A model generated the notes under the pieces. The model had not been told where the DNA came from and ran no database searches. It saw nothing but the letters and a program-made list of their open reading frames with translations. A stretch of 64,000 nt of DNA from Balneolaceae bacterium (lineage in GTDB: Bacteria; Bacteroidota; Rhodothermia; Balneolales; Balneolaceae), in the NCBI GenBank assembly GCA_009711805.1, contig VEMX01000003.1, positions 1 to 64,000 of the forward strand. The letters are read 5' to 3'. Made by a program: the position numbers and the translations under genes. This document shows, one piece after another, positions 1-64,000 of this stretch (position 1 is the stretch's first letter; the number at the start of each line of letters is the position of its first letter).

Positions 1-229
1 TGGCATCCCCTACATTCTGCAGGGACTGCTCCAGGCCTGCCACCCGGGATCTCAATTTGGTTGCAATGGAATACCCCGCCGCATCATCTTCGGCCTTGTT
101 GATTTTAAGACCCGTGGACATCCGCATGCGGCTGTCACCTAATTCTCGGTTCACCCGGTTCAGCGATAGCTGGGAATCCAGGGATTGTACATTGGTGTTT
201 ACTCTGTTTAGATCGCCAAAACTCGCCAT
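1..229 (-). CDS. fliC: Flagellin, N-terminal part (cut by window edge)
   Basis: Only the first 76 codons are present. They encode the conserved flagellin D0/D1 N-terminus: LNRVNTNVQSL, then LSLNRVNRELGDS, then RMSTGLKINKAEDDAAGYSIA, the hallmark flagellin block. The ATG at 229 is preceded by AGGTG. The product would be exported by the flagellar type III apparatus and polymerise into the filament. The gene is the last one seen in a minus-strand run of sugar-modification genes. It has its own sigma-28 motif about 80 bases upstream. The rest lies outside the window, so length and glycosylation sites cannot be judged. Confidence 0.95.
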   Translation of the reverse strand, partial: MASFGDLNRVNTNVQSLDSQLSLNRVNRELGDSRMRMSTGLKINKAEDDAAGYSIATKLRSRVAGLEQSLQNVGDA

Positions 230-309
230 GATTATTCACCTTTTGTTTATTTAATGTTAGATCGATTTTGGTGTTGTATTAGCTCTTGTGTTTGTTTGAA
301 CTACTTCAT

Positions 310-336
310 TTATCGATGGCTAAATGGTGATCTTAA
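310..336 (-). promoter_or_regulatory. Sigma-28 type promoter of flagellin
   Basis: On the minus strand TTAAGATC (336-329) is followed after 11 bases by ATCGATAA (317-310). The expected start is about 303, giving a leader of roughly 75 bases before the flagellin ATG. The same TTAA-N15-nnCGATAA layout recurs at several other flagellar genes in this window. The -10 differs from GCCGATAA at its first two bases. Confidence 0.65.
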
Positions 337-363
337 ATTTGAGATTAATTTTTTTTAGAAAAG

Positions 364-388
364 ATAAAAAAATGGCTTAAGGGCCTTT
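364..388 (-). terminator. Possible weak terminator after the sulfotransferase gene
   Basis: On the minus strand a short GGC...GCC hairpin, with flanking A/T pairing, is followed by a run of seven T. The stem is short. It lies between the sulfotransferase stop and the flagellin promoter, where a terminator would separate the two units. Confidence 0.3.
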
Positions 389-569
389 AAACAACGTTTT
401 TTTGTAAAATACAAGCTCTATTCAAAAAATAAATTACCCCTTAAAAATTCAAAATGAGCGCATAAAGTACGTTTTAAAACTTGTGTATAGAATAATATAT
501 AACCATACATTCAGCTGATATAATACATCCCTTTATCCCCACAGTATTCCTCAATCAATGCAGCCGGGT

Positions 570-1598
570 TTAGTTTGTATTTCTCTTTACCAGTTCTTTT
601 AGCAGAACATCCATGATCAAGGCTTCATAGCGTTCCGAGAGCTTCTCCTCTACATAATAAATATCCCGCAACTCTATTTGATTGTCATTGGATGTGGGAT
701 TCGATTGTTCACCTTTTGCTGAACCAAAATCCCGAGCAAATTCTATATTGTATTCCTCCTTTAACCACTCCAGATCTTCTGAATGCTTTTCATATACAAC
801 CTCTTTCACCCAGTCTTTTATCCGGGGTTTTGTACTAAAAGGAGCATTTACTTCCTGGATGACATTTAAATGGGGTTTAAATACATCCTCTTTATTGGTA
901 TAAATATTTCTTTGTATTTTTTCGAGTAACAACATTTGCTCAATAGAAAGAGACACATTTGTTCTTTTACCAGCCTGATCTAAACTGTTATAGTCTAATC
1001 CTATCTTGTTACAGAAAACAACCAACGAATTTTGCTTGGGACTATATTCATATACCTGCACATCAAAAAATTGCTTCCACATCTCAATTACTTTCCTGAA
1101 TATATAGGTGTACTCATATGGAGACTCAACATAGGACCTGGCTTTGATCATTTGTTGTTGAACCGACTTATAATAATCAACCGGATTTCTGACAAACAGC
1201 AGCACAGTAATTTCTGAATAAAATCTCTTCAGGTATTCAGCGGCTCTGCGTACATATTCTTCATTATGAATGAAAAGGTATTCGGTGGATATAATCTGTT
1301 GTGTATTTCCCGTTTCAATATCATTTTCCAGTTGTACGGTGAACTGATCCACACTTCTCTTCATTTCTGCCGGCTTAACTGAACTAAACTGCCTGGGCAT
1401 ATCCGCTCTTTCTCCTTCCGTAACAAACCATAACTTGTGATGATTTATTTCTCTTCCCGGATAGGTAAAGCCCTGTTGATTAATATTGACTTTATTTTGA
1501 AAGAGCAACCTTTGTATTGATGAAGTTCCCGTTTTGGGAGATCCCAGGTGTAGATATAATTTCTTCATATACTTTTTGTCTATTTTTTTTGGACCCAT
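570..1598 (-). CDS. Sulfotransferase family protein
   Basis: About 342 residues. Near the N-terminus it has LYLHLGSPKTGTSSIQ, which fits the 5'-phosphosulfate-binding loop of PAPS-dependent sulfotransferases (hydrophobic strand, then xPKTGTS/T). A later strand, ITVLLFVRNPVDYYKS, fits the 3'-phosphate-binding motif (R-N/D-P, then a Ser). The family transfers sulfate from PAPS to sugars or other acceptors. The ATG at 1598 has AGGA about six bases upstream and was chosen over a TTG at 1613; the ATG at 1568 is also possible. It lies between sugar-nucleotide genes and flagellin, so sulfation of a flagellin glycan is a reasonable inference, not shown. Confidence 0.75.
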   Translation of the reverse strand: MGPKKIDKKYMKKLYLHLGSPKTGTSSIQRLLFQNKVNINQQGFTYPGREINHHKLWFVTEGERADMPRQFSSVKPAEMKRSVDQFTVQLENDIETGNTQQIISTEYLFIHNEEYVRRAAEYLKRFYSEITVLLFVRNPVDYYKSVQQQMIKARSYVESPYEYTYIFRKVIEMWKQFFDVQVYEYSPKQNSLVVFCNKIGLDYNSLDQAGKRTNVSLSIEQMLLLEKIQRNIYTNKEDVFKPHLNVIQEVNAPFSTKPRIKDWVKEVVYEKHSEDLEWLKEEYNIEFARDFGSAKGEQSNPTSNDNQIELRDIYYVEEKLSERYEALIMDVLLKELVKRNTN

Positions 1599-1639
1599 CA
1601 GTGGTCCTGTCAACTGTTATGCACAAAATATCTGCCGGG

Positions 1640-2524
1640 CTAATTCAGTATCGCCTTTAATCCCTCCCTTAAACCTATAACCGGCTTCCAGCCATCAAGG
1701 GGTTCAAAATCTGACCAGGGAACCATTACTTCTCTCTCCCTGTAAGGGCGCACACCAAAATTGACATTCAGTGCTTCCCCCCTTATTTCCTCTATCAGGC
1801 TAACAAGTTTTTTTAGGCTCAATGTTTCATCAGAAGAAATACCATACTCCTGCTTAAAACCTGCTTCCCTGGATTGTATCAACCGAACTGAAACAAGAAA
1901 TGCCTCCACTACATCATCTATATGCACAAAATCCAACAACTGTTCTCCGCCAGAAAGATTAATCTCCTGTTTTGTTTTTATGCTTTTCTTCAGCAATTCA
2001 ATCAGCTTTCCTCTCTTATCTCTGGGACCATACGTATCGAAAAGCTTTAAGGTGATTGCCGAAATTTTATTACTATCGGAGTAATATTCCAACAAATTCT
2101 GGAATGCCTGCTTGGTAGCTGCATACAGGTTTACCGGCCTATAATCACAATTGGTAAAGTGTTCAAACGAAGTGCCGGTATTGATAAGGTATTGTACCTG
2201 GTGCTGAACTAACGCTTCGGCAAGATATAATCCCAGGCGAATATTACTGTCAATCAGTGTATCTAAATCATCCGGCGTATGATCAAAGGTATAATATGAG
2301 GCAAAATGAAGAGCCATATCAGGTTTGAAATGTCCAACTGACTCATCAACAGAACGATAGGTGCCGGAATAATTAAAGAAGCTGATCTGCTCTTCAATTT
2401 CAGATAAGTAGCTGAGATCTGAATGCTCTCTTTTTAGTATGGCTACCTTATGGTCGTCTTCGATTAACCGCTTTGCAATGGAAGAGCCAATGTACCCGGT
2501 ACCGCCTGTAATATAAAATCTCAT
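1640..2524 (-). CDS. NAD(P)-dependent SDR sugar epimerase/reductase
   Basis: A 294-residue extended SDR. It begins with ITGGTGYIGSSIAKRL, a GxxGxxG Rossmann motif, and carries the YxxxK catalytic pair in NLYAATKQAF. Such enzymes epimerise, dehydrate or reduce nucleotide-activated 4-keto sugars in the cytoplasm. Its ATG shares one base with the stop of the upstream 3,5-epimerase (TGATG), so the two are translationally coupled. Next to rfbFGH and an epimerase, the natural guess is a C4 reductase giving a CDP-3,6-dideoxyhexose, like the reductases for abequose, paratose or ascarylose. The exact stereochemistry cannot be read from sequence. Confidence 0.8.
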   Translation of the reverse strand: MRFYITGGTGYIGSSIAKRLIEDDHKVAILKREHSDLSYLSEIEEQISFFNYSGTYRSVDESVGHFKPDMALHFASYYTFDHTPDDLDTLIDSNIRLGLYLAEALVQHQVQYLINTGTSFEHFTNCDYRPVNLYAATKQAFQNLLEYYSDSNKISAITLKLFDTYGPRDKRGKLIELLKKSIKTKQEINLSGGEQLLDFVHIDDVVEAFLVSVRLIQSREAGFKQEYGISSDETLSLKKLVSLIEEIRGEALNVNFGVRPYREREVMVPWSDFEPLDGWKPVIGLREGLKAILN

Positions 2525-3060
2525 CAAAACGGGGATTTAAATTCATCGATAGCAGGAAAACCCGTATCACGTTCCGAAGTAACCGGATTATTGAAATCAA
2601 ATTCATAATCCAGCGATGACCATAAGATACCGGTATCGTGGTTGGGACTATAGCAGGTTTCCACCATATATGTAAGCATAGACTTTTTTGACGGCACATA
2701 AAACCCATGGGCACAGCCTCTGGGAATAAGAATAGCCATTCGATTGTCTTCATTAAGCTGAAAGGCATATACCTTGCCGTATGCTTCTGACTTCTTTCTC
2801 AAGTCTACCACATAATCGGTAACCATTCCTACATTACAGAATACTATTTTTGCGTGATCTTTGGGCGGCAACTGAAAATGAAAGCCCCGAAATACATTCG
2901 GCTCTGACCAAGTGTAATAGGCTTCCCGTATTTTAAAATCAAAAGCAACATTGTCAAATATCTGCTCGTGATAGGTTTTTACAAAACCACCCCGCTGATC
3001 CTGCTGTTGGAAAGCATGTATCAGGTAACAATCTGGTATTTCGGTCGCTTCAATCTTCAC
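2524..3060 (-). CDS. RmlC/RfbC-like nucleotide-sugar 3,5-epimerase
   Basis: 178 residues, the usual length for the RmlC cupin family. Conserved elements are visible: FRGFHFQ with the catalytic His, YVVDLR, PRGCAHGF, and a C-terminal YSPNHDTGILW block. RmlC enzymes epimerise C3 and/or C5 of 4-keto-6-deoxy sugars. The neighbours make CDP-linked, not dTDP-linked, sugars, so the substrate is more likely CDP-4-keto-3,6-dideoxyglucose, as for the C5 epimerase of the ascarylose pathway. This is inference from context. It lies 10 bases after rfbH and overlaps the SDR gene by one base. Confidence 0.82.
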   Translation of the reverse strand: MKIEATEIPDCYLIHAFQQQDQRGGFVKTYHEQIFDNVAFDFKIREAYYTWSEPNVFRGFHFQLPPKDHAKIVFCNVGMVTDYVVDLRKKSEAYGKVYAFQLNEDNRMAILIPRGCAHGFYVPSKKSMLTYMVETCYSPNHDTGILWSSLDYEFDFNNPVTSERDTGFPAIDEFKSPF

Positions 3061-3070
3061 AATAGATATA

Positions 3071-4390
3071 CTAAACTACCTCGTTTGATTCTACCATTTC
3101 CCGAACCTTTTCTGCCATGAAATCAAAATGTATTTCATCCAGCCCCGGGTATATGCCTATCCACAAGGTCTGGTTCATCACCCGGTCTGCATTTTCGGTA
3201 CTGCCGACAACTCTGTAATCTATGTGTTCGTATGCAGGCTGCTTCAACAAATTTCCTCCGAAAAGAAGCCGGGTGGCAATCTTGTTGCCTTCAAATTTCC
3301 CAACCAATTCATTCCTGTTGAAAGGAGCACTCTCTTTCACCGTAATAGGAAACCCAAACCAGCTTGGGGTACTGTTGGGTGTAGCTTCAGGTAAAACTAA
3401 ATATTCTGAAAATTCATCCATCTGTTTTCGCAGGTACTCATAATTGGCACGGCGTTTCTCAATAAAATGATCCAATTTTTTTAGCTGAGATACTCCCACC
3501 GCCGCCTGCATATCGGTGAGCTTCAGGTTATAACCAATGTGACTATATATATACTTGTGATCGTATCCGAAGGGAAGTTCTCCCGCCTGCCACTCAAATC
3601 GTTTACCGCAGGTATTAGCCTCTCCGGGCGGGCACCAGCAATCGCGCCCCCAATCCCGGAACGATTCAATAATTCGTTTCAGTTTTACATGTTTGCTAAG
3701 TACCGCTCCCCCTTCTCCCATGGTAATATGGTGAGCCGGATAGAAACTAACGGTGGCAATATCTCCGAAGGTTCCAACTTTCTGGCCCTTGTACTCGGCC
3801 CCTACAGCATCGCAACAATCTTCTATCACCCACAGGTTATATTTCTCAGCTACCCGCATTACCTCGTCTAAGTTAAATGGGTTACCAAGGGTATGAGCTA
3901 CCATAATGGCTTTGGTCTTTTCGGATATAGCTTCCTCCAAGAGGGTTGTATCTATATTATAGGTGGGAATATGAGCATCCAGGAAAACTGGTACCAGCCC
4001 GTTTTGAATAATAGGGTTTACGGTTGTAGGAAACCCTTCGGCTGTAGTAATTACTTCATCTCCGGGCTTTAGTTGCCGGTCGCCAAGTTGCGGACTTGTA
4101 AGAGTTGATAAGGCCACCAAGTTTGCGCTGGAGCCTGAATTCACCAAAGCGCACACACGTAATCCAAACCATTTTTTAAATTTCTTTTCAAACTCATCGG
4201 TAAAACGTCCTTCTGTCAGCCAAAAATCAAGACTGGCTTCAATCAGGTATTCCAGATCTTCTTCATCAAACACTTTGCCGGACACAGGAACAGAAGACTC
4301 TCCGGGCACAAATTCTTTATCGGGCCATTTACATTTAAAATACTCTGGGATAAGGTCTTTGAATTTTTGCCTTAGTTTTTCTTCTGTCAT
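3071..4390 (-). CDS. rfbH: CDP-4-keto-6-deoxyglucose 3-dehydrase (E1)
   Basis: 439 residues, fold type I PLP enzyme of the DegT/DnrJ/EryC1 family. The Schiff-base Lys of ordinary aminotransferases is replaced by His in [13 protein letters not shown] (His220/221), diagnostic of the E1 dehydrase. The four Cys of the E1 [2Fe-2S] cluster are present with exact spacing: C193-X57-C251-X1-C253-X7-C261. E1 removes the C3 hydroxyl of CDP-4-keto-6-deoxyglucose via PMP and needs an electron-donating reductase (E3), which is not seen here. The start overlaps the end of rfbG by 56 bases. Confidence 0.93.
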
Positions 4391-5468
4391 TGTATGTTGC
4401 TTTATCGATATAATTTTTCAAGTCTTCCAGACATCGCTGATAAATATCCTCGGAAGAATGTACATCATTTTGATAAAAATCTTTATACCAAAGCGTGGTT
4501 TTCTCAACGGCGGTATCTGCATCCCATCTCGGCGTCCACTTTAGGTGCATCCTTGCTTTGGATATATCCAGTTTCAGGTAGTTTGCTTCATGTGGATGTT
4601 CATCTCCGTCTTTCTTCCAAACTTTACCTTTGCCCCATACAGTTCCAATTTTCTCGGTTACCCACTGTACGTTTTGTGCATCTTCATCCCGGGGGCCAAA
4701 ATTCCATCCTCCGCGAATATCTTCCCCATTATAAGCTTTTTGTGCCAGAAGTAAATATCCCGATAAAGGTTCCAGAACATGCTGCCAGGGCCGGATTGCC
4801 TTGGGATTTCGAATCAACACCTTTTCTCCCTGACAAATGGCCTGTACTACATCGGGCACTAAACGGTCTTTGGCCCAATCACCTCCGCCAATGACATTCC
4901 CTGCTCGAGCTGTACATACAAGCTGATCAGTTTTTTGAAAGAAAGACCGGTTATAAGAAGACACCACTAATTCCGCCGCTCCTTTACTACTGGAATACGG
5001 ATCGTGGCCTCCCATAGGATCAATCTCCCGGTATCCAAAAGTCCATTCTTTATTTTCATAGCATTTATCGGTGGTAATGATTACCGTTGATTTAATTGAA
5101 GGGGTTTCACGAACGGCTTCCAATACATTTACCGTGCCCATTATATTGGTTGAATAGGTTTCCCTGGGGTTTTCATATGATAGCCGAACCAATGGTTGCG
5201 CTGCCATATGGATAAGAATATCCGGCTGGTATTCTTTTACTGATTTGGAAAGCGTTGGATAATCCCTCACATCTGCTTGTATATGATGTAGTTTTTCCCT
5301 GAGTCCAGCCGTTTCAAATAAGCTGGGGATTGTAGGTATATCCACCGAATAACCGGTAACATCAGCACCCATCTCCAGCAGCCAGATACTCATCCAGCTA
5401 CCTTTAAATCCGGTATGTCCTGTTAAAAATACCTTCTTCCCATTCCAAAAATGCCTTCCGTTTACCAT
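4335..5468 (-). CDS. rfbG: CDP-glucose 4,6-dehydratase
   Basis: About 377 residues, SDR fold. It begins [20 protein letters not shown], typical of RfbG, and has [10 protein letters not shown] as the YxxxK site and a TTDKCY motif with the catalytic Thr/Asp region. It converts CDP-glucose to CDP-4-keto-6-deoxyglucose, the substrate of the adjacent E1. The chosen ATG at 5468 overlaps the rfbF stop by seven bases; ATGs at 5477 and 5498 are also in frame. The C-terminus runs 56 bases into rfbH. The tight rfbF-rfbG-rfbH order matches known CDP-dideoxyhexose clusters. Confidence 0.92.
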
Positions 5469-6229
5469 ATCTTCCATGGGGCTTTGTTTGCATTCCATAA
5501 ATCTTCGAGATGGTTCTTATCCCGAAGCGTATCCATAGGGCGCCAAAAACCGTCATGGGTAAAGGCCTCTATCTGCCTTTCTTCCGCCAATTGTTCCATA
5601 GGCTCTCTTTCCCAAATCACAGGGTCTCCATCTATCAAATCAAAAACCTGTGGTTCTAATACAAAGAAACCGCCATTTATATATCCTCCGTCTCCTTGTG
5701 GCTTCTCCTGAAATGAGGTAATGGTGGTATCATCCATCTTAATGGCTCCAAAACGCCCGGGGGGTTGAACGGCTGTAACCGTAGCCCACTTTTCTTTCTC
5801 TTTATGAAATTCGAGTGATTTGCTGATGTCAATATTACTGACACCATCACCATAGGTAAAGCAAAATGTCTCATCGCCCACATAATCTTTTACACGGAGC
5901 AAGCGTCCTCCCGTCATGGTAAGATCTCCGGTGTCTACAATAGTGACCTTCCAGGGCTCTGCATTATTTTCGTGTACCTGCATTTCGTTGTTCGACATAT
6001 CAAATGTAATATTCGACATATGCAGGAAATAATTGGCGAAATATTCTTTAATCACATATCCCTTATAACCGGCACAAATAATAAACTCATTAACCCCATG
6101 CCGGGAATAGATCTTCATGATATGCCACAGTATCGGTCTTCCGCCTATCTCTACCATGGGCTTGGGCCTGGTGGTAGTTTCCTCACTTAACCGGGTTCCT
6201 AATCCACCCGCAAGAATTACACATTTCAT
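5462..6229 (-). CDS. rfbF: Glucose-1-phosphate cytidylyltransferase
   Basis: 255 residues, the usual size. The nucleotidyltransferase signature [18 protein letters not shown] with [18 protein letters not shown] is at the N-terminus, and [11 protein letters not shown] carries the metal-binding Asp. It joins CTP and glucose-1-phosphate to CDP-glucose, the first committed step of the pathway completed by rfbG and rfbH. It starts only four bases after the stop of the giant glycosyltransferase gene, so the two are almost certainly co-transcribed. This links sugar supply to sugar transfer. Confidence 0.95.
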
Positions 6230-6233
6230 AGTT

Positions 6234-9200
6234 TTATGATATTGTATTTTTGATTACGTTTTGGGCATCGTAGTGTTCCCGAACATATTTTGCTGCTGTT
6301 TGGGCGGCCTGTTTATATTTCTTATGATGTTTCATAAACTTGCCTATTGACTGGTACAATGCATTGGTAGTGAAGTCTCCGATGGTAACTCCCGGCTTTT
6401 CGTCAAAACGTTTTATAAATGTATCTGAGTAGGTTCCTTTAGTCGTTAATACCGGGGTTTTGCCTGCCAGCACATCCAGCAATATGCCGGAAAGTTTATT
6501 ACCGAAATGCTCCGGTTCATATGGAAGCAGAACCGCAGAGCTTCGTTGTATCAATCCATCGTATGAATATTCCGGATCATCTTTCTCAATAATATGCACC
6601 CGATCTCCAGCCAGTTTTCTGAACCTCTCCTGGTAAGCTTCGTGCATTAAACCGGTATATACGGTTAACCTGTAGTTTGTGGATTTACCCTGAAGTTTTA
6701 GTACCAATTCAAGCATCAACCGCACTCCCTGCACGTCTCTTCCACTGCTGATATAAAGGAATTCTTCCATTTCTCTTTTGTGTGAATCCTTTTCAACATC
6801 GAGCATAGCAGACTTCACCATACAGCCAACGGCTTTTGGAATATAGTTTAGTTTTTGGGCGTACATTTTGGTGAGAGATTCCGGTGCACAGCTAATCTGA
6901 AGATTCGGTTGAAATACCGATGCATACTCCAACAGTTGCTCTTCCATACGGTCGAGAGTTTCATCAGCTTTAGCGAAACGATTTGTCAATGCTTCCTGAA
7001 AGCATATCCTCATCTCAACCGCCGGTTGAAACGGTAATTCTTTATACCAGTCTAACACTCCCTGAAGGTTATTAATACCGGTTGTGTGCATTACCACTTT
7101 ATCACCCGGTTGTATCTTCTCAGATAAATGTGTAGTCAATTCCTCATACGTAATCCGGTTCGATTCCTTAATACCCTGTATCACATTTTCCTGGAAGCGG
7201 TATGGAGATTGTGTGAGTACCGGAAGTACTTTCTGTCCCGGTAATAATGATTCATCAAAAGCCCGATGAGTTAGCAGGGTGAATTTTTGGGGACTTTCTT
7301 CAAAATATTTTACCAGCTCTTTTGCGTAGGTATAGTGGTGACCGTTCTGGCTGTGTAAGCCGGCATCCAGTACCCATATATTTCCAGTTTCCGCTTTCTT
7401 TTCAGAAACTGTATTTTTCCCTGAAAAGCTATCGGGCCAAATGTCCATAATGCCCCGAAAGTTGTTGTGCTTAGTCCTCAACAGGTAAGAAGAATAAGTC
7501 TGCTTCTTATCTTTTGTTTTCTGGTGATCCAGACTACGCACATAATTGTGGTTTAACCTCGAATGAGGAGTATAAATCTGTTTGTTCATGTCCGGATCAA
7601 GTCCAAGTAATCTGCAGCTCAACTCTTTACCGCCGTGGCCAAAGAGAATATAATCCCCCCATCCACCTACTTGGTAAAATGCTTTTGCACTATACACTGC
7701 ATTTCCTTCAAGCAGTGTTACTGCAGGACAAATTTCATCTCCCATACTGTAGTGCCACGGATCATCAGCCGGATCATCCGAGTAATATACTCCCCTGGAT
7801 ACCAGTATATCGCGTGCTTCGTGTTCTTTAATATGCGCTTCGATCATTCCTCCATCCGGGATGCCATCATCATCCACAAACAGTAATAATTCTCCTTTGG
7901 CAAATACGGTACCCATATTCCGGGCCAGGTATGCCCCGGAATTTCCTTTCATCTTCACATAAGTATCTATATAGGGCATCAGGCGTTCAAACTCTGCATC
8001 GGCTTTACCATTGTTCACAAAAATAAGCTCGCCTATACCATCCAACTGTTCACTTAACCGTTTAAAGTTCTCTACTGATTTCTCCTTGAACTTATTACTG
8101 ATTAAAACGGCAGATACTTTGGGTTGATTAATTTCATTAATGTATTTCACGCTGGAGAACCAATACTTATATAGTGCTCGCTTATGTCCCCAGTTCTTGC
8201 TTTCAAGATCCTTAAACATCTCCCGGCTATTCCCCTCATCAACAGAAAGCTGATATTCGGGGATCAATAACAATGCATGCACCTGAATAAAAAATGCCAC
8301 ATTATCGGTTGGTTCTTCTTTCAGGCGTTCCTCTGTTTCAATCAATACTTGTTGAAGCAGTCTGTTGTCAAAATCTAAGGAGGAGAATCTGTTTATAAAG
8401 GTCATAATTTTTTCGGCCCGCTGGGGGTTTAGCGGTTCATTCCAAAAGCTATCTCCAAATATCTTAGCCTTAGTATCCGGCGTACTCACTTCCTCGCTGC
8501 TTTCCGAATGTTGAGCGGTATGATTTTCTTCAGTCTCACTTTCAATACCCAGCAATCCATTTACAATTTCTTGGTTTGGGCTTGCTGAAAAACTGTTACT
8601 GATAATATTTTTCTCTGCCTCATTTAGTACAAGATTGTTGCGTAGTGCTGTCAATCCAAAACGGCATTCAATTTCAGGCAGTACCTCAGGGTTTGTGTGA
8701 AGAACCTGCAATAACTGTGCTTCATCCCTTCCAACTGCATAAGAACTCACATCCTTTAATAACAACCATGCTTCCACAGTACGAACCATCAGCCATTTCT
8801 GGAAATCGGTTTGTACACTGGTCTTGTCCTGGACCTTAACAGGCAGCAGGAAGGGGCGGTCGGCATGCATATTCTCCTGCCCCAAATTGGTTGTTTCCAT
8901 CAGGTCCTGCATAATTTGAACCGCCTGTTGCCGTTTGCCAAGGGCGTTCATCATCCGCGCAAGGGTAAAGGCTACGGGGAGGCTGCATCCTTCCTGATTA
9001 TATATTCGGATCAGCGCCTGTGCAGCACTTAACATTAATAACACTCTTTGATTGGGGTCTAACCCTGCGGATGTTTCTGCGGCACATATATAGTCCAGGG
9101 CACGCAGGTAATCTTCATTCTCTTTGTTTTGGGATGCATTAAACCACCCCAGTGATTTTTCTGATGTCCAGGGCAAAGACTGCAAATATTTTCTCCAGCT

Positions 9201-12200
9201 TTGTTCTTCCGGCTCTTCAACTGCAACCTTTTGGTTAAACAACAATCCTTCGTTTCTGAGCTCTTCAGCTGTCTCTGCTTTCAACGCTACCAGGTTCATT
9301 CGGTATGGGTCAGGCATTCCCTCACCTTCATACTCTACGAGTAGCTCAAAATCAGTTATATATTCATAAAATGTATACTCTAGCTCTCTCAGGTATTCAG
9401 CGGTCTGCTGCCATTCTTGTGCATCTTCGCCCTTTGCAATAATGATAACCGGGCTTTCATCCTTCAAATAAGTTTCAGCTCCCTGTAGTAACCGGTACTC
9501 GTGACCATTAACATCAATCTTAAACAAATTGATGTTGGGCTTATTCATATGCTGCCACCAAGCATCGAAGGTAGTAGCAGAGATTTGTGCCTCTCCTGCA
9601 TCATCTATAAGGTTAAACTCGGGCGTCTGGTTTAATGTGAAACCTGTTTCGGAAGTTTCATCAGAAAGCCCCTTGTTTATCACTTTAAGCTGTTTAACAT
9701 TGTTTTCAACCTGGCTTTGTTGTAAATGTTGGCTTGTTTCTGCCCAGGGCTCAAACGCATACACCTTTCCCTCTTCTCCTACAGCTTCTGCCATTGGCAG
9801 TGCAAATACTCCGAAACCAGCGCCGGCATCCACTACTTTCATGCCCGGTTGCAGGTACTTTCTGGCAAAATCCAGTTCTGTGTCAAGCCAGCTGCCCTGC
9901 TCCAGCAGTACATAGTTGGTAAGTATATTGAGGTCTTGGGGCACACTTACCGAAATACCGTCTGTAGTTGATATAATATGTGTTGGGGTTTTCTTTTCGG
10001 TAGTTGTGTTTGTCTGCGGGGGAGTATCATCTCTCTCTTCTATTTCTATTGTGCCAAGTGCATTCTGTACTTGTGCTTCCACAGATTCTCTCACATTTTC
10101 TATTTCCTGTGTATCAATACTATCTGTACTTTCTGCCACGGAACCCTGATCCGTCTTTTTATCCATCAGGTATTCTTCTCCCGCTGTTTGTATTTCAATA
10201 TGCTCTTGCCATTCATCTTCAACTAAACTCTCTTCATATCCGTGTACTCTCTGCTTCCACATTTCCCGGAATGCAGATGCCAGGTTTTTTCCAAACCTCT
10301 CTCCATTATATAGGGGCGAGTTTGCCACTTTATCTCTCATTCCAGTCCGCATTTTTGCCAGGCTCTCTACATCAGATGCAAGCTCAACGGCTTTTTGTAT
10401 ATAAGTATCCCAGTTATCCGCTACCAAGTTTTCGAAACCGGCATTAGCCAAATGAGTTGCGGCATGCCGTCCGGCAAAGGTAGGTCCCGGCAAACTGACC
10501 ACCGGCACTCCCATCCACAAAGCTTCGCAGGTAGTTAACCCACCTGAATAAGGCCAGGGATCTAATGCTATATCCACCTTATTATAGGCATCCAACAATA
10601 CATCATGGGTAGACTCTCCTTCAAACATCAAACGATCGCCGCTTATACCCTGCAATTCCATCTGTTCTACAATGCGGTCGGTAAACATTTTGGTGCCATA
10701 CTGTTTGCTCTTCAGGAACAAGCGGCTGTTGGGCACCTGATTCATAATTTCGGCCCAGCGGCTAAATAATTCCTTATTCACTTTGGTAGGGTTATTAAAA
10801 CAACCAAAGGTTATATAGCCATTTTCTTTGGCGGGCAATGCTTTTACATCTGGTGTATAATCTGGCGCCAAAAAGCAGATATAATCATCTGGAAGACGTA
10901 CCAGTTTTTCGGTATAAAATTCTTCTTCACCGGCGGGAGTTTCATGCCAATCGGTGAGCAGGTAGTCAACACAATCCAATCCTGTGGTATTAAACAATCC
11001 TCCCACCCATTTCACTACTATAGGTGCGGGATTCAGAGTCACCATCTGCAGACGGTTGTCTTCGGAGTGTCCCGACAGCTCTACTAAAATATCAACATTA
11101 TCCCCACGAATAACCCGTGCAATAACCTCATTATCGTAACCCATAACGGATCTCCATATCAGGGCCCGGTTGCTTATACGGCGGGTAAGCTGATCGATAA
11201 TATTATTGGTGGTATAACAGTACACCTCAACTTGATCTTTCGGGAGGTGCTCGAGAGCTTTGGTAATCATCCAGCCTACCGGATGCTGCCTGAAACCTCC
11301 GGAGATAAAACCAATTTTTAGTTTTTTGTCTTTCTTTTTGTTGTGGGGAACTGGTCGGGGCTCGGCTTTCTTTTCTGCAAACCGCGCATCCCATTTACGG
11401 TGTTCGTTAAAAATTTCTTCTTTGGTGCGTTTGGGATTATAATGCAGTCCCATCAGGTAATTAGAATACGCCTCAATTAAATCGGGCTGCTTATCAATTG
11501 CTTCCTGGTAGTTTTTCTCCGACTCATCAAATCGTCCCATCTCCTGCAGGCACAGGGCATAGTTCACCTGCACACCGGCCACTCTTGGGTACATATTCAT
11601 TACTTGCTTATACAACTCAATGGCGTCTTCGTAGCGTCCCTCACTTTTATATATTTCTGCCAGCCCTACATGTGCGCCCAAATGCTTTTCTTCAAATCCG
11701 AGTATAGCATTCAGGTTTTCTTTGGCTTCATCAAACCGTTTAAGTTTTTGCAGTATAGTTGCCTTCTCAGCATAAGCCTCCAAGTAGGATTCATCAATCT
11801 GAATGGCAATATCAAATAACTCCAAAGCCTTTCTCAGGTCACCCTGATCCTTATATATAGCAGCAATTCTAAAAGCTACTCCCGAACTTTTTGGATCTAA
11901 CTGATTAGCCTTTTGGTAACATTTCAATGCCTCATCAAGTCTTGCCTCAGCCCTGTAAACAGATCCCAGATTCAGCCATGCTTTAAAAAAATCTTCTTTC
12001 TTGTTGATTGCCTGCTTTGCAAAGTCTTCAGCCGGGCCAAACTTCCCTTGCTGAAAAAAAGCTACAGATAGTAAATGAAGGGTTTCTGACTCTTCAGAGC
12101 CTTTCTCGATCGCTCTTTTCAGGTATTTTTCTGCCTTCTCCCATTCCTGTTTTTGAAGTTGAGCTACTCCCAGGTAATGATAGGTTAGCCATGAGGATTG

Positions 12201-12299
12201 CTTCCGCTGTATTAAACGATTTAATGTTCGAATGGCCTTATCCGGATTGGGTTGCTTCTGGTTTAACAAGGCCTGGGCTTGGGCTAGTTCGGTATTCAA
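6234..12299 (-). CDS. Giant multidomain glycosyltransferase/methyltransferase
   Basis: 2021 residues read as at least five parts. TPR repeats fill about 1-290. An OGT/SPINDLY-like GT41 domain spans about 325-690, with GGFRQHPVG holding the His matching the OGT active-site His, FNNPTKVN, and the [23 protein letters not shown] donor-site block. An FkbM-type methyltransferase spans about 785-1005 ([17 protein letters not shown] loop; [15 protein letters not shown]). A helical region follows to about 1390. A GT2-like domain lies at about 1394-1600 ([15 protein letters not shown], Asp-rich metal site), and a GT4-like domain at about 1640-2021. The start is TTG with a stop five codons upstream; the next in-frame Met is at about 234. 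Location beside flagellin suggests O-glycosylation and glycan elongation/methylation of flagellin, which is inferred. Confidence 0.88.
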
Positions 12300-12598
12300 A
12301 ATAAAGCTGTTTTAGTTTTTCAGTTTTGTCTTTCTCTTATATATGTCAAAAACAATGCCAGTAATTGTTCTTTCCGGTCTTAGTAATGCAAACTATCGGC
12401 TTAAAAAGGGCTTGACGATCTTAACCCGCATTTTTTGGGGTTTTTCGCATTCTTTATAGTTGTGGTGCACTAATGGATATCTATGGCAGAGAGGCTAAAT
12501 TTTCCGTGGCAGAATTTTTTTCCGTCTGTCCACGCCTGTTTCTTTAGTACGTTGCAGGCTTTAAACCACTAATTCAAAACAAGGCAGCCGGAATTATT
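12300..12598 (-). other. Intergenic stretch between acyl ligase and giant glycosyltransferase
   Basis: About 300 bases with no gene I can support. It holds the candidate -24/-12 box at 12345-12360. No clear terminator for the upstream acyl ligase gene was seen. Confidence 0.5.
12345..12360 (-). promoter_or_regulatory. Candidate -24/-12 promoter of the giant glycosyltransferase
   Basis: Minus-strand TGGCAT-TGTTT-TTGAC, about 46 bases upstream of the TTG start. It fits the sigma-54 -24 box and spacing, but the -12 box has GA where GC is expected. The same 14-base core occurs at 14101-14115 upstream of the acyl ligase and, with TGGTAC, before flhB. Confidence 0.45.
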
Positions 12599-13954
12599 TC
12601 ATTTTACGTAAGGACTTCCTTTGATTTTTCTCACATGCTTAGCTGTTTCATTTAGTAGTATTTCATCTACTTGCTTGATGATGGCGGGTACTTTGTAGGA
12701 ATCCAGTTTTTCTTTGCAGTATTCTAAAATGGCTTTCTTTAGGTTTTTTCTGTCATCATTATCATCATTTATAACCACTTCTACCTTTACAATCTCACCC
12801 ATAGCCGGACTTTTCATTCCATAAACGTATGCTTCTTTCACCATTCCGCTTGCTAGAATACACTGCTCAATCTCTTCTGGTATTACTTTATGGTTGCCTA
12901 CTTTTATAGAGGCTGAACTGCGGCCAAGAAACCGTACCCGGCCCGTGGTCTGTATCACCAAGTCTCCTGTATTTATAAATCCATCTTCTTCAAAAAGATC
13001 ATTATTCCCTATATACCTCTGATCTGCATAACCGGGTTTTACATACAGTATTCGGTCGTCTCCTATTTTAATTTGGTTTCCATTCACCTCTTTTTCCAGA
13101 TAACTAGCTGGAAACCCCTCCAACCCATCTTTTACCGAAAAACATACTCCAGCTTCTGTAGATGCATAGATATGGATAATCTTGGCTTTTGGGAATTTAT
13201 TTTTCAATTGATTCAGAATCTGTTGATCCGCAATTTCCCCTCCCAGGGTGATATATTTTAAATCCATCTGGTTGATCGCTTCATGCCCCAGTATTCTCCT
13301 CCAAAAAGAAGGGGTTCCTGAAAGGGCGTTACATCCGTTTGTTGCCAGTTCATGTAATTGCTCGTCAAAATCGGCATCAGAGGAGGGACACAATAGAACG
13401 GCTCCCGATAATATTGACTGCATAAATACCTGTATGCCTGCAAAACGGGTTAATTCATATGTTAGCCCCCAACGCACATTTTTACCTATTGAATGATTCC
13501 TCTTGGTCGTTCTGGTTAAACTTCTGAATGAATGTTCTACCAATTTGGGCTCTCCTGTAGTGCCCGAAGTAGGAATCAGCCACCGGGTGTGGATATCCTG
13601 GCCATTGTTGTTTGCCGCCCGGTTAATGTCTTGTTCATACTCTGATAGTATAAGCCGGTGATGTTCTATTTTTATTTTACCGTCTATATTTGCTTCTTCG
13701 TAAAACCGAGCAGCTGTTTCGGCCTGTATATCACCAGGGATAAGCAGCATAGAGGAGGCCTCGCCATGCAGTACCGGTAACAATTTAGCTAAATCTTCAC
13801 GGTTGCCTTCCACAACAATGTTACGGCCCCTTACTTTTTGAAGTACATCACGGTTTGATCTCGAGAAGTTACTGAACCATCCATAGGTAAAACTAACATC
13901 ACCTGTTACAAAAGCTACTCTTTGCGGAGATACCTGGGTTATAAATTTTAGCAT
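12599..13954 (-). CDS. AMP-forming acyl/aryl ligase (ANL superfamily)
   Basis: 451 residues, with a short N-terminal part compared with the usual 500-550. ANL core motifs are clear: PTSGTTGEPK (A3 P-loop, about 128-137), IYASTEAG (A5), INTGDLV (A7), FLGRSSASIKVGNHKVIPEEIE (A8 hinge), and an NETAKHVRK block giving the A10 Lys. Such enzymes activate a carboxylic acid as acyl-AMP and then usually as a CoA or carrier thioester. The ATG has AGAGGA upstream. It heads the minus-strand run that leads to the sugar genes and flagellin, so supplying an acyl group for a flagellar sugar is possible. The substrate cannot be read. Confidence 0.82.
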   Translation of the reverse strand: MLKFITQVSPQRVAFVTGDVSFTYGWFSNFSRSNRDVLQKVRGRNIVVEGNREDLAKLLPVLHGEASSMLLIPGDIQAETAARFYEEANIDGKIKIEHHRLILSEYEQDINRAANNNGQDIHTRWLIPTSGTTGEPKLVEHSFRSLTRTTKRNHSIGKNVRWGLTYELTRFAGIQVFMQSILSGAVLLCPSSDADFDEQLHELATNGCNALSGTPSFWRRILGHEAINQMDLKYITLGGEIADQQILNQLKNKFPKAKIIHIYASTEAGVCFSVKDGLEGFPASYLEKEVNGNQIKIGDDRILYVKPGYADQRYIGNNDLFEEDGFINTGDLVIQTTGRVRFLGRSSASIKVGNHKVIPEEIEQCILASGMVKEAYVYGMKSPAMGEIVKVEVVINDDNDDRKNLKKAILEYCKEKLDSYKVPAIIKQVDEILLNETAKHVRKIKGSPYVK

Positions 13955-14099
13955 GGTTCTGTTCCTCTTTACTTGAATTATACTTCACCTAACCGTAGTC
14001 AGGAATTTCTTGTTTTAATAATGCCAGTGCATAAATTTGTTCTGTATTCAACATTCAACTGTTTAGCATCTATATGATTTGTCGCTATATGCTGTTAAT

Positions 14100-14115
14100 C
14101 TCAAAAACAATGCCA
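14100..14115 (-). promoter_or_regulatory. Candidate -24/-12 promoter of the acyl ligase
   Basis: Minus-strand TGGCAT-TGTTT-TTGAG. The expected start is near 14088, leaving a leader of about 130 bases. The -12 box is GA instead of GC, as in its near-identical copy upstream of the giant glycosyltransferase. Confidence 0.4.
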
Positions 14116-14356
14116 TGGATTATTCTCCCTTCTTCCGGCATACTCCCCGCTCATTTTTGAAGTCCCCTTCACCCCTTCTTCGGTCAGAAAGCGCATTTCT
14201 CACCTTATTTTCATTTTTTATGCCTTTAAAGCAGACTATACCGCTACAGAGGTTATTTTTTCCTTTGTAGAAAATTTTTCCGCTTTCGTTTTTTAAAGCA
14301 AGGGGGGACATGACGTAAATAGCTCTTACACCCCTTTATAAGCGCATCTTCTCCTT

Positions 14357-14372
14357 TGGCATAGTAATTGCC
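14357..14372 (+). promoter_or_regulatory. Sigma-54 type promoter upstream of fliS
   Basis: TGGCAT-AGTAA-TTGCC has the canonical GG-N10-GC spacing. It lies about 165 bases before the fliS ATG. It is also part of a short palindrome, TTTGGCA...TGCCAAA. Confidence 0.5.
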
Positions 14373-14458
14373 AAACCATGGTACACGATCAATTACAGTT
14401 TCAACAGACCGTAATTCATCAGAAACATTAGAACTTTTTTATAAAACACTAATGGATT

Positions 14459-14485
14459 TAACTTTTTTCGGGTATTGGCCGATAA
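14459..14485 (+). promoter_or_regulatory. Sigma-28 promoter of fliS-fliD
   Basis: TAACTTTT, 11 bases, then a perfect GCCGATAA (14478-14485), matching the enteric FliA consensus TAAAGTTT-N11-GCCGATAA closely. It precedes the fliS ATG by 52 bases. Together with the upstream sigma-54 box it gives two-tier control of the filament-cap genes. Confidence 0.8.
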
Positions 14486-14537
14486 GCAATCTACAACAAC
14501 TACCTGGCATAAAAGATAGATCGTAAAGTAAAGAGAT

Positions 14538-14870
14538 ATGCAAGACCCACAATACATCTACCAGAAACAATCGGTAATGAATGCATCGCCACTAAAATTA
14601 GTGGTTAAGATGTATGATTTGGCTATTCAGGCCTCTTACCGAGAAGATGGAAAAAGAGTCCGAGAGATACTTTCTGAGCTAATTCAAGGTCTTAATTTTG
14701 ATTATGAACCTTCGAGTCAGCTTTTTGAGTTGTACCGATATTGTCAGGATTTGTCCCGCAAGGAACAATTCGAAGATATACGAGAGATACTCGAGCCCTT
14801 GCGAGAAACATGGGAAGAGGTTGCAAATAAGCAACCAGCTGCTGCCATTTCAGGTCGCAGGTACACCTAA
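14538..14870 (+). CDS. fliS: Flagellin export chaperone FliS
   Basis: 110 residues. The N-terminus has Y-I-Y-Q-K-Q-S then ASPLKLVVKMYDLAIQA, the FliS signature (TASPxxLVxMLYDGAI in most members). FliS binds the flagellin C-terminus in the cytoplasm and keeps it from polymerising before export. The gene starts a plus-strand run fliS-fliD-FliT-like-FlgM-like under a strong sigma-28 motif, as expected for late flagellar genes. It sits just across a divergent promoter region from the glycosylation genes. Confidence 0.9.
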   Translation: MQDPQYIYQKQSVMNASPLKLVVKMYDLAIQASYREDGKRVREILSELIQGLNFDYEPSSQLFELYRYCQDLSRKEQFEDIREILEPLRETWEEVANKQPAAAISGRRYT

Positions 14871-14888
14871 TAATTAACGGTAGTAATT

Positions 14889-16280
14889 ATGGCTTCTATA
14901 TCCGGTCTTTTGAGTCAAACAAGTTCTTACGAGTCATTCGTAACTCAACTTGTGCAGATTGAAAGTCAGAAAAAATTCAGGATGCAGTTTGAGAAGTTAG
15001 ACCGAACCGAAGAGAAAAAGGCTTTGGGTTCTGTCAGTTCTGCTATTACCTCTCTCGAAAATATTATTGAGGAACTCGAAACTCCTACCAATAAATCTTT
15101 CCAACCATTTTCTACCAGCTCTACAGATGATTCCGTAGTAACGGTTAATTCGGCCACTGGAATTGATGATCCATCCACCTTTAATATTACTGTAGATCGC
15201 CTGGCTTCTAAAGACACGGCGCTTTCGCAAGTTAAAACGGGAAGCGATACCGATCTGGCCGCATTTGGCGATGGTTCTATTGATGTTACCATAGGCGATA
15301 CAACAGAAACTATAACTGTGGCTACTACCAAAGATGATGGAAGTGGTGGCACAGTAGATATGACCAACGAAGAAATTTTTACTTCCTTCACTGACCAAAT
15401 TGAAAGTTTATTTGGGGAGCAGGCAAAAGCAAGTGTATTCCAGGTAAACGATACAGACGTGCAATTTTCGGTACAGAGCTTAACAACTGGATTTGACAAC
15501 CGCATACAGTTGAGCAATGCAACCGGAGTAATGTCAGAGATATCTTCTAATGTAACACACCTTACCCCCGAAGCCGAGTTAGATGCTTCATTTACGGTAG
15601 ACGGCATTACCTTTGAACGAAGCGAAAACACAATAGATGATGCCATAAGTGGATTATCTTTTACCTTAAAAAAGGCTACCGGCCAACAAGAACAAATGTC
15701 GGTAGAGCGGGATATTGAATCCGCCGTTTCGAATGTAGAAGATTTTGTGTCGGCTTTTAATGATCTCAATTCAAACATCCGGAAAAAGACATTTATCAAC
15801 CCTGATACGGGGAATAAAGGCCCCCTTCAGGGAATGAGATCGATAAGGAATTTAAGTTTAAATCTTCGCCAAACAGCCATGCTCGAATTTTCCGGAGCAG
15901 CTTCCGGTGAAGTGTCTCGATTGTCAGACATGGGCATCACTTTTGATAATGATGGTACCATGAAGATTGAAGACAAAGATTTATTGGAAGAAATATTAGC
16001 GGATCGTCCCGAAGAAGTAGAAGCCTTCTTTGAAACCGCAGATTCTCCCATTGCACAAATGAAGGCCCGCGCAGTTTCGTATACCGAATCTGAGGGAATT
16101 TTATCTGCCCTGGAAGATGGAGTGGAACAAAAACTCGATCGGCTCGATAAAAGCATTGAACGAGAAGAAAAGTACCTGGCAGATTATGAAGCCAAACAGC
16201 GGGAAATTTTCAATCAACTGGATCTACTGCTCGAACAGGGGCAGGCTCAATTTGATCAGGTAGCAAACTTCATTTCATAA
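14889..16280 (+). CDS. fliD: Flagellar filament cap protein FliD (HAP2)
   Basis: 463 residues. The N-terminal SISGLLSQTSSYESFVTQLVQIE region and the C-terminal coiled coil (LDRLDKSIEREEKYLADYEAKQ), ending with LLEQGQAQFDQVANFI, are typical of FliD. The middle is variable, as usual. FliD forms the cap under which flagellin folds at the filament tip. It follows fliS by 18 bases and precedes the small FliT-like gene by two. Confidence 0.93.
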   Translation: MASISGLLSQTSSYESFVTQLVQIESQKKFRMQFEKLDRTEEKKALGSVSSAITSLENIIEELETPTNKSFQPFSTSSTDDSVVTVNSATGIDDPSTFNITVDRLASKDTALSQVKTGSDTDLAAFGDGSIDVTIGDTTETITVATTKDDGSGGTVDMTNEEIFTSFTDQIESLFGEQAKASVFQVNDTDVQFSVQSLTTGFDNRIQLSNATGVMSEISSNVTHLTPEAELDASFTVDGITFERSENTIDDAISGLSFTLKKATGQQEQMSVERDIESAVSNVEDFVSAFNDLNSNIRKKTFINPDTGNKGPLQGMRSIRNLSLNLRQTAMLEFSGAASGEVSRLSDMGITFDNDGTMKIEDKDLLEEILADRPEEVEAFFETADSPIAQMKARAVSYTESEGILSALEDGVEQKLDRLDKSIEREEKYLADYEAKQREIFNQLDLLLEQGQAQFDQVANFIS

Positions 16281-16282
16281 TT

Positions 16283-16660
16283 ATGAAGACATCTACAATA
16301 ATGAAACCTATACACGATCTTATACAAAAACTAAATAACAGTAGTCAGAAAATATTAGATGAAATTAACAGCGAAGAACCATCTATTGAGTATATTAAAG
16401 ATGAGTTGAATAGCCGGGAATCATTAGTAAAGAAATTAAATTCTATATCAGAAATACATCCGTATAATTCTTTTTCGATTAGTGAACGAGCTTCACTAAA
16501 AACGAAATTTGATACTTTTATAGAACTCAACAACAGTATACACAGTAATTTAAAAACCATGCTGAGCCGACAGCGGGAAAAAATAGTAACGGCCGTAAAG
16601 CAACGAAAGGTTGAGAAACAATATACAGTTTCAAACAAACCAGACATTTCGTACTTTTAA
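16283..16660 (+). CDS. Small helical protein, FliT-like chaperone candidate
   Basis: 125 residues, almost entirely predicted helix, with no transmembrane segment. It starts two bases after fliD, the position fliT has in many flagellar operons, and FliT is likewise a short helical protein that chaperones FliD. The C-terminus ends in a short aromatic tail (DISYF). Sequence similarity to FliT is too weak for me to claim; the assignment is by position, size and helical character. An internal ATG at 16301 is an alternative start. Confidence 0.55.
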   Translation: MKTSTIMKPIHDLIQKLNNSSQKILDEINSEEPSIEYIKDELNSRESLVKKLNSISEIHPYNSFSISERASLKTKFDTFIELNNSIHSNLKTMLSRQREKIVTAVKQRKVEKQYTVSNKPDISYF

Positions 16661-16687
16661 ATATTGATGAATAAGAGGGATGATATC

Positions 16688-17047
16688 ATGGATATTAACA
16701 AACTTTCGAATCACGTAAACGAACAAGTAAATAATGCCGGCTCAACCGAGCATGCAAAAAGTGCTTCTAAAACTTCCGCTGCGGATAAAGATAAAAACAG
16801 CTTTTCCGATAAGGTGTCGTTGGATAACTTCAGCTCCAAGAAAAGCGAGCAACTGTTCGCTAAAATAGAGCTGGAGAAGATTAACCGCGAATCCTTCAGT
16901 AAGCTAAAAGATTATAAAGGAAAGCTTAAAGAGTACGAAGCAGCCAAAAGCCAATCGGATGAAGCAGCCAAAGATACCGAAATCGGTAAAATGCTCAACG
17001 ATCCCGATGTGTGGTCTACAATAGCACAAAACATCATTGACAAATAA
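16688..17047 (+). CDS. Small charged protein, possible FlgM-like anti-sigma factor
   Basis: 119 residues from the ATG at 16688, which has a GAGGG eight bases upstream; an in-frame TTG at 16664 would add eight residues. It begins MDINKLSNHVNEQVN, then a low-complexity Ser/Ala/Lys stretch, then SDKVSLDNFSSKKSEQLFA and a helical C-terminus ending in IAQNIID. The layout (disordered N-terminus, D-K-V-S-L segment, C-terminal helices) resembles FlgM, which binds FliA until the hook is finished. The match is by layout only. It is the last gene before a strong terminator. Confidence 0.5.
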   Translation: MDINKLSNHVNEQVNNAGSTEHAKSASKTSAADKDKNSFSDKVSLDNFSSKKSEQLFAKIELEKINRESFSKLKDYKGKLKEYEAAKSQSDEAAKDTEIGKMLNDPDVWSTIAQNIIDK

Positions 17048-17081
17048 TTCCTACTTAGTCTTACTTAAGAGAATATTTTAT

Positions 17082-17109
17082 AAAAGAGAGCTTTTGGAGC
17101 TCTCTTTTT
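17082..17109 (+). terminator. Intrinsic terminator after the fliS-fliD run
   Basis: Perfect 11-bp stem AAAAGAGAGCT / AGCTCTCTTTT around a TTTGG loop, running straight into T residues. It separates the fliS operon from the NtrC-type regulator. Confidence 0.9.
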
Positions 17110-17198
17110 GTATATATAATAATGTATATTCAGTCATCTTCTTTGCAAGGAAGATGCAAATATGGTACACTTTTAAATAAAATAATGACCTTTCATTT

Positions 17199-18614
17199 AT
17201 GAAGAGATCTGTTCTTGTTGTTGATGATGACGAATTGTTATTGGGGTTCCTGGAAGAAATCCTCTCAAAAGACGGATATGACGTAACAGCTTTTGAATCC
17301 CCTGTAAAAGCTACAGAGTATTTATCTGACAATTCCGTTGATCTGGTGATCACAGATGTAAAAATGAATGAGATGACCGGAGATGAAGTATTAAACTTTG
17401 TCCAAAAAAAAGTACCCAAAACAGGGGTTATCATGATCACCGGCTTTGGTAATATAAACCATGCCGTACGTGCCCTTCATAAAGGTGCCCATGATTATAT
17501 CACCAAACCCTTTAAGGCGAAAGAAATTTTGTTCAGAGTACAGCGGTTCTTTGACTCTGGCGGCCAGAAAGCAGCCCCAAAAAAGAAGACCTCCTCTGCA
17601 AAAAAGAGTGACAAAAAGGAAAAATCTGAACTGGTAAGTCCGGTCGATAACTCCCAGAAAGGGGAAAACAAATTTATTGGTAACGACCCTCAGATAAAGA
17701 AATTGATGCGGGTACTTCCCCAAATAGCCCGTAACGCTGCCCCGGTATTAATCCAGGGAGAAAGTGGAACTGGAAAAGAAGTATTTGCCCATCAAATTCA
17801 TGCAAACAGTAACCGTTCGGAAGGCCCATACATTAAGATTAATTGTGCCAATTTACCTTCTGAGCTGGTGGAAAGTACGCTATTCGGCCATGTAAAAGGG
17901 GCATTTACAGGAGCTATCTCGGATCGGGAAGGAGCTTTTGATGCAGCCGGTGGCGGTACCCTGCTGCTCGACGAGATCACCGAAATTGACATCAACGTAC
18001 AGGCTAAATTGTTGAGGGTGCTCCAGGAAAACGAGTTTTACCGAGTGGGCAGCCAAAAGCCTTTAAAAGCCAACGTTCGCATTATTGCAACCTCGAACCG
18101 TAATATTTCCAAGTCTATCTCTGACAAAACTTTCAGGGAAGACTTATACTACCGCCTGAACGTATTTCCAATCGAAATTCCACCTCTCAGACACCGAAAG
18201 GGAGACATCCCATTACTGGCCAACTATTTTGTAGATCTTTACTCATCCCGCTATGGAATGGAACGAAAAGAAATATCCGAAGAGCTTATGGATTTTTTGG
18301 TTAATCAGGACTGGCGTGGTAACGTTCGGGAATTGAATAACAAAATACACCGGGGATTTATACTGGCTCAGGAAAGTAAAGAAATGACTATTGAGCATAT
18401 CGATAACAAATTATTTTCCAGTGTGGATAACGAGTTGGCTTCCGAAATACTGAATGCCGACCTTCCCCTCATGTCTATAGAAGACATGGAGCTTCAGCTT
18501 ATTAAAAAAGCCCTGGAACATACCCAGGGCAATCAAAAAGAAGCAGCAAAGTTACTGGGTATCTCGGACCGAACCATCCGTAACAAATTAAAGAACGCGA
18601 AGAAAGACAAATAA
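17199..18614 (+). CDS. NtrC-family sigma-54 dependent response regulator, flagellar activator
   Basis: 471 residues with three domains. The receiver domain (1-115) has acidic DDD at 9-11, phospho-acceptor Asp53 (ITDVKM) and Lys103 (ITKPF). A Lys/Ser-rich linker follows. The AAA+ domain has Walker A GESGTGKE (187-194), the GAFTGA sigma-54 contact loop (234-239) and GGGTLLLDEIT Walker B. The Fis-type HTH is at the C-terminus (AAKLLGISDRTIRNKL). The family remodels sigma-54 holoenzyme to open promoters. Its position between flagellar operons suggests the FlrC/FlgR role. No kinase is adjacent; the one at 55162 is the best partner candidate. Confidence 0.9.
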   Translation: MKRSVLVVDDDELLLGFLEEILSKDGYDVTAFESPVKATEYLSDNSVDLVITDVKMNEMTGDEVLNFVQKKVPKTGVIMITGFGNINHAVRALHKGAHDYITKPFKAKEILFRVQRFFDSGGQKAAPKKKTSSAKKSDKKEKSELVSPVDNSQKGENKFIGNDPQIKKLMRVLPQIARNAAPVLIQGESGTGKEVFAHQIHANSNRSEGPYIKINCANLPSELVESTLFGHVKGAFTGAISDREGAFDAAGGGTLLLDEITEIDINVQAKLLRVLQENEFYRVGSQKPLKANVRIIATSNRNISKSISDKTFREDLYYRLNVFPIEIPPLRHRKGDIPLLANYFVDLYSSRYGMERKEISEELMDFLVNQDWRGNVRELNNKIHRGFILAQESKEMTIEHIDNKLFSSVDNELASEILNADLPLMSIEDMELQLIKKALEHTQGNQKEAAKLLGISDRTIRNKLKNAKKDK

Positions 18615-18644
18615 TTCATCTGTTTGGTTACTTCACTCTTTAAC

Positions 18645-18690
18645 AAAAAATCCGGCTACCTTCCTATTCAGGTTGGTAACCGGTTTTTTT
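18645..18690. terminator. Bidirectional terminator between convergent genes
   Basis: AAAAAA-t-CCGGCTACC, a loop of 14 bases, then GGTAACCGG-TTTTTTT. The stem has one mismatch. The flanking A and T runs allow use on both strands, for the plus-strand regulator and the minus-strand flg operon. Confidence 0.8.
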
Positions 18691-18769
18691 ATTCACTGCA
18701 TGGATAATAGCAGCCCTTTGTCTGTATTGTAATATTCTATTCTTCAGAATACCTGTCACTAATTTCTCT

Positions 18770-20113
18770 TCAAGCTACCTTGGCCGCTAATTTTCTGGCC
18801 TGCTCCACTCTGTTTGTTTTAATTGAGACAACAATAAGGCGCCGCTTATACTCATCTTCTTCAGGATGTTCGTTATACAACCTGCTGTAGATTTTGTACA
18901 CAAACTCGTACCACTCATTTTGCATAAACATGGTCATATAGTCATTCAATTCTTTGTTCTGTGAATCGTCCAGTCCCTGTTCAATCTCATCATTAAATAT
19001 CTTTTTAAAGAAGAAAACAGATTTATCATAATCGGAAAGTTCTACAGAAAGAATTAACAGTTGCTGTAAAAATTCAGGCTCTACTTCTCCATTCTTAAGA
19101 TCAAACAGTTCATTGAGTAATTCGGTTGCTTCTTCTCTCAATTTCGCCTTTAAAGCCAGTTTAGCCAAATTAACCAAAGTTTCTTCCATGCTTATGGATA
19201 CATCAAAATTTGCACGGGAGTATAGGTTAATACGGTCGTAATACTTGGCAAGCCATTTGTAGGCTTCGTCCCATTTCTTCTGGAGCTGATAAATCTTGTA
19301 CTTAATTAAATAGGGTATACTTTGAAAAGGCTCCGCATCCAGAGATTTTTTAGCAAGGGCTATTGCTTTGGGCCATTTATATTGCTCGGCCATGCAACTT
19401 GCCATTCCATTTACGGCTGCAAGCCGGTCGAAAGGAAGTAGTTTTTCTGACTTCAGAAGCTGACGATACTGGGCTGCGGCATGTACATACTTTCCTTCCT
19501 TAAAATATTGTTCTCCCTGCACCAGGTATAGCTGGGCGGCATACGACTTCAGGGTTAATTCATCGGAAGGTTTTATATGTTCAACCGGATTACTTTCCCG
19601 CACTAATAAGATGGGAATATTGGATAATCCAATTTCATTCTCTGTGATATAGCGGGTACAATCGGCTAAATCTTTTCCATCAAAAACTTTGCCCGCACTC
19701 TTGGGTACAAACCTGATTTGATAATACTGTTTCTGCTTTTCCTTAAGATCATGCAAGATTAAAGCAGGTGGCCATTCATTCTCGTTTATATTGTCGATAG
19801 TGGGGAAATCCAGAAACCGGATATTTTCATCATCCTCAACAAATAGAATCCAATCGCTTTTTGCCTCCATAATCAATTGATTCCACACTTCTACCTTGGT
19901 GGCTTCTTCATCATAACTATGCCAGCTTAGCTGTTCCGGCAGCTGGGAGGGGCGTTCACCTGCACCAGCTACTTTCACACTATGGAAAATAGTTTCCCAT
20001 TCGGTAAGCTGGGATACATTCAGGTTTTTGGAATCTGATAAATAGACGACCAAATCTGCCCAGTCTGTATGTTTTAGTGTATCTTGGCTTGTACTTTCTG
20101 AATATTCTTGCAT
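18770..20113 (-). CDS. GT2-like N-terminus fused to TPR repeats
   Basis: 447 residues. The N-terminal 150 residues resemble a reduced GT-A glycosyltransferase: a strand-rich start, SDWILFVEDDENIRFLDFP as a DxD-like metal site, and VFDGKDLADCTRYI. From about residue 175, helical repeats with TPR character continue to the end. Similar GT2-TPR fusions are known among glycopeptide and flagellar glycosyltransferases. It lies 53 bases downstream of flgL at the end of the flg operon, so it would be made with hook-filament junction proteins. Modification of flagellin or FlgK/FlgL is possible; the acceptor is unknown. Confidence 0.65.
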   Translation of the reverse strand: MQEYSESTSQDTLKHTDWADLVVYLSDSKNLNVSQLTEWETIFHSVKVAGAGERPSQLPEQLSWHSYDEEATKVEVWNQLIMEAKSDWILFVEDDENIRFLDFPTIDNINENEWPPALILHDLKEKQKQYYQIRFVPKSAGKVFDGKDLADCTRYITENEIGLSNIPILLVRESNPVEHIKPSDELTLKSYAAQLYLVQGEQYFKEGKYVHAAAQYRQLLKSEKLLPFDRLAAVNGMASCMAEQYKWPKAIALAKKSLDAEPFQSIPYLIKYKIYQLQKKWDEAYKWLAKYYDRINLYSRANFDVSISMEETLVNLAKLALKAKLREEATELLNELFDLKNGEVEPEFLQQLLILSVELSDYDKSVFFFKKIFNDEIEQGLDDSQNKELNDYMTMFMQNEWYEFVYKIYSRLYNEHPEEDEYKRRLIVVSIKTNRVEQARKLAAKVA

Positions 20114-20166
20114 GTCAGTCTATTATGTGTGTTACGATAAATTTATTTATATATTTGAAATTGAGC

Positions 20167-21060
20167 CTATATGTAATCCAGCAGGGTATTTTCAAACATG
20201 GTAGAGTGTACAGCCATGGCAGATTCATACGCCACTTGTGTACCCTGGAGATCCGAAAATGCCTGGGCATAATCCGTATCAACCAAGCCGCTTTTATTGG
20301 CTCTTTTAGTGATCTTAGAAGATTCGTATTGCTCAAACATGAAGTCCATGCGGTTTATGTTATTCCCCAAACGGGAAGTAACATCCGTTACGTGTTCAAT
20401 AATATCATCCGTCTCGGATAACATATCACTTACGGCATCTATATCATTATCCCGCAGAGCCTGTTCTATATTCCCAATTATTTCGAATAAATCGCCGGCG
20501 GGGGTGTCTCTTATTTCCGTACCCGTTACACTCAAATCTATATTTACCCCATCTCCTGCCAGGGCTTGCGGGGGTTTGTCATTACTGGTATCAGCCACTC
20601 CGCCTACTGCGGTATTATCCAGCTCAAAAGGCCGTTCGGCACTGTTGGTTCCTGCAAATAAATACCGGTCACCATAGCTTAAATTCAAGGTGCCTACCAG
20701 GCTATCCCGAATTCCGGAAATTTCATCAGCCATATTAGCCCGATTGCTTTCACCGGCCGAACTGGATGCTCCCTGTACTACAAGTCCTTTAATTTCAATC
20801 AACCGGTCAATAGTTTCGTCCAGGGCTTCCTGGGCCAACCGGCTCTGCCGCAAACCACTATTAATATTACTCTGATACTGTTCTTCCTGGCGAATATTTT
20901 CTTCCAGTATGCGACTACGCTGAAAAGAGACCGGATCCTGGGAAGGCACACGTACGCGTCTACCACTGGATAAATCTGATTGTATTTTAGCCATTTCGCT
21001 ACGATTCTTGTTGATATCGCGCATAAAGTTTCCAAAGATGGTCTTCTGTGTAATTCTCAT
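20167..21060 (-). CDS. flgL: Hook-filament junction protein FlgL (HAP3)
   Basis: 297 residues. The N-terminus (MRITQKTIFGNFMRDIN, then IQSDLSSGRRVRVPSQDP) and the C-terminal helix ending TMFENTLLDYI are flagellin-like D0/D1 segments of FlgL. FlgL joins FlgK to the first flagellin ring. It follows flgK by four bases and precedes the TPR/GT2-like gene. Confidence 0.93.
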   Translation of the reverse strand: MRITQKTIFGNFMRDINKNRSEMAKIQSDLSSGRRVRVPSQDPVSFQRSRILEENIRQEEQYQSNINSGLRQSRLAQEALDETIDRLIEIKGLVVQGASSSAGESNRANMADEISGIRDSLVGTLNLSYGDRYLFAGTNSAERPFELDNTAVGGVADTSNDKPPQALAGDGVNIDLSVTGTEIRDTPAGDLFEIIGNIEQALRDNDIDAVSDMLSETDDIIEHVTDVTSRLGNNINRMDFMFEQYESSKITKRANKSGLVDTDYAQAFSDLQGTQVAYESAMAVHSTMFENTLLDYI

Positions 21061-21064
21061 AGTG

Positions 21065-22423
21065 TTACCTCAATACTCTTAATAGTGTATCGTACATCTG
21101 CTGGGCAGCTCCCATTACTTTGGCCGCTCCCTGGTAAGCATTCTGATATTGAATCATCAAACTTAGTTCTTCATCAATGTTTACGCCGGCTTCGCGTTCC
21201 TGCTGTGCCTGCAGCATTTGAATTTCTGAATCCGTGGCTTCTATTTGTGAATTCAGGCTGCTTAAACTGTTTCCGGGACTACTGATTAAATCAATCGAAT
21301 AATCTATTAGTTTGCGATTCTCTATCACCCGTTCATTTCTCAGAGATGCTATCCGAGAGGCCATTTCGCCATTCCCAGCTTCGCCATCTACATCTGATGC
21401 AGCTATGTGCCGGGGATTGTCAATAATCTCCTGGTTAATTTTGATCTCTGCAGCAGTGGTAAAAGAAGAATCAAAAAAGTTTCTATTAGTGCTATCTTCA
21501 AGCCCATACCCCTGCACATGCAGACCGTTAAATTCTTCTACTATGGTTGCGGCAAGGGTATCGAGGCGATTCTTAATATCGGGGATGGCCGATTCGTACA
21601 TTTCAATTTCAGCCCCCAGTCTTCCACCCTCTGCTTCTATGGTTTTCCCATTCTCAAGACGAAGCCTGAATATTTTGTCGACATCGTTAATCTCGCCCTT
21701 TATTGCGGATACACCATCTTCGCCCAGTACTTTAATTCCTCCAACCCGTATTTCAAAAGCTCCCGAGTCGGTGGGTTGCGTTTCAAAATTGATGAACTCA
21801 GATAATTCCTCCAGTTTTCTAACCCGCAGGTCCAAACTTGAGTTATCCGGATTACCTGCTGCTTCTGCCTGGGAAATTGATCTATTCAACCCGTCTATAT
21901 CAATCAGTAATTCATTGACAGAGTCGATGGTGCGACTGGCTGATTCTCGGGTCAACTCGCTGTTTTGGTCAATTTTTTGGCTTATATCTCCAAATTTGGC
22001 AGTAAGCTGGCTGGCTTCACTCACCAAACTGTTTCTCACACTAACATCCTGGGGATCTGTAGAAAGTTCAGAAAAAGTATCCAATAGGTTACTGATGCTT
22101 AAATCAATATCGCTGCCAGAGTCGGAGGCCATAGAGGCTTCCAGTTGTTCAAACACTTTAGCTTTATTTTTCATGAACGACATATCCTGCCGTTTTTCAT
22201 TTATCAGCACATCATTCATTTCGTCTCTGAGACGTTTTACACTTGAAACATTTACTCCAAGCCCAATATTAGTCCCTTCTATTTGCATACCCACAGGAGT
22301 TTTGTCCACTCGTTGCCGGGTGTAACCCGGGGTATCTGCATTTACGATATTATTTGATGTGACAGAGAGCGAGCGTTCAGCACTCCGTAGCCCGCTTTTC
22401 GATATTTCGAATAATGCCCGCAT
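21065..22423 (-). CDS. flgK: Hook-filament junction protein FlgK (HAP1)
   Basis: 452 residues, at the short end for FlgK. The N-terminus SKSGLRSAERSLSVTSNNI then NADTPGYTRQRVD is the conserved rod/hook/HAP signature, and the C-terminus has SLMIQYQNAYQGAAKVM then MYDTLLRVLR. It is the first junction protein on the hook. It lies four bases after flgN, its likely chaperone gene. Confidence 0.95.
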   Translation of the reverse strand: MRALFEISKSGLRSAERSLSVTSNNIVNADTPGYTRQRVDKTPVGMQIEGTNIGLGVNVSSVKRLRDEMNDVLINEKRQDMSFMKNKAKVFEQLEASMASDSGSDIDLSISNLLDTFSELSTDPQDVSVRNSLVSEASQLTAKFGDISQKIDQNSELTRESASRTIDSVNELLIDIDGLNRSISQAEAAGNPDNSSLDLRVRKLEELSEFINFETQPTDSGAFEIRVGGIKVLGEDGVSAIKGEINDVDKIFRLRLENGKTIEAEGGRLGAEIEMYESAIPDIKNRLDTLAATIVEEFNGLHVQGYGLEDSTNRNFFDSSFTTAAEIKINQEIIDNPRHIAASDVDGEAGNGEMASRIASLRNERVIENRKLIDYSIDLISSPGNSLSSLNSQIEATDSEIQMLQAQQEREAGVNIDEELSLMIQYQNAYQGAAKVMGAAQQMYDTLLRVLR

Positions 22424-22427
22424 AGCT

Positions 22428-22943
22428 TTATATCTCCTGGTTTACCGCAACACCTGTTGAAATTCCAGATCGCTTTCCATCTGATACATAATGAGCATTC
22501 TTTTCATCATGGATGCTATACAGTGAATGCATCATTTTGGCATTCCTGTTCATTGCAAATTCAAGTAACTGCAAAATCTGGTTGTGTTTCCGCTGTAGCT
22601 GTTTTGTATTGTTGGTCAGCTTTCTGTGCCATTTATCAATTTCTGTGGCCCAATTAGGGAATAGGTTCTTCAGTGCTACAAGCCTGACTCCTTCTTCTTC
22701 CTGTTCTTTTTCATCAAACAGTGCAGACAACTCCTCAATAAACTGTTTTTCATGCTCCCTATATCGTTCCGACAGTGAAGTATGTACCTCAGAGAGTTCT
22801 TCAATTCTACTCGCATCCGAGGCTATTACAGCATCGATCTGCTTTTCCATGATTCCAATTATCTGTTTCGAGCTATTATCCAACAGCTCTACAATTTCTG
22901 CTATATCCTGTAAAGACGAGTTCTTATCCTTTGTATTATTCAT
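22428..22943 (-). CDS. flgN: FlgN-like export chaperone for FlgK/FlgL
   Basis: 171 residues, helical and acidic, with the FlgN-type layout: a long N-terminal coiled coil (IAEIVELLDNSSKQIIGIMEKQ, split here for length) and a short C-terminal Tyr-Xaa-Gly tail before flgK. FlgN binds FlgK and FlgL in the cytoplasm and delivers them to the export gate. Position between flgJ and flgK supports the call. Its start overlaps the end of flgJ by eight bases. Confidence 0.78.
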   Translation of the reverse strand: MNNTKDKNSSLQDIAEIVELLDNSSKQIIGIMEKQIDAVIASDASRIEELSEVHTSLSERYREHEKQFIEELSALFDEKEQEEEGVRLVALKNLFPNWATEIDKWHRKLTNNTKQLQRKHNQILQLLEFAMNRNAKMMHSLYSIHDEKNAHYVSDGKRSGISTGVAVNQEI

Positions 22944-23271
22944 TGGAATGGTCCTGTATTTGTGTGTTACTATTTGAGGAGCCTGATCGCTGGTTCCAGT
23001 ATTGGGTTACCAAATCAGCCATCCCCAATTTCCTTTGTGAAGCAAGCTCACTTGCAAGAGCGTCCGTTACATGTTCCCTGTATAGGTTGCCGGAGCTTCC
23101 CATCAGGCCATTTGAATCGGACATCTTAAACGAGTTTTTGGTCATTTCTTTGACCAGGTGCCGTGCAAATATCTCTTCGAAATCATTGGCTGCTTTTTCT
23201 TTTTGCAGCTCATTCTTTCGTTGGTCGTTCACTCTTTGCTTTGCTATGTCTAAAAAAGAATCTACTTTCAT
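22936..23271 (-). CDS. flgJ: Rod-binding protein FlgJ, N-terminal type only
   Basis: 111 residues matching only the rod-binding (rod-cap) half of FlgJ: A-A-N-D-F-E-E-I-F-A-R-H-L-V-K-E-M, then a Gly/Ser loop and EHVTDALASELASQRKLG. The C-terminal muramidase domain of enteric FlgJ is absent, as in many phyla, so another enzyme must cut the peptidoglycan. It lies after flgI with about 100 bases between them. Confidence 0.85.
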   Translation of the reverse strand: MKVDSFLDIAKQRVNDQRKNELQKEKAANDFEEIFARHLVKEMTKNSFKMSDSNGLMGSSGNLYREHVTDALASELASQRKLGMADLVTQYWNQRSGSSNSNTQIQDHSNE

Positions 23272-23369
23272 TGTATTCTTATCTATCTGTATGTTCGCAA
23301 ACGAAGTATCCCGGGTGTACCCCCCTTCGGACCTTCCTTTTCGTCATTAAGTTTCTTTTTTCCGTCTCA

Positions 23370-24518
23370 TTACATTACAATGAGTTTTCCTCTCATCACT
23401 CCTGCCTTGTCCATTGCCTGGAAGATGGATATGATATCACGCGGGCTTAAACCCAGCGAATTCAACGAAGCGGCGAGCTGTTCTACCGTTGTTTCCGGTT
23501 TCAGCACTATAGTTTTTGCTCTTTGCTCGCTAATACCGGCTTCTGGTAAATCCAGTACCTGAGTTTCTCCTCCGCTAAATGCAGGAGGTTGACTTACCAC
23601 AGGATTTATCTGAGTTCTTACCTGTATATTTCCGTGAGAAATCATTGCATCGTCAATCACTACTTCCCCGCCGGCTACAATAGTACCTGTGCGTTCATTT
23701 ATAACCACTCTGGCCGGTGTTTCTACTTCAATTTCCTGTTCCAGGATTATACTGGTGAATACATTCATAGAACCTCTCTCCCGGAAAGCCTCGGGCCAGT
23801 CTATCTTTATCAATCCGGGATGGTGTATGCTTGCCAGTTCTTCATCGAATGTCTCATTTATCACTTCCGTAATACTTCGGGCATTTCCAAAACTCGGTTC
23901 CCGCAATACCAACCCCAGCGGTTCTTCTGTACTTAAATTAAATTCTTGATTCTTATCTACGGTAGCTCCCCCTGGTATGGTAGCTGTAAGAGATTGATTC
24001 TGGCTTATTCTCGCGCCGGTCATTTCTGCATTCACTCCGCCAGAGATTAATGCCCCCTGCGCTTTGGCCAATACTTCTTCATTATCCGGATCAAACAGAG
24101 GTGTTTGTAACAACACGCCTCCCTGTAAACTGCTGGCATCACCTAAAGATGAAACGGTTACATCAATTTCACTTCCCGCCGCATGGTAGGGAGTGATGGT
24201 AGCTGTAACCATAACGGCAGCCACATTTCGAGTCCTCAGCCGATCGGCATCCACTGTTATTCCAAAGTTCTTAAGCATGTTGGCAATAGACTGCACGGTA
24301 AATACCGCCCCCCGGCTACTTGATGAACGGTCTCCGGTACGGTCTAAACCCGTAACCAGGCCATAACCAATAAGCTCTTTTCGCTGGGCATGCTGAATCT
24401 CAACCAAATCAGAAAGACGTGTTTGAGCCTGTATATCTACAGCAGTGCACAGTATAGCCAGTACACTTATGCAGGCAATCTGAATTATGCGGACTCTGTT
24501 TGATGTATTTAGTTTCAT
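23370..24518 (-). CDS. flgI: Flagellar P-ring protein FlgI
   Basis: 382 residues with an N-terminal Sec signal ending near DIQAQ. The family core begins RLSDLVEIQHAQRKELIGYG then LVTGLDRTGD, and the C-terminus has the LNSLGLSPRDIISIFQAM block. FlgI forms the periplasmic P ring around the rod in peptidoglycan. It follows flgH by 15 bases. Confidence 0.96.
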   Translation of the reverse strand: MKLNTSNRVRIIQIACISVLAILCTAVDIQAQTRLSDLVEIQHAQRKELIGYGLVTGLDRTGDRSSSSRGAVFTVQSIANMLKNFGITVDADRLRTRNVAAVMVTATITPYHAAGSEIDVTVSSLGDASSLQGGVLLQTPLFDPDNEEVLAKAQGALISGGVNAEMTGARISQNQSLTATIPGGATVDKNQEFNLSTEEPLGLVLREPSFGNARSITEVINETFDEELASIHHPGLIKIDWPEAFRERGSMNVFTSIILEQEIEVETPARVVINERTGTIVAGGEVVIDDAMISHGNIQVRTQINPVVSQPPAFSGGETQVLDLPEAGISEQRAKTIVLKPETTVEQLAASLNSLGLSPRDIISIFQAMDKAGVMRGKLIVM

Positions 24519-24533
24519 GGAATTATCCTTTTA

Positions 24534-25163
24534 TCACTTGTTCAATTGACGCATAATTACTGCAGCACCCAGCCCTAACGATATTCCTGTAAAAACTACT
24601 TTCTTCAGGAATCCGCGGTCTTGTTTCTTTTTAAAGATGCCACCCTTTTTCTGGTAGCTGATGTCGGCATTGGCGATGCGATACGAAAGTACCTGGTTTC
24701 GGCTGTCTACATCATTTTGGCGAACTGTTCCGGCCAGCGACATTTCATGGACTTCTCCATTTACTTCTGTTTGCCGGCTGCCCTCCACTATCAGGTCGCC
24801 ACGGTCGGTTACTTCAACAATTTGTACACTGATAAAACCCTCGAGCAGCTGCCGTTGGCGAGACAGGTTTTCCCGGTCCGATCCATAATTAACAGTGGCG
24901 CCGGAACCAAAGGTAGGTTCAAAGGGCAGGAAGTTTCCCGAAAGAGAACCTGAAGCCTGTCCATCGGCCCGAGAGCTTAATTTTGAATCAGAAGTTGAAC
25001 TTCCGGATGTACTCTCTTTAAGAATTACGGTTATAATATCTCCCACCTGATTCGCCTTCACATCTTTATAAAGTGAGTTTTGAGCTACAGCCGTACCTGA
25101 AATAAACAGGGCCGTAAATAGTGTTATTAATAAAATTTGGTGTGTTATTGTGTTTTTAGCCAT
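24534..25163 (-). CDS. flgH: Flagellar L-ring protein FlgH, without lipobox
   Basis: 209 residues. The FlgH core is recognisable (NSLYKDVKANQVGDIITVIL; then RQRQLLEGFISVQIVEV; then GDLIVEGSRQTEVNGE). The N-terminus is a plain Sec signal peptide ending near TAVAQ. No Cys is present there, so it cannot be lipidated like enteric FlgH. An extra C-terminal segment carries basic residues and a hydrophobic stretch (VVFTGISLGLGAAVIM), possibly a membrane anchor. The start overlaps flgA by 19 bases. FlgH forms the outer-membrane L ring, so the host has an outer membrane. Confidence 0.93.
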   Translation of the reverse strand: MAKNTITHQILLITLFTALFISGTAVAQNSLYKDVKANQVGDIITVILKESTSGSSTSDSKLSSRADGQASGSLSGNFLPFEPTFGSGATVNYGSDRENLSRQRQLLEGFISVQIVEVTDRGDLIVEGSRQTEVNGEVHEMSLAGTVRQNDVDSRNQVLSYRIANADISYQKKGGIFKKKQDRGFLKKVVFTGISLGLGAAVIMRQLNK

Positions 25164-25852
25164 TCTACTACTCCCGGGCCTATAATTTTGCCCAGATATT
25201 TTTTTCGTGTTTCTTTACAATAAATCTTGACTTCCTCATTCCTGGAACCGCTCTGACGAGACTCACACTTGAGTTCAATCTGTATACCCTGTTCATTAAA
25301 AATGAGCTCTACTTCCTCTCCTGCTTTAACCAAATAAGGTAAACTGACTTCGGAAGAATAAACCGGCTCTCCGGCATTAACCATTCTTCGCAGTGTTTTA
25401 CCTTCTAATTTCCTGATGTCTGATATTGGTTTATCCCGGCTGACCCTTACGGGGACCCAGCGTATTCCAAAATCTTCAGCCTTCAGCACGGTACCACTGA
25501 TTAATCGTTCGTGCAGAACCGGAAGCTTTTGTTGTGCTTCGATAAGCAATTGGATTTCAACATCATGAACTTTTCCATTTTCCCGTCTATAAATCACCTC
25601 AAAGGTGGAATACTCCTTTAAAACACCTTTCAGTTCAACTGACTTTACATGTTCGGGATCCGATTTAAGTAAACTACCTGGAATCCATCGTGCCGAAATA
25701 TTAAATCGGTATTGCTCAGGGCTGTAGTGGTTTTCCACAGACTCCCGGGCCTTTTCAATGATCACTTCTTTAGTATCATTGAAAGGCCGCACAGGAGTGT
25801 GGGGGTCAACCAACAACAAAGCGTTTATACATATGAGCAATGCCAAAAACAC
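25145..25852 (-). CDS. flgA: P-ring assembly chaperone FlgA
   Basis: 235 residues with a short hydrophobic N-terminus fitting a signal peptide or anchor. The C-terminal half is a SAF-type domain: LISGTVLKAEDFGIRWVPV, then LEGKTLRRMVNAGEPVYSSE, then VKAGEEVELIF. FlgA helps FlgI assemble into the P ring in the periplasm. The flgG-flgA-flgH-flgI order supports the assignment. Confidence 0.88.
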   Translation of the reverse strand: MFLALLICINALLLVDPHTPVRPFNDTKEVIIEKARESVENHYSPEQYRFNISARWIPGSLLKSDPEHVKSVELKGVLKEYSTFEVIYRRENGKVHDVEIQLLIEAQQKLPVLHERLISGTVLKAEDFGIRWVPVRVSRDKPISDIRKLEGKTLRRMVNAGEPVYSSEVSLPYLVKAGEEVELIFNEQGIQIELKCESRQSGSRNEEVKIYCKETRKKYLGKIIGPGVVEWLKTQ

Positions 25853-25868
25853 GGTGGCTCCTTTATGA

Positions 25869-26663
25869 TTATCGTTTAATTGAGTTTGTTACAGACATCA
25901 TATCCTCTGCCGTCTGTACCATCTTTGAATTCGTTTCATAAGCACGCTGAGCTTCAATAAGCCGCACCATTTCATTTACAATATCAACATTCGACTGCTC
26001 CAGGTATCCCTGGCGTACCACCCCAAAACCTTCTGATCCGGGATTTCCAAAAAATGCCAGTCCAGAGGCGTCTGTTTCGGCAAAGAGATTATCACCCAGG
26101 GCCTCAAGTCCACCCGGGTTTGCAAACTTGGCCAGTTCAATCTGTCCGAGTTCAACCTTAGTGTTGTCGCCAGCCATCAGAGCGGTAACTGTTCCACTTT
26201 GAGATACTTCGATTGCCACAGCATCGGTTGGTATTTCAATTTGAGCTGCCAGCGGCAAACCCGAATTGTTCACCAGCATCCCTGTTGAATCCCGGCTAAA
26301 ATTTCCATCGCGTGAATATCCTATACTTCCGTCCGGCATTTCTACCTGGAAGAAACCAGATCCGCTAATAGCCATATCCAGGGCATTTCCTGTTTCTGCT
26401 ACTGAACCCTGCATAAAGTTGCGGATGGTTGCCACTGCCCGTGAACCGTGCCCTACCTGAAGCATGGGGCCATCGCCACCATTTCGGTTAGCAGCTCCTC
26501 CCAACTTTGAGGATGCAATATTTTCATAAAAGAGATCCTGAAAAGCGATGGTACTCCGCTTGTAACCGGTAGTACCTACATTGGCAAGATTGTTTGCCAC
26601 ATTATCAACGGATCGTTGTTGGGCACTCATCCCGAGTGCGGCTGTGCTTAATGCTCTAAACAT
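25869..26663 (-). CDS. flgG: Distal rod protein FlgG
   Basis: 264 residues. It has the N-terminal rod signature (ALGMSAQQRSVDNVANNLAN, then GTTGYKRS), the FlgG-type GSGFFQVEMPDGSIGYSRDG block and the C-terminal VNEMVRLIEAQRAYETNSKM helix. It builds the distal rod passing through the P and L rings. It follows flgF by 30 bases. Confidence 0.96.
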   Translation of the reverse strand: MFRALSTAALGMSAQQRSVDNVANNLANVGTTGYKRSTIAFQDLFYENIASSKLGGAANRNGGDGPMLQVGHGSRAVATIRNFMQGSVAETGNALDMAISGSGFFQVEMPDGSIGYSRDGNFSRDSTGMLVNNSGLPLAAQIEIPTDAVAIEVSQSGTVTALMAGDNTKVELGQIELAKFANPGGLEALGDNLFAETDASGLAFFGNPGSEGFGVVRQGYLEQSNVDIVNEMVRLIEAQRAYETNSKMVQTAEDMMSVTNSIKR

Positions 26664-26693
26664 AATTGTGTTATTTAATCAATGGTTTATTTT

Positions 26694-27428
26694 CTAAAAT
26701 TTTCCTAACCGCGTGGTAACCTGCGACAACATTTCGTCGGTACTTTTTAATGCCCTTTGTTGAGATTCGAACATCTGCATATTTTTCATCATATCAACCA
26801 TCTCATTCAGAGGTTGTACATTTCCTTTTTCATAAAATCCTTGCATCACCGAGCCCACACCTTCTTCTTCAATCATACCTTCAGGTGCCGAGAAGTAGGC
26901 ATTTCCTTTTCGCTGGAGTACAGCGGGATCCTGAACATTCACAAGGCGAAGCTTATCGCTTATTTCGCTATTGAGACGAATGGTTCCATCTTTCGATATC
27001 GTAAGGCGGGGTATTCCACCCTGATCACCGGCCTGAAAATACTCCCCAAGCTGTATAGGTCCCGATTCTCCCATTACCTGAGCACCGGTGCTATTTACCA
27101 GGTAGCCGTCATTATCTAAATGAAAGCGTCCATCGCGAGTTAAATATGATTCCCCGTCTTCTTCTACTTCAAAAAAGCCGTCGCCATTAATACCCATGTC
27201 AAATTCGTTGCCTGTAGGTTCAAGAACACCCTGATCCAAATTAACAACCTGTTGAGGCACCGTACGTGTAACCTCTCGTCCGTCTACATTTTCTTTGAAC
27301 ATCCGGTAAAACACCTTATTTCCTTTGAATCCAGGCGTATTGATATTTGCAAGGTTATCTGCGGTCACTTCCTGCGACTTTGATAAAACCTGCATGGCCT
27401 GCATTTGGGTATGTATCCGATCAATCAT
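26694..27428 (-). CDS. flgF: Proximal rod protein FlgF
   Basis: 244 residues. It carries the rod/hook signature SQEVTADNLANINTPGFKG, GINGDGFFEVEEDGESYLTR and the C-terminal LNEMVDMMKNMQMFESQQRA helix. It is paired with flgG, in the order flgF then flgG, which distinguishes it from other rod proteins. First gene of the minus-strand flg operon, divergent from flhB. Confidence 0.92.
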   Translation of the reverse strand: MIDRIHTQMQAMQVLSKSQEVTADNLANINTPGFKGNKVFYRMFKENVDGREVTRTVPQQVVNLDQGVLEPTGNEFDMGINGDGFFEVEEDGESYLTRDGRFHLDNDGYLVNSTGAQVMGESGPIQLGEYFQAGDQGGIPRLTISKDGTIRLNSEISDKLRLVNVQDPAVLQRKGNAYFSAPEGMIEEEGVGSVMQGFYEKGNVQPLNEMVDMMKNMQMFESQQRALKSTDEMLSQVTTRLGKF

Positions 27429-27497
27429 GAGTTTTTCTTATTAAAAACTTAATTCTTTCCATTTTGAACCGACTCGGCGATTCACACTCAGACTTAA

Positions 27498-27513
27498 CTC
27501 AAATTCTATGCCA
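27498..27513 (-). promoter_or_regulatory. Candidate -24/-12 promoter of the flgF operon
   Basis: Minus-strand TGGCAT-AGAAT-TTGAG, about 70 bases before the flgF ATG, giving a leader of about 60 bases. The -24 box is good; the -12 box has GA instead of GC. Confidence 0.4.
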
Positions 27514-27803
27514 TCAATTATTTTTGGAATAATATGGAGTTCCTGCCCTAAAGATCAGAAGACCTCTCAGAATACTTCAGATAGCGTATTTTACTCGGTA
27601 ACAGCCCTTTTTCATCCTTATAAGGCCTTTTATGGATCGACGATTTTTTTCTCTTTTCATACAGAAAGATTTTCCTGCAAAGGGAAAAGTCTGGTAAAAC
27701 GGTATTTCCTTCTATATGGAAATCTTTTCCTCTAAACTGGATTATTTGTCCTCCTTCTGATAAATATTTACCTCAGAAACGCCTTATATAAAGCATGCTG
27801 CCG

Positions 27804-27819
27804 TGGTACTGTTTTTGAT
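27804..27819 (+). promoter_or_regulatory. Possible -24/-12 box before flhB
   Basis: TGGTAC-TGTTT-TTGAT, sharing the TGTTTTTGA core with two boxes in the glycosylation region. It is so close to the flhB ATG at 27831 that transcription would start almost at the start codon, a point against it unless the message is leaderless. Confidence 0.3.
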
Positions 27820-27830
27820 TATAGATAAGC

Positions 27831-28907
27831 ATGTCAGATAATAGTTCAGATCAAGAAAAAACAGAGGAACCCACCGCGCGTAAGCTCGAGGAAGCGCGTA
27901 AGGAGGGTAATGTAAGTATCAGTAAGGAGGTTTCCTCTGTATTGCTGATGATTTCTGCTATTATGATGTTTGTTGGAACATCCGGCACTATCGCTAATCA
28001 GTTAACCAAATTATTTGAAAGCTCCTTTGCTAACTCAGGCCAGGGATTTGCCGGCCGGGAACAGGCAATCAGTATTGTAAATGATACTCTTTGGGCCGGT
28101 ATGAGAATGATTGCCCCTACCTTAATTATACTATTCCTGGTAGCTATTGGAGTTAATATGGCCCAAACAGGCGGTGTATTCTCTATAGAGGCTCTTCAAC
28201 CCAAAGGCAGTAAAATGAATCCGCTGAGTGGGATTAAGCGAATTTTTTCGGCACAGGGATTTGCCGAACTCGTTAAAGGATTTCTCAAACTCTTCATTGT
28301 AAGTATAGTGGCGTATTACACTGTTAAAAGTGACATCAATCATTTTGTGTCATTCATTATTTCACCTTTGGATTATAGTATGGGTGAAACCGGCTCCTAT
28401 ATATTAATGTTCGTCTCCCGCATAATGGCTGCACTCTTCATTCTATCTATTGCGGATGCTGTCTTTCAGCGATTTCAGCATCATAAACAACTTCGGATGA
28501 CCAAACAGGAAGTAAAAGATGAGTACAAACAAATGGAGGGAGACCCTCATGTAAAAAACCAGCGAAAACAGTTTGGATTAAAATTACGCAAACAAAAACG
28601 CCTCGATCATGCCGTACTCAGCTCTGATGTAGTGGTGACCAACCCTACACACTATGCAGTAGCCCTCCGCTATAACCCGGAAAAAAGCAGTGCTCCCATG
28701 GTTATGGTGAAGGGAAAAAGACTAAGAGCTCTTCGAATTAAAGAGCTTGCAAAAAATTATGGCATACCAATTGTAGAGAATGTACCTGTAGCCCGTGCTC
28801 TTTATGCTACCGCCGAGGAAGACGAATATATCCCGGCAGACCTGTATAGGGCCGTAGCAGAGATTCTGGCGTATGTTTTCAAATTAAAAAACAAACACAA
28901 AGTATAA
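27831..28907 (+). CDS. flhB: Flagellar export gate protein FlhB
   Basis: 358 residues. It begins with the conserved EKTEEPTARKLEEARKEGNV, has four membrane segments and a cytoplasmic domain with the self-cleavage motif NPTH (Asn271-Pro-Thr-His274) in VVTNPTHYAVALRY. FlhB switches export from rod/hook to filament substrates. First gene of the plus-strand flhB-flhA-flhF-flhG-fliA set. Confidence 0.96.
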   Translation: MSDNSSDQEKTEEPTARKLEEARKEGNVSISKEVSSVLLMISAIMMFVGTSGTIANQLTKLFESSFANSGQGFAGREQAISIVNDTLWAGMRMIAPTLIILFLVAIGVNMAQTGGVFSIEALQPKGSKMNPLSGIKRIFSAQGFAELVKGFLKLFIVSIVAYYTVKSDINHFVSFIISPLDYSMGETGSYILMFVSRIMAALFILSIADAVFQRFQHHKQLRMTKQEVKDEYKQMEGDPHVKNQRKQFGLKLRKQKRLDHAVLSSDVVVTNPTHYAVALRYNPEKSSAPMVMVKGKRLRALRIKELAKNYGIPIVENVPVARALYATAEEDEYIPADLYRAVAEILAYVFKLKNKHKV

Positions 28908-28912
28908 TACAT

Positions 28913-31066
28913 ATGAACTTTGGTGGACTCACTAGCAAAAGGTTAAAAGGAACATTCTTCCAAACGGATGTACTTATTTCCTGCAGTATCATTATGATCC
29001 TGATGATTATGATACTGCCATTCCCCACGGCGCTTATGGATTTTTTCCTGGCGTTGAATATTTCTCTTTCGCTCATTGTTCTCTTAGTTGCCTTTTATGC
29101 ACTAAAGCCTTTGCAGTTTGCCGTATTTCCGGGAATGCTGCTTATTCTAACCCTATTCAGGCTGTCTCTTAACGTAGGTACTACCCGCCTCATTTTAAGT
29201 GAGGGATATGCAGGAGCCGTTATTGAAACTTTTGGCGGATTTATTGTTCAGGGTAATTATGTAATCGGTATCATCATTTTTGCTGTCTTGGTAATTATCA
29301 ACTTTGTGGTTATTACCAAGGGTGCAACCCGTATTGCTGAAGTAGCTGCCCGCTTTACTCTGGATGCGATGCCCGGTAAACAAATGTCGATTGACGCCGA
29401 CCTTGCCGCGGGGCTTATGACAGATCAGGAAGCCAAAAAGAAGAGGGAAGAAATTGCACGTGAAGCCGATTTTTATGGAGCCATGGATGGTGCCAGTAAG
29501 TTTGTTCGCGGTGATGTTATAGCCGGCCTCCTTATTACCTTTATAAATATTATCGGGGGCTTAATAATAGGTACCATGCAGGAAGGGATGCCAATTGCAC
29601 AAGCAGCTTCCGAGTATACATTAATGACAATTGGTGACGGACTTGTATCCCAAATTCCCGGACTGTTAATCTCAACCGCAGCCGGTATTATTGTATCGCG
29701 TGCCGCTTCGGAAGGTAACCTGAGTAAAGAATTAACCACCCAGCTGCTGGGCGATCCCAAAACACTGGTCATTGGTGGCTCTTTTGTATTCTTCATGGGA
29801 CTGCTCCCCGGCCTTCCCATTATTCCATTCTGGGGTATTGGTGCTTTCTTCGTATTCCTGGCTATAAAGAATTTCAACAAAGAAGAACAGGATGAGTTGG
29901 ATGAACAAGCAGAAGAAACCAAGGCTCTTAAAGAAAATAAACCCGAAGATCCGGTTGAAAATTATCTGTTGATGGATACCCTGGAGCTTGAAATTGGGTA
30001 TAGCCTCATCCCTATGGTAGAGGCCGAACAAGGTGGCGATCTGCTTGCCCGCATGACTTCTCTTCGTAAACAAATGGCTTCGGAGCTGGGAATTATTATT
30101 CCTTCCATCCGTATCCGTGATAACGTACAGCTGGATGCTAATCACTATACCATAAAAATGAGAGGAATTATGCAGGGCGAAGGTGAACTGCTGCCTGGCT
30201 ACCACCTAACGCTATTACCGGAAGATTTTAAACCTGACATTAAGGGGATTGAAACCAAAGATCCTACTTTTGGAATGGATGCTGTTTGGGTAAGCGGAAA
30301 AAATAAGTCACAAGCGGAAAAATATGGTCTTTCTGTTATTGAATCGGGCGCAGTAGTTACTACCCATTTGATGGAGGTTCTTAAGAAAAATGCACATAAA
30401 CTCATTGACCGACAAATGGTTAAAAAGCTTATTGATAATATCAATGAACAAGCACCGGCACTGGTTGAGGAATTGATTCCGGAAGGAATGAAAGTTGGTG
30501 AAATTCAAAAAGTATTAAAGCGTCTGCTCAGAGAACGAGTCCCTATAAAAGACTTGGTTACTATACTTGAAACACTGGCAGATTTCTGTACTCAAACCAA
30601 TAATACTGATGTACTTACGGAATATTGCAGAGCCGCTTTAGCTGAAACTATAACCCGCCAGTTCGCAACACAAGAGAATGAAATTGTTGTAGTTATGATG
30701 GACTCTAATCTTGAGTCTCATCTGATATCTCAGGCACAACAGGGTATGCTTAACAGCAATACACTTGGCCTTACTCCGGATACGGTAGAGAAGCTATATA
30801 AGAATGCCTCCGTCACCTTCGACTCTATGATTCGCCAGGGATATGATCCCATTCTACTTACTTCGCCGGTACTGCGATACACCCTCTTTGAGTTTTTGGC
30901 ACCAATTTTGCCAGATATAAATGTGTTGTCATACAATGACATAAGTCAGGATGTACAGTTTAAAACATTCGATCGATTGAAGATTGATAATCCTGTAGCT
31001 CTTGACGCAAATACGGATACAATAGGGCAAACCCCTCAACAATCTGAAGAATATACACCAGCATGA
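28913..31066 (+). CDS. flhA: Flagellar export gate protein FlhA
   Basis: 717 residues, about eight N-terminal membrane segments and a large cytoplasmic domain. The FHIPEP block is visible: LTLFRLSLNVGTTRLIL, then GNYVIGIIIFAVLVIINFVV, then FTLDAMPGKQMSIDADLAAG. The C-terminal domain has VIESGAVVTTHLMEVLKKN. FlhA forms the export ring docking site. It overlaps flhF by four bases. Confidence 0.97.
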   Translation: MNFGGLTSKRLKGTFFQTDVLISCSIIMILMIMILPFPTALMDFFLALNISLSLIVLLVAFYALKPLQFAVFPGMLLILTLFRLSLNVGTTRLILSEGYAGAVIETFGGFIVQGNYVIGIIIFAVLVIINFVVITKGATRIAEVAARFTLDAMPGKQMSIDADLAAGLMTDQEAKKKREEIAREADFYGAMDGASKFVRGDVIAGLLITFINIIGGLIIGTMQEGMPIAQAASEYTLMTIGDGLVSQIPGLLISTAAGIIVSRAASEGNLSKELTTQLLGDPKTLVIGGSFVFFMGLLPGLPIIPFWGIGAFFVFLAIKNFNKEEQDELDEQAEETKALKENKPEDPVENYLLMDTLELEIGYSLIPMVEAEQGGDLLARMTSLRKQMASELGIIIPSIRIRDNVQLDANHYTIKMRGIMQGEGELLPGYHLTLLPEDFKPDIKGIETKDPTFGMDAVWVSGKNKSQAEKYGLSVIESGAVVTTHLMEVLKKNAHKLIDRQMVKKLIDNINEQAPALVEELIPEGMKVGEIQKVLKRLLRERVPIKDLVTILETLADFCTQTNNTDVLTEYCRAALAETITRQFATQENEIVVVMMDSNLESHLISQAQQGMLNSNTLGLTPDTVEKLYKNASVTFDSMIRQGYDPILLTSPVLRYTLFEFLAPILPDINVLSYNDISQDVQFKTFDRLKIDNPVALDANTDTIGQTPQQSEEYTPA

Positions 31067-32595
31067 TACTGAAGAAATTTTTTGGAAAAACGATTGAAGC
31101 TGCTAAGAAAAGCGCCCAACAAATGTATGGGGATGATTTCTTATTGATCGAATCTTCGGAGGGAGATGGTGAAAATAAAGAAGCTAAAATCACGATTGTT
31201 TCGGACGCCAATAAAGGATCAGGACAAGAAAAGACCAGGCCTGGATCAACATCACCTAAAGCAAAAACATCTATGGCTGCAGAAGGCGTTAAGTTTGAGC
31301 GTTCTTCTCAACAACCTAAAGCATCGGCAAACAATGGTACCAGTTCTAAATTAAAGTCGCTCCGCAAGATTGCAGAAAAACAGGTAGAAGCTAAAGAAAA
31401 AGCGGGAACGTTTGGTCTTAACCTTCATAAAGCACAGGCCAAGCAAAACGGATCTATAAAGAAAGAATTGAATGAACAACCAAAAGAACCTGCTTCAGGT
31501 ACTGTTTACAGCCGCGCACTTGTCCGCCCCAAAAACAACACTTCAAACAACTCTCAGGAGTTAACATCAACAGTGGCACAAGAGGCAAAGCCAGGATCAA
31601 ATGGTCGTACTGCTCAACCCAAAAAGAGTACAGGAAAGAAATTTATTACCCATTTTAAAGAATCAAGAATAAATGAGCAGCAAACGAATGATATCCCTCC
31701 TGTTTCGCGTTCTTCAAGAAGAGACCAGCGGGAGATTACGGCGCTACATAAACGCTTCGATAAAGTAGAAGCACTTTTGGATTCAGCATTAATTTCTGCC
31801 AATCTTGATTATGCGTCGCATCCTGCATTTCAGCAATTGGTACATACCGGTATCAATACAAGTGTTATTGCAGGCTGGTTCAGTAAAATAATAGAAGAGG
31901 GAATAGATCCTTACGATCAAAGCGAGATTTTTATGTCAAAGCTGGCAGCCATAATCCGTGACGCACTGGGGACAAAAGCTTCAGAAGAACCGCAGAAGTT
32001 TATGCTATTTGCGGGCCCTTCAGGTGCGGGAAAAACACATCTGATTATGAAATTGAGCCAGCATCCCGATTTTATGCTCAATAAAAAAATAGCCGTTGTT
32101 TCGGTATACCCTCAAGACAAGAGCGCCAGTAATTACTATACCATTCTTGAAGCGTATTGCAACGATCAAAACCTCCCTCACTTTAAAGTGAAGAATAACC
32201 TTGATGTGACCAAACAGATGGAGCAATGGAAAGAGTTTGATCATGTATTAATAGATACTCCTTCAATCAGTATAGAACAAGACAACTCATTCCGGGAATT
32301 CTGGAAAGTACGTCAATTGCTTTCTCCCCTTGCCCCTCTTGAAGTTCACTATGTGGTGAATGCTTCTATGAATCGGTTTTACTTCCGAAACTCATCAGCT
32401 AAACACCACCCCTTACAGCCCGATTATGTAGCTATTACTCACTTGGATGAAGTTTCGCAATGGGGAGCTGTAATCCCCTTTTTGCAAGAAATGGGCTGCA
32501 ACGCCCGATATATCAGTTCTGGCAAGTCGATGCCAAACAGTTTAAATGAATTTGACCCACAATGGTTTGCACACAAAGTACTACAGGAAATTTGA
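31063..32595 (+). CDS. flhF: FlhF-like SRP-family GTPase with altered G motifs
   Basis: 510 residues. The N-terminus LKKFFGKTIEAAKKSAQQMYG matches FlhF. A long basic, low-complexity stretch (about 45-210) follows, then the NG domain. The P-loop is GPSGAGKTH (318-326). The DTAG motif is replaced by DTPS (398-401) and TKLD by THLD (459-462), so nucleotide binding or hydrolysis may be altered. FlhF normally sets flagellar position and number. Its place between flhA and flhG is the standard one. Confidence 0.88.
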   Translation: MILKKFFGKTIEAAKKSAQQMYGDDFLLIESSEGDGENKEAKITIVSDANKGSGQEKTRPGSTSPKAKTSMAAEGVKFERSSQQPKASANNGTSSKLKSLRKIAEKQVEAKEKAGTFGLNLHKAQAKQNGSIKKELNEQPKEPASGTVYSRALVRPKNNTSNNSQELTSTVAQEAKPGSNGRTAQPKKSTGKKFITHFKESRINEQQTNDIPPVSRSSRRDQREITALHKRFDKVEALLDSALISANLDYASHPAFQQLVHTGINTSVIAGWFSKIIEEGIDPYDQSEIFMSKLAAIIRDALGTKASEEPQKFMLFAGPSGAGKTHLIMKLSQHPDFMLNKKIAVVSVYPQDKSASNYYTILEAYCNDQNLPHFKVKNNLDVTKQMEQWKEFDHVLIDTPSISIEQDNSFREFWKVRQLLSPLAPLEVHYVVNASMNRFYFRNSSAKHHPLQPDYVAITHLDEVSQWGAVIPFLQEMGCNARYISSGKSMPNSLNEFDPQWFAHKVLQEI

Positions 32596-32600
32596 ATCTC

Positions 32601-33398
32601 ATGAATAACCCAACTCACATATCTCAGCCATTCGTATTTGCCGTTATTAGCGGTAAAGGCGGAGTGGGCAAAAGCATGGCCAGTATCAATACTGCATCAA
32701 TGCTCAACAAAATGGGCTATAAGGTAGCCATCATTGATGCCGATTTAGGCCTTGCCAATTGTGCTACCCTCTTTAATGAAGCCGTGCATAACACTGTAAG
32801 CCGATGGATAAACGGAGATTGCATCCTGGAAGATTTACCACAGGATTGTTCCGGTATTACCCTGGTTACAGGTGCCAACAGCCCCGAAGAGAATAAATTT
32901 GATACCAGCATTTTTATGGATGCCCTGGATCAGGTAGCTGAGTACCTGAAACAAGATCACGATTTTATCATCATAGACACTCCGGCTGGCATAGGTGAAA
33001 TGGGCTTATGGGCCCTTGATGCCGCCGGTGCTTCAATTCTTGTGCTCGTAGACGAGCCCGCAGCTATTTCGGATGTCTATCGTCTGTGTAAATATGTTTT
33101 TAATATAGATCCAGAGTATCGCTTTGCCAGTATTGTAAATTTTGCGGAAAGCGAAGAAACGGCAGAAAGCACCTTTAAACGCTTTAATACAATTCTAAAC
33201 TATTTTCTTAAAAAACAGACAGCCTATTTTGGCTTTATACCATCAAGCGAGAGTGTCCGGAAAGCCGTAGCTAAGCAACATACATTGCTACAGGCCAACC
33301 CGGGACATGAAATATTAACCGAGTTTGAATTTATTTCGCAGAACATTATTGCTTACGCCAATAATCAAGAGGAACTCGTTACAAAGACTGTACACTAA
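32601..33398 (+). CDS. flhG: FlhG/FleN, MinD-like ATPase
   Basis: 265 residues. Deviant Walker A KGGVGKSMASINTA, then VAIIDADLGLANC and FIIIDTPAGIGE are the MinD/FlhG motifs. FlhG controls flagellar number together with FlhF. The N-terminus is short and I see no DQAxxLR activation helix, which many FlhG proteins carry to stimulate FlhF. The ATG at 32601 follows the flhF stop by five bases. Confidence 0.92.
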   Translation: MNNPTHISQPFVFAVISGKGGVGKSMASINTASMLNKMGYKVAIIDADLGLANCATLFNEAVHNTVSRWINGDCILEDLPQDCSGITLVTGANSPEENKFDTSIFMDALDQVAEYLKQDHDFIIIDTPAGIGEMGLWALDAAGASILVLVDEPAAISDVYRLCKYVFNIDPEYRFASIVNFAESEETAESTFKRFNTILNYFLKKQTAYFGFIPSSESVRKAVAKQHTLLQANPGHEILTEFEFISQNIIAYANNQEELVTKTVH

Positions 33399-33412
33399 AT
33401 AAGGAGACTACC

Positions 33413-33643
33413 ATGCTATTACGATTAATTACTGTTATTTCTTTGATCCTCTTCATGCTCCTAATGATTTCAGGAGTGAATATTGATGTGGCTTTATACA
33501 GAAGCATGCTGGCATTTATGGTTCTGTTTGCTGTTGTATATTTGGCTATATTTATGCTGAATGTACTTCGCCAGGATAATAAACCAAAGCATGCAACGGC
33601 TTCTCATAGTAGAAATTCTAAAGCTGAAGGGGAGAACAAGTGA
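33413..33643 (+). CDS. Small membrane protein between flhG and fliA
   Basis: 76 residues. Two hydrophobic segments (LITVISLILFMLLMISGV and AFMVLFAVVYLAIFMLNVL) with a short loop, then a basic, disordered C-terminal tail. The start has AAGGAGA upstream, a strong ribosome site. Its stop shares a base with the fliA ATG (TGATG), implying coupled translation. I do not recognise the family. The position suggests a flagellar or sigma-factor related role, unknown. Confidence 0.75.
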   Translation: MLLRLITVISLILFMLLMISGVNIDVALYRSMLAFMVLFAVVYLAIFMLNVLRQDNKPKHATASHSRNSKAEGENK

Positions 33644-34416
33644 TGGGCGATAAAACGTTACAAGAACTGGTAGAACTTTATTATAACAACCCTGCTGAAG
33701 GATTGAGAAATTCCATTATCAGCAAGTCTATGCCTTTGATACGCAGTATCATTGGTAAGATAAACCGGCCGGATCAGCCGCTTGCTCATCATGAAGACCT
33801 TGAAAGTGCAGGCATCAGTGGTTTGCTCCAAGCCATGGATTCGTACGATCACACACGGAATATTAAATTTAACACCTTTGCCTATTATCGCATACGTGGT
33901 AATATTGTAGATTACCTGAGAAGCATTGATCAACTACCCCGTAAACAGCGAAAGGATTATGGCGAGGTTAAAAGAGTTATTAAGGAAAAAAGTCAGGTTT
34001 TAGGCAGAGAACCTTCCGATGAAGAAGTTGCCGAAGAGCTGGACATGTCTCTTGAAAGTTATTATCAACTGCTCTCGAATGTGCAGCAACGAAACGTATT
34101 ATCGCTGGATACCCCAGCTTACAACGATAATACAAGTTCATTTTATGATATACATAAAGACCCAAACTCTAAAACACCAGATACCGACCTGGAGAATAAA
34201 GAACGGACCGAAGCGCTTCAGAAAAAAATAGGCGGACTCAAAGAGCGCGACCGACTCATTTTGATGCTTTATTATTATGAAGACATGACCATGAGTGAAA
34301 TCGCATTACTCCTTGAATTAACAGAAGCGCGGATTTCGCAAATTGTTGGTAAACTGTTAATTCAGCTCAAGCATGAGTTAAGCCAGGAAGAAATCGTTTA
34401 TTCTGACAAACAGTAG
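33643..34416 (+). CDS. fliA: Flagellar sigma factor FliA (sigma-28)
   Basis: 257 residues. Region 2 (DLESAGISGLLQAMDSYD, then FNTFAYYRIRGNIVDYLRS), region 3 (DEEVAEELDMSLESYYQLL) and region 4 (LKERDRLILMLYYYEDMTMS, then EIALLLELTEARISQI) are all present, as in FliA/WhiG sigma factors lacking region 1. It should recognise the TTAA-N15-NCCGATAA motifs seen across this window. The ATG at 33643 has a GGGGAG upstream; a GTG at 33640 is also in frame. Confidence 0.95.
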   Translation: MGDKTLQELVELYYNNPAEGLRNSIISKSMPLIRSIIGKINRPDQPLAHHEDLESAGISGLLQAMDSYDHTRNIKFNTFAYYRIRGNIVDYLRSIDQLPRKQRKDYGEVKRVIKEKSQVLGREPSDEEVAEELDMSLESYYQLLSNVQQRNVLSLDTPAYNDNTSSFYDIHKDPNSKTPDTDLENKERTEALQKKIGGLKERDRLILMLYYYEDMTMSEIALLLELTEARISQIVGKLLIQLKHELSQEEIVYSDKQ

Positions 34417-34429
34417 TAGACTGTTTGTC
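34405..34429 (+). terminator. Hairpin at the end of fliA
   Basis: Perfect 10-bp stem GACAAACAGT / ACTGTTTGTC around an AGTAG loop, overlapping the fliA stop codon. It is not followed by a T run, so it may be a message-end stabiliser and not a full intrinsic terminator. Confidence 0.5.
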
Positions 34430-34502
34430 TCCCCCTCCTACTTGACTATTTAGCAGATTGACCAATCTATGTTAAAAATCTGCGTTTAATAACTATTTTT
34501 AC

Positions 34503-34529
34503 TTAATATTGGCGCGCTTTAGCCGATAA
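34503..34529 (+). promoter_or_regulatory. Sigma-28 promoter of the small gene after fliA
   Basis: TTAATATT, 11 bases, then a perfect GCCGATAA (34522-34529). The start would be near 34537, 27 bases before the ATG at 34564. Confidence 0.7.
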
Positions 34530-34563
34530 AGAAGTACCAGGTTCAACATTATGGTATTTCAAA

Positions 34564-34830
34564 ATGTCAATTGTACCAAAAATAACACGACTAACAAAGT
34601 TACCTGAGCTCCTAAAACATAAGCAGGAAGCTGAAGAGAGATCCAAAAAGGATAGAGAGCAATCTAAGAAACAAAAAAGAGAGCAACCCTCCTTTAATAT
34701 GGAAGACGAAGCCTCCATCAACTCTTCTAAAATGTTAGAGCTTAAGGTGGATAAACCTACGTCTAAACCCCAGAATGAGAAAAAAGCGGAAGCCAAAGGA
34801 AAAGGCGGCCGAGTTGATCTTCAGGTTTAA
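34564..34830 (+). CDS. Small charged protein under sigma-28 control, unknown
   Basis: 88 residues, very rich in Lys, Glu and Gln (EERSKKDREQSKKQKREQ), with no membrane segment or Cys; probably disordered or helical. It ends with GRVDLQV. It has its own sigma-28 motif directly upstream, which ties it to late flagellar expression. I do not recognise the family. The C-terminal G-R-V-D-L-x-V is echoed by G-R-N-I-D-T-R-V at the end of the unknown gene between flgC and fliE. Confidence 0.7.
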   Translation: MSIVPKITRLTKLPELLKHKQEAEERSKKDREQSKKQKREQPSFNMEDEASINSSKMLELKVDKPTSKPQNEKKAEAKGKGGRVDLQV

Positions 34831-34859
34831 CCCTCAGGAGATAGTTAACTGATTTTCTG

Positions 34860-34877
34860 CCCTGTCATATGACAGGG
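34860..34877. repeat. 18-base perfect palindrome after the small sigma-28 gene
   Basis: CCCTGTCATATGACAGGG, self-complementary. No T run follows on either strand. It could be a hairpin at the message end or a protein-binding site. Confidence 0.5.
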
Positions 34878-35178
34878 GCTCTATAAGTGTGTCCTTACCA
34901 CTCCCGTCCCCTATTTATCTGAAGTCTTATTATGTGGAGATAGCTGATTATAACAGGCAGCACCTTTGCCACAACCATTGTACAAGAATATAATATAGGA
35001 CCTACTTATAAGGTACTTACCCAATTAGTGTGTCTGGAGGTCTTGCTTGTGTAGGTTAACAACGTACGTATTTTTTGAGTTAGTTGGTAGCTGGCTCAAG
35101 CGGAAAAAGGTTCGTATCGTATTTAATTGGGTACTTTTCTTCGGTAGTACCGCTTGTCCATGGCTACATGCCCTAACA

Positions 35179-35794
35179 AGGTGATTCCGCATCTTCTCCC
35201 GATCAAATCAGGATGCGTGCGGGAAAACCCCGTCATCCCGGACAAGGCGTAACGAAGTGAAGTCGCCGATCCGGGATCTCCCGCCACATGGGTTGCACCT
35301 GCCACGGCCTCCTTGTTAACCACCTTGCCCGTACCAGGGAGATCGCGGGTCTTCGTATACACTTCGCCCGCGATGACTCCTTCTTTAATACCCCCGTAGT
35401 TTAGATAGGTGAACCCCTCCCGATATCTTGGTTCATTGTTTAACCCGAATTATTCACGAATGGATGCAAAATGGCGATCTATATACTTGAATATATTATC
35501 GTTGAATTGCTTTATGTAATAGCCCAATTTTGAGGTACGGATTAGGCGGCGAAATTTCCCCCTACGCTGCGTTCAAGTGAAAATTGGGGTACTCAGGGTA
35601 CCACAGTACCCTTCCGTTCCCATTTCCACTTCGCCTTGCGTACGATTAAATTTCTTGGTGAATAATCCGGGTTAAGGGGGCAAATCGCCGGTATTTTCCT
35701 CGCCATTTTTCACAGACCCCTGCCAGCGCCGCCAAACCTACACAAGAAGACTTTTTTATGCTACCGGAAGACACACTTTTCTGGGAAGTACCTC
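35179..35794 (-). repeat. 384-base interspersed repeat, copy A (interrupted)
   Basis: After removing 232 bases (the 228-base insert plus one TTAA), this segment aligns end to end, inverted and with scattered substitutions, with 58040-58423. Both are exactly 384 bases, so no indels remain. An apparent reading frame shared by the copies carries amino-acid changes and no start signal; I do not call it a gene. Confidence 0.8.
35444..35671. mobile_element. 228-base MITE-like element with TTAA target duplication
   Basis: Ends are inverted repeats: CCCGAATTATTCACGAA on the left, CCCGGATTATTCACCAA (complement) on the right. TTAA flanks it directly on both sides (35440-35443 and 35672-35675). The second copy of the host repeat at 58 kb has a single TTAA at the matching point, giving an empty-site reference. 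It is too short for a transposase. The internal GGGTAC...GTACCC may form a hairpin. Confidence 0.8.
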
Positions 35795-36011
35795 ACAATC
35801 TGGGCCGACCAAGCGGCCCGATGATTGACGGCTTTTATCTCTGTTACTGTTTCCGGACCTCATCAATCGTCAGACCGCCTCTTGCCAACGTTTGTGGTAT
35901 ATCCCAATCTAAAGGTTTGAGTTCTTTTCAACGTACGTGTTAAAGCGTTCAGACGAACCGAAGGATTTCCTCATTGGAAGCAGGATATGTAACAACGCCT
36001 CCCTTCCCAAT

Positions 36012-36044
36012 AAAAAACGCCGGACCACAAAAAGCAATCCGGCG
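36012..36044 (-). terminator. Intrinsic terminator after fliR
   Basis: On the minus strand CGCCGGA, 13 bases, TCCGGCG, then TTTTTT. It lies about 95 bases past the fliR stop and ends the motA-fliR operon. The flanking T run on the other side could allow plus-strand use too. Confidence 0.88.
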
Positions 36045-36138
36045 AATGTTTTTTTCCTCGGTCAACCAAGCGGTCCTTTAGGACTAAAAAAAATAATATC
36101 CTTTATTCCCAGCTATCCGGGACTTCTTCACTACTTTG

Positions 36139-36918
36139 TCAGGGAGAGATTGTACCTATCAGTTCAGCCAGGAAATCGAAGAGATGCTGCAACATCATAT
36201 TAAAGGCCGTAGGCAGATAGGGTACGACCAATATCATCAGGGCTATACCTACTCCAAATTTTACCGGGAGGGCGATAAACATCATATTGGCCTGAGGCAT
36301 TATGCGGGCAAAAATAGCCAGAGATACGTCAAGCAAGAACAGCACTATAATAAAGGGAGATGAAATTTGAACCCCTATTACAAACAGGTAGGTTGCAATC
36401 TCCAACATATAAGGACCGGCCAGGTGAATAGAGGCTTCGTTTACCGGTATCAGCTCAAAGCTTTTGGCTAATGCACTGATATACACTTTATCACCATCTA
36501 TAGAAAGGAAAATAAGAACTGCCACCATACCAAAAAGGTTACCAATTACGGCACTTTGCTTTTGGTTCATGGAATCTACCATGTTGGCAAAACTGAGTCC
36601 TGTTTTATAACTAATAAGCATCCCGGCCATTTCAAGACCGGCAAATACTAACTGGCCAACCAATCCAAGTGCTACACCTACCAATACTTCCATGATAATA
36701 GCAGTGAGCAAAAAGAACCCATCGGCATCAGTGGGCACAAAAACCGTATCTCCGGGAATAGCCGAAAAGAGCAGAATAGTTGTTACCAAGGCAAAAAACA
36801 GTTTTATCTGTTTAGGAAAGGCTGCAGTACTAAAAAAGGGACCGCTCATGATAAGTGCGGCAATGCGCACAAAAACCAAAAAAGCGGAGAGTATCATATC
36901 TACGGTTAGTGATCCCAT
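36139..36918 (-). CDS. fliR: Flagellar export gate protein FliR
   Basis: 259 residues with about six hydrophobic segments, beginning ILSAFLVFVRIAALIMSGPF and carrying LVGVALGLVGQLVFAGLEMAG, the conserved FliR block. With FliP and FliQ it forms the export channel core. Last gene of the minus-strand motA-fliR operon; a terminator follows. Confidence 0.95.
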   Translation of the reverse strand: MGSLTVDMILSAFLVFVRIAALIMSGPFFSTAAFPKQIKLFFALVTTILLFSAIPGDTVFVPTDADGFFLLTAIIMEVLVGVALGLVGQLVFAGLEMAGMLISYKTGLSFANMVDSMNQKQSAVIGNLFGMVAVLIFLSIDGDKVYISALAKSFELIPVNEASIHLAGPYMLEIATYLFVIGVQISSPFIIVLFLLDVSLAIFARIMPQANMMFIALPVKFGVGIALMILVVPYLPTAFNMMLQHLFDFLAELIGTISP

Positions 36919-36968
36919 CTTTTACCTCCCTGCCTGTCTTTTGTTGTTCACCTTATTCAATTCGATGG

Positions 36969-37238
36969 TTATTGAGCAATCTCTGGGATGAATTCAAAAA
37001 TCCTTTGCATAAAATCCACAGCAAATTGAAGCATAAACCCAAAGGCGAAAAAAAGAATTGCGACTACAACTACCATTTTGGGAATATAGCTGAGTGTCAT
37101 TTCCTGTATGGATGTAGCAGCCTGAAATATCGCAACTCCAAGCCCAACAACCAATGCGCCTACCATTGCCGGCGAACATAATACAAAAACAGCGGTCAGC
37201 ATTTCCTGTAACCAGTATAAAGCAGTGTCAATATTCAT
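36969..37238 (-). CDS. fliQ: Flagellar export gate protein FliQ
   Basis: 89 residues from the ATG at 37238, the normal FliQ length; an in-frame upstream start at 37262 would overlap fliP. Two membrane segments, with VGLGVAIFQAATSIQEMTLSYIP (split: VGLGVAIFQAATSIQEM, TLSYIPK) as the family signature. Component of the FliPQR channel. Confidence 0.95.
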   Translation of the reverse strand: MNIDTALYWLQEMLTAVFVLCSPAMVGALVVGLGVAIFQAATSIQEMTLSYIPKMVVVVAILFFAFGFMLQFAVDFMQRIFEFIPEIAQ

Positions 37239-37245
37239 AGTTCTC

Positions 37246-38085
37246 CTAATTAAAACTTTCAACTAACGATTGTACCAGTAAATACCAGCCATCTGTTAAT
37301 ACAAATACAAGAATCTTGAATGGAAGAGACACCATTATCGGGGGCAAAAACATAATACCCATAGACAATAGTATTGAGGCCACTACCAAATCAATAACCA
37401 TAAACGGCAGGTAGATCATAAAACCTATTTGAAAAGCAATACGCAATTCACTCAACACATACGCTGGTACAGCTACATACAAGGGCAAGGCTTCAATATC
37501 ATTTACTGTAGATACGTCTGCCATATCCATAAAGTAGAGTAAATCCTGATCTCGGGTTTGCTTAACCATGAACTCTTTAAGTGGGACTGCGGCTGTTGAA
37601 AGCGCTTCAACCTGGGTCATTTCATCATTCACATATGGTTGAATTGCTTCCTCATTGATCGTATCGAAAGTGGGCTTCATGATAAAAATGGTTAGAAATA
37701 AAGCCAGTCCAATTAACACCTGATTCGGAGGAGATTGCTGGGTACCCAGCCCCATTCTAAGAAAGAAAAAGACTACGATAATGCGGGTAAAGCTGGTCAT
37801 CATAGTGATGAAAGCTGAGCCGAATGAAAGAATCGTAATCAGGATTAACGCCTGTATGGCTAGAGAAAAGTCCTCGCCCTCTCCTTCCGAATTTCCGCCA
37901 ACTGAAATATCGATTTGCGGAATACTTTGTACAAACAGCGGAGACTGCATACTGCTTATCATTGTTGTTCCGGTAGCGGGGGCTGCCTTCGTATCCGAAG
38001 GCGCTATGACATATATCCCCATTAGCAGTACAATAATTTTTACGCAGGCAAAACTCTTGAGTCTCATTCCAGACTGCATATCCAT
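37246..38085 (-). CDS. fliP: Flagellar export gate protein FliP
   Basis: 279 residues. An N-terminal signal peptide (about 1-34) is followed by the FliP core: SFTRIIVVFFFLRMGLGTQQ, then SPPNQVLIGLALFLT, and later IGFMIYLPFMVIDLVVASIL. The ATG shares a base with the fliO stop (TAATG). An internal Met at residue 7 is another possible start. FliP forms the pentameric core of the export channel. Confidence 0.96.
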   Translation of the reverse strand: MDMQSGMRLKSFACVKIIVLLMGIYVIAPSDTKAAPATGTTMISSMQSPLFVQSIPQIDISVGGNSEGEGEDFSLAIQALILITILSFGSAFITMMTSFTRIIVVFFFLRMGLGTQQSPPNQVLIGLALFLTIFIMKPTFDTINEEAIQPYVNDEMTQVEALSTAAVPLKEFMVKQTRDQDLLYFMDMADVSTVNDIEALPLYVAVPAYVLSELRIAFQIGFMIYLPFMVIDLVVASILLSMGIMFLPPIMVSLPFKILVFVLTDGWYLLVQSLVESFN

Positions 38086-38789
38086 TAGTTTTTAAAAAAT
38101 TTATATAGTGATTTAAAATCTGAGGTATCCGATGCCTCACCATCTACCTGTTGTATAGCTTGTGTTTCCGTCCATTCATCTCTGGGGATCTGCTGTAGCA
38201 AGTTTACAGAATCGGAAGTAATACTCAGCACCCAAACTTCATTATTAATTTCCACGAACTTTAATTGGGCTCCCTGCCCTAATACATGCCCTCCAAGCTC
38301 TCTCAATCCTCCTTTTGTATGAGGGGCTTTCTCCTTTCTCTTTGCCCATATCCAAATGCCGCCAAGCAGTGTCAACATCACAAAGAAAGTGGTAACTGCA
38401 TTTCCAAAAACATCCGACTCTTCCGATTTTGTTTCTGCTTTCTGAGGTGGTTCCTGGGCTCTTTCATTTTCTGGCTCGTTTTCCGTTTGTGCCAGGGCTA
38501 TTTCATTTCCCTTTTGAGACGACTGCTCCACTACTGTATTATCCTCTTTGGGGTGAATCCGGGGCATTTTCTCCGCATTTTTTTCAGCATCTCTCTTAAG
38601 CAGTGAATTTCTGAGTCCTTCGGTTCTTTGTGTAATTTCGGGATCTTGTGTCTGAGAAGTGCTGTTCAGTTCCATACGCGAAACAAGAAACAACCAAATA
38701 ACAAGTACCGCCGCCGACAGCGACAGAACAATCTTAAGAATGCTCTGGGGCTTTTTTGTTGACTTCGATAAAATTTTATTGAAATCCAT
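38085..38789 (-). CDS. fliO: FliO-like export assembly protein
   Basis: 234 residues. One membrane segment near the N-terminus (about 20-37), a long charged low-complexity linker, a second hydrophobic segment (VTTFFVMLTLLGGIWIW) and a C-terminal domain with LGQGAQLKFVEINNEVWVL, typical of FliO. It is larger than enteric FliO. Position between fliN and fliP is standard. FliO helps assemble FliP. Confidence 0.8.
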   Translation of the reverse strand: MDFNKILSKSTKKPQSILKIVLSLSAAVLVIWLFLVSRMELNSTSQTQDPEITQRTEGLRNSLLKRDAEKNAEKMPRIHPKEDNTVVEQSSQKGNEIALAQTENEPENERAQEPPQKAETKSEESDVFGNAVTTFFVMLTLLGGIWIWAKRKEKAPHTKGGLRELGGHVLGQGAQLKFVEINNEVWVLSITSDSVNLLQQIPRDEWTETQAIQQVDGEASDTSDFKSLYKFFKN

Positions 38790-39724
38790 CAGTTTAGATT
38801 GGCTATGCGGTGGCGGGTAGTAATAAGGTTTGAGATACGAACGCCGAAATGTTCATCTATAACTACAACCTCTCCATGGGCAATGCGTTGCCCGTTCACT
38901 AAAATATCTACCGGTTCCCCAGCCAGTTTTTCAAGTTCTATGACAGATCCCTTGGCCAGCTGAAGTACTTTTCCGAGTGGGAGTTCAATCCGGCCCAGCT
39001 CTACGGAAACATTCATCTCCACGTCTTTGAGGAGATCCATGCTTTTTCCCTCTTCATTAACAAGTTCGGAAGATCCTTCATTAAACTCTTCGAATTCAAT
39101 ATATCGCCCGGATACTACCTCTTGTTCGGCACCCATTTTCTCCATTTCTTCGGAGTCGGTTGGGCTGAACTCTTCGCCTTTAGTATTTTCTTCGGCTTCA
39201 TCTTCCTCTTCTTCATATTCTCTCACAGCATCAGGATTCCCTAACAATGCGGCGGCCCTGATCTTATTATCAGCCAGCCCTTCTACTTCCATTAAGCCGA
39301 AATAATATTCCGAGTGGGTAAGTTTTTCATCCAGCTGATCGAGGGTAAGTACTTCAATGCGTTCGAGATCTACTTCAACATCATCTTCTTTCAATCTCTT
39401 CTGAAGGGTGGCAGAGAGTTCTACAGAAAATTTCTTAAGTAAGTCTTTGGTCACTTCATTAAATGAGCTCTCGTCTACCCCAAGCATAATACTTGAGAGG
39501 ATAGCGAACCAGGCTTTATCCAGAATATAGATTACATCTACCCCTGAAATTTTATCCCTGGAATAGATGAAGATATCCACCTTTTCCATTCGTTCGATAA
39601 AGGGGTCTACCTCTACCATCTCATTCGATATAATTTCTATGTCCGTTTCTTCCAGTAGTACTGAAGTTAAAAACTTCTCCAGATCGGGAAGATAGCTTTC
39701 GAGTTTTTCTTGATAGTTAATCAT
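38789..39724 (-). CDS. fliN: Flagellar switch protein FliN with extra N-terminal domain
   Basis: 311 residues. The C-terminal 90 residues are a typical FliN SpoA domain (VSVELGRIELPLGKVLQLAKG, then PVDILVNGQRIAHGEVVVID). The first 150 residues form an extra domain with FNEVTKDLLKKFSVELSAT, somewhat like the CheC/FliY fold, followed by an acidic linker (EEEEDEAEENTKGEE). This is closer to the FliY layout than to short FliN. No CheC phosphatase motif was identified with confidence. Confidence 0.88.
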   Translation of the reverse strand: MINYQEKLESYLPDLEKFLTSVLLEETDIEIISNEMVEVDPFIERMEKVDIFIYSRDKISGVDVIYILDKAWFAILSSIMLGVDESSFNEVTKDLLKKFSVELSATLQKRLKEDDVEVDLERIEVLTLDQLDEKLTHSEYYFGLMEVEGLADNKIRAAALLGNPDAVREYEEEEDEAEENTKGEEFSPTDSEEMEKMGAEQEVVSGRYIEFEEFNEGSSELVNEEGKSMDLLKDVEMNVSVELGRIELPLGKVLQLAKGSVIELEKLAGEPVDILVNGQRIAHGEVVVIDEHFGVRISNLITTRHRIANLN

Positions 39725-39726
39725 AG

Positions 39727-40662
39727 TTATACCAGTTCCTGTTCGTTAATTTCTTCAAGCAATTCAAATACTTTAATGGCTCTTCGGCCATGTAGCATAC
39801 CGGGGTATGCCGTCAACTTTTTCACCCCATTAACTCTTACTTCAAGCGGTTTGTCTGCTTTTTGGGGTAAGGGGATAGTATCACCTTCTTTGAGATTCAT
39901 GATGTCTTTTAGGGTGAGTGATGTCTCCCCCAGCAGCGATTGTACACACACTTTGGCTTTGCTTAATGTGCGTTTATATGAATCCAATTCTTCATCACTA
40001 AGCTTTTCCAGCTTCGATTTTAATCCCTTTTTCAGGATTGTGTCGTTCATTGCCTCTTTAAGAAGGCTGTATGAATAGGTAATTTTTATTTCCAGCTCTT
40101 TCTCGCCAAGATCAACTTTAAATTTAGCTACAATAGTGGGATCTACCGTGGTTAAGTGGATGTTCTCCGGCTTACTTTCGTAAGTCATGCTGCCGATACT
40201 GAAATCCATAAATGGCTCCCAGGCCATGATAATCTCCTGATTAACATTTTGCATAATTCTGGAGACAATTTTTTCCTCTATGGTAGTAAGGGTTCTTCTA
40301 TCGGCTAACTCTTTACCTTGCCCTCCGCTTTGGCGCTCTATGAAATGTATGCATAATTCCGGGGGCAGTACCAGGATCAACTCGCCGCCAAGCTCTTGAA
40401 TGTCAAGAAGGTAAATAGTACTGGGACTATCTAATTCCTGGATAAACTTACTACTTGAAAGCTGATCTATTTTTTGTAAATGTACATCTACTTTGTATCG
40501 GAGGGATGAACTAAAAATACGTCCCAAATTTCGGGCAAGGTTATCATGGATAGAACGCAAGGTTCTCATGATTTCCTTACTGAATAATTTAGGATGTTTG
40601 AAATCGTAGGGTTCTACAAATTTAACATTCCCAAATCTTTTTTTGGGTTGTTTCGATTCCAT
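39727..40662 (-). CDS. fliM: Flagellar switch protein FliM
   Basis: 311 residues. FliM middle domain motifs are visible: FSKEIMRTLRSIHDNLARNL, later GGQGKELADRRTLTTIE and MNVNQEIIMAWEPF-like sequence; the C-terminus has a SpoA domain (GDTIPLPQKADKPLEVRVNG). The N-terminus is short and lacks an obvious LSQxEIDALL CheY-P binding peptide. It sits two bases upstream of fliN. Confidence 0.92.
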   Translation of the reverse strand: MESKQPKKRFGNVKFVEPYDFKHPKLFSKEIMRTLRSIHDNLARNLGRIFSSSLRYKVDVHLQKIDQLSSSKFIQELDSPSTIYLLDIQELGGELILVLPPELCIHFIERQSGGQGKELADRRTLTTIEEKIVSRIMQNVNQEIIMAWEPFMDFSIGSMTYESKPENIHLTTVDPTIVAKFKVDLGEKELEIKITYSYSLLKEAMNDTILKKGLKSKLEKLSDEELDSYKRTLSKAKVCVQSLLGETSLTLKDIMNLKEGDTIPLPQKADKPLEVRVNGVKKLTAYPGMLHGRRAIKVFELLEEINEQELV

Positions 40663-40686
40663 AAAAGCACCATTCTTGGTTTACGG

Positions 40687-41217
40687 TCATTGCATTAGAT
40701 ATTTAGTGAAATACAAATTGCGTACCGAACGTATACCAATCGCAGAATTAATTATTCCGGATAACTCTCTTCTTAACCTTTCTCTGCCTTGTACATCGGT
40801 AAGCTCTCTGACAGTACGAGTTGAAAGGGTCTCAATCATCTCTTGTTTAAGTTCCATGGTATTCTGTTCAACCAGTGAAATATGCTCTTTATCGTCTAAC
40901 TGAAGGCTTATTTCCACCAACAGGTACCTTTTCCCATTGGTACTGGCGGGGTTTACTACAAGTTCGTCGAACTGAAACATTCCAAAATCCTCTGCACTTT
41001 TTGCGTGCATACTTGCATATATATCGGGGTAATAGCGGTCTACGATATAATATGCGAGGTAAGCCTGGCCGGCTAAAAACACCAACAGAAGGAAAATTTT
41101 TCCAATAACCGGAAGCTTTGACGCTCCTTTCTTCTTCTTCTTGGATTTACCCTTCTTCCTGGCTTTGACCTTTTTCTTACTCTTTTCTGCTTTTTCGTCC
41201 TTTTTTTCTTTAGCCAT
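40687..41217 (-). CDS. fliL: Flagellar basal body protein FliL
   Basis: 176 residues from the ATG at 41217 (an ATG at 41229 is also in frame). A Lys-rich cytoplasmic N-terminus (about 1-35) precedes one membrane segment (IGKIFLLLVFLAGQAYLAYYI) and a periplasmic domain with VVNPASTNGKRYLLVEISLQ, the FliL core. FliL supports stator function. It lies between motB and fliM. Confidence 0.88.
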   Translation of the reverse strand: MAKEKKDEKAEKSKKKVKARKKGKSKKKKKGASKLPVIGKIFLLLVFLAGQAYLAYYIVDRYYPDIYASMHAKSAEDFGMFQFDELVVNPASTNGKRYLLVEISLQLDDKEHISLVEQNTMELKQEMIETLSTRTVRELTDVQGRERLRRELSGIINSAIGIRSVRNLYFTKYLMQ

Positions 41218-41235
41218 AATGATGAACATTAGATA

Positions 41236-41976
41236 TTAATTTATCTGAATACTACTGAGGTCCGGCACAGACACTGCTGGGTTCAGTCTACGCGGAGTTA
41301 TTCTATCGCGCAGATAGATCTCTACTCTCCTGTTACTTCTTCTTCCCTGGGGGGTTTTATTTTCAGTAATGGGATTATACTCCCCAAAACTGGTGGCTTT
41401 AAAACGTTTGGGTTCTATGGCCGCATTTAATTGCAAATGCTGAACAACCGAAACGGCCCGGGCAGCTCCCAAATGCCAGTTCGATTCATGCTTTGAAGTA
41501 CTGGCCACCGGTACATTATCGGTATGCCCCTGTACTTCAACTTTTAAAATTCCTTTATCGATGGTTGTACCTACTTTTTGCAGTACTTCTTTGGCTTTAG
41601 GCAGCAATTCTGAGGAGCCACTTTCAAATGTAAGTGAATCGCTCAGTGTTATTTTTATACCATCGGATGTAAACTGAATGTTGACTTCAGACTCAAGTTT
41701 TTCCTCTTCCAGGTAGTCGATAAAAGCCTTCATGCGCTCCATTTTTTGCTCGGTATATTCCTCACTCTCTTCCTGATTGTTTACACTTTGAACCGATACT
41801 GCATTTTCTTTAAAGAAACTGGAGTTCTTCTGAAAGTACTGGATAAAACTGTTAAACGTACTATCCTCCACACCCGGTGTAAGGGTGTAAAGCAATACAA
41901 AAAACACTAATAACAGTGTCACCAGATCGCTATAGGTTACTAACCAGGTTTCAGAATTTCCTTCAGATTTTCCCAT
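41236..41976 (-). CDS. motB: Flagellar stator protein MotB
   Basis: 246 residues. The single N-terminal membrane helix carries the ion-binding Asp in TYSDLVTLLLVFFVLLYTL (about Asp17). The C-terminal OmpA-type peptidoglycan-binding domain has VEVQGHTDNVPVAS and LGAARAVSVVQHLQ. The cytoplasmic N-terminus is very short. The start overlaps motA by 37 bases. Confidence 0.95.
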   Translation of the reverse strand: MGKSEGNSETWLVTYSDLVTLLLVFFVLLYTLTPGVEDSTFNSFIQYFQKNSSFFKENAVSVQSVNNQEESEEYTEQKMERMKAFIDYLEEEKLESEVNIQFTSDGIKITLSDSLTFESGSSELLPKAKEVLQKVGTTIDKGILKVEVQGHTDNVPVASTSKHESNWHLGAARAVSVVQHLQLNAAIEPKRFKATSFGEYNPITENKTPQGRRSNRRVEIYLRDRITPRRLNPAVSVPDLSSIQIN

Positions 41977-42818
41977 TCTTTATCCTGTTGTTCGACCCAA
42001 AGTTTGTAGAACTTCTCGTCTCTTTTCTTGATTATCTTCAGCTCTTCGTGATGCTTGATATATTCGGCCCTGCTGTGGGGATCTACATGAATAAGCATCT
42101 TTTTTTCCATAATCCGCGGGTTTTCACCCTCTACAATAGAGAGGATTCCTATGCGGAACATTTGCTTGCGGTTTAAATCAATTTCACTCAGGTATTCCAG
42201 TTTGCCGGCAAGCGGCCCCAGCACCATGTTGGAGATGATTGTCCCGTAGAGCGTTGTTAGCAGTGCTACAGACAAACCTGCCCCCAAAGACTCGGGATCA
42301 GAAATATTCTGAAGCATCAATACCATACCAATTACCGTTCCAATCATACCAAAAGCCGGGCCATAGCCTGACATGGAATTTAATACATTGATGGAGATTT
42401 CAACCTCTCGCTCCCAACCTTTAATTTCATCGGTTAGGATACTATCTAAACTTTCTTCTTTAAAGCCGTCTACCGCAAGTTGCAACCCGTTTTTCAGATA
42501 CGGATCCCGCAAGTGCTTGATGTCGTTATCCAGAATCAACAAACCATTTTTTCGAACCCTTCGTGAAAACATACTCAACACTTCCATGTCGGTCCGCAGG
42601 TCAACGGATTTTACACTCATCAAACTCATAAAAGTTGAAAAGCTTGATTGAATATTCTCAAAGCTATAGTTAATCATGGTTGCAGCCAGAATTCCTCCTG
42701 CTACAATCAGTATTGAAGAGAAGCTGGCAAAAATAAGTAAACTTCCCTGCGTTACTATAGCCCCTATTACCAGGCCAAATCCGAGAATAAATCCTACTAT
42801 TGTTGAACGGTCTAACAT
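41940..42818 (-). CDS. motA: Flagellar stator protein MotA, Na+-type features
   Basis: 292 residues with four membrane segments. Conserved blocks include GYGPAFGMIGTVIGMVLML (TM3) and LSVALLTTLYGTIISNMVLG (TM4). The Thr pair in TM4 and Thr in TM3 match the positions of the ion-pathway Thr residues of PomA/MotP, suggesting Na+ coupling; this is an inference. First gene of the minus-strand motA-fliR operon, with a sigma-28 motif about 95 bases upstream. Confidence 0.94.
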   Translation of the reverse strand: MLDRSTIVGFILGFGLVIGAIVTQGSLLIFASFSSILIVAGGILAATMINYSFENIQSSFSTFMSLMSVKSVDLRTDMEVLSMFSRRVRKNGLLILDNDIKHLRDPYLKNGLQLAVDGFKEESLDSILTDEIKGWEREVEISINVLNSMSGYGPAFGMIGTVIGMVLMLQNISDPESLGAGLSVALLTTLYGTIISNMVLGPLAGKLEYLSEIDLNRKQMFRIGILSIVEGENPRIMEKKMLIHVDPHSRAEYIKHHEELKIIKKRDEKFYKLWVEQQDKEWENLKEILKPG

Positions 42819-42912
42819 ATCTCCCTTATCGGATATATCTTCAAAATCTTAAGTATGAGACACAGTCCTCTCTCCAATTTTGATCAATTATTTTAGCATT
42901 CTATTTCTATGT

Positions 42913-42939
42913 TTATCGGTACTTATGAGGCTTTTTTAA
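42913..42939 (-). promoter_or_regulatory. Sigma-28 promoter of the motA operon
   Basis: Minus-strand TTAAAAAA (42939-42932), 11 bases, then ACCGATAA (42920-42913). The start would be near 42906, a leader of about 88 bases. It lies just downstream of the flgE terminator, so motA needs its own promoter here. Confidence 0.65.
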
Positions 42940-42940
42940 G

Positions 42941-42992
42941 TAAAAAACTCCGTCTGTTCCAAATCTCTTCAGATTTAAAAACAAGACGGAGT
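42941..42992 (-). terminator. Intrinsic terminator after flgE
   Basis: Minus-strand ACTCCGTCT...AGACGGAGT 9-bp stem enclosing a second small stem (AAATCT...AGATTT), followed by TTTTTT. It ends the flgB-flgE operon. Confidence 0.92.
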
Positions 42993-43042
42993 ATTAACTA
43001 ACCAACTACTGCTTCTGTGGTGGGTGTGCTACTATATTATCA

Positions 43043-44668
43043 TTATCGTTTCAGGTTTACGGCTTCTGTTAACATTTCGTCAGAAGTCCTAATCACCCGT
43101 GCGTTCGACTGATAAGCTCTCTGAGAGGTAATCATAGCTGTAAACTCTTGGGCAAGGTCTACATTTGAGCCTTCCAGGTTACCCGAGTTAATGGCTGTTC
43201 CTGTAAAGTTTGCGGCTGTATTTACAAACATTTCGCCGGCAGCCGATGTTTTTCTAAACAAACCGCTACCTACCGTTTCAAGCCCATTTTGGTTTTGAAC
43301 TTGTGCGAGAGCTACCTGGGCCAACACTTTACTATTTCCATTGTCGTAGATACCTTCAATCTGGCCAGATCCATCAATAGCTACATCAATTAGTTCGCCT
43401 TGAGTGTATCCATCCTGGCTAATCACTTTGGCAGAGTTTGAACCTGCATATTGTGTAAACCGGGTACCGGTTTCAGAGTCGCCTAATTCTACCGCAAAAC
43501 TGGTAGCAGTAGCACCATTTCCGGGTTCAAAACTAATATTCAGCAGATCGTCTGAGCTAAGCTGACCTAATTCGTCAAAACTTATCGTTCCGGATTTTCC
43601 ACTTGTTATATTTTCACCATCCATGAAACGGGCATTGTATTCCCATTCATTGTCTGCACTTTGGGTAAAATCAAGCATCAGGGAATGTGCCCGGCCAATT
43701 TCATCATATACAGTTGCACTCATCGTTTGAGTATTGGTCTGGCCTTCCTGAGTTACCTGCAATCCCGGAAAGTTTATATCGCCGGTACCGGTAACCGATA
43801 CACTGGTAATATCAAGATCACTTTCACCCAACTGAGATGAATTAAGATTCAGCATACCATCAATAATTGACATTTGACCTTCTGTATCAGTCAATCCGGT
43901 ATTAAAGCTGTCTACCATATCTCCAAGAGTGTCTCCTGTGGTATAGGTATGCGTGATAGTTTGTGTAGTTCCGTCATTCAGTACTACATCAAAGCTGATT
44001 TGGTCACCATCGGCAAGGTCGGTAAGTGTTTGTCCCAGGTTATTAATTTCTGTAGACTCAAGAGCTATATCACCACTTTCTGTGGTAAAACCGCTTTGTG
44101 CCTGCAATACTTTATTTGTACTGGTGTCTGCATTCAGGTTACCAGCCAGGGTTACTTTTTGAGTTTGTTTAGGTGGTAAAGAATTTTCAAAATCAATGCG
44201 GATATCATCTGTGGCACCGCCACCCAAAATATTTCCATTTGAATCGGCAATGTATCCCTGAACGGCACGTCCGCCCTGGTCAACAAAGTATCCGTCTTTA
44301 TTAAACACAAAATTACCGGCCCGGGTCATTAAGTCTTCCCCCCCGTCAGAAACCATGAAATAACCATTACCTTCAATAGCCAGATCTGTAGTTCTTCCGG
44401 TATTCTGCATAGCTCCCTGGCTAAAATCACGGTTGACAGAAGCTACACGAACTCCCAATCCAACCTGGTTACTTAATTGTGGTGCAGACTGTCCACTACC
44501 ACCTCCTGCACGTCCAAGACGTTCACTCATCATTTCTGCAAATGAAACTGAGGATGATTTAAAACCTGCTGTTTCAACATTGGCAATATTATTACCAATA
44601 ACATCCATTTTGGTTTGAAAAGCTTTCAAACCACTTACACCTGAGTTTAAAGATTTTACTAATGACAT
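43043..44668 (-). CDS. flgE: Flagellar hook protein FlgE
   Basis: 541 residues. N-terminal hook signature NSGVSGLKAFQTKMDVIGNN, then IANVETAGFKSSSVSF, the GNGYFMVSDGGEDLMTRAGNF block and the C-terminal VDLAQEFTAMITSQRAYQSN helix. FlgE is the only long rod/hook protein here, which separates it from flgF and flgG. It ends the operon that begins at flgB, after flgD. Confidence 0.95.
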   Translation of the reverse strand: MSLVKSLNSGVSGLKAFQTKMDVIGNNIANVETAGFKSSSVSFAEMMSERLGRAGGGSGQSAPQLSNQVGLGVRVASVNRDFSQGAMQNTGRTTDLAIEGNGYFMVSDGGEDLMTRAGNFVFNKDGYFVDQGGRAVQGYIADSNGNILGGGATDDIRIDFENSLPPKQTQKVTLAGNLNADTSTNKVLQAQSGFTTESGDIALESTEINNLGQTLTDLADGDQISFDVVLNDGTTQTITHTYTTGDTLGDMVDSFNTGLTDTEGQMSIIDGMLNLNSSQLGESDLDITSVSVTGTGDINFPGLQVTQEGQTNTQTMSATVYDEIGRAHSLMLDFTQSADNEWEYNARFMDGENITSGKSGTISFDELGQLSSDDLLNISFEPGNGATATSFAVELGDSETGTRFTQYAGSNSAKVISQDGYTQGELIDVAIDGSGQIEGIYDNGNSKVLAQVALAQVQNQNGLETVGSGLFRKTSAAGEMFVNTAANFTGTAINSGNLEGSNVDLAQEFTAMITSQRAYQSNARVIRTSDEMLTEAVNLKR

Positions 44669-44757
44669 ACGATATCTCCTATTTTAGTATTCCAGCATTC
44701 TTAACGCTGATGGGCAATTCAAAAAAATGCCCTTCTTGTTTTGTTTCAATTGTTTGA

Positions 44758-45438
44758 TTAAAAAATATTGGTGCCAACTTCCTCTACATCACCAATCGGT
44801 ATTTCTACACCATTTACTGTTATAAGCACCCCATTACCTGAATAGCGTACTTTATCTGCTACACCTTCTACATATACCAAGGCGCCTACTTCATTCTCGC
44901 CGTTAATGGCGTTCACTTCTACATAATATTCGCCTTCTCCCATGCGCTCTCCTGAGTTGTTTTTACCATCCCAGTTCCATTCCTGGTCACCAGACGAGAC
45001 TCCGCTCATGGTTTCTCTTCTCACTTCCGATCCACTTCCATCGCGGATTATAATTTCAACTTCGCCAGCCGAATTATTCAGCTTGTAGTTTATATCTGTT
45101 CCTTCCGAAGCGCTCAGTTGTACCTTATCACTTAAGGCGCGAACTTGTTTACCTGTCAAAGATGCCGCCATTGAGTTCGTTAAACTGGCACTCATCATAT
45201 CTTGGCTGCCCTGCAATGTCTGTAGCCCGCTGTTCACATTAATCAGTTGTTCCACTGAGTTAAACTGAGCAAGCTGAGAAGCAAATTCGGTTCCGTCCAT
45301 TGGGTTAATCGGATCCTGGTTCCGCATTTGGGCAACTAATAACTGGAGAAACTCCTGCTGTCCCATTTCGTTTTTTTTGCTGCCGCCAGGCTGATTAAAT
45401 GAGCCCGCCGCTTGTGAGGTTATACTATTTACATCCAT
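44758..45438 (-). CDS. flgD: Hook cap protein FlgD
   Basis: 226 residues. The N-terminal QQEFLQLLVAQMRNQDPINP, then MDGTEFASQLAQFNSVEQL is the FlgD signature, and the C-terminal half has the FLG_D tudor/FnIII-like region with EWNWDGKNNSGERMGEGEYY. It caps the growing hook. It lies between fliK and flgE, with about 90 bases before flgE. Confidence 0.95.
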   Translation of the reverse strand: MDVNSITSQAAGSFNQPGGSKKNEMGQQEFLQLLVAQMRNQDPINPMDGTEFASQLAQFNSVEQLINVNSGLQTLQGSQDMMSASLTNSMAASLTGKQVRALSDKVQLSASEGTDINYKLNNSAGEVEIIIRDGSGSEVRRETMSGVSSGDQEWNWDGKNNSGERMGEGEYYVEVNAINGENEVGALVYVEGVADKVRYSGNGVLITVNGVEIPIGDVEEVGTNIF

Positions 45439-45450
45439 AATTATATCCTG

Positions 45451-47580
45451 TTAAACTGTCCATTCCATTTGGTTGTAGCCAAACTTGCGAACCGACTGTT
45501 TTAAAGTTTGATCTGCTTCCTTAGGAGCAGTACGTTCGTCTGCATTATTCCCCATACCCTTGCCAGATTCTCCACGGCCATTGGATGAGGATGAATCACC
45601 AAAGAAATTCGACATATTTTGCCCTTCCTGGTTTTCAAACTGCAGGTCAATATTGATTTCACATTCTTGCTCGAGATGACTCTTTATCTCTTGCACATGC
45701 TTTTGCATCAGCTTGGTAAGCTCCATACTTGAAGAAGCCAGCTTCACCTGAATTACACCGTCTACATTTCGGGTAGACATTTGAATATTCTTTCCGTCAT
45801 CCAGCTCAAAACTGTGCTTTTGCCATTTTGCCGGCATTGGTTTTTCTGATGATGACGCTTTTAGCATCGTCCTGGTGAGTCCCGGAAGCACATTCCGCCG
45901 AATAGAAATATTTGATATAGACATTTCACCCAGGCGGGTACTTCCAATACTTTGTTGTTCATTCCCTTTAGAGTCCTTCAATTCCGATGCTTCGGGCATC
46001 TGCTCTTTCAGCTGTGTTTCCTGTTCGCCCTTCAGCTTGGGAGACGACAATATATCTCCGGCGGACTGACTTCCACTTGTTTGTTGCCCCAATTGCAATC
46101 CAAACGAAGTATTATTTCGGGCGTTCATTGTTTCGGCCAATGAGCTAATACGCTCACTATTGCCAGACTCCTGGCTTAAAAATGAATAGTTGTTCAGCCG
46201 ATACCTTTGATCTCTCAATTCTTCCTTCCTGGCATGCTGCATCTGGAAATTGAACTCTGGAACTCCCTCGGCCGCTTTCTTCACAATCATTTGACCTGGC
46301 ATTACCTGGGCTTCCTTTTCTGTATTTCGAACTCTTGTTTCTGCAGGAACCGTTTTGTTGGCCACTTTAAAATTTTCCAACTTTTTAAGCGGTATATCTG
46401 TGGCAGATCTGAATAACCGCTGACGCCGAAGATCAATAGGTTTTATAGAGTCGGTGGTATCATTTTTACCCGCTTTATGTTCTCCTCCTTCCTCTGATGT
46501 ACTTTTATTCAATAACTGTTTAGACTTTTCAGCTACTTTTACACCTGTATCTGAAGCCGGTAATTTCTTTTTTAATTCATTTCCAACAGAAGCTTTTCCC
46601 TGCACCGATTGTTTTTCGGCATCCAAAGCCGGAGTCACAACCGACTTCATTTCCTTTTGTGCGGTCTTTATATCTGCAGGGCCTTCTTCCCCTTCCGAGG
46701 TTGGGATAGCTCCGGTTTTGACAACGCCAATACCTAACTTAGGAACCGTTGTCCTTTTCTTTGCCTCTGTATCTCTCGGTTGCTGTTGTTTTTCCGTTTC
46801 CGCCGGCCGAGTTTTTTGGGCTGGTTTAGAGACTTCTCTTTCTTGAGATAAAACAGGTCTACTTTGTTTAACTGACTGTTGGTCTGTTTCGGCTTTTTTT
46901 GTTGCTTGTTCGCTTCCAGCGGTGGGTCTTTCCTTGCTGGTTTCTTTTCTGCTTTTTTCTGCTGATACAGTTTCTGGTTTCTCATTATCTGTACTTACTC
47001 TCTTGGGGGACTCTCCCGTCATCTCTACAGAAGAGGTCCCGGATAAGGTTTCTCCCGTCTTTATTGATTGATTTGTTTGGTCTCTCTCAAGCTGCCCGGT
47101 GTCCTTTGGGGCAGCATTCTTTATCTGTTTGCCAACTTTCCGGGTATTCTCTTCAATCTGGCCTTCCGCTGACACACTCTCTTTATCAGTTTCTTCTTTC
47201 TTTATATCAATCTGGCCTTCCGTTGAAGTACTTTCTTTTTTAATACTATTATGTAGTTCATCGGCGGCTTTGTTAGGGCTGTTTCTTACTTCAGCCGATT
47301 TGGTTTTAGCGCCTTCCCCGGTCTGGGTTTCAGGCTCTGTTTTCTTTTCATTCTCTTTTGTATTCAGTTTAAATTCGGATGTCTCTTCACCCTCTTCAGT
47401 TTGTTTTTCGGATGTTTCGGTATCCGCAGATTCTTTTGTCAACGCATTCTGTACCGACTTGAGCACTTTACCGAATATGCCTTTCTGAGCATCGTTTTCA
47501 GCCTTGGATCCTCCTTTTGTTTGTCTGGAATTCAGCTCAGTTTCCTTACCGCCGTCTGCTGGTAAAATATTCTTCATCAT
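45451..47580 (-). CDS. fliK: Hook-length control protein FliK
   Basis: 709 residues. The first 450 or so are low complexity, rich in Glu, Lys, Thr and Ser, as expected for the molecular ruler part. The C-terminal region has the Flg_hook fold features: QVKLASSSMELTKLMQKHVQ, then EIKSHLEQECEINIDLQFEN. It is long for a FliK, which may imply a longer hook. The ATG overlaps the stop of the MotE-like gene by four bases. Confidence 0.88.
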   Translation of the reverse strand: MMKNILPADGGKETELNSRQTKGGSKAENDAQKGIFGKVLKSVQNALTKESADTETSEKQTEEGEETSEFKLNTKENEKKTEPETQTGEGAKTKSAEVRNSPNKAADELHNSIKKESTSTEGQIDIKKEETDKESVSAEGQIEENTRKVGKQIKNAAPKDTGQLERDQTNQSIKTGETLSGTSSVEMTGESPKRVSTDNEKPETVSAEKSRKETSKERPTAGSEQATKKAETDQQSVKQSRPVLSQEREVSKPAQKTRPAETEKQQQPRDTEAKKRTTVPKLGIGVVKTGAIPTSEGEEGPADIKTAQKEMKSVVTPALDAEKQSVQGKASVGNELKKKLPASDTGVKVAEKSKQLLNKSTSEEGGEHKAGKNDTTDSIKPIDLRRQRLFRSATDIPLKKLENFKVANKTVPAETRVRNTEKEAQVMPGQMIVKKAAEGVPEFNFQMQHARKEELRDQRYRLNNYSFLSQESGNSERISSLAETMNARNNTSFGLQLGQQTSGSQSAGDILSSPKLKGEQETQLKEQMPEASELKDSKGNEQQSIGSTRLGEMSISNISIRRNVLPGLTRTMLKASSSEKPMPAKWQKHSFELDDGKNIQMSTRNVDGVIQVKLASSSMELTKLMQKHVQEIKSHLEQECEINIDLQFENQEGQNMSNFFGDSSSSNGRGESGKGMGNNADERTAPKEADQTLKQSVRKFGYNQMEWTV

Positions 47581-48269
47581 AGCATAATCTCCGTCATAAG
47601 TTTAGCTGCTCGATCTGAGTTTAGAGAACGCAATATTTTTTCTCTTTGCAGGGTCCCTCCTCCTTTGTACAAACGCACCAATTGTTTGGTAGTCATTTTT
47701 GCGAGGATGGGGGCCAACTCATCTTCTTCAAGATTCAGAAGGCTTTTCACGCGTTGCGAGAATTCCTCTTCAGTCATTTCTTCTGAGGCAACCTCATCCG
47801 CTTCCTGCTGCTGATTAGCTTCAGCAAGCCGCATACTATCGGCTACCTGAACCCGGACCTTCAGGCTATCCAAAGTCGTCATTAAAGAATCTACCTTGTC
47901 CTTGAGCCCGGTATTTTCATTTTTCAAATAATTCAATTCTGCAAGCGGAAGAGAATCTATTATTACTACGTCATTCTCTTCTCCACTATTATATGGCTGA
48001 ATTTCATTATCGTCCTGAGCGCTATTATCCGTTATAGCCAATACTGTATCGTCATCAAACTCAGGAGGTTCGTAAGCAAATGCAGAAGTTGTATCTAAAG
48101 CTAGATCAGTATCCTCAATTGGAATACCGAAATCTGATTTATTGTCTTCTACGATCTGCTCATACTTTTCCTCATTCAGATAAGGATACAGAAAAAACGT
48201 AGCTATCAGCATCACCAAGAAGGGAACTAATATTAATCCTGTGATTTTAAGTATAGCTGCTTTGTTCAT
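47577..48269 (-). CDS. MotE-like membrane protein with MgtE_N-type domain
   Basis: 230 residues. One N-terminal membrane segment (ILKITGLILVPFLVMLIATFF, split here ILKITGLILVPFLVM / LIATFFLYPYL), an acidic linker, a coiled coil (about 110-150), and a C-terminal helical domain with EDELAPILAKMTTKQLVRLY resembling the MgtE N-domain/FliG-like fold. This is the layout of MotE, a motility protein found between fliJ and fliK in many bacteria. Exact function is unproven. Confidence 0.75.
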   Translation of the reverse strand: MNKAAILKITGLILVPFLVMLIATFFLYPYLNEEKYEQIVEDNKSDFGIPIEDTDLALDTTSAFAYEPPEFDDDTVLAITDNSAQDDNEIQPYNSGEENDVVIIDSLPLAELNYLKNENTGLKDKVDSLMTTLDSLKVRVQVADSMRLAEANQQQEADEVASEEMTEEEFSQRVKSLLNLEEDELAPILAKMTTKQLVRLYKGGGTLQREKILRSLNSDRAAKLMTEIML

Positions 48270-48274
48270 CAGTA

Positions 48275-48703
48275 TTATCTAGAAAATGATTGTGTGGCGA
48301 TTTCATCCATGAATTTCTGTTCCTTTTTAGCCACACTACTTGAGAAGGAATCTTTTTCAAACTCTTTAACCTTTTCGAGGATGTGTAACTTTTTGTGGGC
48401 TGTAGCCAGTTTCTCACGTTCTTTAACTACTTCCACATCTACCTTATCCATATCCTTATTTAGTTTTTCCATTCGCTGATGTACCTGCTGCATATGGGCA
48501 CTATGTCTTCGAATCATATGTATGCTCTCGGCTTCTTCATTCTCTGATTTATTCAGATAGCTTTCGAGTTTCCCCTGAACTTCATTACGCAGCTCACTTA
48601 TCTTTTGCTTCTTGGCAACCTGTTTAGCCAGCTTTTGCTTTTGAATTTTTTCCTGGTGCTTCCGCACTTTAAGAACCGGATCAAGTGAAAATTTGAACTT
48701 CAT
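48275..48703 (-). CDS. fliJ: Flagellar export protein FliJ
   Basis: 142 residues, nearly all coiled coil. It begins KFKFSLDPVLKVRKHQEKI, the FliJ family start (FxLxxLLxxRxxxE). It links the FliI ATPase ring to FlhA. It lies directly after fliI. Confidence 0.9.
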   Translation of the reverse strand: MKFKFSLDPVLKVRKHQEKIQKQKLAKQVAKKQKISELRNEVQGKLESYLNKSENEEAESIHMIRRHSAHMQQVHQRMEKLNKDMDKVDVEVVKEREKLATAHKKLHILEKVKEFEKDSFSSSVAKKEQKFMDEIATQSFSR

Positions 48704-48726
48704 AAAATTAGCTTTCCTTTTATTTG

Positions 48727-50064
48727 TTATTCGATAATTTCCTTAAGCATACCCCAGAGGTCATCACTAAAGTCAGTCTCGTTCATACCTTGTATCAAAA
48801 ATGATTCCAAACCCGGATGTTTTTTTATAGATTCGTCAATTTTCGGATTTGAACCTTTCACATAGGCTCCAATATTGATCAGGTCTTCGGCCTCTCTGTA
48901 GGTTGCCAGCAGCTCTCTTGCTTTCATGGCTATTTCGAGCTGTTCCTCTGTAACAACCTTCGTCATCACCCTTGAAATACTTTCCAGAATGTCGATAGCA
49001 GGGTAATGGTTTTTATGTGCCAATCGCCTTGAGAGCACGATATGGCCATCTAAAATGGATCGTACGGCATCTGCAATAGGTTCATTCATATCGTCATTAT
49101 CCACTAATACCGTATACAATCCGGTGATGCTTCCCTGTTGTGTTTTGCCCGGGCGTTCGAGTAATTTCGGGAGTATAGTGAACACGCTTGGTGTATATCC
49201 TTTGGTGGTTGGAGGCTCTCCTGAGGCAAGCCCAATTTCTCTTTGGGCCATGGCTACCCGGGTAACCGAATCCATCATAAGGAGGACATTTTTTCCTTGG
49301 TCGCGGAAATATTCTGCAATTGCTGTTGCCGTGAACGCTCCCTTTACTCTGCTCATAGCTGCAGTATCGGAAGTTGCAGCTACTACCACAGAACGGGATA
49401 ATCCCTCTTCACCGAGTGTATCCTGCACAAATTCCTGAACCTCACGGCCCCGTTCACCAATAAGTCCAATTACGTTCACATCGGCGGAAGAGTGCTTGGC
49501 TATCATTCCCATAAGCACACTTTTACCCACTCCGGAACCGGCAAAAAGTCCCATCCTTTGGCCGGTTCCCAGTGTGTTTAAGGCGTCGAGTGCACGAATA
49601 CCGGTAAACATAACATCATCGATGGGAGCTCGATCCAGCGGAGCTGGCGGATCATTATGTACCAGTTGTTGTGCGGTCGGTCGTATCGACCCCTTGTCAT
49701 CTATAGGCAAACCGTTGGTATCAACTACTCGTCCGAGTATTTCATCACCAACGGAAACGGTAAGTGCCTGTCCCATACTTTCTACCAGGCACCCCGTTTT
49801 CATGCCAACTACCCGATCGTAGGGCATTAATAATGTCTTTCCATCTTTTAACCCTACAACTTCAGCCGATACCAAAGTGCCCATTACCGTATGTATCCCG
49901 TACATCTCTCCTACACTCGCTTCCAATCCGGTGCATTCTATGATGTTACCTACAATGGTGGATACTTTTCCGTAACGTTTCACTTTATTGGGGTTTCCTG
50001 AAATCTTTTCACGGATATCCCGAAAGTGTTTCTCCAAAATGAGCGAAGTATCGGTTATTTCCAT
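48727..50064 (-). CDS. fliI: Flagellar export ATPase FliI
   Basis: 445 residues. Walker A GSGVGKSVLMGMIAKHS, then VIGLIGERGREVQEFV and LLMMDSVTRVAMAQREIGLA (Walker B region) are clear F1-type ATPase motifs specific to the FliI/YscN family. It powers unfolding and export of flagellar substrates. It overlaps fliH by 10 bases. Confidence 0.97.
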   Translation of the reverse strand: MEITDTSLILEKHFRDIREKISGNPNKVKRYGKVSTIVGNIIECTGLEASVGEMYGIHTVMGTLVSAEVVGLKDGKTLLMPYDRVVGMKTGCLVESMGQALTVSVGDEILGRVVDTNGLPIDDKGSIRPTAQQLVHNDPPAPLDRAPIDDVMFTGIRALDALNTLGTGQRMGLFAGSGVGKSVLMGMIAKHSSADVNVIGLIGERGREVQEFVQDTLGEEGLSRSVVVAATSDTAAMSRVKGAFTATAIAEYFRDQGKNVLLMMDSVTRVAMAQREIGLASGEPPTTKGYTPSVFTILPKLLERPGKTQQGSITGLYTVLVDNDDMNEPIADAVRSILDGHIVLSRRLAHKNHYPAIDILESISRVMTKVVTEEQLEIAMKARELLATYREAEDLINIGAYVKGSNPKIDESIKKHPGLESFLIQGMNETDFSDDLWGMLKEIIE

Positions 50065-50759
50065 GATGGAAGGGTTAAGGATGTTCTAAAATCTTTGAGC
50101 ATTTCTTCGAACTTGTGCACAATATCTTCTCTTTTTGTCTCCAGCTTAAATTCGCCGGGCTTCAGTTCATTGTTAGTCCGAATATTGATTGCTGTGTTGG
50201 GTGTTAATTCTTCTACCAGATTTTTGATGTATTCATAATCATCTTCTGCTATCAACAGCAGCGGTTTTGAGCTCTCATCTATTCGCTGTAATATTTTTCC
50301 CAGTTTGAGTTCCAGGGTTTCTCTTATTTTTGGATTTTCTACCGGTATGCCCAGAATGGCTTCCGATATTTCGAATACCATATCCAGTATACCCGGCTCC
50401 AGCATTTTCTGGTGCTCTTGCCATTGCAACCGTGCTTGTTCTAATTCATTCCGGATACCGGATAGTTTACTGTCTATTTCTGCTCTTGCTTGTGCAAGGC
50501 CTTCCTGTAGTCCCTTTTCATATCCTTCAGCCAGGGCTTCTTCCCGGGATCGCTCTACTTTACGTTTCCATTTCTCGTCTCTTTCTTCAAGTTTTTTGGC
50601 AATGTCGGGGCTGGATTTGATCTTCTCCTCAGTGACTTTATCATCATTGAAAATCATTTGGTAGTTCAGACGGGTGCTTCCATCCTCGTACCAGCTCACC
50701 TGGTTTTTATTTAAAATCTTCTGATTAGTCATTTTTTTACTCGACGATTTCTTCTTCAT
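50055..50759 (-). CDS. fliH: Export ATPase regulator FliH
   Basis: 234 residues. A charged helical N-terminus with AEGYEKGLQEGLAQARAEID (GxxxG-type repeats) and a C-terminal V-type ATPase subunit E-like domain (ILDMVFEISEAILGIPVE). FliH dimers hold FliI in check. Overlaps fliG by 23 bases and fliI by 10. Confidence 0.9.
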   Translation of the reverse strand: MKKKSSSKKMTNQKILNKNQVSWYEDGSTRLNYQMIFNDDKVTEEKIKSSPDIAKKLEERDEKWKRKVERSREEALAEGYEKGLQEGLAQARAEIDSKLSGIRNELEQARLQWQEHQKMLEPGILDMVFEISEAILGIPVENPKIRETLELKLGKILQRIDESSKPLLLIAEDDYEYIKNLVEELTPNTAINIRTNNELKPGEFKLETKREDIVHKFEEMLKDFRTSLTLPSWK

Positions 50760-51777
50760 CCATCTTGCGTGTGGTGATTTGCCCGTCTTCTTCCAGCTCT
50801 TTTATTTTCTTGATTATGCGCTGCTGGGCATCTTTTACATCTTTCAGCGGTACCGGCCCAAGAGCATCCATATCTTCGCGGAGCATATCGGCTGCTCTGC
50901 TCGACATGTTGCCGAGGAACTTGGCTGAGAGCCCCTCATCCACACCTTTGAGTCCCATAACGAGATCTGCTTTTTCCATCTCGTTGATAATGAGCTGTAC
51001 CGTGCGGTCGTCGAAATGCAGGATATCTTCGAAGAGGAACATTTGTTCTTTAATTTCGCTGGCCATATCATAGTCGCGTTCCATAATATCTTCAAGCACA
51101 TTGCGCTCAACGGTAATTTCTGCGCCGTTAAGAATTTGTGCCACAATATTGGTACCACTTTTAATTCTGTCGCCCATGGTATCCATGCCCCCTAAATGTT
51201 CTTTTATGACCTCTTCCACTTCTTCTATTACTTCCGCAGAAATCTTGTCCATAGATGCCAACCGAAAAATAATTTCACCTTGCAGTTTTTCATCCAGGTG
51301 GCCTAATATTTCGGCAGATTTTTCTACCTGCAGCTGCGAAAAGATTAACGCTGCTACCTGGGGATGTTCGTTCTGTATAAAATTGGCTATCTGTGTAATT
51401 TTGGTTTGTTGAAATTCATCGAAAACGGTACTTCCTGACTGGGCTCTCAATCTTTTCATCATCTGTTCAGAATTGGCGCTGTCTCCCAGCTCTGCGAGCA
51501 GTTCTTCAGCATAGCCCACCCCACCCTTTAGCATATACTGCTTTACTTCCATCAAAGAATGATATTCGTTCAAAACGGCATCTACTATTTCTGCCTTCAC
51601 ATCTTTCATCCGGGCAACTTCCATGGTTACCTTTTCTACCTCTTTCTGATTCAGGGATCTCATCATCGTAGCAGATGCTTTGGATCCTATACTCATAATC
51701 AGTACGGCTGCTTTCTGGTAGCCATTAAGATCTTCAATAGAATCGAAGCCTTTCTTTTTATTTTTTGTAGTTGGCAT
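50737..51777 (-). CDS. fliG: Flagellar motor switch protein FliG
   Basis: 346 residues. Armadillo-like FliG with the N-terminal KAAVLIMSIGSKASATMMRS, middle EHPQVAALIFSQLQVEKSAE containing the EHPQ motif, and the C-terminal MFLFEDILHFDDRTVQLIIN block that bears the torque-helix charges. It contacts FliF and the stator. Follows fliF by 11 bases. Confidence 0.97.
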   Translation of the reverse strand: MPTTKNKKKGFDSIEDLNGYQKAAVLIMSIGSKASATMMRSLNQKEVEKVTMEVARMKDVKAEIVDAVLNEYHSLMEVKQYMLKGGVGYAEELLAELGDSANSEQMMKRLRAQSGSTVFDEFQQTKITQIANFIQNEHPQVAALIFSQLQVEKSAEILGHLDEKLQGEIIFRLASMDKISAEVIEEVEEVIKEHLGGMDTMGDRIKSGTNIVAQILNGAEITVERNVLEDIMERDYDMASEIKEQMFLFEDILHFDDRTVQLIINEMEKADLVMGLKGVDEGLSAKFLGNMSSRAADMLREDMDALGPVPLKDVKDAQQRIIKKIKELEEDGQITTRKMDEEEIVE

Positions 51778-51788
51778 AATTCTAAAAT

Positions 51789-53438
51789 TTAGTCTTCATC
51801 AGAAGTCATCATAGCTCTCATAACCATTGCAGCTTCTGCCGGTTTAAGTTCTACAAAGTCTACAATTTCTTTCTTGTCATATTTTCGTTTTGGCAGTTGC
51901 TTTTGGCCTGCACCTTCACCTTCCTGTTCACTATCTTCGGGTATTGATTGTTCTGGCATATTCGGTATTCCTTCCTGTTTAGGCAGAGATTCCATTGAGG
52001 GTGCACTGCCTACCCTGCTATCGGCTGAAAAATCGCTTATTATATTTAGATCGCCACTGCCTGCTCGTTTTCGAATTCCATTTATTAGCCACAGAATCAT
52101 GAGGAAAGTAACTCCTATTACCGACCAGCGAATAATGCTATTGTAGCTGGTAGGCTGTCCGGAGAAATAATTCGCATCCCTCACAAAGTGCTTATCAAAA
52201 AATTCTATCTGTTTTATTGAAAGTTCATCTCCGCGGTCACCCTGAATACCCAGTGCAAGTTTTACCACTTCTTTAAATTCTTCTACTTCTTCCTGGCTGT
52301 ATTCCTCGTACGTTACTGTACCTTCTTCTCCTTCTTCACCGGGCTGTATTACCTGCTTATAATTAAGCAGAACAGATGCTGATACCCGTTTAATCTCTCC
52401 CTGGGTTTTTTCAAATACTTCCCGGGTACGGTTCACTTCGTAGTTTCTGGTTTGTGTAGTTGCCTGATTATCGTTGCTTGCCACTACTACCGATCCGGCC
52501 TGATTTTGCAATCGCTGGTTACCGGCTACCGGTTCCATGATTTCATCATTATTGGTTTGTTCGCTTTTTTCCTCAGAAATAATGGTTCTGCTATCCGGGT
52601 CTATCAGATCAGATTCGCGCACAAGCCGGTCAAAATCATGTTCCACAGATACACGGAGAATACTGTTTCCAGCTCCCAGCACGCGGTCTAACATAGATTG
52701 GCCACGTTCAGTAAGATAGGCTTCCGTTTTTTGGCGAAGCTGCATTTGTGTAGTCCCCATGGCCAGTTCAGCATCAGAATCAACTTCTTCACTCAGTCTG
52801 TTTCCAGCCTGATCCAACACCGTTACATTGCCTGCTTCAAGGCTTTCAACACTCCCCGCTATAAGCGAAGTGATGCCTTCAATCTGATCATTCTTAAGTT
52901 TTTGTCCTTTTTCTAAATTCAGTATTACCGAAGCAGAAGCTTCTACAGCGGCTCCTTCGAAGGGCGAACGTTCCGGGAGCACCAGGTGAATTCTTGAAAA
53001 CTCAACCTGATCGAGGCTGTTAATAGATCGGGCCAACTCCCCTTCAAGGGCTCTCTTTTTATTTACCTGCTGCATAAAATCCGTCATCCCCAAAGCATTG
53101 GTATCGAACAGTTCATATCCTTTGACATCTGAATAATCGCCTCCAATGGGAGCCATGTCTAACCGAAGCTGGTGTACTTTATCGCTGGATACATAAATGG
53201 CCTTCCCGCTTTCTTTCAGTTTATAGCTGATGCCCCGATTGTTTAATTCGGTTACAATTTCCTGGGCTGCTTCTGGCTGCAGAGATCCAAAAAGCAATAC
53301 TTCATCCTCTTGTTGGGTCCAGTAGAATACTCCACCTATGACGGACATAATCACTAACACCAGCCCTATAAACATAGCACGCTGTGCATTGTTAAGCGGC
53401 CCAAAAAATTCCTGAAATGCTTCTATATACTTGTTCAT
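51789..53438 (-). CDS. fliF: MS-ring protein FliF
   Basis: 549 residues. First membrane segment at about 22-42, the ring-building motif GISYKLKESGKAIYVSSDKV, LALPERSPF-like LVLPERSPFEGAAVEASASV, and a second membrane segment at about 440-460, followed by a short cytoplasmic tail that ends in the FliG-binding region. FliF forms the MS ring around the export gate. Confidence 0.97.
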   Translation of the reverse strand: MNKYIEAFQEFFGPLNNAQRAMFIGLVLVIMSVIGGVFYWTQQEDEVLLFGSLQPEAAQEIVTELNNRGISYKLKESGKAIYVSSDKVHQLRLDMAPIGGDYSDVKGYELFDTNALGMTDFMQQVNKKRALEGELARSINSLDQVEFSRIHLVLPERSPFEGAAVEASASVILNLEKGQKLKNDQIEGITSLIAGSVESLEAGNVTVLDQAGNRLSEEVDSDAELAMGTTQMQLRQKTEAYLTERGQSMLDRVLGAGNSILRVSVEHDFDRLVRESDLIDPDSRTIISEEKSEQTNNDEIMEPVAGNQRLQNQAGSVVVASNDNQATTQTRNYEVNRTREVFEKTQGEIKRVSASVLLNYKQVIQPGEEGEEGTVTYEEYSQEEVEEFKEVVKLALGIQGDRGDELSIKQIEFFDKHFVRDANYFSGQPTSYNSIIRWSVIGVTFLMILWLINGIRKRAGSGDLNIISDFSADSRVGSAPSMESLPKQEGIPNMPEQSIPEDSEQEGEGAGQKQLPKRKYDKKEIVDFVELKPAEAAMVMRAMMTSDED

Positions 53439-53448
53439 TTAACCGACC

Positions 53449-53820
53449 TTATATTTGCATGCGACTTATCTCATTGTAAGTCTCAATAGCTTTATTTCTA
53501 ACTTCAATCATCATCTGAAAACTAAGTTGAGCTTTTTGCATTGATATCATCACATCATGCACATTGTCTGTTTTACCAGAAACATAATCCTGCATATTCT
53601 GCTCAGATGATTTCATGCTTTGATCTACTCCGTCAATAGCTTTCGTTAGCATATCGGCAAACGACTCCTTAGGACCGTCAACATTTATATCAAAATGTTT
53701 TGGACTTACTTCAATACCATTTGGCGGATCTTTCCGCTCAATACCGGGGGCATTGGCTTGTTTAAGGCCTTGCTGCACACCTTGTTGTATTAAACCTTGT
53801 ATATCTATTGGGGCTGCCAT
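53449..53820 (-). CDS. fliE: MS ring-rod adapter FliE
   Basis: 123 residues. The C-terminal half has SFADMLTKAIDGVDQSMKSS, then VHDVMISMQKAQLSFQMMIE and a final VRNKAIETYNEISRMQI, the conserved FliE helices. FliE joins the MS ring to the rod. It lies between the small unknown gene and fliF. Confidence 0.95.
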   Translation of the reverse strand: MAAPIDIQGLIQQGVQQGLKQANAPGIERKDPPNGIEVSPKHFDINVDGPKESFADMLTKAIDGVDQSMKSSEQNMQDYVSGKTDNVHDVMISMQKAQLSFQMMIEVRNKAIETYNEISRMQI

Positions 53821-53847
53821 ACTTGTTTCTCCTTCTAAAAATCTGTT

Positions 53848-54081
53848 TTAAACTCGGGTATCAATATTTCTGCCGCGGGCAAATTCCTTATTCTCTACTT
53901 TTCCATCCATGGAGTACACATCCATTTTCTGCTTGGGCGAAAATTTCTCCTCTATCAGAGAAGACTCATCCTTGGTGAGCTTGGGCAGATCTGTAGAGCC
54001 AGATTTTGCTGTATCCCGGAGTGCATTATTTCTGGTTATTTGTCCGCTTTGTTGATGGTGAATTGAATTAATAGTCGTCAT
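53848..54081 (-). CDS. Small unknown protein between flgC and fliE
   Basis: 77 residues, polar, without a membrane segment or signal peptide. The middle has LTKDESSLIEEKFSPKQKMD, then VYSMDGKVENKEFARGRNIDTRV at the C-terminus (VYSMDGKVENKEF / ARGRNIDTRV). It starts one base after flgC and precedes fliE, so it is co-expressed with the earliest rod genes. I do not recognise the family. Its C-terminal pattern resembles that of the 88-residue sigma-28 gene at 34.6 kb. Confidence 0.7.
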   Translation of the reverse strand: MTTINSIHHQQSGQITRNNALRDTAKSGSTDLPKLTKDESSLIEEKFSPKQKMDVYSMDGKVENKEFARGRNIDTRV

Positions 54082-54082
54082 C

Positions 54083-54559
54083 TTAAATCTCCAGAGAATG
54101 TTTGATCATTTGTTTTTCGGCCTCTATGCTACTTAAGTTTGCCTCGTACAGGCGGTTGGCACTTACCATTTCCGCCATTTCACGAACCATATCAACATCA
54201 GGGTAGCGAACCATGCCATTTTCGTCGGCATCGGGATGGCCGGGATCATATTCATATCTAAATTTTTCTGTTTCAGCTACCTCAAAAGAAGGGCCCAGGC
54301 CTGTTTGTTTTGCACCTGCCGAATGTCTTGGGTCAGACTTATTCATAGAGGTAACACTCTCCGATAATACCTTTAAAAAGTTTTTCTGGTCGGGGGCTAA
54401 AGTTTTCACTCTTTGCGGCCGATAAACATTCGGAGAGCCTTCGGGCGCAGACGTTTGCGCGTTTGCAATGTTTCTTGAAGCAACAGCTAAACGCTCGCGC
54501 TGAAGAGCAAGACCCTGTGCTGCTGTTTGAAAAGTTGAGGATAGTCGATCTGGTAACAT
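54083..54559 (-). CDS. flgC: Proximal rod protein FlgC
   Basis: 158 residues. N-terminal AAQGLALQRERLAVASRNIA then NAQTSAPEGSPNVYRPQ, and the C-terminal VRYPDVDMVREMAEMVSANR, then LYEANLSSIEAEKQM are FlgC hallmarks. It follows flgB by 11 bases. Confidence 0.95.
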   Translation of the reverse strand: MLPDRLSSTFQTAAQGLALQRERLAVASRNIANAQTSAPEGSPNVYRPQRVKTLAPDQKNFLKVLSESVTSMNKSDPRHSAGAKQTGLGPSFEVAETEKFRYEYDPGHPDADENGMVRYPDVDMVREMAEMVSANRLYEANLSSIEAEKQMIKHSLEI

Positions 54560-54570
54560 ATTAATCTCGT

Positions 54571-54915
54571 TTATCTGTTAATCCCTGTTATGCCTTTTTT
54601 GAGCAGGCTAAAATGATGACGTAGTGAACGTGTCACCATTTGTACCCTGATTTGGGTATCTGCCATCTCTATCATTTCTTCTTCCAGCATTACATTCTCG
54701 TCAGTCTCGATTAGAGTAGGGGTTACATTTTTCATACCTGCTGTTCCAGCAGACTGTTGTGCATTCTGTAATTCGTTTTCAAAACTAACTTCACGCCTTT
54801 TATAGCCCGGGGTATCGGCGTTGGCAATGTTGGCAGCGGTTACTTTTTGCCTCAATGCATATGCGCCCATTGCGCGGGCAAGTACTTGACTGTGATTGCT
54901 ATCAATTAAGTTCAT
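54571..54915 (-). CDS. flgB: Proximal rod protein FlgB
   Basis: 114 residues from the ATG at 54915, chosen because the family core begins right after it (QVLARAMGAYALRQKVTAAN, then IANADTPGYKRREVSFE). An in-frame ATG at 54963 lies inside the promoter and is unlikely. The C-terminus has DTQIRVQMVTRSLRHHFSLL. First gene of the large flgB-flgE operon. Confidence 0.95.
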   Translation of the reverse strand: MNLIDSNHSQVLARAMGAYALRQKVTAANIANADTPGYKRREVSFENELQNAQQSAGTAGMKNVTPTLIETDENVMLEEEMIEMADTQIRVQMVTRSLRHHFSLLKKGITGINR

Positions 54916-54958
54916 TGAAAATTTCTTTTTGTTTTCGGAAATCCTTTGCACACACAAA

Positions 54959-54974
54959 TGCAATAGTTATGCCA
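54959..54974 (-). promoter_or_regulatory. Sigma-54 promoter of the flgB operon
   Basis: Minus-strand TGGCAT-AACTA-TTGCA, the full -24/-12 consensus with GG-N10-GC spacing. The start would be near 54948, a leader of about 33 bases before the flgB ATG. The NtrC-type activator at 17.2 kb is the obvious regulator. Confidence 0.78.
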
Positions 54975-54990
54975 TGGCAATAAATGTGCT
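54975..54990 (+). promoter_or_regulatory. Possible divergent sigma-54 promoter
   Basis: TGGCAA-TAAAT-GTGCT on the plus strand, GG-N10-GC spacing, abutting the flgB box back to back through GCCATGGC. It points to the kinase gene at 55162, with a leader of about 160 bases. Confidence 0.35.
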
Positions 54991-55100
54991 TTAAACTTTC
55001 ATTTAATCCCTTATTTTGGGAGCAGGTTTTAGTTACAGGGAGCAGAATTGACCACCATCAGGCAAATTTTTCCGTTTTGCCTCTTTTAGCAGTTATTTAC

Positions 55101-55127
55101 TTAAGAGTGGGAACAGCACGCTGATAA
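55101..55127 (+). promoter_or_regulatory. Sigma-28 promoter of the 55-kb kinase gene
   Basis: TTAAGAGT, 11 bases, then GCTGATAA (one change from GCCGATAA). The start would be near 55134, 28 bases before the ATG, which has AAGGAAGG upstream. Confidence 0.65.
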
Positions 55128-55161
55128 TCGTGTAAGTGAATGAAAACTAAAGGAAGGTAAA

Positions 55162-56214
55162 ATGAGTTTAATGAATCAAAAACTGTTCACAATAGATGGT
55201 TATAATAGCAAGGAATATGCATTTAATAATAATGATGAGTACTATGGTAAAACTCTACAGCATACAATAATGGAATTTGCAAGAGCTTTCATTGCTGATA
55301 TTTCTCATCCTATCTTTATTATTGATAGTGAAACAAATCGTATTATTTATGCCAATGAAGCCGCAACTCCAGTTCAGGGAGAATATGATCTTGTAGGTGA
55401 ACAGTTTAAAGCAGCTGTTCAGGTTTTTGCTAAAGATATCACTGATGAGTCTATCGCCTTTTTTAACCGGCAATGGTATAACCTAAAGGAAAAATCTTTT
55501 GAATGGGAAAATTCAACCTTTCTCATAAAAGAATTACAGCCCCGGCCCGGCGTTCCTGACCAAGATACCCTGGAGACCTGGAAAAATATGATTGCGGTAA
55601 TGCTTCACCGGTTTCGTTCTCCACTTACGGGCATGACTGGCTACCTTGACATGATGGAAGATCAGAGCCAGAACGAATCCCACAAAAAATGGTTTGCCCT
55701 TATAAATAAGGGAATTGACCACCTCTATAATATGATGGATGAGATGGAGGCTCTGTATAACATCCCTGCCAATTACAACGATTCCAAATCATCTGAAACG
55801 GATGCCGTTGCCATCATCAACAATATCATTTTAAACTTACCTTCTGAAATACAAAAGAAGATTGCATTTGAGCAGGCCGATGAAAACATCACTTTCACCT
55901 GCAATCCACTCAACCTTAAGCAGATTATCAACGTTTTGCTTAAAAATGCCCTGGAGCATTCTGCAAATGAAAACGAGCCTATCCAAATCACGATAAATGC
56001 CAACCGGTACATTCAAATATCAAATCCAGGAAAAGTAATTCCCGACTCTATTCGCAAAAATATTTTCCATCCTTTTGTTACCAGCAAAGCTAATAACCTG
56101 GGTATTGGGTTAACCATGGCCTTGTTGTATGCCTATCAATTTGGCGGAAGTGTTTTCCTTACACGGAACAGTGAAGAATGCGGAATCAGCTTTACCCTTT
56201 GTTTTCCAAACTAA
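55162..56214 (+). CDS. PAS histidine kinase, likely partner of the flagellar NtrC-type activator
   Basis: 350 residues, no membrane segment. A PAS-like part (about 30-115; HPIFIIDSETNRIIYANEAA) precedes a HisKA domain with His149 in MLHRFRSPLTGMTGYLDMM and a HATPase domain with the N box (IINVLLKNALEHSANENEP) and GIGLTMALLYAYQFGGSV. Soluble PAS kinases of this layout (FlrB, FleS, FlgS) phosphorylate the sigma-54 activator in other bacteria. It lies next to the flgB operon but far from the regulator gene at 17.2 kb. The pairing is inferred. Confidence 0.85.
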   Translation: MSLMNQKLFTIDGYNSKEYAFNNNDEYYGKTLQHTIMEFARAFIADISHPIFIIDSETNRIIYANEAATPVQGEYDLVGEQFKAAVQVFAKDITDESIAFFNRQWYNLKEKSFEWENSTFLIKELQPRPGVPDQDTLETWKNMIAVMLHRFRSPLTGMTGYLDMMEDQSQNESHKKWFALINKGIDHLYNMMDEMEALYNIPANYNDSKSSETDAVAIINNIILNLPSEIQKKIAFEQADENITFTCNPLNLKQIINVLLKNALEHSANENEPIQITINANRYIQISNPGKVIPDSIRKNIFHPFVTSKANNLGIGLTMALLYAYQFGGSVFLTRNSEECGISFTLCFPN

Positions 56215-56345
56215 GAGGAGCATTGATATTTCCTTTTATAAGTAGTAGCACATTTCAACTGGCCTGCTTTTCCTGCTAAAACCAGCAAAAGAAATAGCCT
56301 GTTAAAAAACGAAATTAGCTTAATATAAATATGTACATATGCCAT

Positions 56346-56372
56346 TTATGTTTTACCGAAATCAGTCGATAA
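56346..56372 (+). promoter_or_regulatory. Sigma-28 promoter of the 56-kb PAS gene
   Basis: TTATGTTT, 11 bases, then GTCGATAA (56365-56372). The -35 matches six of eight positions of TAAAGTTT. Start near 56379, leader about 38 bases. Confidence 0.6.
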
Positions 56373-56416
56373 AAAGAATGTGATTATATTTCAAATAACT
56401 TTCTAATCCTGCCCAG

Positions 56417-57829
56417 ATGCTTACTGAAGAAAAAGCCCAGCCTAAAACCAATACTATAAAGAGTACAACCCCTGCTCCTAAGCAGGAGGTTAGTCCTGCC
56501 AGTCAGGAAAATTCTTTTACCTATAATAACCTGTTCTTTTCCGTTACTGATTCGAAGGCGGCTATTACCCATGTGAATGATTTTTTTGCTCAAGTCAGTA
56601 AATATGAGCAACACGAAATTGTAGGTTTACACAGCAAAAAACTATGGCATAAAGATATGCCCCGGGCTATTTCCAATATCTTTTACCGTTATCAAGAATC
56701 AAAAAAAACGGCGGCAGCTTATGTAAAGAATGTAACTAAAGACGGTTCCTATTTTTGGGCAATGGAAGTTTCCTTCCCCTGTAAGGGCGGGCACCTTTCA
56801 ATCCGGCTAAAACCTGGAAGTACGCTGTTTGGCACAGTCCAAAAGATGTACACAAAAATTCTTCGGCTTGAAGAGGATCTGGATTGGGAAGAAAATCAAC
56901 AGGAAGCAGCCCAGGCATCACACAATTATCTTTTGGAATTGGTAAACAAAGAAGGCTTTGCCGATTACGAAGAGTTTATGTGGAATGCCCTACAGCTTGA
57001 AATGCGTAACCGTGAAGAAAAACTAGCCACCTCTTCGGTATCGGCCGATAACAATAAAGCGGTACCCCCTTCATTATTAAAGCTGGAATCTATTTTAGCT
57101 GAATTGGTACTATCGCTGGAAAACCTGGAAGATATTCACGGAGCTCTTGTCGACCATTCGAATTATATCCTCAAGCTGGCACGTTCTATTCTTTTACTAT
57201 CTCTAAATGCCCAGATTGGTTCTTCCAAGCTCAACCAAAGTGACCACTCGTTATCCGTAGTGGCTGAAAAGATGGGTGAACAATCAGTATCGGGAGAAGA
57301 AAAATTAATTAAAATAAAGGAGAGTATTCAAAGCCTGAGTACTCTTATTGGAAAACTGAACCTCAAAATTATTTCTTCCAAACTTCAGGTTGAAATGACA
57401 ACCAGTTATCTTTCTGAAACATATCAGGATCAGGAAGGAGGCAGCACTTCATCTGTTGCTGAAAAAGAGACCAAAGGAATGCTAAACGATGCCTTTATGC
57501 CTACTGTAGACCAAGTAATGAACGGCATAGGCAAAATCCCTGCTAACCTCAGAGAACTCCTCCATGGTGTTAAAGATATTGAGCGATTTCTGCAGGTTCT
57601 CCGGTTTATTCATATTACCGGTAAAGTAGAAGTAGCACGCATGAATGAAGAGGCTAACTCTTTTTCTACTACTTTTCAGGACCTTGTTCGGGAAATTCAA
57701 ACCGCAGAAAAACATCTTAAAAAACTCACTACTGTGGTAGAAGACAACAAAGGAACAGCTACTATGTATGTAGATTACAGAGAACGGCTTTACAACATCA
57801 TCCGTAATATTGAGCGTATCGACTGGTAA
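56417..57829 (+). CDS. PAS protein with degenerate chemoreceptor signalling tip
   Basis: 470 residues, soluble. After a Pro/Gln-rich start comes an Aer-like PAS domain (about 35-135: LFFSVTDSKAAITHVNDFF, then EIVGLHSKKLWHKDMPRAI). A helical middle follows. The segment ILLLSLNAQIGSSKLNQSDH then SLSVVAEKMGEQS lines up with the MCP tip [20 protein letters not shown] then [14 protein letters not shown], with the conserved Glu, Ala and Arg residues changed. More helices follow to the end. It may be a soluble sensor with a reduced CheA/CheW contact tip. It has its own sigma-28 motif. Confidence 0.7.
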   Translation: MLTEEKAQPKTNTIKSTTPAPKQEVSPASQENSFTYNNLFFSVTDSKAAITHVNDFFAQVSKYEQHEIVGLHSKKLWHKDMPRAISNIFYRYQESKKTAAAYVKNVTKDGSYFWAMEVSFPCKGGHLSIRLKPGSTLFGTVQKMYTKILRLEEDLDWEENQQEAAQASHNYLLELVNKEGFADYEEFMWNALQLEMRNREEKLATSSVSADNNKAVPPSLLKLESILAELVLSLENLEDIHGALVDHSNYILKLARSILLLSLNAQIGSSKLNQSDHSLSVVAEKMGEQSVSGEEKLIKIKESIQSLSTLIGKLNLKIISSKLQVEMTTSYLSETYQDQEGGSTSSVAEKETKGMLNDAFMPTVDQVMNGIGKIPANLRELLHGVKDIERFLQVLRFIHITGKVEVARMNEEANSFSTTFQDLVREIQTAEKHLKKLTTVVEDNKGTATMYVDYRERLYNIIRNIERIDW

Positions 57830-57950
57830 ACTTCTGGCCTTCCTGCTCTTTTATTTAACATTAGTACCAGGAGTTTTGCCCTCTATCCCTCCTTAATATA
57901 GTTCAATTAGGAATTAAGAATTATTCAATTAAAAATTAAGAATAGTTTAA

Positions 57951-58041
57951 TTAGGAATGCGTGTCTGCCTTTTGCCTTTTCATATGTTGGGCATTTTATT
58001 TATTTGAGACTCTTCCCCATGGGGATGCTTGGGGCACGCGA
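57951..58041 (+). repeat. 91-base direct repeat, copy 1
   Basis: Starts TTAGGAATGCGTGTCTGCC and ends CACGCGA. It recurs, with scattered substitutions, at 58528-58618 in the same orientation, and its first part again at about 58863-58900. Confidence 0.8.
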
Positions 58042-58423
58042 GGTACTTCCCAGAAAAGTGTGTCTTCCGGTAGCATAAAAAAGGCTTCTTGTGTAGGTTT
58101 GGCGGCGCTGGCAGGGGTCTGTGAGAAATGGCGAGGAAAATACCGGCGATTTGCCCCCTTAAACAATGAACCAAGATATCGGGCGGGGTTCACCTATTTA
58201 AACTACGGGGGTATTAAAGAATGAGTCATCGCGGGCGAAGTGTATACGAAGACCCGCGATCTCCCTGGTACGGGCAAGGTGGTTAACAACGAGGCCGCGG
58301 CAGGGGTACCCCATGTGGAGGGAGATCCCGGATCGGCGACTTCACTTCGTTACGCCTTGTCCGGGATGACGGGGTTTTCCCGCACGCATCCCGATTTGAT
58401 CGGGAGAAGATGCGGAATCACCT
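58040..58423 (+). repeat. 384-base interspersed repeat, copy B (intact)
   Basis: Matches the 35.2-35.8 kb copy in inverted orientation over its full length. Here the TTAA target is uninterrupted, so this copy shows the state before the MITE insertion. The two copies flank about 22 kb of flagellar genes head to head. Confidence 0.82.
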
Positions 58424-58429
58424 CCTTAA

Positions 58430-58532
58430 CCCGAATTATTCACGAATGGATGCAAAATGACGATCTATATACTTGAATATATTACCGTTGAATTGCTTTA
58501 TGTAATAGCCCAATTTTGAGGTACGGATTAGG
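58430..58532 (+). mobile_element. Truncated left end of the MITE-like element
   Basis: 103 bases nearly identical to 35444-35546, starting at the CCCGAATTATTCACGAA end directly after a TTAA (58426-58429). It stops where the second 91-base repeat begins, so the right end is missing. Confidence 0.75.
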
Positions 58533-58618
58533 AATGTGTGTCCGCCTTTTGCCTTTTCACATGTTGGGCATTTTGTTTATTTGAGACTCTTCCCCATGGG
58601 GATGCCTGGGGTACGCGA
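58528..58618 (+). repeat. 91-base direct repeat, copy 2
   Basis: Second copy of the repeat at 57951-58041, 577 bases away, overlapping the broken edge of the MITE fragment by a few bases (TTAGG shared). Confidence 0.8.
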
Positions 58619-58826
58619 TCCCAGGCTTCTCTTGTAACACATTTTTAACCGCTCAGGGTTGACAGCTTTGGTGATTGAGTGATTAGGGAATGAGTGTTGA
58701 AGTGAAAGGGGAAAAGTGAGAAGTGAGGGGGCAGACTTGAGATTGGAGATTGAAGATTTGAGAAGATCTCGGGGCTTCTGCCATGGGCATGTATGAAAAT
58801 TAAAGTCAAGAAAAAAAGTTTTCCCA

Positions 58827-58900
58827 TTAAGAATTATTCAATTAAAAATTAAGAATAGTTCAACTAGGAATGCGTGTCTGCCTTTTGCCTTTCACATGTT
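58827..58900 (+). repeat. Partial third repeat copy
   Basis: Near-identical to 57914-57988: an AT-rich lead (TTAAGAATTATTCAATT) followed by the start of the 91-base repeat, ending at CACATGTTGG. Confidence 0.7.
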
Positions 58901-59014
58901 GGCCGTTCCCGGTTACGATTGAGGGGTGTTGGGTGCGGCTTTGAATAATCGGAAGGTTTCCGGCATCATTTCAACCAGTATTTAATTGAGTAAATAGCTG
59001 TGCTACGAATACCT

Positions 59015-60121
59015 TTAATAGCCAGCCTTGTTGACATCCACCTCTATCATGTCAAACTTCATATAAAAGGTAGTACCGCTGCTGTTGCCTTCATATCTGA
59101 ACTCACCGCCTAATTGGCGCACCAATGTTTTCAGCAACTTCATACCCAGCTTATTATGGTTTGAGGCTACCTGTTCGTTGGTTAACCCTTTTCCATTGTC
59201 AGAGATAAACATATAAACTGCACCATTTTTTTGGTAGAACTGAACAGCCAGTACACCACCAGCTTCCTGTTCGGTATAGGCATGTTTATATACATTGGTA
59301 ATAACCTCATTCAGTATTAAAGAACAGGGATGGCCTTGTTTTACACTCAACACAATAGGTTCTACATCAAGTTTCACATCAATTTTTGACTTAGCTCTCG
59401 GATATTTTCCAGCTACGCAATCAATGATTTTTTCGATATAAGGTTTAAAGTTTATTTCTGAGAGGCTTTCAGATTCATAGAGCAGTTCGTGCATGGAGGC
59501 CATGGTCTGGATTCTGCCAACCCCGGTAAACAGTTTATCTTTAAGCACTTTTTCCTCCTCATTAAAAGCCTGCAGCTCCATAAGTCCGGAAATAACAGCG
59601 AGGTTATTTTTAACCCTGTGGTGTAGTTCCGATAGTAAAACAGTTTGTTCTTTCATGGCTTCGTTAAGTTTGTTTTCTGTTTGTCGGAAAGGGGTTACAT
59701 CCTGCCCGGTTATCAGAAAGTTGGTTACATCTCCATACTCATCCTGGTAAGGAGCCACCTCAATGGATAATGCATAGGGATCTCCTTGCCTGCTACGGTT
59801 CATCAACTCTCCTTTCCAGCCCCGGCCTTCTGCAATAGCCTGCATCAGTTCCTGGTATTCATCTTTGGAAGTAATATCGCATGTGAGGAACCACAAGCCT
59901 TTTCCTGTAATTTCTTCTGGTTCATATCCCGATGTATCTACAAATGTTGGATTGGCATACTCAATAAGCCCTTGACGATTTGTAATTAGAACGATGGAAG
60001 GTGAAAGCTCAATCGCTTTTGTAAATTTTTGGCTCTTATTCTTACTCTCTTTCCAACTTTTTAATGTACTTGTAGTTTCCTGGTATGCATTTTGGGTACC
60101 ATTCCTTTTTTGTGCTTTCAT
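59015..60121 (-). CDS. PAS histidine kinase of the HisKA_2 type
   Basis: 368 residues, soluble. A PAS domain (about 35-145: IVLITNRQGLIEYANPTFVD, then TSGYEPEEITGK) precedes the HisKA_2 box LLSELHHRVKNNLAVISGL (His167/168) and a HATPase domain (LILNEVITNVYKHAYTEQEA; SDNGKGLT). Such kinases often act in general stress or light/redox signalling and feed separate response regulators. None is beside it. It lies between the repeat zone and the chemoreceptor gene. The ATG has AAGGTGA upstream. Confidence 0.88.
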   Translation of the reverse strand: MKAQKRNGTQNAYQETTSTLKSWKESKNKSQKFTKAIELSPSIVLITNRQGLIEYANPTFVDTSGYEPEEITGKGLWFLTCDITSKDEYQELMQAIAEGRGWKGELMNRSRQGDPYALSIEVAPYQDEYGDVTNFLITGQDVTPFRQTENKLNEAMKEQTVLLSELHHRVKNNLAVISGLMELQAFNEEEKVLKDKLFTGVGRIQTMASMHELLYESESLSEINFKPYIEKIIDCVAGKYPRAKSKIDVKLDVEPIVLSVKQGHPCSLILNEVITNVYKHAYTEQEAGGVLAVQFYQKNGAVYMFISDNGKGLTNEQVASNHNKLGMKLLKTLVRQLGGEFRYEGNSSGTTFYMKFDMIEVDVNKAGY

Positions 60122-60253
60122 ACTAAATCACCTTAATCATGTCATTAATGTCTTCCGTTTGTTGTATGCATTTGCTGACATTCGACAAGCTGCTGATAAA
60201 AAGAAGAACGTTCTCTCTTGCTATAGAACCTCTTTCGTCAACTTGCTTATTGG

Positions 60254-60280
60254 TTATCGGCATATGCTTTCCTCATTCAT
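60254..60280 (-). promoter_or_regulatory. Weak sigma-28-like promoter of the HisKA_2 kinase
   Basis: Minus-strand GCCGATAA (60261-60254) is a perfect -10, but the -35 position reads ATGAATGA, a poor match. Start near 60247, leader about 126 bases. Confidence 0.4.
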
Positions 60281-60375
60281 ACTTTTCTGAGCTTATATCA
60301 TGTGCTGCTTATTAATTATTGGAAACCGTGCTTTACGGCAAATTTTTCAAATTCAACTAAATCTCACCTAAACAG

Positions 60376-60411
60376 AAAAAGGACGGCAGGTGTATGATAA
60401 GCCTGCAGTCC
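60376..60411 (-). terminator. Intrinsic terminator after the chemoreceptor gene
   Basis: Minus-strand GGACTGCAGG, 11 bases, CCTGCCGTCC, then TTTTT. The stem has one mismatch. It ends the cheW-chemoreceptor unit. Confidence 0.85.
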
Positions 60412-60431
60412 AAATTCAGTTTCTTTTCGGC

Positions 60432-62228
60432 TTAAAAATCACTGAAGTCATCATCATCAAATGGGATCAGCTCATGAGCTTCTACTCTTTTTGAAGATCC
60501 ATTTCCATTCTGAGGATTTATATTCTTCTGGGCAGAGCCATTGGTTCCATTTCCGCTATGGTCGTTACTACTATGGCCATTCCCCGTGCCAAAATTTTCA
60601 TTAATACTGTTTCCTGATCCAACTCCACCATTACTCAAATTTTGTGGAGGCTGAAAATCATTCAGATTCGAGAAGTTTTGAGGGCGGCTGTTTGAACCAT
60701 TCCCAAACTCCTTGGTTGCCGCTCCTCCTACAAGATTTACAAGCTCGCTGATGATATGATCCATCTCATTTGCCTGCGACGACAGTTCTTCTGCGGCACT
60801 GGCAGACTCTTCAGATGCGGAAGCATTACCCTGCACCACATTATCCATATCAGACATTACTGTATTCATTTGCTGAATTCCTTCTGACTGTTCTTTGGAT
60901 GCAGCCGATATCTCAACTACCAGGGTACTTACACTTCCAATACTTTGTTCAATTTTTTCGAGGTTTTCAGATACTTCGCTGGCAACACTTGATCCGCGGT
61001 CGGAACTGGCCTGAGATTTCTGAATTAACTCAGATGTATTTTGTGCAGCTTCAGCACTTCGCTGGGCCAGGTTGCGAACTTCTTCGGCCACTACGGCAAA
61101 GCCTTTACCTGCTTCACCGGCCCGTGCAGCTTCAACTGCGGCATTAAGAGCCAGTAAATTAGTCTGGAAGGCAATGTCATCAATCGTTTTAATAATCTTA
61201 GATGTTTCCTGAGAAGAATCCTTGATCTCATCCATGGCCTCCGTCATACGGTGCATGGCTTTCACTCCGTTTTCTACCAACGGTTTCGATTCTTTCATAG
61301 CCAATTCAGCTTCGCTTGAGTTTTCTGCGGTTTGTTTAATTTGCGAAGACATTTCTTCCAACGATGAAGTTGTTTCCTGCAAACTTGCAGCTTGCTGACT
61401 GGCACTCTCGGCCAATGCCTGGCTGGAGCTGGATAACTGCCCGGAAGAGGCATTCACCTGTTCGGAACCACTCTTTAGCTTCTCTATTATTCCCTGCAGG
61501 GTAATACTTATAGATCGGCCTACAAATAATCCAAATATTAATGCACCTGCTACAGCTACTATTACACCAACACCAATCACCCACATATAGCTGCTTACTG
61601 TTGCCTGAGTCTCATCAGCAACATCTTGAACACCCTGTGCTGCAGACTCATTAATAGCCACCGTAATTTCAAGCAGTCTGTCGTATTGCTTAGCTGCATT
61701 GGCTTTGGCCTGCATCAGCTGATTACTTAAGGAACTAAGCGCGGCTGGATCGGTATTATTGTTAATTTCTTTATTTGCTGCATAATAGGTTTCAAGGTTC
61801 TTTTTATATCCTTTAATTTCTGTTTCAAGAGCTCCTATATTTTCCTGCAGTGCCGGCATATCATTATTATCTGCCAGATTCACCAGTTTGGTATATTCAC
61901 TTTCAATATTATCAAATCGTGAAAGAGCCGATTCTATATATTTTTCATTCCCAGAGCTGCTGTATTGCAGATGCTCATAACCGGCTTTTCGAACACCTTC
62001 TTCTATTTCCCCTGTTGAGCCCCACTCATAAATATATACATCTATCAAGCGCTCTGAATGGCCCTGAATTTTACTGAGTGAAAAAATAGCAATAGCGCCC
62101 AATATAAATGTTACAGCAGAAGCTGTTAACGTCAGGAATAAAACCCTCTGCCCTATTGTTCGCTTACTCCCCCCGGTATTAGCAGCTCCGGAGAATAATT
62201 TGTTTAAGTATTTATTTGAGAAAGACAT
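60432..62228 (-). CDS. Methyl-accepting chemotaxis protein
   Basis: 598 residues. N-terminal membrane segment (about 29-51), a helical periplasmic 4-helix sensor (about 52-210), a second membrane segment (about 213-236), then the signalling domain with the tip [20 protein letters not shown], then [20 protein letters not shown]. After the methylation helices a long Asn/Gly/Ser-rich linker leads to a C-terminal tail, [13 protein letters not shown]. The tail is conserved in the next chemoreceptor and may tether adaptation enzymes. It follows cheW by 33 bases. Confidence 0.95.
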
Positions 62229-62261
62229 GGTGTTTAATGATTTAGTGTTTTTTAAATTGAT

Positions 62262-62774
62262 TTATACTGTGGGTTCGCTGGAATCCATGACCTCTTCGGG
62301 TACATCAAATAGTACTTTATGAATATCAATGATCATTTTTACAGACTCTTTTACTTTACCAATACCAGCCAGGTATTCACCGTTTCCTTCAATACCGAAA
62401 GACGGTACTCCTTCAATCTGACTGTCTTTTATATCTGCTACTTCCGATACTTTATCGACCAGCACTCCCATAAGGTGTTGGTCTTCTTGCACTACAATGA
62501 CACAGGTTTCATCTGTATCCTCAATAGCGGCTAATTCAAACCTCAGGCGTAAGTTCATAACCGGAACTATTTTTCCCCTCAGGTTTAGCACCCCTCGGAT
62601 ATATGCAGGCATCCGTGGAACTGGGGTAATGGGCATAAGCCCAATGATCTCCTGGACTTTCAGGATTTCAATAGCATACTCTTCTTCACCTAAAAAGAAA
62701 CTCAGGAATTTCCCTCCTGCTATATCAAGCCCGGACTCTTCAGCTTCTGTATCTTTAGCCAGTGCTTCTTCCAT
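62262..62774 (-). CDS. cheW: Chemotaxis coupling protein CheW
   Basis: 170 residues. CheW fold features: GGKFLSFFLGEEEYAIEILK, then VQEIIGLMPITPVPRMPAYI, then RGVLNLRGKIVPVMNLRLRF and VDKVSEVADIKDSQIEGVP. It links chemoreceptors to CheA at the membrane. It starts a two-gene unit with the chemoreceptor downstream and has a good sigma-28 motif about 130 bases upstream. Confidence 0.95.
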   Translation of the reverse strand: MEEALAKDTEAEESGLDIAGGKFLSFFLGEEEYAIEILKVQEIIGLMPITPVPRMPAYIRGVLNLRGKIVPVMNLRLRFELAAIEDTDETCVIVVQEDQHLMGVLVDKVSEVADIKDSQIEGVPSFGIEGNGEYLAGIGKVKESVKMIIDIHKVLFDVPEEVMDSSEPTV

Positions 62775-62867
62775 AATTCAAACTTTTAGTTTTGTGTTTT
62801 CTGACGTCCTACTTTTTGTCCCATAACTGATAAAACAAGGATACAAGGCGTAGCGCCAAAACAACTA

Positions 62868-62905
62868 TTCTGAGTTCTAGGTTATTTTCTGAGTTCTAGG
62901 TTATT
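62868..62905. repeat. Two tandem copies of a 19-base unit
   Basis: TTCTGAGTTCTAGGTTATT repeated head to tail with period 19, just downstream of the cheW promoter -10 box. It would lie in the cheW leader. Confidence 0.7.
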
Positions 62906-62931
62906 TATCGGACGGTAAACCCATTTCTTAA
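62905..62931 (-). promoter_or_regulatory. Sigma-28 promoter of cheW
   Basis: Minus-strand TTAAGAAA (62931-62924), 11 bases, then TCCGATAA (62912-62905). The start would be near 62898, a leader of about 124 bases. Confidence 0.68.
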
Positions 62932-63039
62932 ATCATTTTAATAATTATCCTCAAAGTGCCATAGAACTGGCTATCAATGGCTTATGTTCTTTGGCTGAGT
63001 GCTATCTTCCGGACAGATTTCCCTCATTTTCTCAGACAT

Positions 63040-63081
63040 AAAAAAAGGCAGCTAATGAATCTGACATCAACTACCTTTTTT
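63040..63081 (-). terminator. Intrinsic terminator after the second chemoreceptor
   Basis: Minus-strand GGTAGTTGATG, a short loop, CATTAGCTGCC, then seven T. The stem uses G-U pairs. It separates this gene from cheW. Confidence 0.8.
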
Positions 63082-63107
63082 AGATCGATATTTATTTACG
63101 TTCTTGG

Positions 63108-64000
63108 TTAGAATTCGCCAAAATCATCTTCAAGAGGAATTAATTCCTCTGCATAATTTCCGTTTCCATTGGAGGGGCTGTGAGCTACGGCTTCCAAGCG
63201 GTTATTCTCTTTTTGGGGAGAGCTACTTCCATTGCCATAGCCCTGGAATGTATTTCCGTTTGAGAACGATTGTGGTTGGGAAGTACTACTGTAACTTGCC
63301 GCTGTACCGGAGGAATGTTCCATTCCGCCTATAAGTTGTACCAAGTCGTTTACCACTTGCCTGAGCTCAGTAGCTTGCGAGGAGAGTTCTTCAGCAGAAC
63401 TTGCTGACTCTTCCGAAGCTGAAGCTGTGCCTTGTACTACATTATCCATTTCAGACATTACCGATGTCATTTGTTCTATTCCAACAGCCTGTTCTTTTGA
63501 TGCAGCTGATATTTCAACAACCATGGCATCTACACTGGAGGCGCTTTGGGCAATTTTTTCTAAATTTCCGGCTGCTTTTTGAGCAATCTGGGTCCCATTT
63601 TCTGAACTGTTTTGCGACCTCTCAATAAGCGCAGCTGTATCCTGGGCTGCGGCGGCACTTCGTTGTGCCAGGTGGCGCACTTCTTCGGCCACAACGGCAA
63701 ATCCTTTTCCGGCTTCACCTGCCCGGGCAGCCTCAACCGCCGCATTAAGGGCAAGTAAGTTTGTCTGAAAGGCGATATCATCAATGGTTTTGATGATCTT
63801 TGATGTTTCTTTAGAGGTATTTTCAATCTCCGTCATGGCTTCGGTCATTTCTTCTATGGCTTGCACTCCATCACCTACAAGTTCTTTAGCCTCACCCATA
63901 GCTTCTTCCGCCAAACTGCAATTTGCTTCTGTTTGTTTAATCTGAGACGACATTTCTTCCAGCGATGAGGTTGTTTCCTGTAAACTGGCTGCCTGCTCGC
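63108..64000 (-). CDS. Methyl-accepting chemotaxis protein, C-terminal part (cut by window edge)
   Basis: 297 codons, running off the right edge with no start in the window. It holds the signalling domain, nearly the same as in the neighbouring receptor ([20 protein letters not shown], then [20 protein letters not shown]), a Gly/Ser/Asn-rich linker and a C-terminal tail [13 protein letters not shown]. The high similarity suggests a recent gene duplication. The sensor part is not visible. Confidence 0.95.

Follow-up and report, generated by a model that had tools for sequence, protein, structure and literature searches.

The flagellar L ring is described as made of a lipoprotein, FlgH, in two reports (PMC8298488, PMC11673145). 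According to the first, the N-terminal chain of Salmonella FlgH lies as a third layer over the barrel, with mature Ile30-Phe31 seated in an outer pocket of FlgI and Leu44-Phe45 in an inner one (PMC8298488). In the second, the acyl group provides a hydrophobic band that encircles the ring, and it reaches into the space between adjacent FlgH subunits (PMC11673145). A review extends the lipoprotein description to Salinibacter, whose L ring is said to be formed by FlgH lipoprotein (PMC1586193). Our literature search, which had most subscription papers outside its scope and covered others in part, brought up neither an FlgH without lipid nor one with a C-terminal membrane helix.

Here we characterize FlgH in a window of 64,000 nucleotides of genomic DNA from a Balneolaceae bacterium. 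The gene overlaps flgA by 19 bases, is followed by flgI and belongs to a long flagellar cluster (Table 1). The closest named relatives by FlgH are Balneolaceae/Balneolales records (58–64% identity); NCBI places the Balneolaceae in Balneolota, and we take “the class” and “the phylum” below to be Rhodothermia and Bacteroidota of GTDB. Assignment to FlgH follows from Pfam PF02107 (E 3.1e-34, residues 25–190; 118.5 bits against a cut-off of 27), and no other FlgH was found in the 4.08 Mb genome. The AlphaFold2 (AF2) model is of low confidence (mean pLDDT 60.3, compared with 57.8 for a Pleionea comparator, both too low to position the C-terminus), and its best Foldseek matches are 8z5n (2.8e-7) and 7cbl (6.8e-7). 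Alignment to 7cbl with VIA-align gave Z 13.3 over 96 residues, consistent with the L-ring fold; coverage is mainly of residues 34–175, so the C-terminal tail stands outside the fold comparison. All 13 NCBIfam FlgH models match the window protein and those of L098, L099 and L100, in every case below their cut-offs (best score for the window protein, 105.6 bits against 280), and automatic naming by these models may therefore fail. Two further features of the neighbourhood were recorded: a FlgJ-like ORF of 111 aa (22936–23271, minus strand) in which only the rod-binding part was matched (Pfam Rod-binding, 9e-6), without a muramidase domain, and a 2021-aa ORF adjoining the flagellar cluster (6234–12299, minus strand) that by eye resembles a fusion of TPR and glycosyltransferase/methyltransferase parts, for which a flagellin-modifying role is a guess.

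Table 1 Coordinates of flgH, its subregions and its gene neighbours in the window
Feature	Position	Strand	Basis
flgH, 209 aa, ATG start, L-ring protein without lipidation site	24534..25163	-	Pfam, Foldseek, VIA-align
Sec-type signal peptide, residues 1-27, predicted cut between AVA and QN	25083..25163	-	Sequence; no Cys; site judged by eye
Leu31-Tyr32, counterpart of Salmonella mature Leu44-Phe45	25068..25073	-	Structural alignment; pocket in PMC8298488
Basic stretch, residues 172-188, 8 Lys/Arg and 1 Asp	24600..24650	-	Sequence count
Tail core, residues 189-204, 16 uncharged, mostly apolar, containing Gly/Ala	24552..24599	-	Sequence; AF2 helix
flgI, P-ring protein, outer pocket altered	23370..24518	-	Pfam PF02119 2.7e-107; pocket columns
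flgA	25145-25852		flgH neighbour

To place this protein, FlgH sequences were compared across five groups: the class, other Bacteroidota, Pseudomonadota, Halanaerobiaeota and Verrucomicrobiota. Of 244 class genomes, 87 have FlgH, giving 85 distinct sequences, 84 of them complete; a draw of 394 genomes from the phylum likewise gave 87 with FlgH. The set for the other classes of the phylum comprises 49 distinct sequences from 50 genomes. The outgroup sets hold 31 Pseudomonadota, 12 Halanaerobiaeota and 12 Verrucomicrobiota sequences. The Pseudomonadota set consists of the best 30 of 106 matching loci (one identical to L102) plus L103, and lipid-less FlgH of that phylum could be under-sampled in it. 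Within the family and order of the window genome, only 22 of 58 genomes carry FlgH (its own included, some being incomplete), so flagella may have been lost repeatedly. A search of a plasmid collection returned 34 FlgH records, every one less than 60% identical.

The first-pass annotation had described this FlgH as lacking the lipidation Cys behind a plain Sec-type signal, and both observations hold: the protein contains no Cys at all, and its signal, read by eye, is of the plain type. A corrected upstream start supplying a lipobox had been named as a finding that would overturn this description, as had homologues in the phylum showing a Cys. The frame upstream of flgH is open for 17 codons containing neither Cys nor an ATG, GTG or TTG, so no corrected start yields a lipobox and that possibility is ruled out. 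The description likewise withstands comparison across the phylum, where homologues show no Cys at a conserved place and only a few sporadic lipobox-like strings. What did not survive is the view of the missing Cys as the oddity, since its absence is the rule in all sampled groups outside Pseudomonadota. Among Pseudomonadota (best 30 of 106 plus L103), a Cys follows a hydrophobic run 47–54 residues before a conserved Gly-Asp pair in 30 of 31 sequences, and a strict lipobox pattern fits 25 of 31; in the one sequence without this spacing, L182, the chain is longer and SGC lies further upstream. Cysteines following a hydrophobic run occur in FlgH of 12/85 class, 15/49 other Bacteroidota, 6/12 Halanaerobiaeota and 5/12 Verrucomicrobiota sequences, to be compared with 8/84, 8/49, 4/12 and 2/12, respectively, in the FlgI signals of the same loci, used as a control. 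The strict pattern was found once in FlgH of the class (L032), six times in other Bacteroidota (L002, L079, L080, L081, L087 and L089), once in Halanaerobiaeota (L201) and twice in Verrucomicrobiota (L204 and L211), against 0, 1, 1 and 0 in the FlgI control, which leaves other Bacteroidota (6 versus 1) somewhat above control. In both Bacteroidota sets these strings lie 19–29 residues before Gly-Asp, as against the 47–54 of Pseudomonadota (best 30 of 106 plus L103). A few of the strict-pattern FlgH lipoboxes outside Pseudomonadota could be real. The most lipobox-like is that of L089 (minus strand), with VVGC before LAQF. L089 is also the best candidate for a lipoprotein FlgH among the non-Pseudomonadota sequences, whereas the strict pattern does not fit the related L090 and L093.

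Judged from these sequences, Pseudomonadota (again as the best 30 of 106 plus L103) are the only one of the five sampled groups to carry a lipobox in a set position, and lipid anchoring is therefore unlikely to be essential to the L ring. At the level of the class, with no sequence identified as that of Salinibacter, the FlgH proteins do not support the lipoprotein statement of the review (PMC1586193). Loss of the lipoprotein pathway was considered as a cause and ruled out: Lgt (2.2e-67) and LspA (1.4e-31) are present in the genome, so the cell can make lipoproteins. Nor did the cluster offer a substitute-anchor lipoprotein gene. Two lipobox-scan hits were obtained in the window, neither of them credible, one (24621–24953, plus strand) lying antisense within flgH and the other (32712–33398, plus strand) starting inside a MinD/FlhG-like ORF (32562–33398). 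FlgH here is best explained as a normal L-ring protein whose structure has been reduced and which carries no lipid.

The reduction is at the N-terminus. Structural alignment sets window residue 34 on Salmonella residue 68, so the Leu-Tyr pair of the window protein matches Salmonella Leu44-Phe45 (Table 1). The mature protein begins at Gln28 (cut placed by eye), three residues before that docking pair, and the lipid-bearing outer-layer chain is therefore missing; the enteric-type chain of ~40 residues before Leu-Phe is absent. From the end of the signal core to Gly-Asp, the median distance is 54 residues in Pseudomonadota (best 30 of 106 plus L103), 28 in Halanaerobiaeota, 28.5 in Verrucomicrobiota, 25 in other Bacteroidota and 20–22 in subsets of the class, with 22 in the window protein. 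The lipid-less FlgH proteins of Halanaerobiaeota (L101, L191–L201) and Verrucomicrobiota (L104, L202–L212) often show Ser-Leu/Ile-Trp near the mature N-terminus, which by eye is perhaps the counterpart of Salmonella Ile30-Phe31; a regular expression for it caught only 2/12 and 4/12 sequences, respectively.

At the other end of the protein, the basic and hydrophobic C-terminal extension of the first-pass annotation was recovered, the basic stretch being followed directly by the apolar core (Table 1). Counted from the conserved Gly184 (included) to the end, the window FlgH has 26 residues and E. coli FlgH 13. The same span measures 19–36 residues in 84/84 complete FlgH of the class, exactly 11 in 49/49 distinct sequences of other Bacteroidota, 11–14 in Pseudomonadota (best 30 of 106 plus L103), 11–18 in Halanaerobiaeota and 13 in Verrucomicrobiota. 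A basic stretch with a short apolar segment is present in every one of the 84 and absent in the other groups sampled, where the longest uncharged run near the C-terminus is 2–5 residues (up to 10 in Halanaerobiaeota). Class tails have a median of 15–16 apolar residues after the basic stretch and a Gly+Ala content of 38–48% by class subset (31% in the window protein); on the Eisenberg scale, their mean hydrophobicity is 0.78–0.79 and their moment 0.07–0.13, that is, non-amphipathic. AF2 predicts, at low confidence (pLDDT about 44–53), a 22-residue helix at residues 186–207 of the window tail, compared with a C-terminal helix of 6 residues in the Pleionea comparator. Over 15 independent close pairs (a pooled set of 409 pairs was saturated and set aside), dN/dS was 0.199 in the tail and 0.080 in the core, so the tail evolves ~2.5 times faster and yet, by this measure, is under purifying selection. 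The tail is not a chance feature, because all 84 complete proteins of the class carry it and its dN/dS is 0.20. The FlgH proteins of the class form a single clade (SH-aLRT 99, in a tree built by a quick method and carrying a long-branch warning), so a single gain of the tail suffices. What sets the class apart in the alignments is therefore its C-terminal tail, together with an outer-layer chain that has been lost entirely, and not the missing Cys.

Changes are also seen in FlgI, which provides the pocket for the missing chain. Of 213 loci, 212 yielded FlgI, and the comparison took in 84 sequences from the class. Eighty-two FlgI columns are hydrophobic in three outgroup phyla; in the class, five of these are mostly non-hydrophobic, among them two from the outer pocket, 117 (hydrophobic in 49% of the class) and 156 (23%). 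The chance of drawing at least two of the three qualifying outer-pocket columns is 0.009, a figure uncorrected for shared ancestry and for the post hoc choice of columns. A further outer column, 110, is hydrophobic in 8% of the class and variable in outgroups; in Pseudomonadota (best 30 of 106 plus L103), columns 156, 117 and 110 are each hydrophobic in 100%. Of the six inner-pocket columns, 22, 46, 50 and 103 remain at 100% in the class, 18 at 75% and 104 at 13%. Since inner columns 104 and 18 have changed and outer columns 17 and 114 are still hydrophobic, the contrast between the pockets is real but partial. In other Bacteroidota, with their slightly longer FlgH chain, column 117 is hydrophobic in 78% and column 156 in 90%. 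Separately, every compared sequence from the other four groups has a hydrophobic residue in the FlgI column at Salmonella mature residue 265, as against 0/84 in the class.

Taken with these observations, the suggestion of the first-pass annotation that the L ring may be anchored in another way fits the composition and conservation of the tail and the changed FlgI pocket, and falls short of proof. We lean, tentatively and at somewhat less than even confidence, towards C-terminal helices, in place of lipids, as what holds the L ring in the outer membrane. FlgH would cross the inner membrane by Sec and be released by signal peptidase I, its tail in most cases lacking the length and hydrophobicity needed to lodge there; at ring assembly the tails would enter the outer membrane as adjacent helices, 26 per ring if Salmonella symmetry holds, and form a hydrophobic belt in the role that acyl chains have in Salmonella. 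Lys/Arg of the basic stretch would lie at the membrane interface, and the length of the tail would suit a thin outer membrane. The full architecture, a two-layer, lipid-free barrel carried by a collar of C-terminal transmembrane alpha-helices, we put forward more hesitantly still, as a possibility that we would not yet call probable.

The insertion propensities of the tails bear on this proposal. On an unweighted, crude translocon scale, the best 19-residue sum has a median of +3.87 for tails of Balneolales and +1.91 for those of the other class members, compared with −2.11 to +0.43 for nine inner-membrane segments of the window’s own proteins, so most tails should pass the inner membrane; some overlap these controls (minimum −0.42). 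With that overlap and on that scale, FlgH of the window and the class has a C-terminal apolar segment of weak inner-membrane insertion tendency. The outer-membrane helices of Wza and VirB10 similarly have apparent insertion energies above zero in a published analysis (PMC11845990). The tails do not resemble the amphipathic, pore-lining helices of these proteins in mean moment; a low moment would fit a helix lining no pore, because barrel and rod would fill the middle. Against anchoring by the tail, the strongest point is that FlgH is both tailless and lipid-less in other Bacteroidota, Halanaerobiaeota and Verrucomicrobiota, from which it follows that an L ring needs neither feature to exist. 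Also counting against it are the partial FlgI contrast, the low AF2 confidence for the tail, the overlap with controls and the signal peptides of FlgH, which do not surpass the tails in hydrophobicity on this scale (best-16 median 0.77 versus 0.01 and 1.18), as well as small-xxx-small spacing in the tails that is only slightly above shuffled sequences (2.82 versus 2.37).

The same tailless relatives lend themselves to the main rival, which we judge unlikely yet the most serious: that the tail is a packing element between FlgH subunits that stiffens the ring and is no membrane anchor, its helix filling the inter-subunit hydrophobic gap that the acyl chain fills in Salmonella, with the ring held by the barrel surface as presumably in tailless Bacteroidota. 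The position of the Salmonella acyl group between neighbouring subunits (PMC11673145) and the abundance of small residues (Gly+Ala 31–48% by group) speak for such packing. An almost uniformly apolar core of low moment, which offers no polar face for the ring surface, and the many basic residues flanking it weigh on the other side.

Two further readings seem improbable. A pre-assembly tether to the inner membrane, in which the tail serves as a stop-transfer or assembly signal and has no outer-membrane role, is suggested by the presence of an apolar segment in a Sec substrate and by FlgH signal peptides that do not exceed the tails in hydrophobicity on the same scale; it is opposed by the best-19 values, most tails being shorter and weaker than the inner-membrane controls, and by a basic flank that would be periplasmic, contrary to the positive-inside rule. 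About equally improbable is a tolerated, lineage-specific extension of no special role, with the ring placed as in lipid-less groups: tailless FlgH is common and the tail evolves faster than the core, but all 84 complete proteins keep a tail of similar length and composition, and its dN/dS is well below 1. Very improbable is a cleaved C-terminal sorting signal of the CTERM kind, alike in outline (motif, apolar segment, terminal basic residues), since many class tails end without basic residues and no CTERM or other named C-terminal domain matched in NCBIfam (three relatives up to E 10, the window protein up to 0.001) or Pfam (all four up to E 10).

Anchoring by C-terminal helices, if true, would mean that, within a machine that is widely conserved, protein has taken the place of a lipid anchor, and would set another type of alpha-helical ring in the outer membrane alongside Wza and VirB10; the class tail and the altered FlgI pocket together give a concrete alternative for holding and sealing the bushing of a rotating shaft in the outer membrane. 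Like the FlgH tail, the helices of Wza and VirB10 are C-terminal, apolar, of low inner-membrane insertion tendency and end a ring-forming envelope protein; unlike it, they are amphipathic and form pores, and the likeness is offered as analogy, with no homology claimed (PMC11845990). FlgH of other Bacteroidota, Halanaerobiaeota and Verrucomicrobiota shares with the window protein a plain signal peptide and no fixed-place lipobox, but ends in a short, often aromatic segment, and the last two groups keep a longer N-terminal chain. With FlgH of Salmonella and E. coli (PDB 7cbl, 7cgo, 7nvg), the window protein has in common the family, the flgI neighbour, the core fold and a Leu-aromatic pair before the core; it differs in having no lipidated Cys, no outer-layer chain and no counterpart of Ile30-Phe31, and in adding a basic and apolar tail.

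Follow-up and report, generated by a model that had tools for sequence, protein, structure and literature searches.

The window analysed here is a stretch of 64,000 nucleotides from a Balneolaceae genome, and it contains on its forward strand a real and intact open reading frame for a protein of 470 residues (Table 1), which is present as a single copy within its own genome and whose nearest relatives are only 58% identical. We searched the 470 residues for transmembrane segments and found none, in agreement with the first-pass annotation, which had called the protein soluble. The gene is preceded by a site that matches TAAAGTTT-N11-GCCGATAA, which we take to be the sigma-28 consensus, at 13 of 16 positions and with exact spacing. 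A related element recurs in the family, since CGATAA is found in the 150 nt ahead of the gene in 11 of the 16 Balneolaceae members as against 5.6% of background windows, and the sigma-28 promoter that had been proposed earlier is thus upheld. A soluble PAS histidine kinase is encoded next to the gene. Elsewhere in the window, at 17199-18614, we noted a sigma-54-dependent response regulator, and it is possible that this regulator and the kinase (55162-56214) form a FleS/FleR-like pair.

Table 1. Positions in the window of the gene, its domains and the neighbouring elements.
Feature	Residues	Position	Strand	Basis or remark
Complete ORF, soluble PAS / single-chain MCP-like protein	470 aa	56417..57829	+	sequence, model
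Sigma-28 (FliA)-like promoter, TTATGTTT-N11-GTCGATAA		56347..56372	+	sequence
Aer-type PAS domain	36-145	56522..56851	+	phmmer, Foldseek, residue comparison
Conserved helical linker, motif GF..YE.FM..AL..E...R	146-216	56852..57064	+	alignment, model
MCP-derived hairpin 1	217-345	57065..57451	+	hhalign, model, PDB profile search
Hairpin 1 tip core	261-290	57197-57286		invariant N264 = Tsr N381
MCP-derived hairpin 2	346-466	57452..57814	+	hhalign, model
Hairpin 2 tip core	396-426	57602-57694		invariant E405 = Tsr E385; R408 = Tsr R388
Neighbouring soluble PAS histidine kinase		55162..56214	+	adjoins the family in most flagellar-cluster copies

The PAS domain of the family is of the Aer type. In the window's protein it matched 8dik both by phmmer (E=6.5e-10) and, as a modelled structure, by Foldseek (TM 0.88, 1.5 A), which bears out an earlier description of the domain as Aer-like. 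E. coli Aer provides the closest PAS fold to residues 36-145, and when the whole model was compared by Foldseek PAS domains ranked first. The flavin contacts of Aer are H53, R57, W70, N85 and R115 (PMC9668731). The window's protein retains the equivalents of N85 and R115 (N105 and R130) and has Trp at the position of R57 (W77), Tyr at that of W70 (Y90) and Ser at that of H53 (S73), with a histidine, H72, one residue before. Because three of the five contacts are changed its ligand is uncertain; going by these residues, flavin binding by this particular PAS domain is doubtful. All five are kept in all other scored members, from Balneolaceae, Bdellovibrionota and Alphaproteobacteria, and flavin is the probable ligand of the family's PAS domain. 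The stretch around the pocket (window 56627-56689, residues 71-91) is altered only in the window's protein.

Other Bacteroidota have Aer-type PAS domains as stand-alone proteins as well (L011-L029, 172-210 aa), several of which (172-190 aa) terminate in a linker similar to the one that precedes the hairpins in the window's protein. In one pair of relatives (L070:865-2256 and L004:1498-2889, reverse strand) the hairpins are 97-98% identical and the PAS domains only 75%, with a dS of 1.6 in the PAS domain versus 0.3 elsewhere, and here the PAS module looks to have been replaced through recombination.

Beyond the linker the protein carries two MCP-derived hairpins. The first-pass annotation had seen one of them, and this part of its reading stands: the segment LLSLNAQIGSS...SLSVVAEKMGEQS aligns with the MCP tip without gaps. 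The second hairpin, residues 346-466, had been overlooked. Against the Pfam MCPsignal model (PF00015) the protein scores 9.9 bits, below the cut-off of 34.6, and the best of ten relatives reaches 29.0 bits, still under it. Profiles of 44 sequences for each hairpin were compared by hhalign: that of hairpin 1 matched MCP tips with P=9e-8, that of hairpin 2 matched MCPs with P=1.4e-4, and the two aligned with each other along 90 columns without a gap and with tip matched to tip (P=7e-6). All three matches outscored 100 of 100 heptad-block shuffles, and the reversed controls failed to match. With the Balneolaceae alone (Neff about 2.5) hhalign did not detect the internal repeat and the MCP match was weak; both signals became clear once Bdellovibrionota sequences were added to the alignment. 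The weakest link in the argument is the match of hairpin 2 to MCPs. When the family profile was searched against the PDB, the 13 best matches were all MCP signalling domains (2ch7, E=1e-13), and they included 3ur1 and 4jpb, presumably MCP-CheA-CheW complexes. Neither a HAMP domain nor methylation consensus sites were found in the window's protein, and a consensus-like string after residue 200 is present in 7 of 51 members. Atu1027 of Agrobacterium was considered as a relative and ruled out as a globin receptor.

Structure prediction had been suggested as a check on the MCP-like hairpin, and the AlphaFold2 model (pLDDT 88, pTM 0.85) contains two such hairpins, with helices at 234-270, 274-340, 347-407 and 414-466 and turns at 271-273 and 408-413, the positions of the MCP tips. 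The same arrangement was obtained when the C-terminal part was modelled separately, and the homologues that we examined do not carry a clear unrelated domain. The hairpin arms measure about 10 heptads each. In the model the output domain forms an up-down-up-down four-helix bundle, like an MCP dimer fused into one chain, and both tips are predicted to lie at the same end because each is about 70 residues away from the connecting loop. A Foldseek search of the C-terminal model against the PDB returned nothing at E<=0.001, the best matches being designed four-helix bundles; the chains of MCPs in the PDB are single hairpins, and for this reason the fused pair has no single-chain counterpart there.

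Across the 51 members, which come from three groups, N264 in tip 1 (Tsr N381) and E405 in tip 2 (Tsr E385) are invariant, G402 is nearly so and R408 (Tsr R388) is common. The equivalent of N381 is thus found in tip 1 and those of E385 and R388 in tip 2, so that the MCP signature is divided between the hairpins. In MCPs E385 and R388' make an ionic lock between dimers (PMC8144572). Tip 1 of the Balneolaceae shows changes at the positions of E385 (to G/S), G390 (to D/N), E391 (to Q) and G393 (to D), and its turn is more canonical in Bdellovibrionota (G 87%, G 77%). Closely related pairs of relatives gave a dN/dS of 0.014-0.026 for the tips. The tip had been described as decayed, and this description has to be given up: judged by its invariant residues and by the substitutions in relatives, the tip is a variant that has been conserved and on which purifying selection acts strongly.

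Full-length members were found in 15 of 92 Balneolaceae genomes, in about 30 of 241 Bdellovibrionota genomes (one Bacteriovoracaceae genome has two) and among the Alphaproteobacteria in Rhodobacter, Rhizobium and Neorhizobium, where one is annotated as 'aerotaxis receptor'. Two members, L073:655-2262 and L077:694-2256 (G425 contig 40), lie in one genome at most 1.8 kb apart. In a midpoint-rooted tree the Balneolaceae sequences form one clade (100/100), which suggests that they stem from one acquisition; the clade adjoins a Bdellovibrionota sequence with a support of 90/95, under the starred level. The family tracks CheA rather than flagella. CheA is present in 14 of the 15 Balneolaceae carriers (Fisher P=3e-10), the exception being an assembly that is 82% complete, and the association holds inside the flagellin-positive Balneolaceae genomes (P=0.0015). 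Among Bdellovibrionota CheA is present in each of the 34 genomes positive for the profile, compared with 160 of 241 overall (P=2e-7, or 1e-6 without three positives that match the tip only); all of these P-values ignore the kinship of the genomes and are hence too small. Eight CheA-positive Balneolaceae lack the family, which is therefore not essential.

The surroundings of the gene are related to chemotaxis as well. At one locus (L116) the gene and cheA share 4 nt, with cheW, an MCP gene and a gene for a CheR-CheB protein following; two further loci (L118, L121) have a similar arrangement and at another (L115) the gene is divergent from cheA. The gene lies inside cheA-cheW operons in several Bdellovibrionota. 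Six relatives have it in a flagellar cluster beside the PAS kinase, most of them with MCPs and CheW nearby, and four others carry it elsewhere.

We propose, with a probability of roughly 0.6, that the window's protein is a soluble, cytoplasmic energy/redox-taxis receptor whose MCP-like output domain is fused and asymmetric and acts on CheA/CheW arrays. The state of the Aer-type PAS domain would pass via the conserved helical linker into the two-hairpin output domain, in which the hairpins would pack as a four-helix bundle imitating an MCP dimer, tips together. The tip end would join arrays of receptors, CheA and CheW, and the protein, once joined, would shift CheA activity without methylation; we infer both the binding to CheW/CheA and the sign of the effect. 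MCP dimers are chemically symmetric and yet seated asymmetrically, one subunit facing the trimer axis and the other CheA/CheW, and in the diverged hairpins of this family the inner/outer asymmetry may be fixed in sequence. This leads us to the more speculative idea, which we hold only tentatively, of an MCP dimer that has become fused in nature and whose two halves differ in function: hairpin 2 would make the trimer-axis contacts (Glu385/Arg388) and hairpin 1 would be the outward side that faces CheA/CheW (Asn381). If true, roles that are interchangeable in homodimeric receptors would have been fixed in one gene. Engineered fused receptors have been made to separate the roles of the inner and outer subunits (PMC4692393), and a natural receptor whose halves have already fused and diverged, and which is retained in three phyla, would offer a test of what each side must keep.

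A different role in the array would be that of a modulator or decoy, in which the bundle inserts among receptors through the Glu/Arg trimer contacts of tip 2 without controlling CheA itself, and would dilute, stabilise or bias the array according to the state of the PAS domain. The retention of the trimer-lock pair E385/R388 in tip 2, the changed positions flanking the turn in Balneolaceae and the canonical MCPs and CheW that adjoin the gene would all suit such a role. The more canonical tip 1 turn of Bdellovibrionota, the place of the gene in cheA-cheW operons and the strong selection on both tips speak against it, and we regard it as rather unlikely. Since a modulator, too, would belong to the array, it differs from the receptor that we favour mainly in the control of CheA.

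It is distinctly improbable that the protein senses on behalf of another target, as had also been put forward; such a target might be the PAS histidine kinase next to it and the regulation of flagellar genes. In seven flagellar-cluster loci, that of the window among them, the two genes do adjoin and point the same way, but the kinase tracks flagella and not the family: among 13 genomes that have the kinase without CheA, the family is present in a single one, whose assembly is 82% complete. Moreover, at four loci (L035, L036, L038 and L039) the family member is found apart from the kinase, and in Bdellovibrionota the gene belongs to cheA operons.

That the gene is a decayed chemoreceptor heading for loss we consider very improbable: the non-canonical residues of tip 1 and the altered flavin pocket of the window's protein could be read in this way, but open frames are full-length in all complete members, tip residues are invariant across three phyla and the low tip dN/dS of the relatives contradicts such a reading for the family. 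A chance resemblance of an unrelated coiled-coil protein to the tip, for which the 9.9 bits of the single sequence against Pfam might speak, can practically be dismissed in view of profile matches that exceed both the reversed and the heptad-shuffled controls, the first rank of MCPs in the PDB profile search and a gene context of chemotaxis operons.

The soluble receptor that we favour shares with E. coli Aer a PAS domain and an MCP-derived output, and the relatives within the family keep the five flavin contacts. Aer is a PAS-HAMP-MCP aerotaxis receptor with one long hairpin per subunit, whereas the family has neither membrane anchor nor HAMP and joins two short hairpins within a single chain. 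The PAS domain with its short helical linker presumably resembles Campylobacter CetB; in contrast to the bipartite CetA/CetB receptor, PAS domain and output hairpins are here in the same chain. Cytoplasmic receptors with a FAD-type PAS domain are represented by Azospirillum AerC (PAS_FAD2; PMC13401364), which has two PAS domains where the family has one together with a tandem-hairpin output. Vibrio cholerae DosM is likewise cytoplasmic with two MCP signalling domains, located one at each end of the rod (PMC7534058), whereas in our models both tips of the family lie at one end. Natural single-chain MCP-like proteins, among them proteins of R. centenum, have already been reported (Berleman and Bauer 2005, Wuichet and Zhulin 2010, as referred to in PMC4692393), and covalently fused Tsr dimers (Tsr~Tsr) signal in E. 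coli (PMC4692393). As far as they are described there, these proteins have in common with the family two joined MCP signalling hairpins in one soluble chain, and by the same description the family is set apart from the natural ones by its strongly diverged, asymmetric tips that fall below the Pfam cut-off and by its Aer-type PAS domain.

The family is a conserved and unnamed kind of probable navigation receptor common to Balneolaceae, Bdellovibrionota and some Alphaproteobacteria. It constitutes a class of chemosensory component that escapes the standard MCP model, and receptor counts in the carrier genomes are therefore too low. We also came across another soluble protein with two MCP-like tips, a 617 aa open frame on the reverse strand (L061), in which the order of the tips is reversed, LRMLGIAAKIESARL coming first and VALNAQVKAAHLG second. 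Inspection by eye for a CheZ-like phosphatase motif led us to reject the EMT segment of the window's protein (326-328), which is without Gln at +4; in the 617 aa protein the helix QDIQFHDIARQQLQHV resembles a CheZ-type motif by eye.
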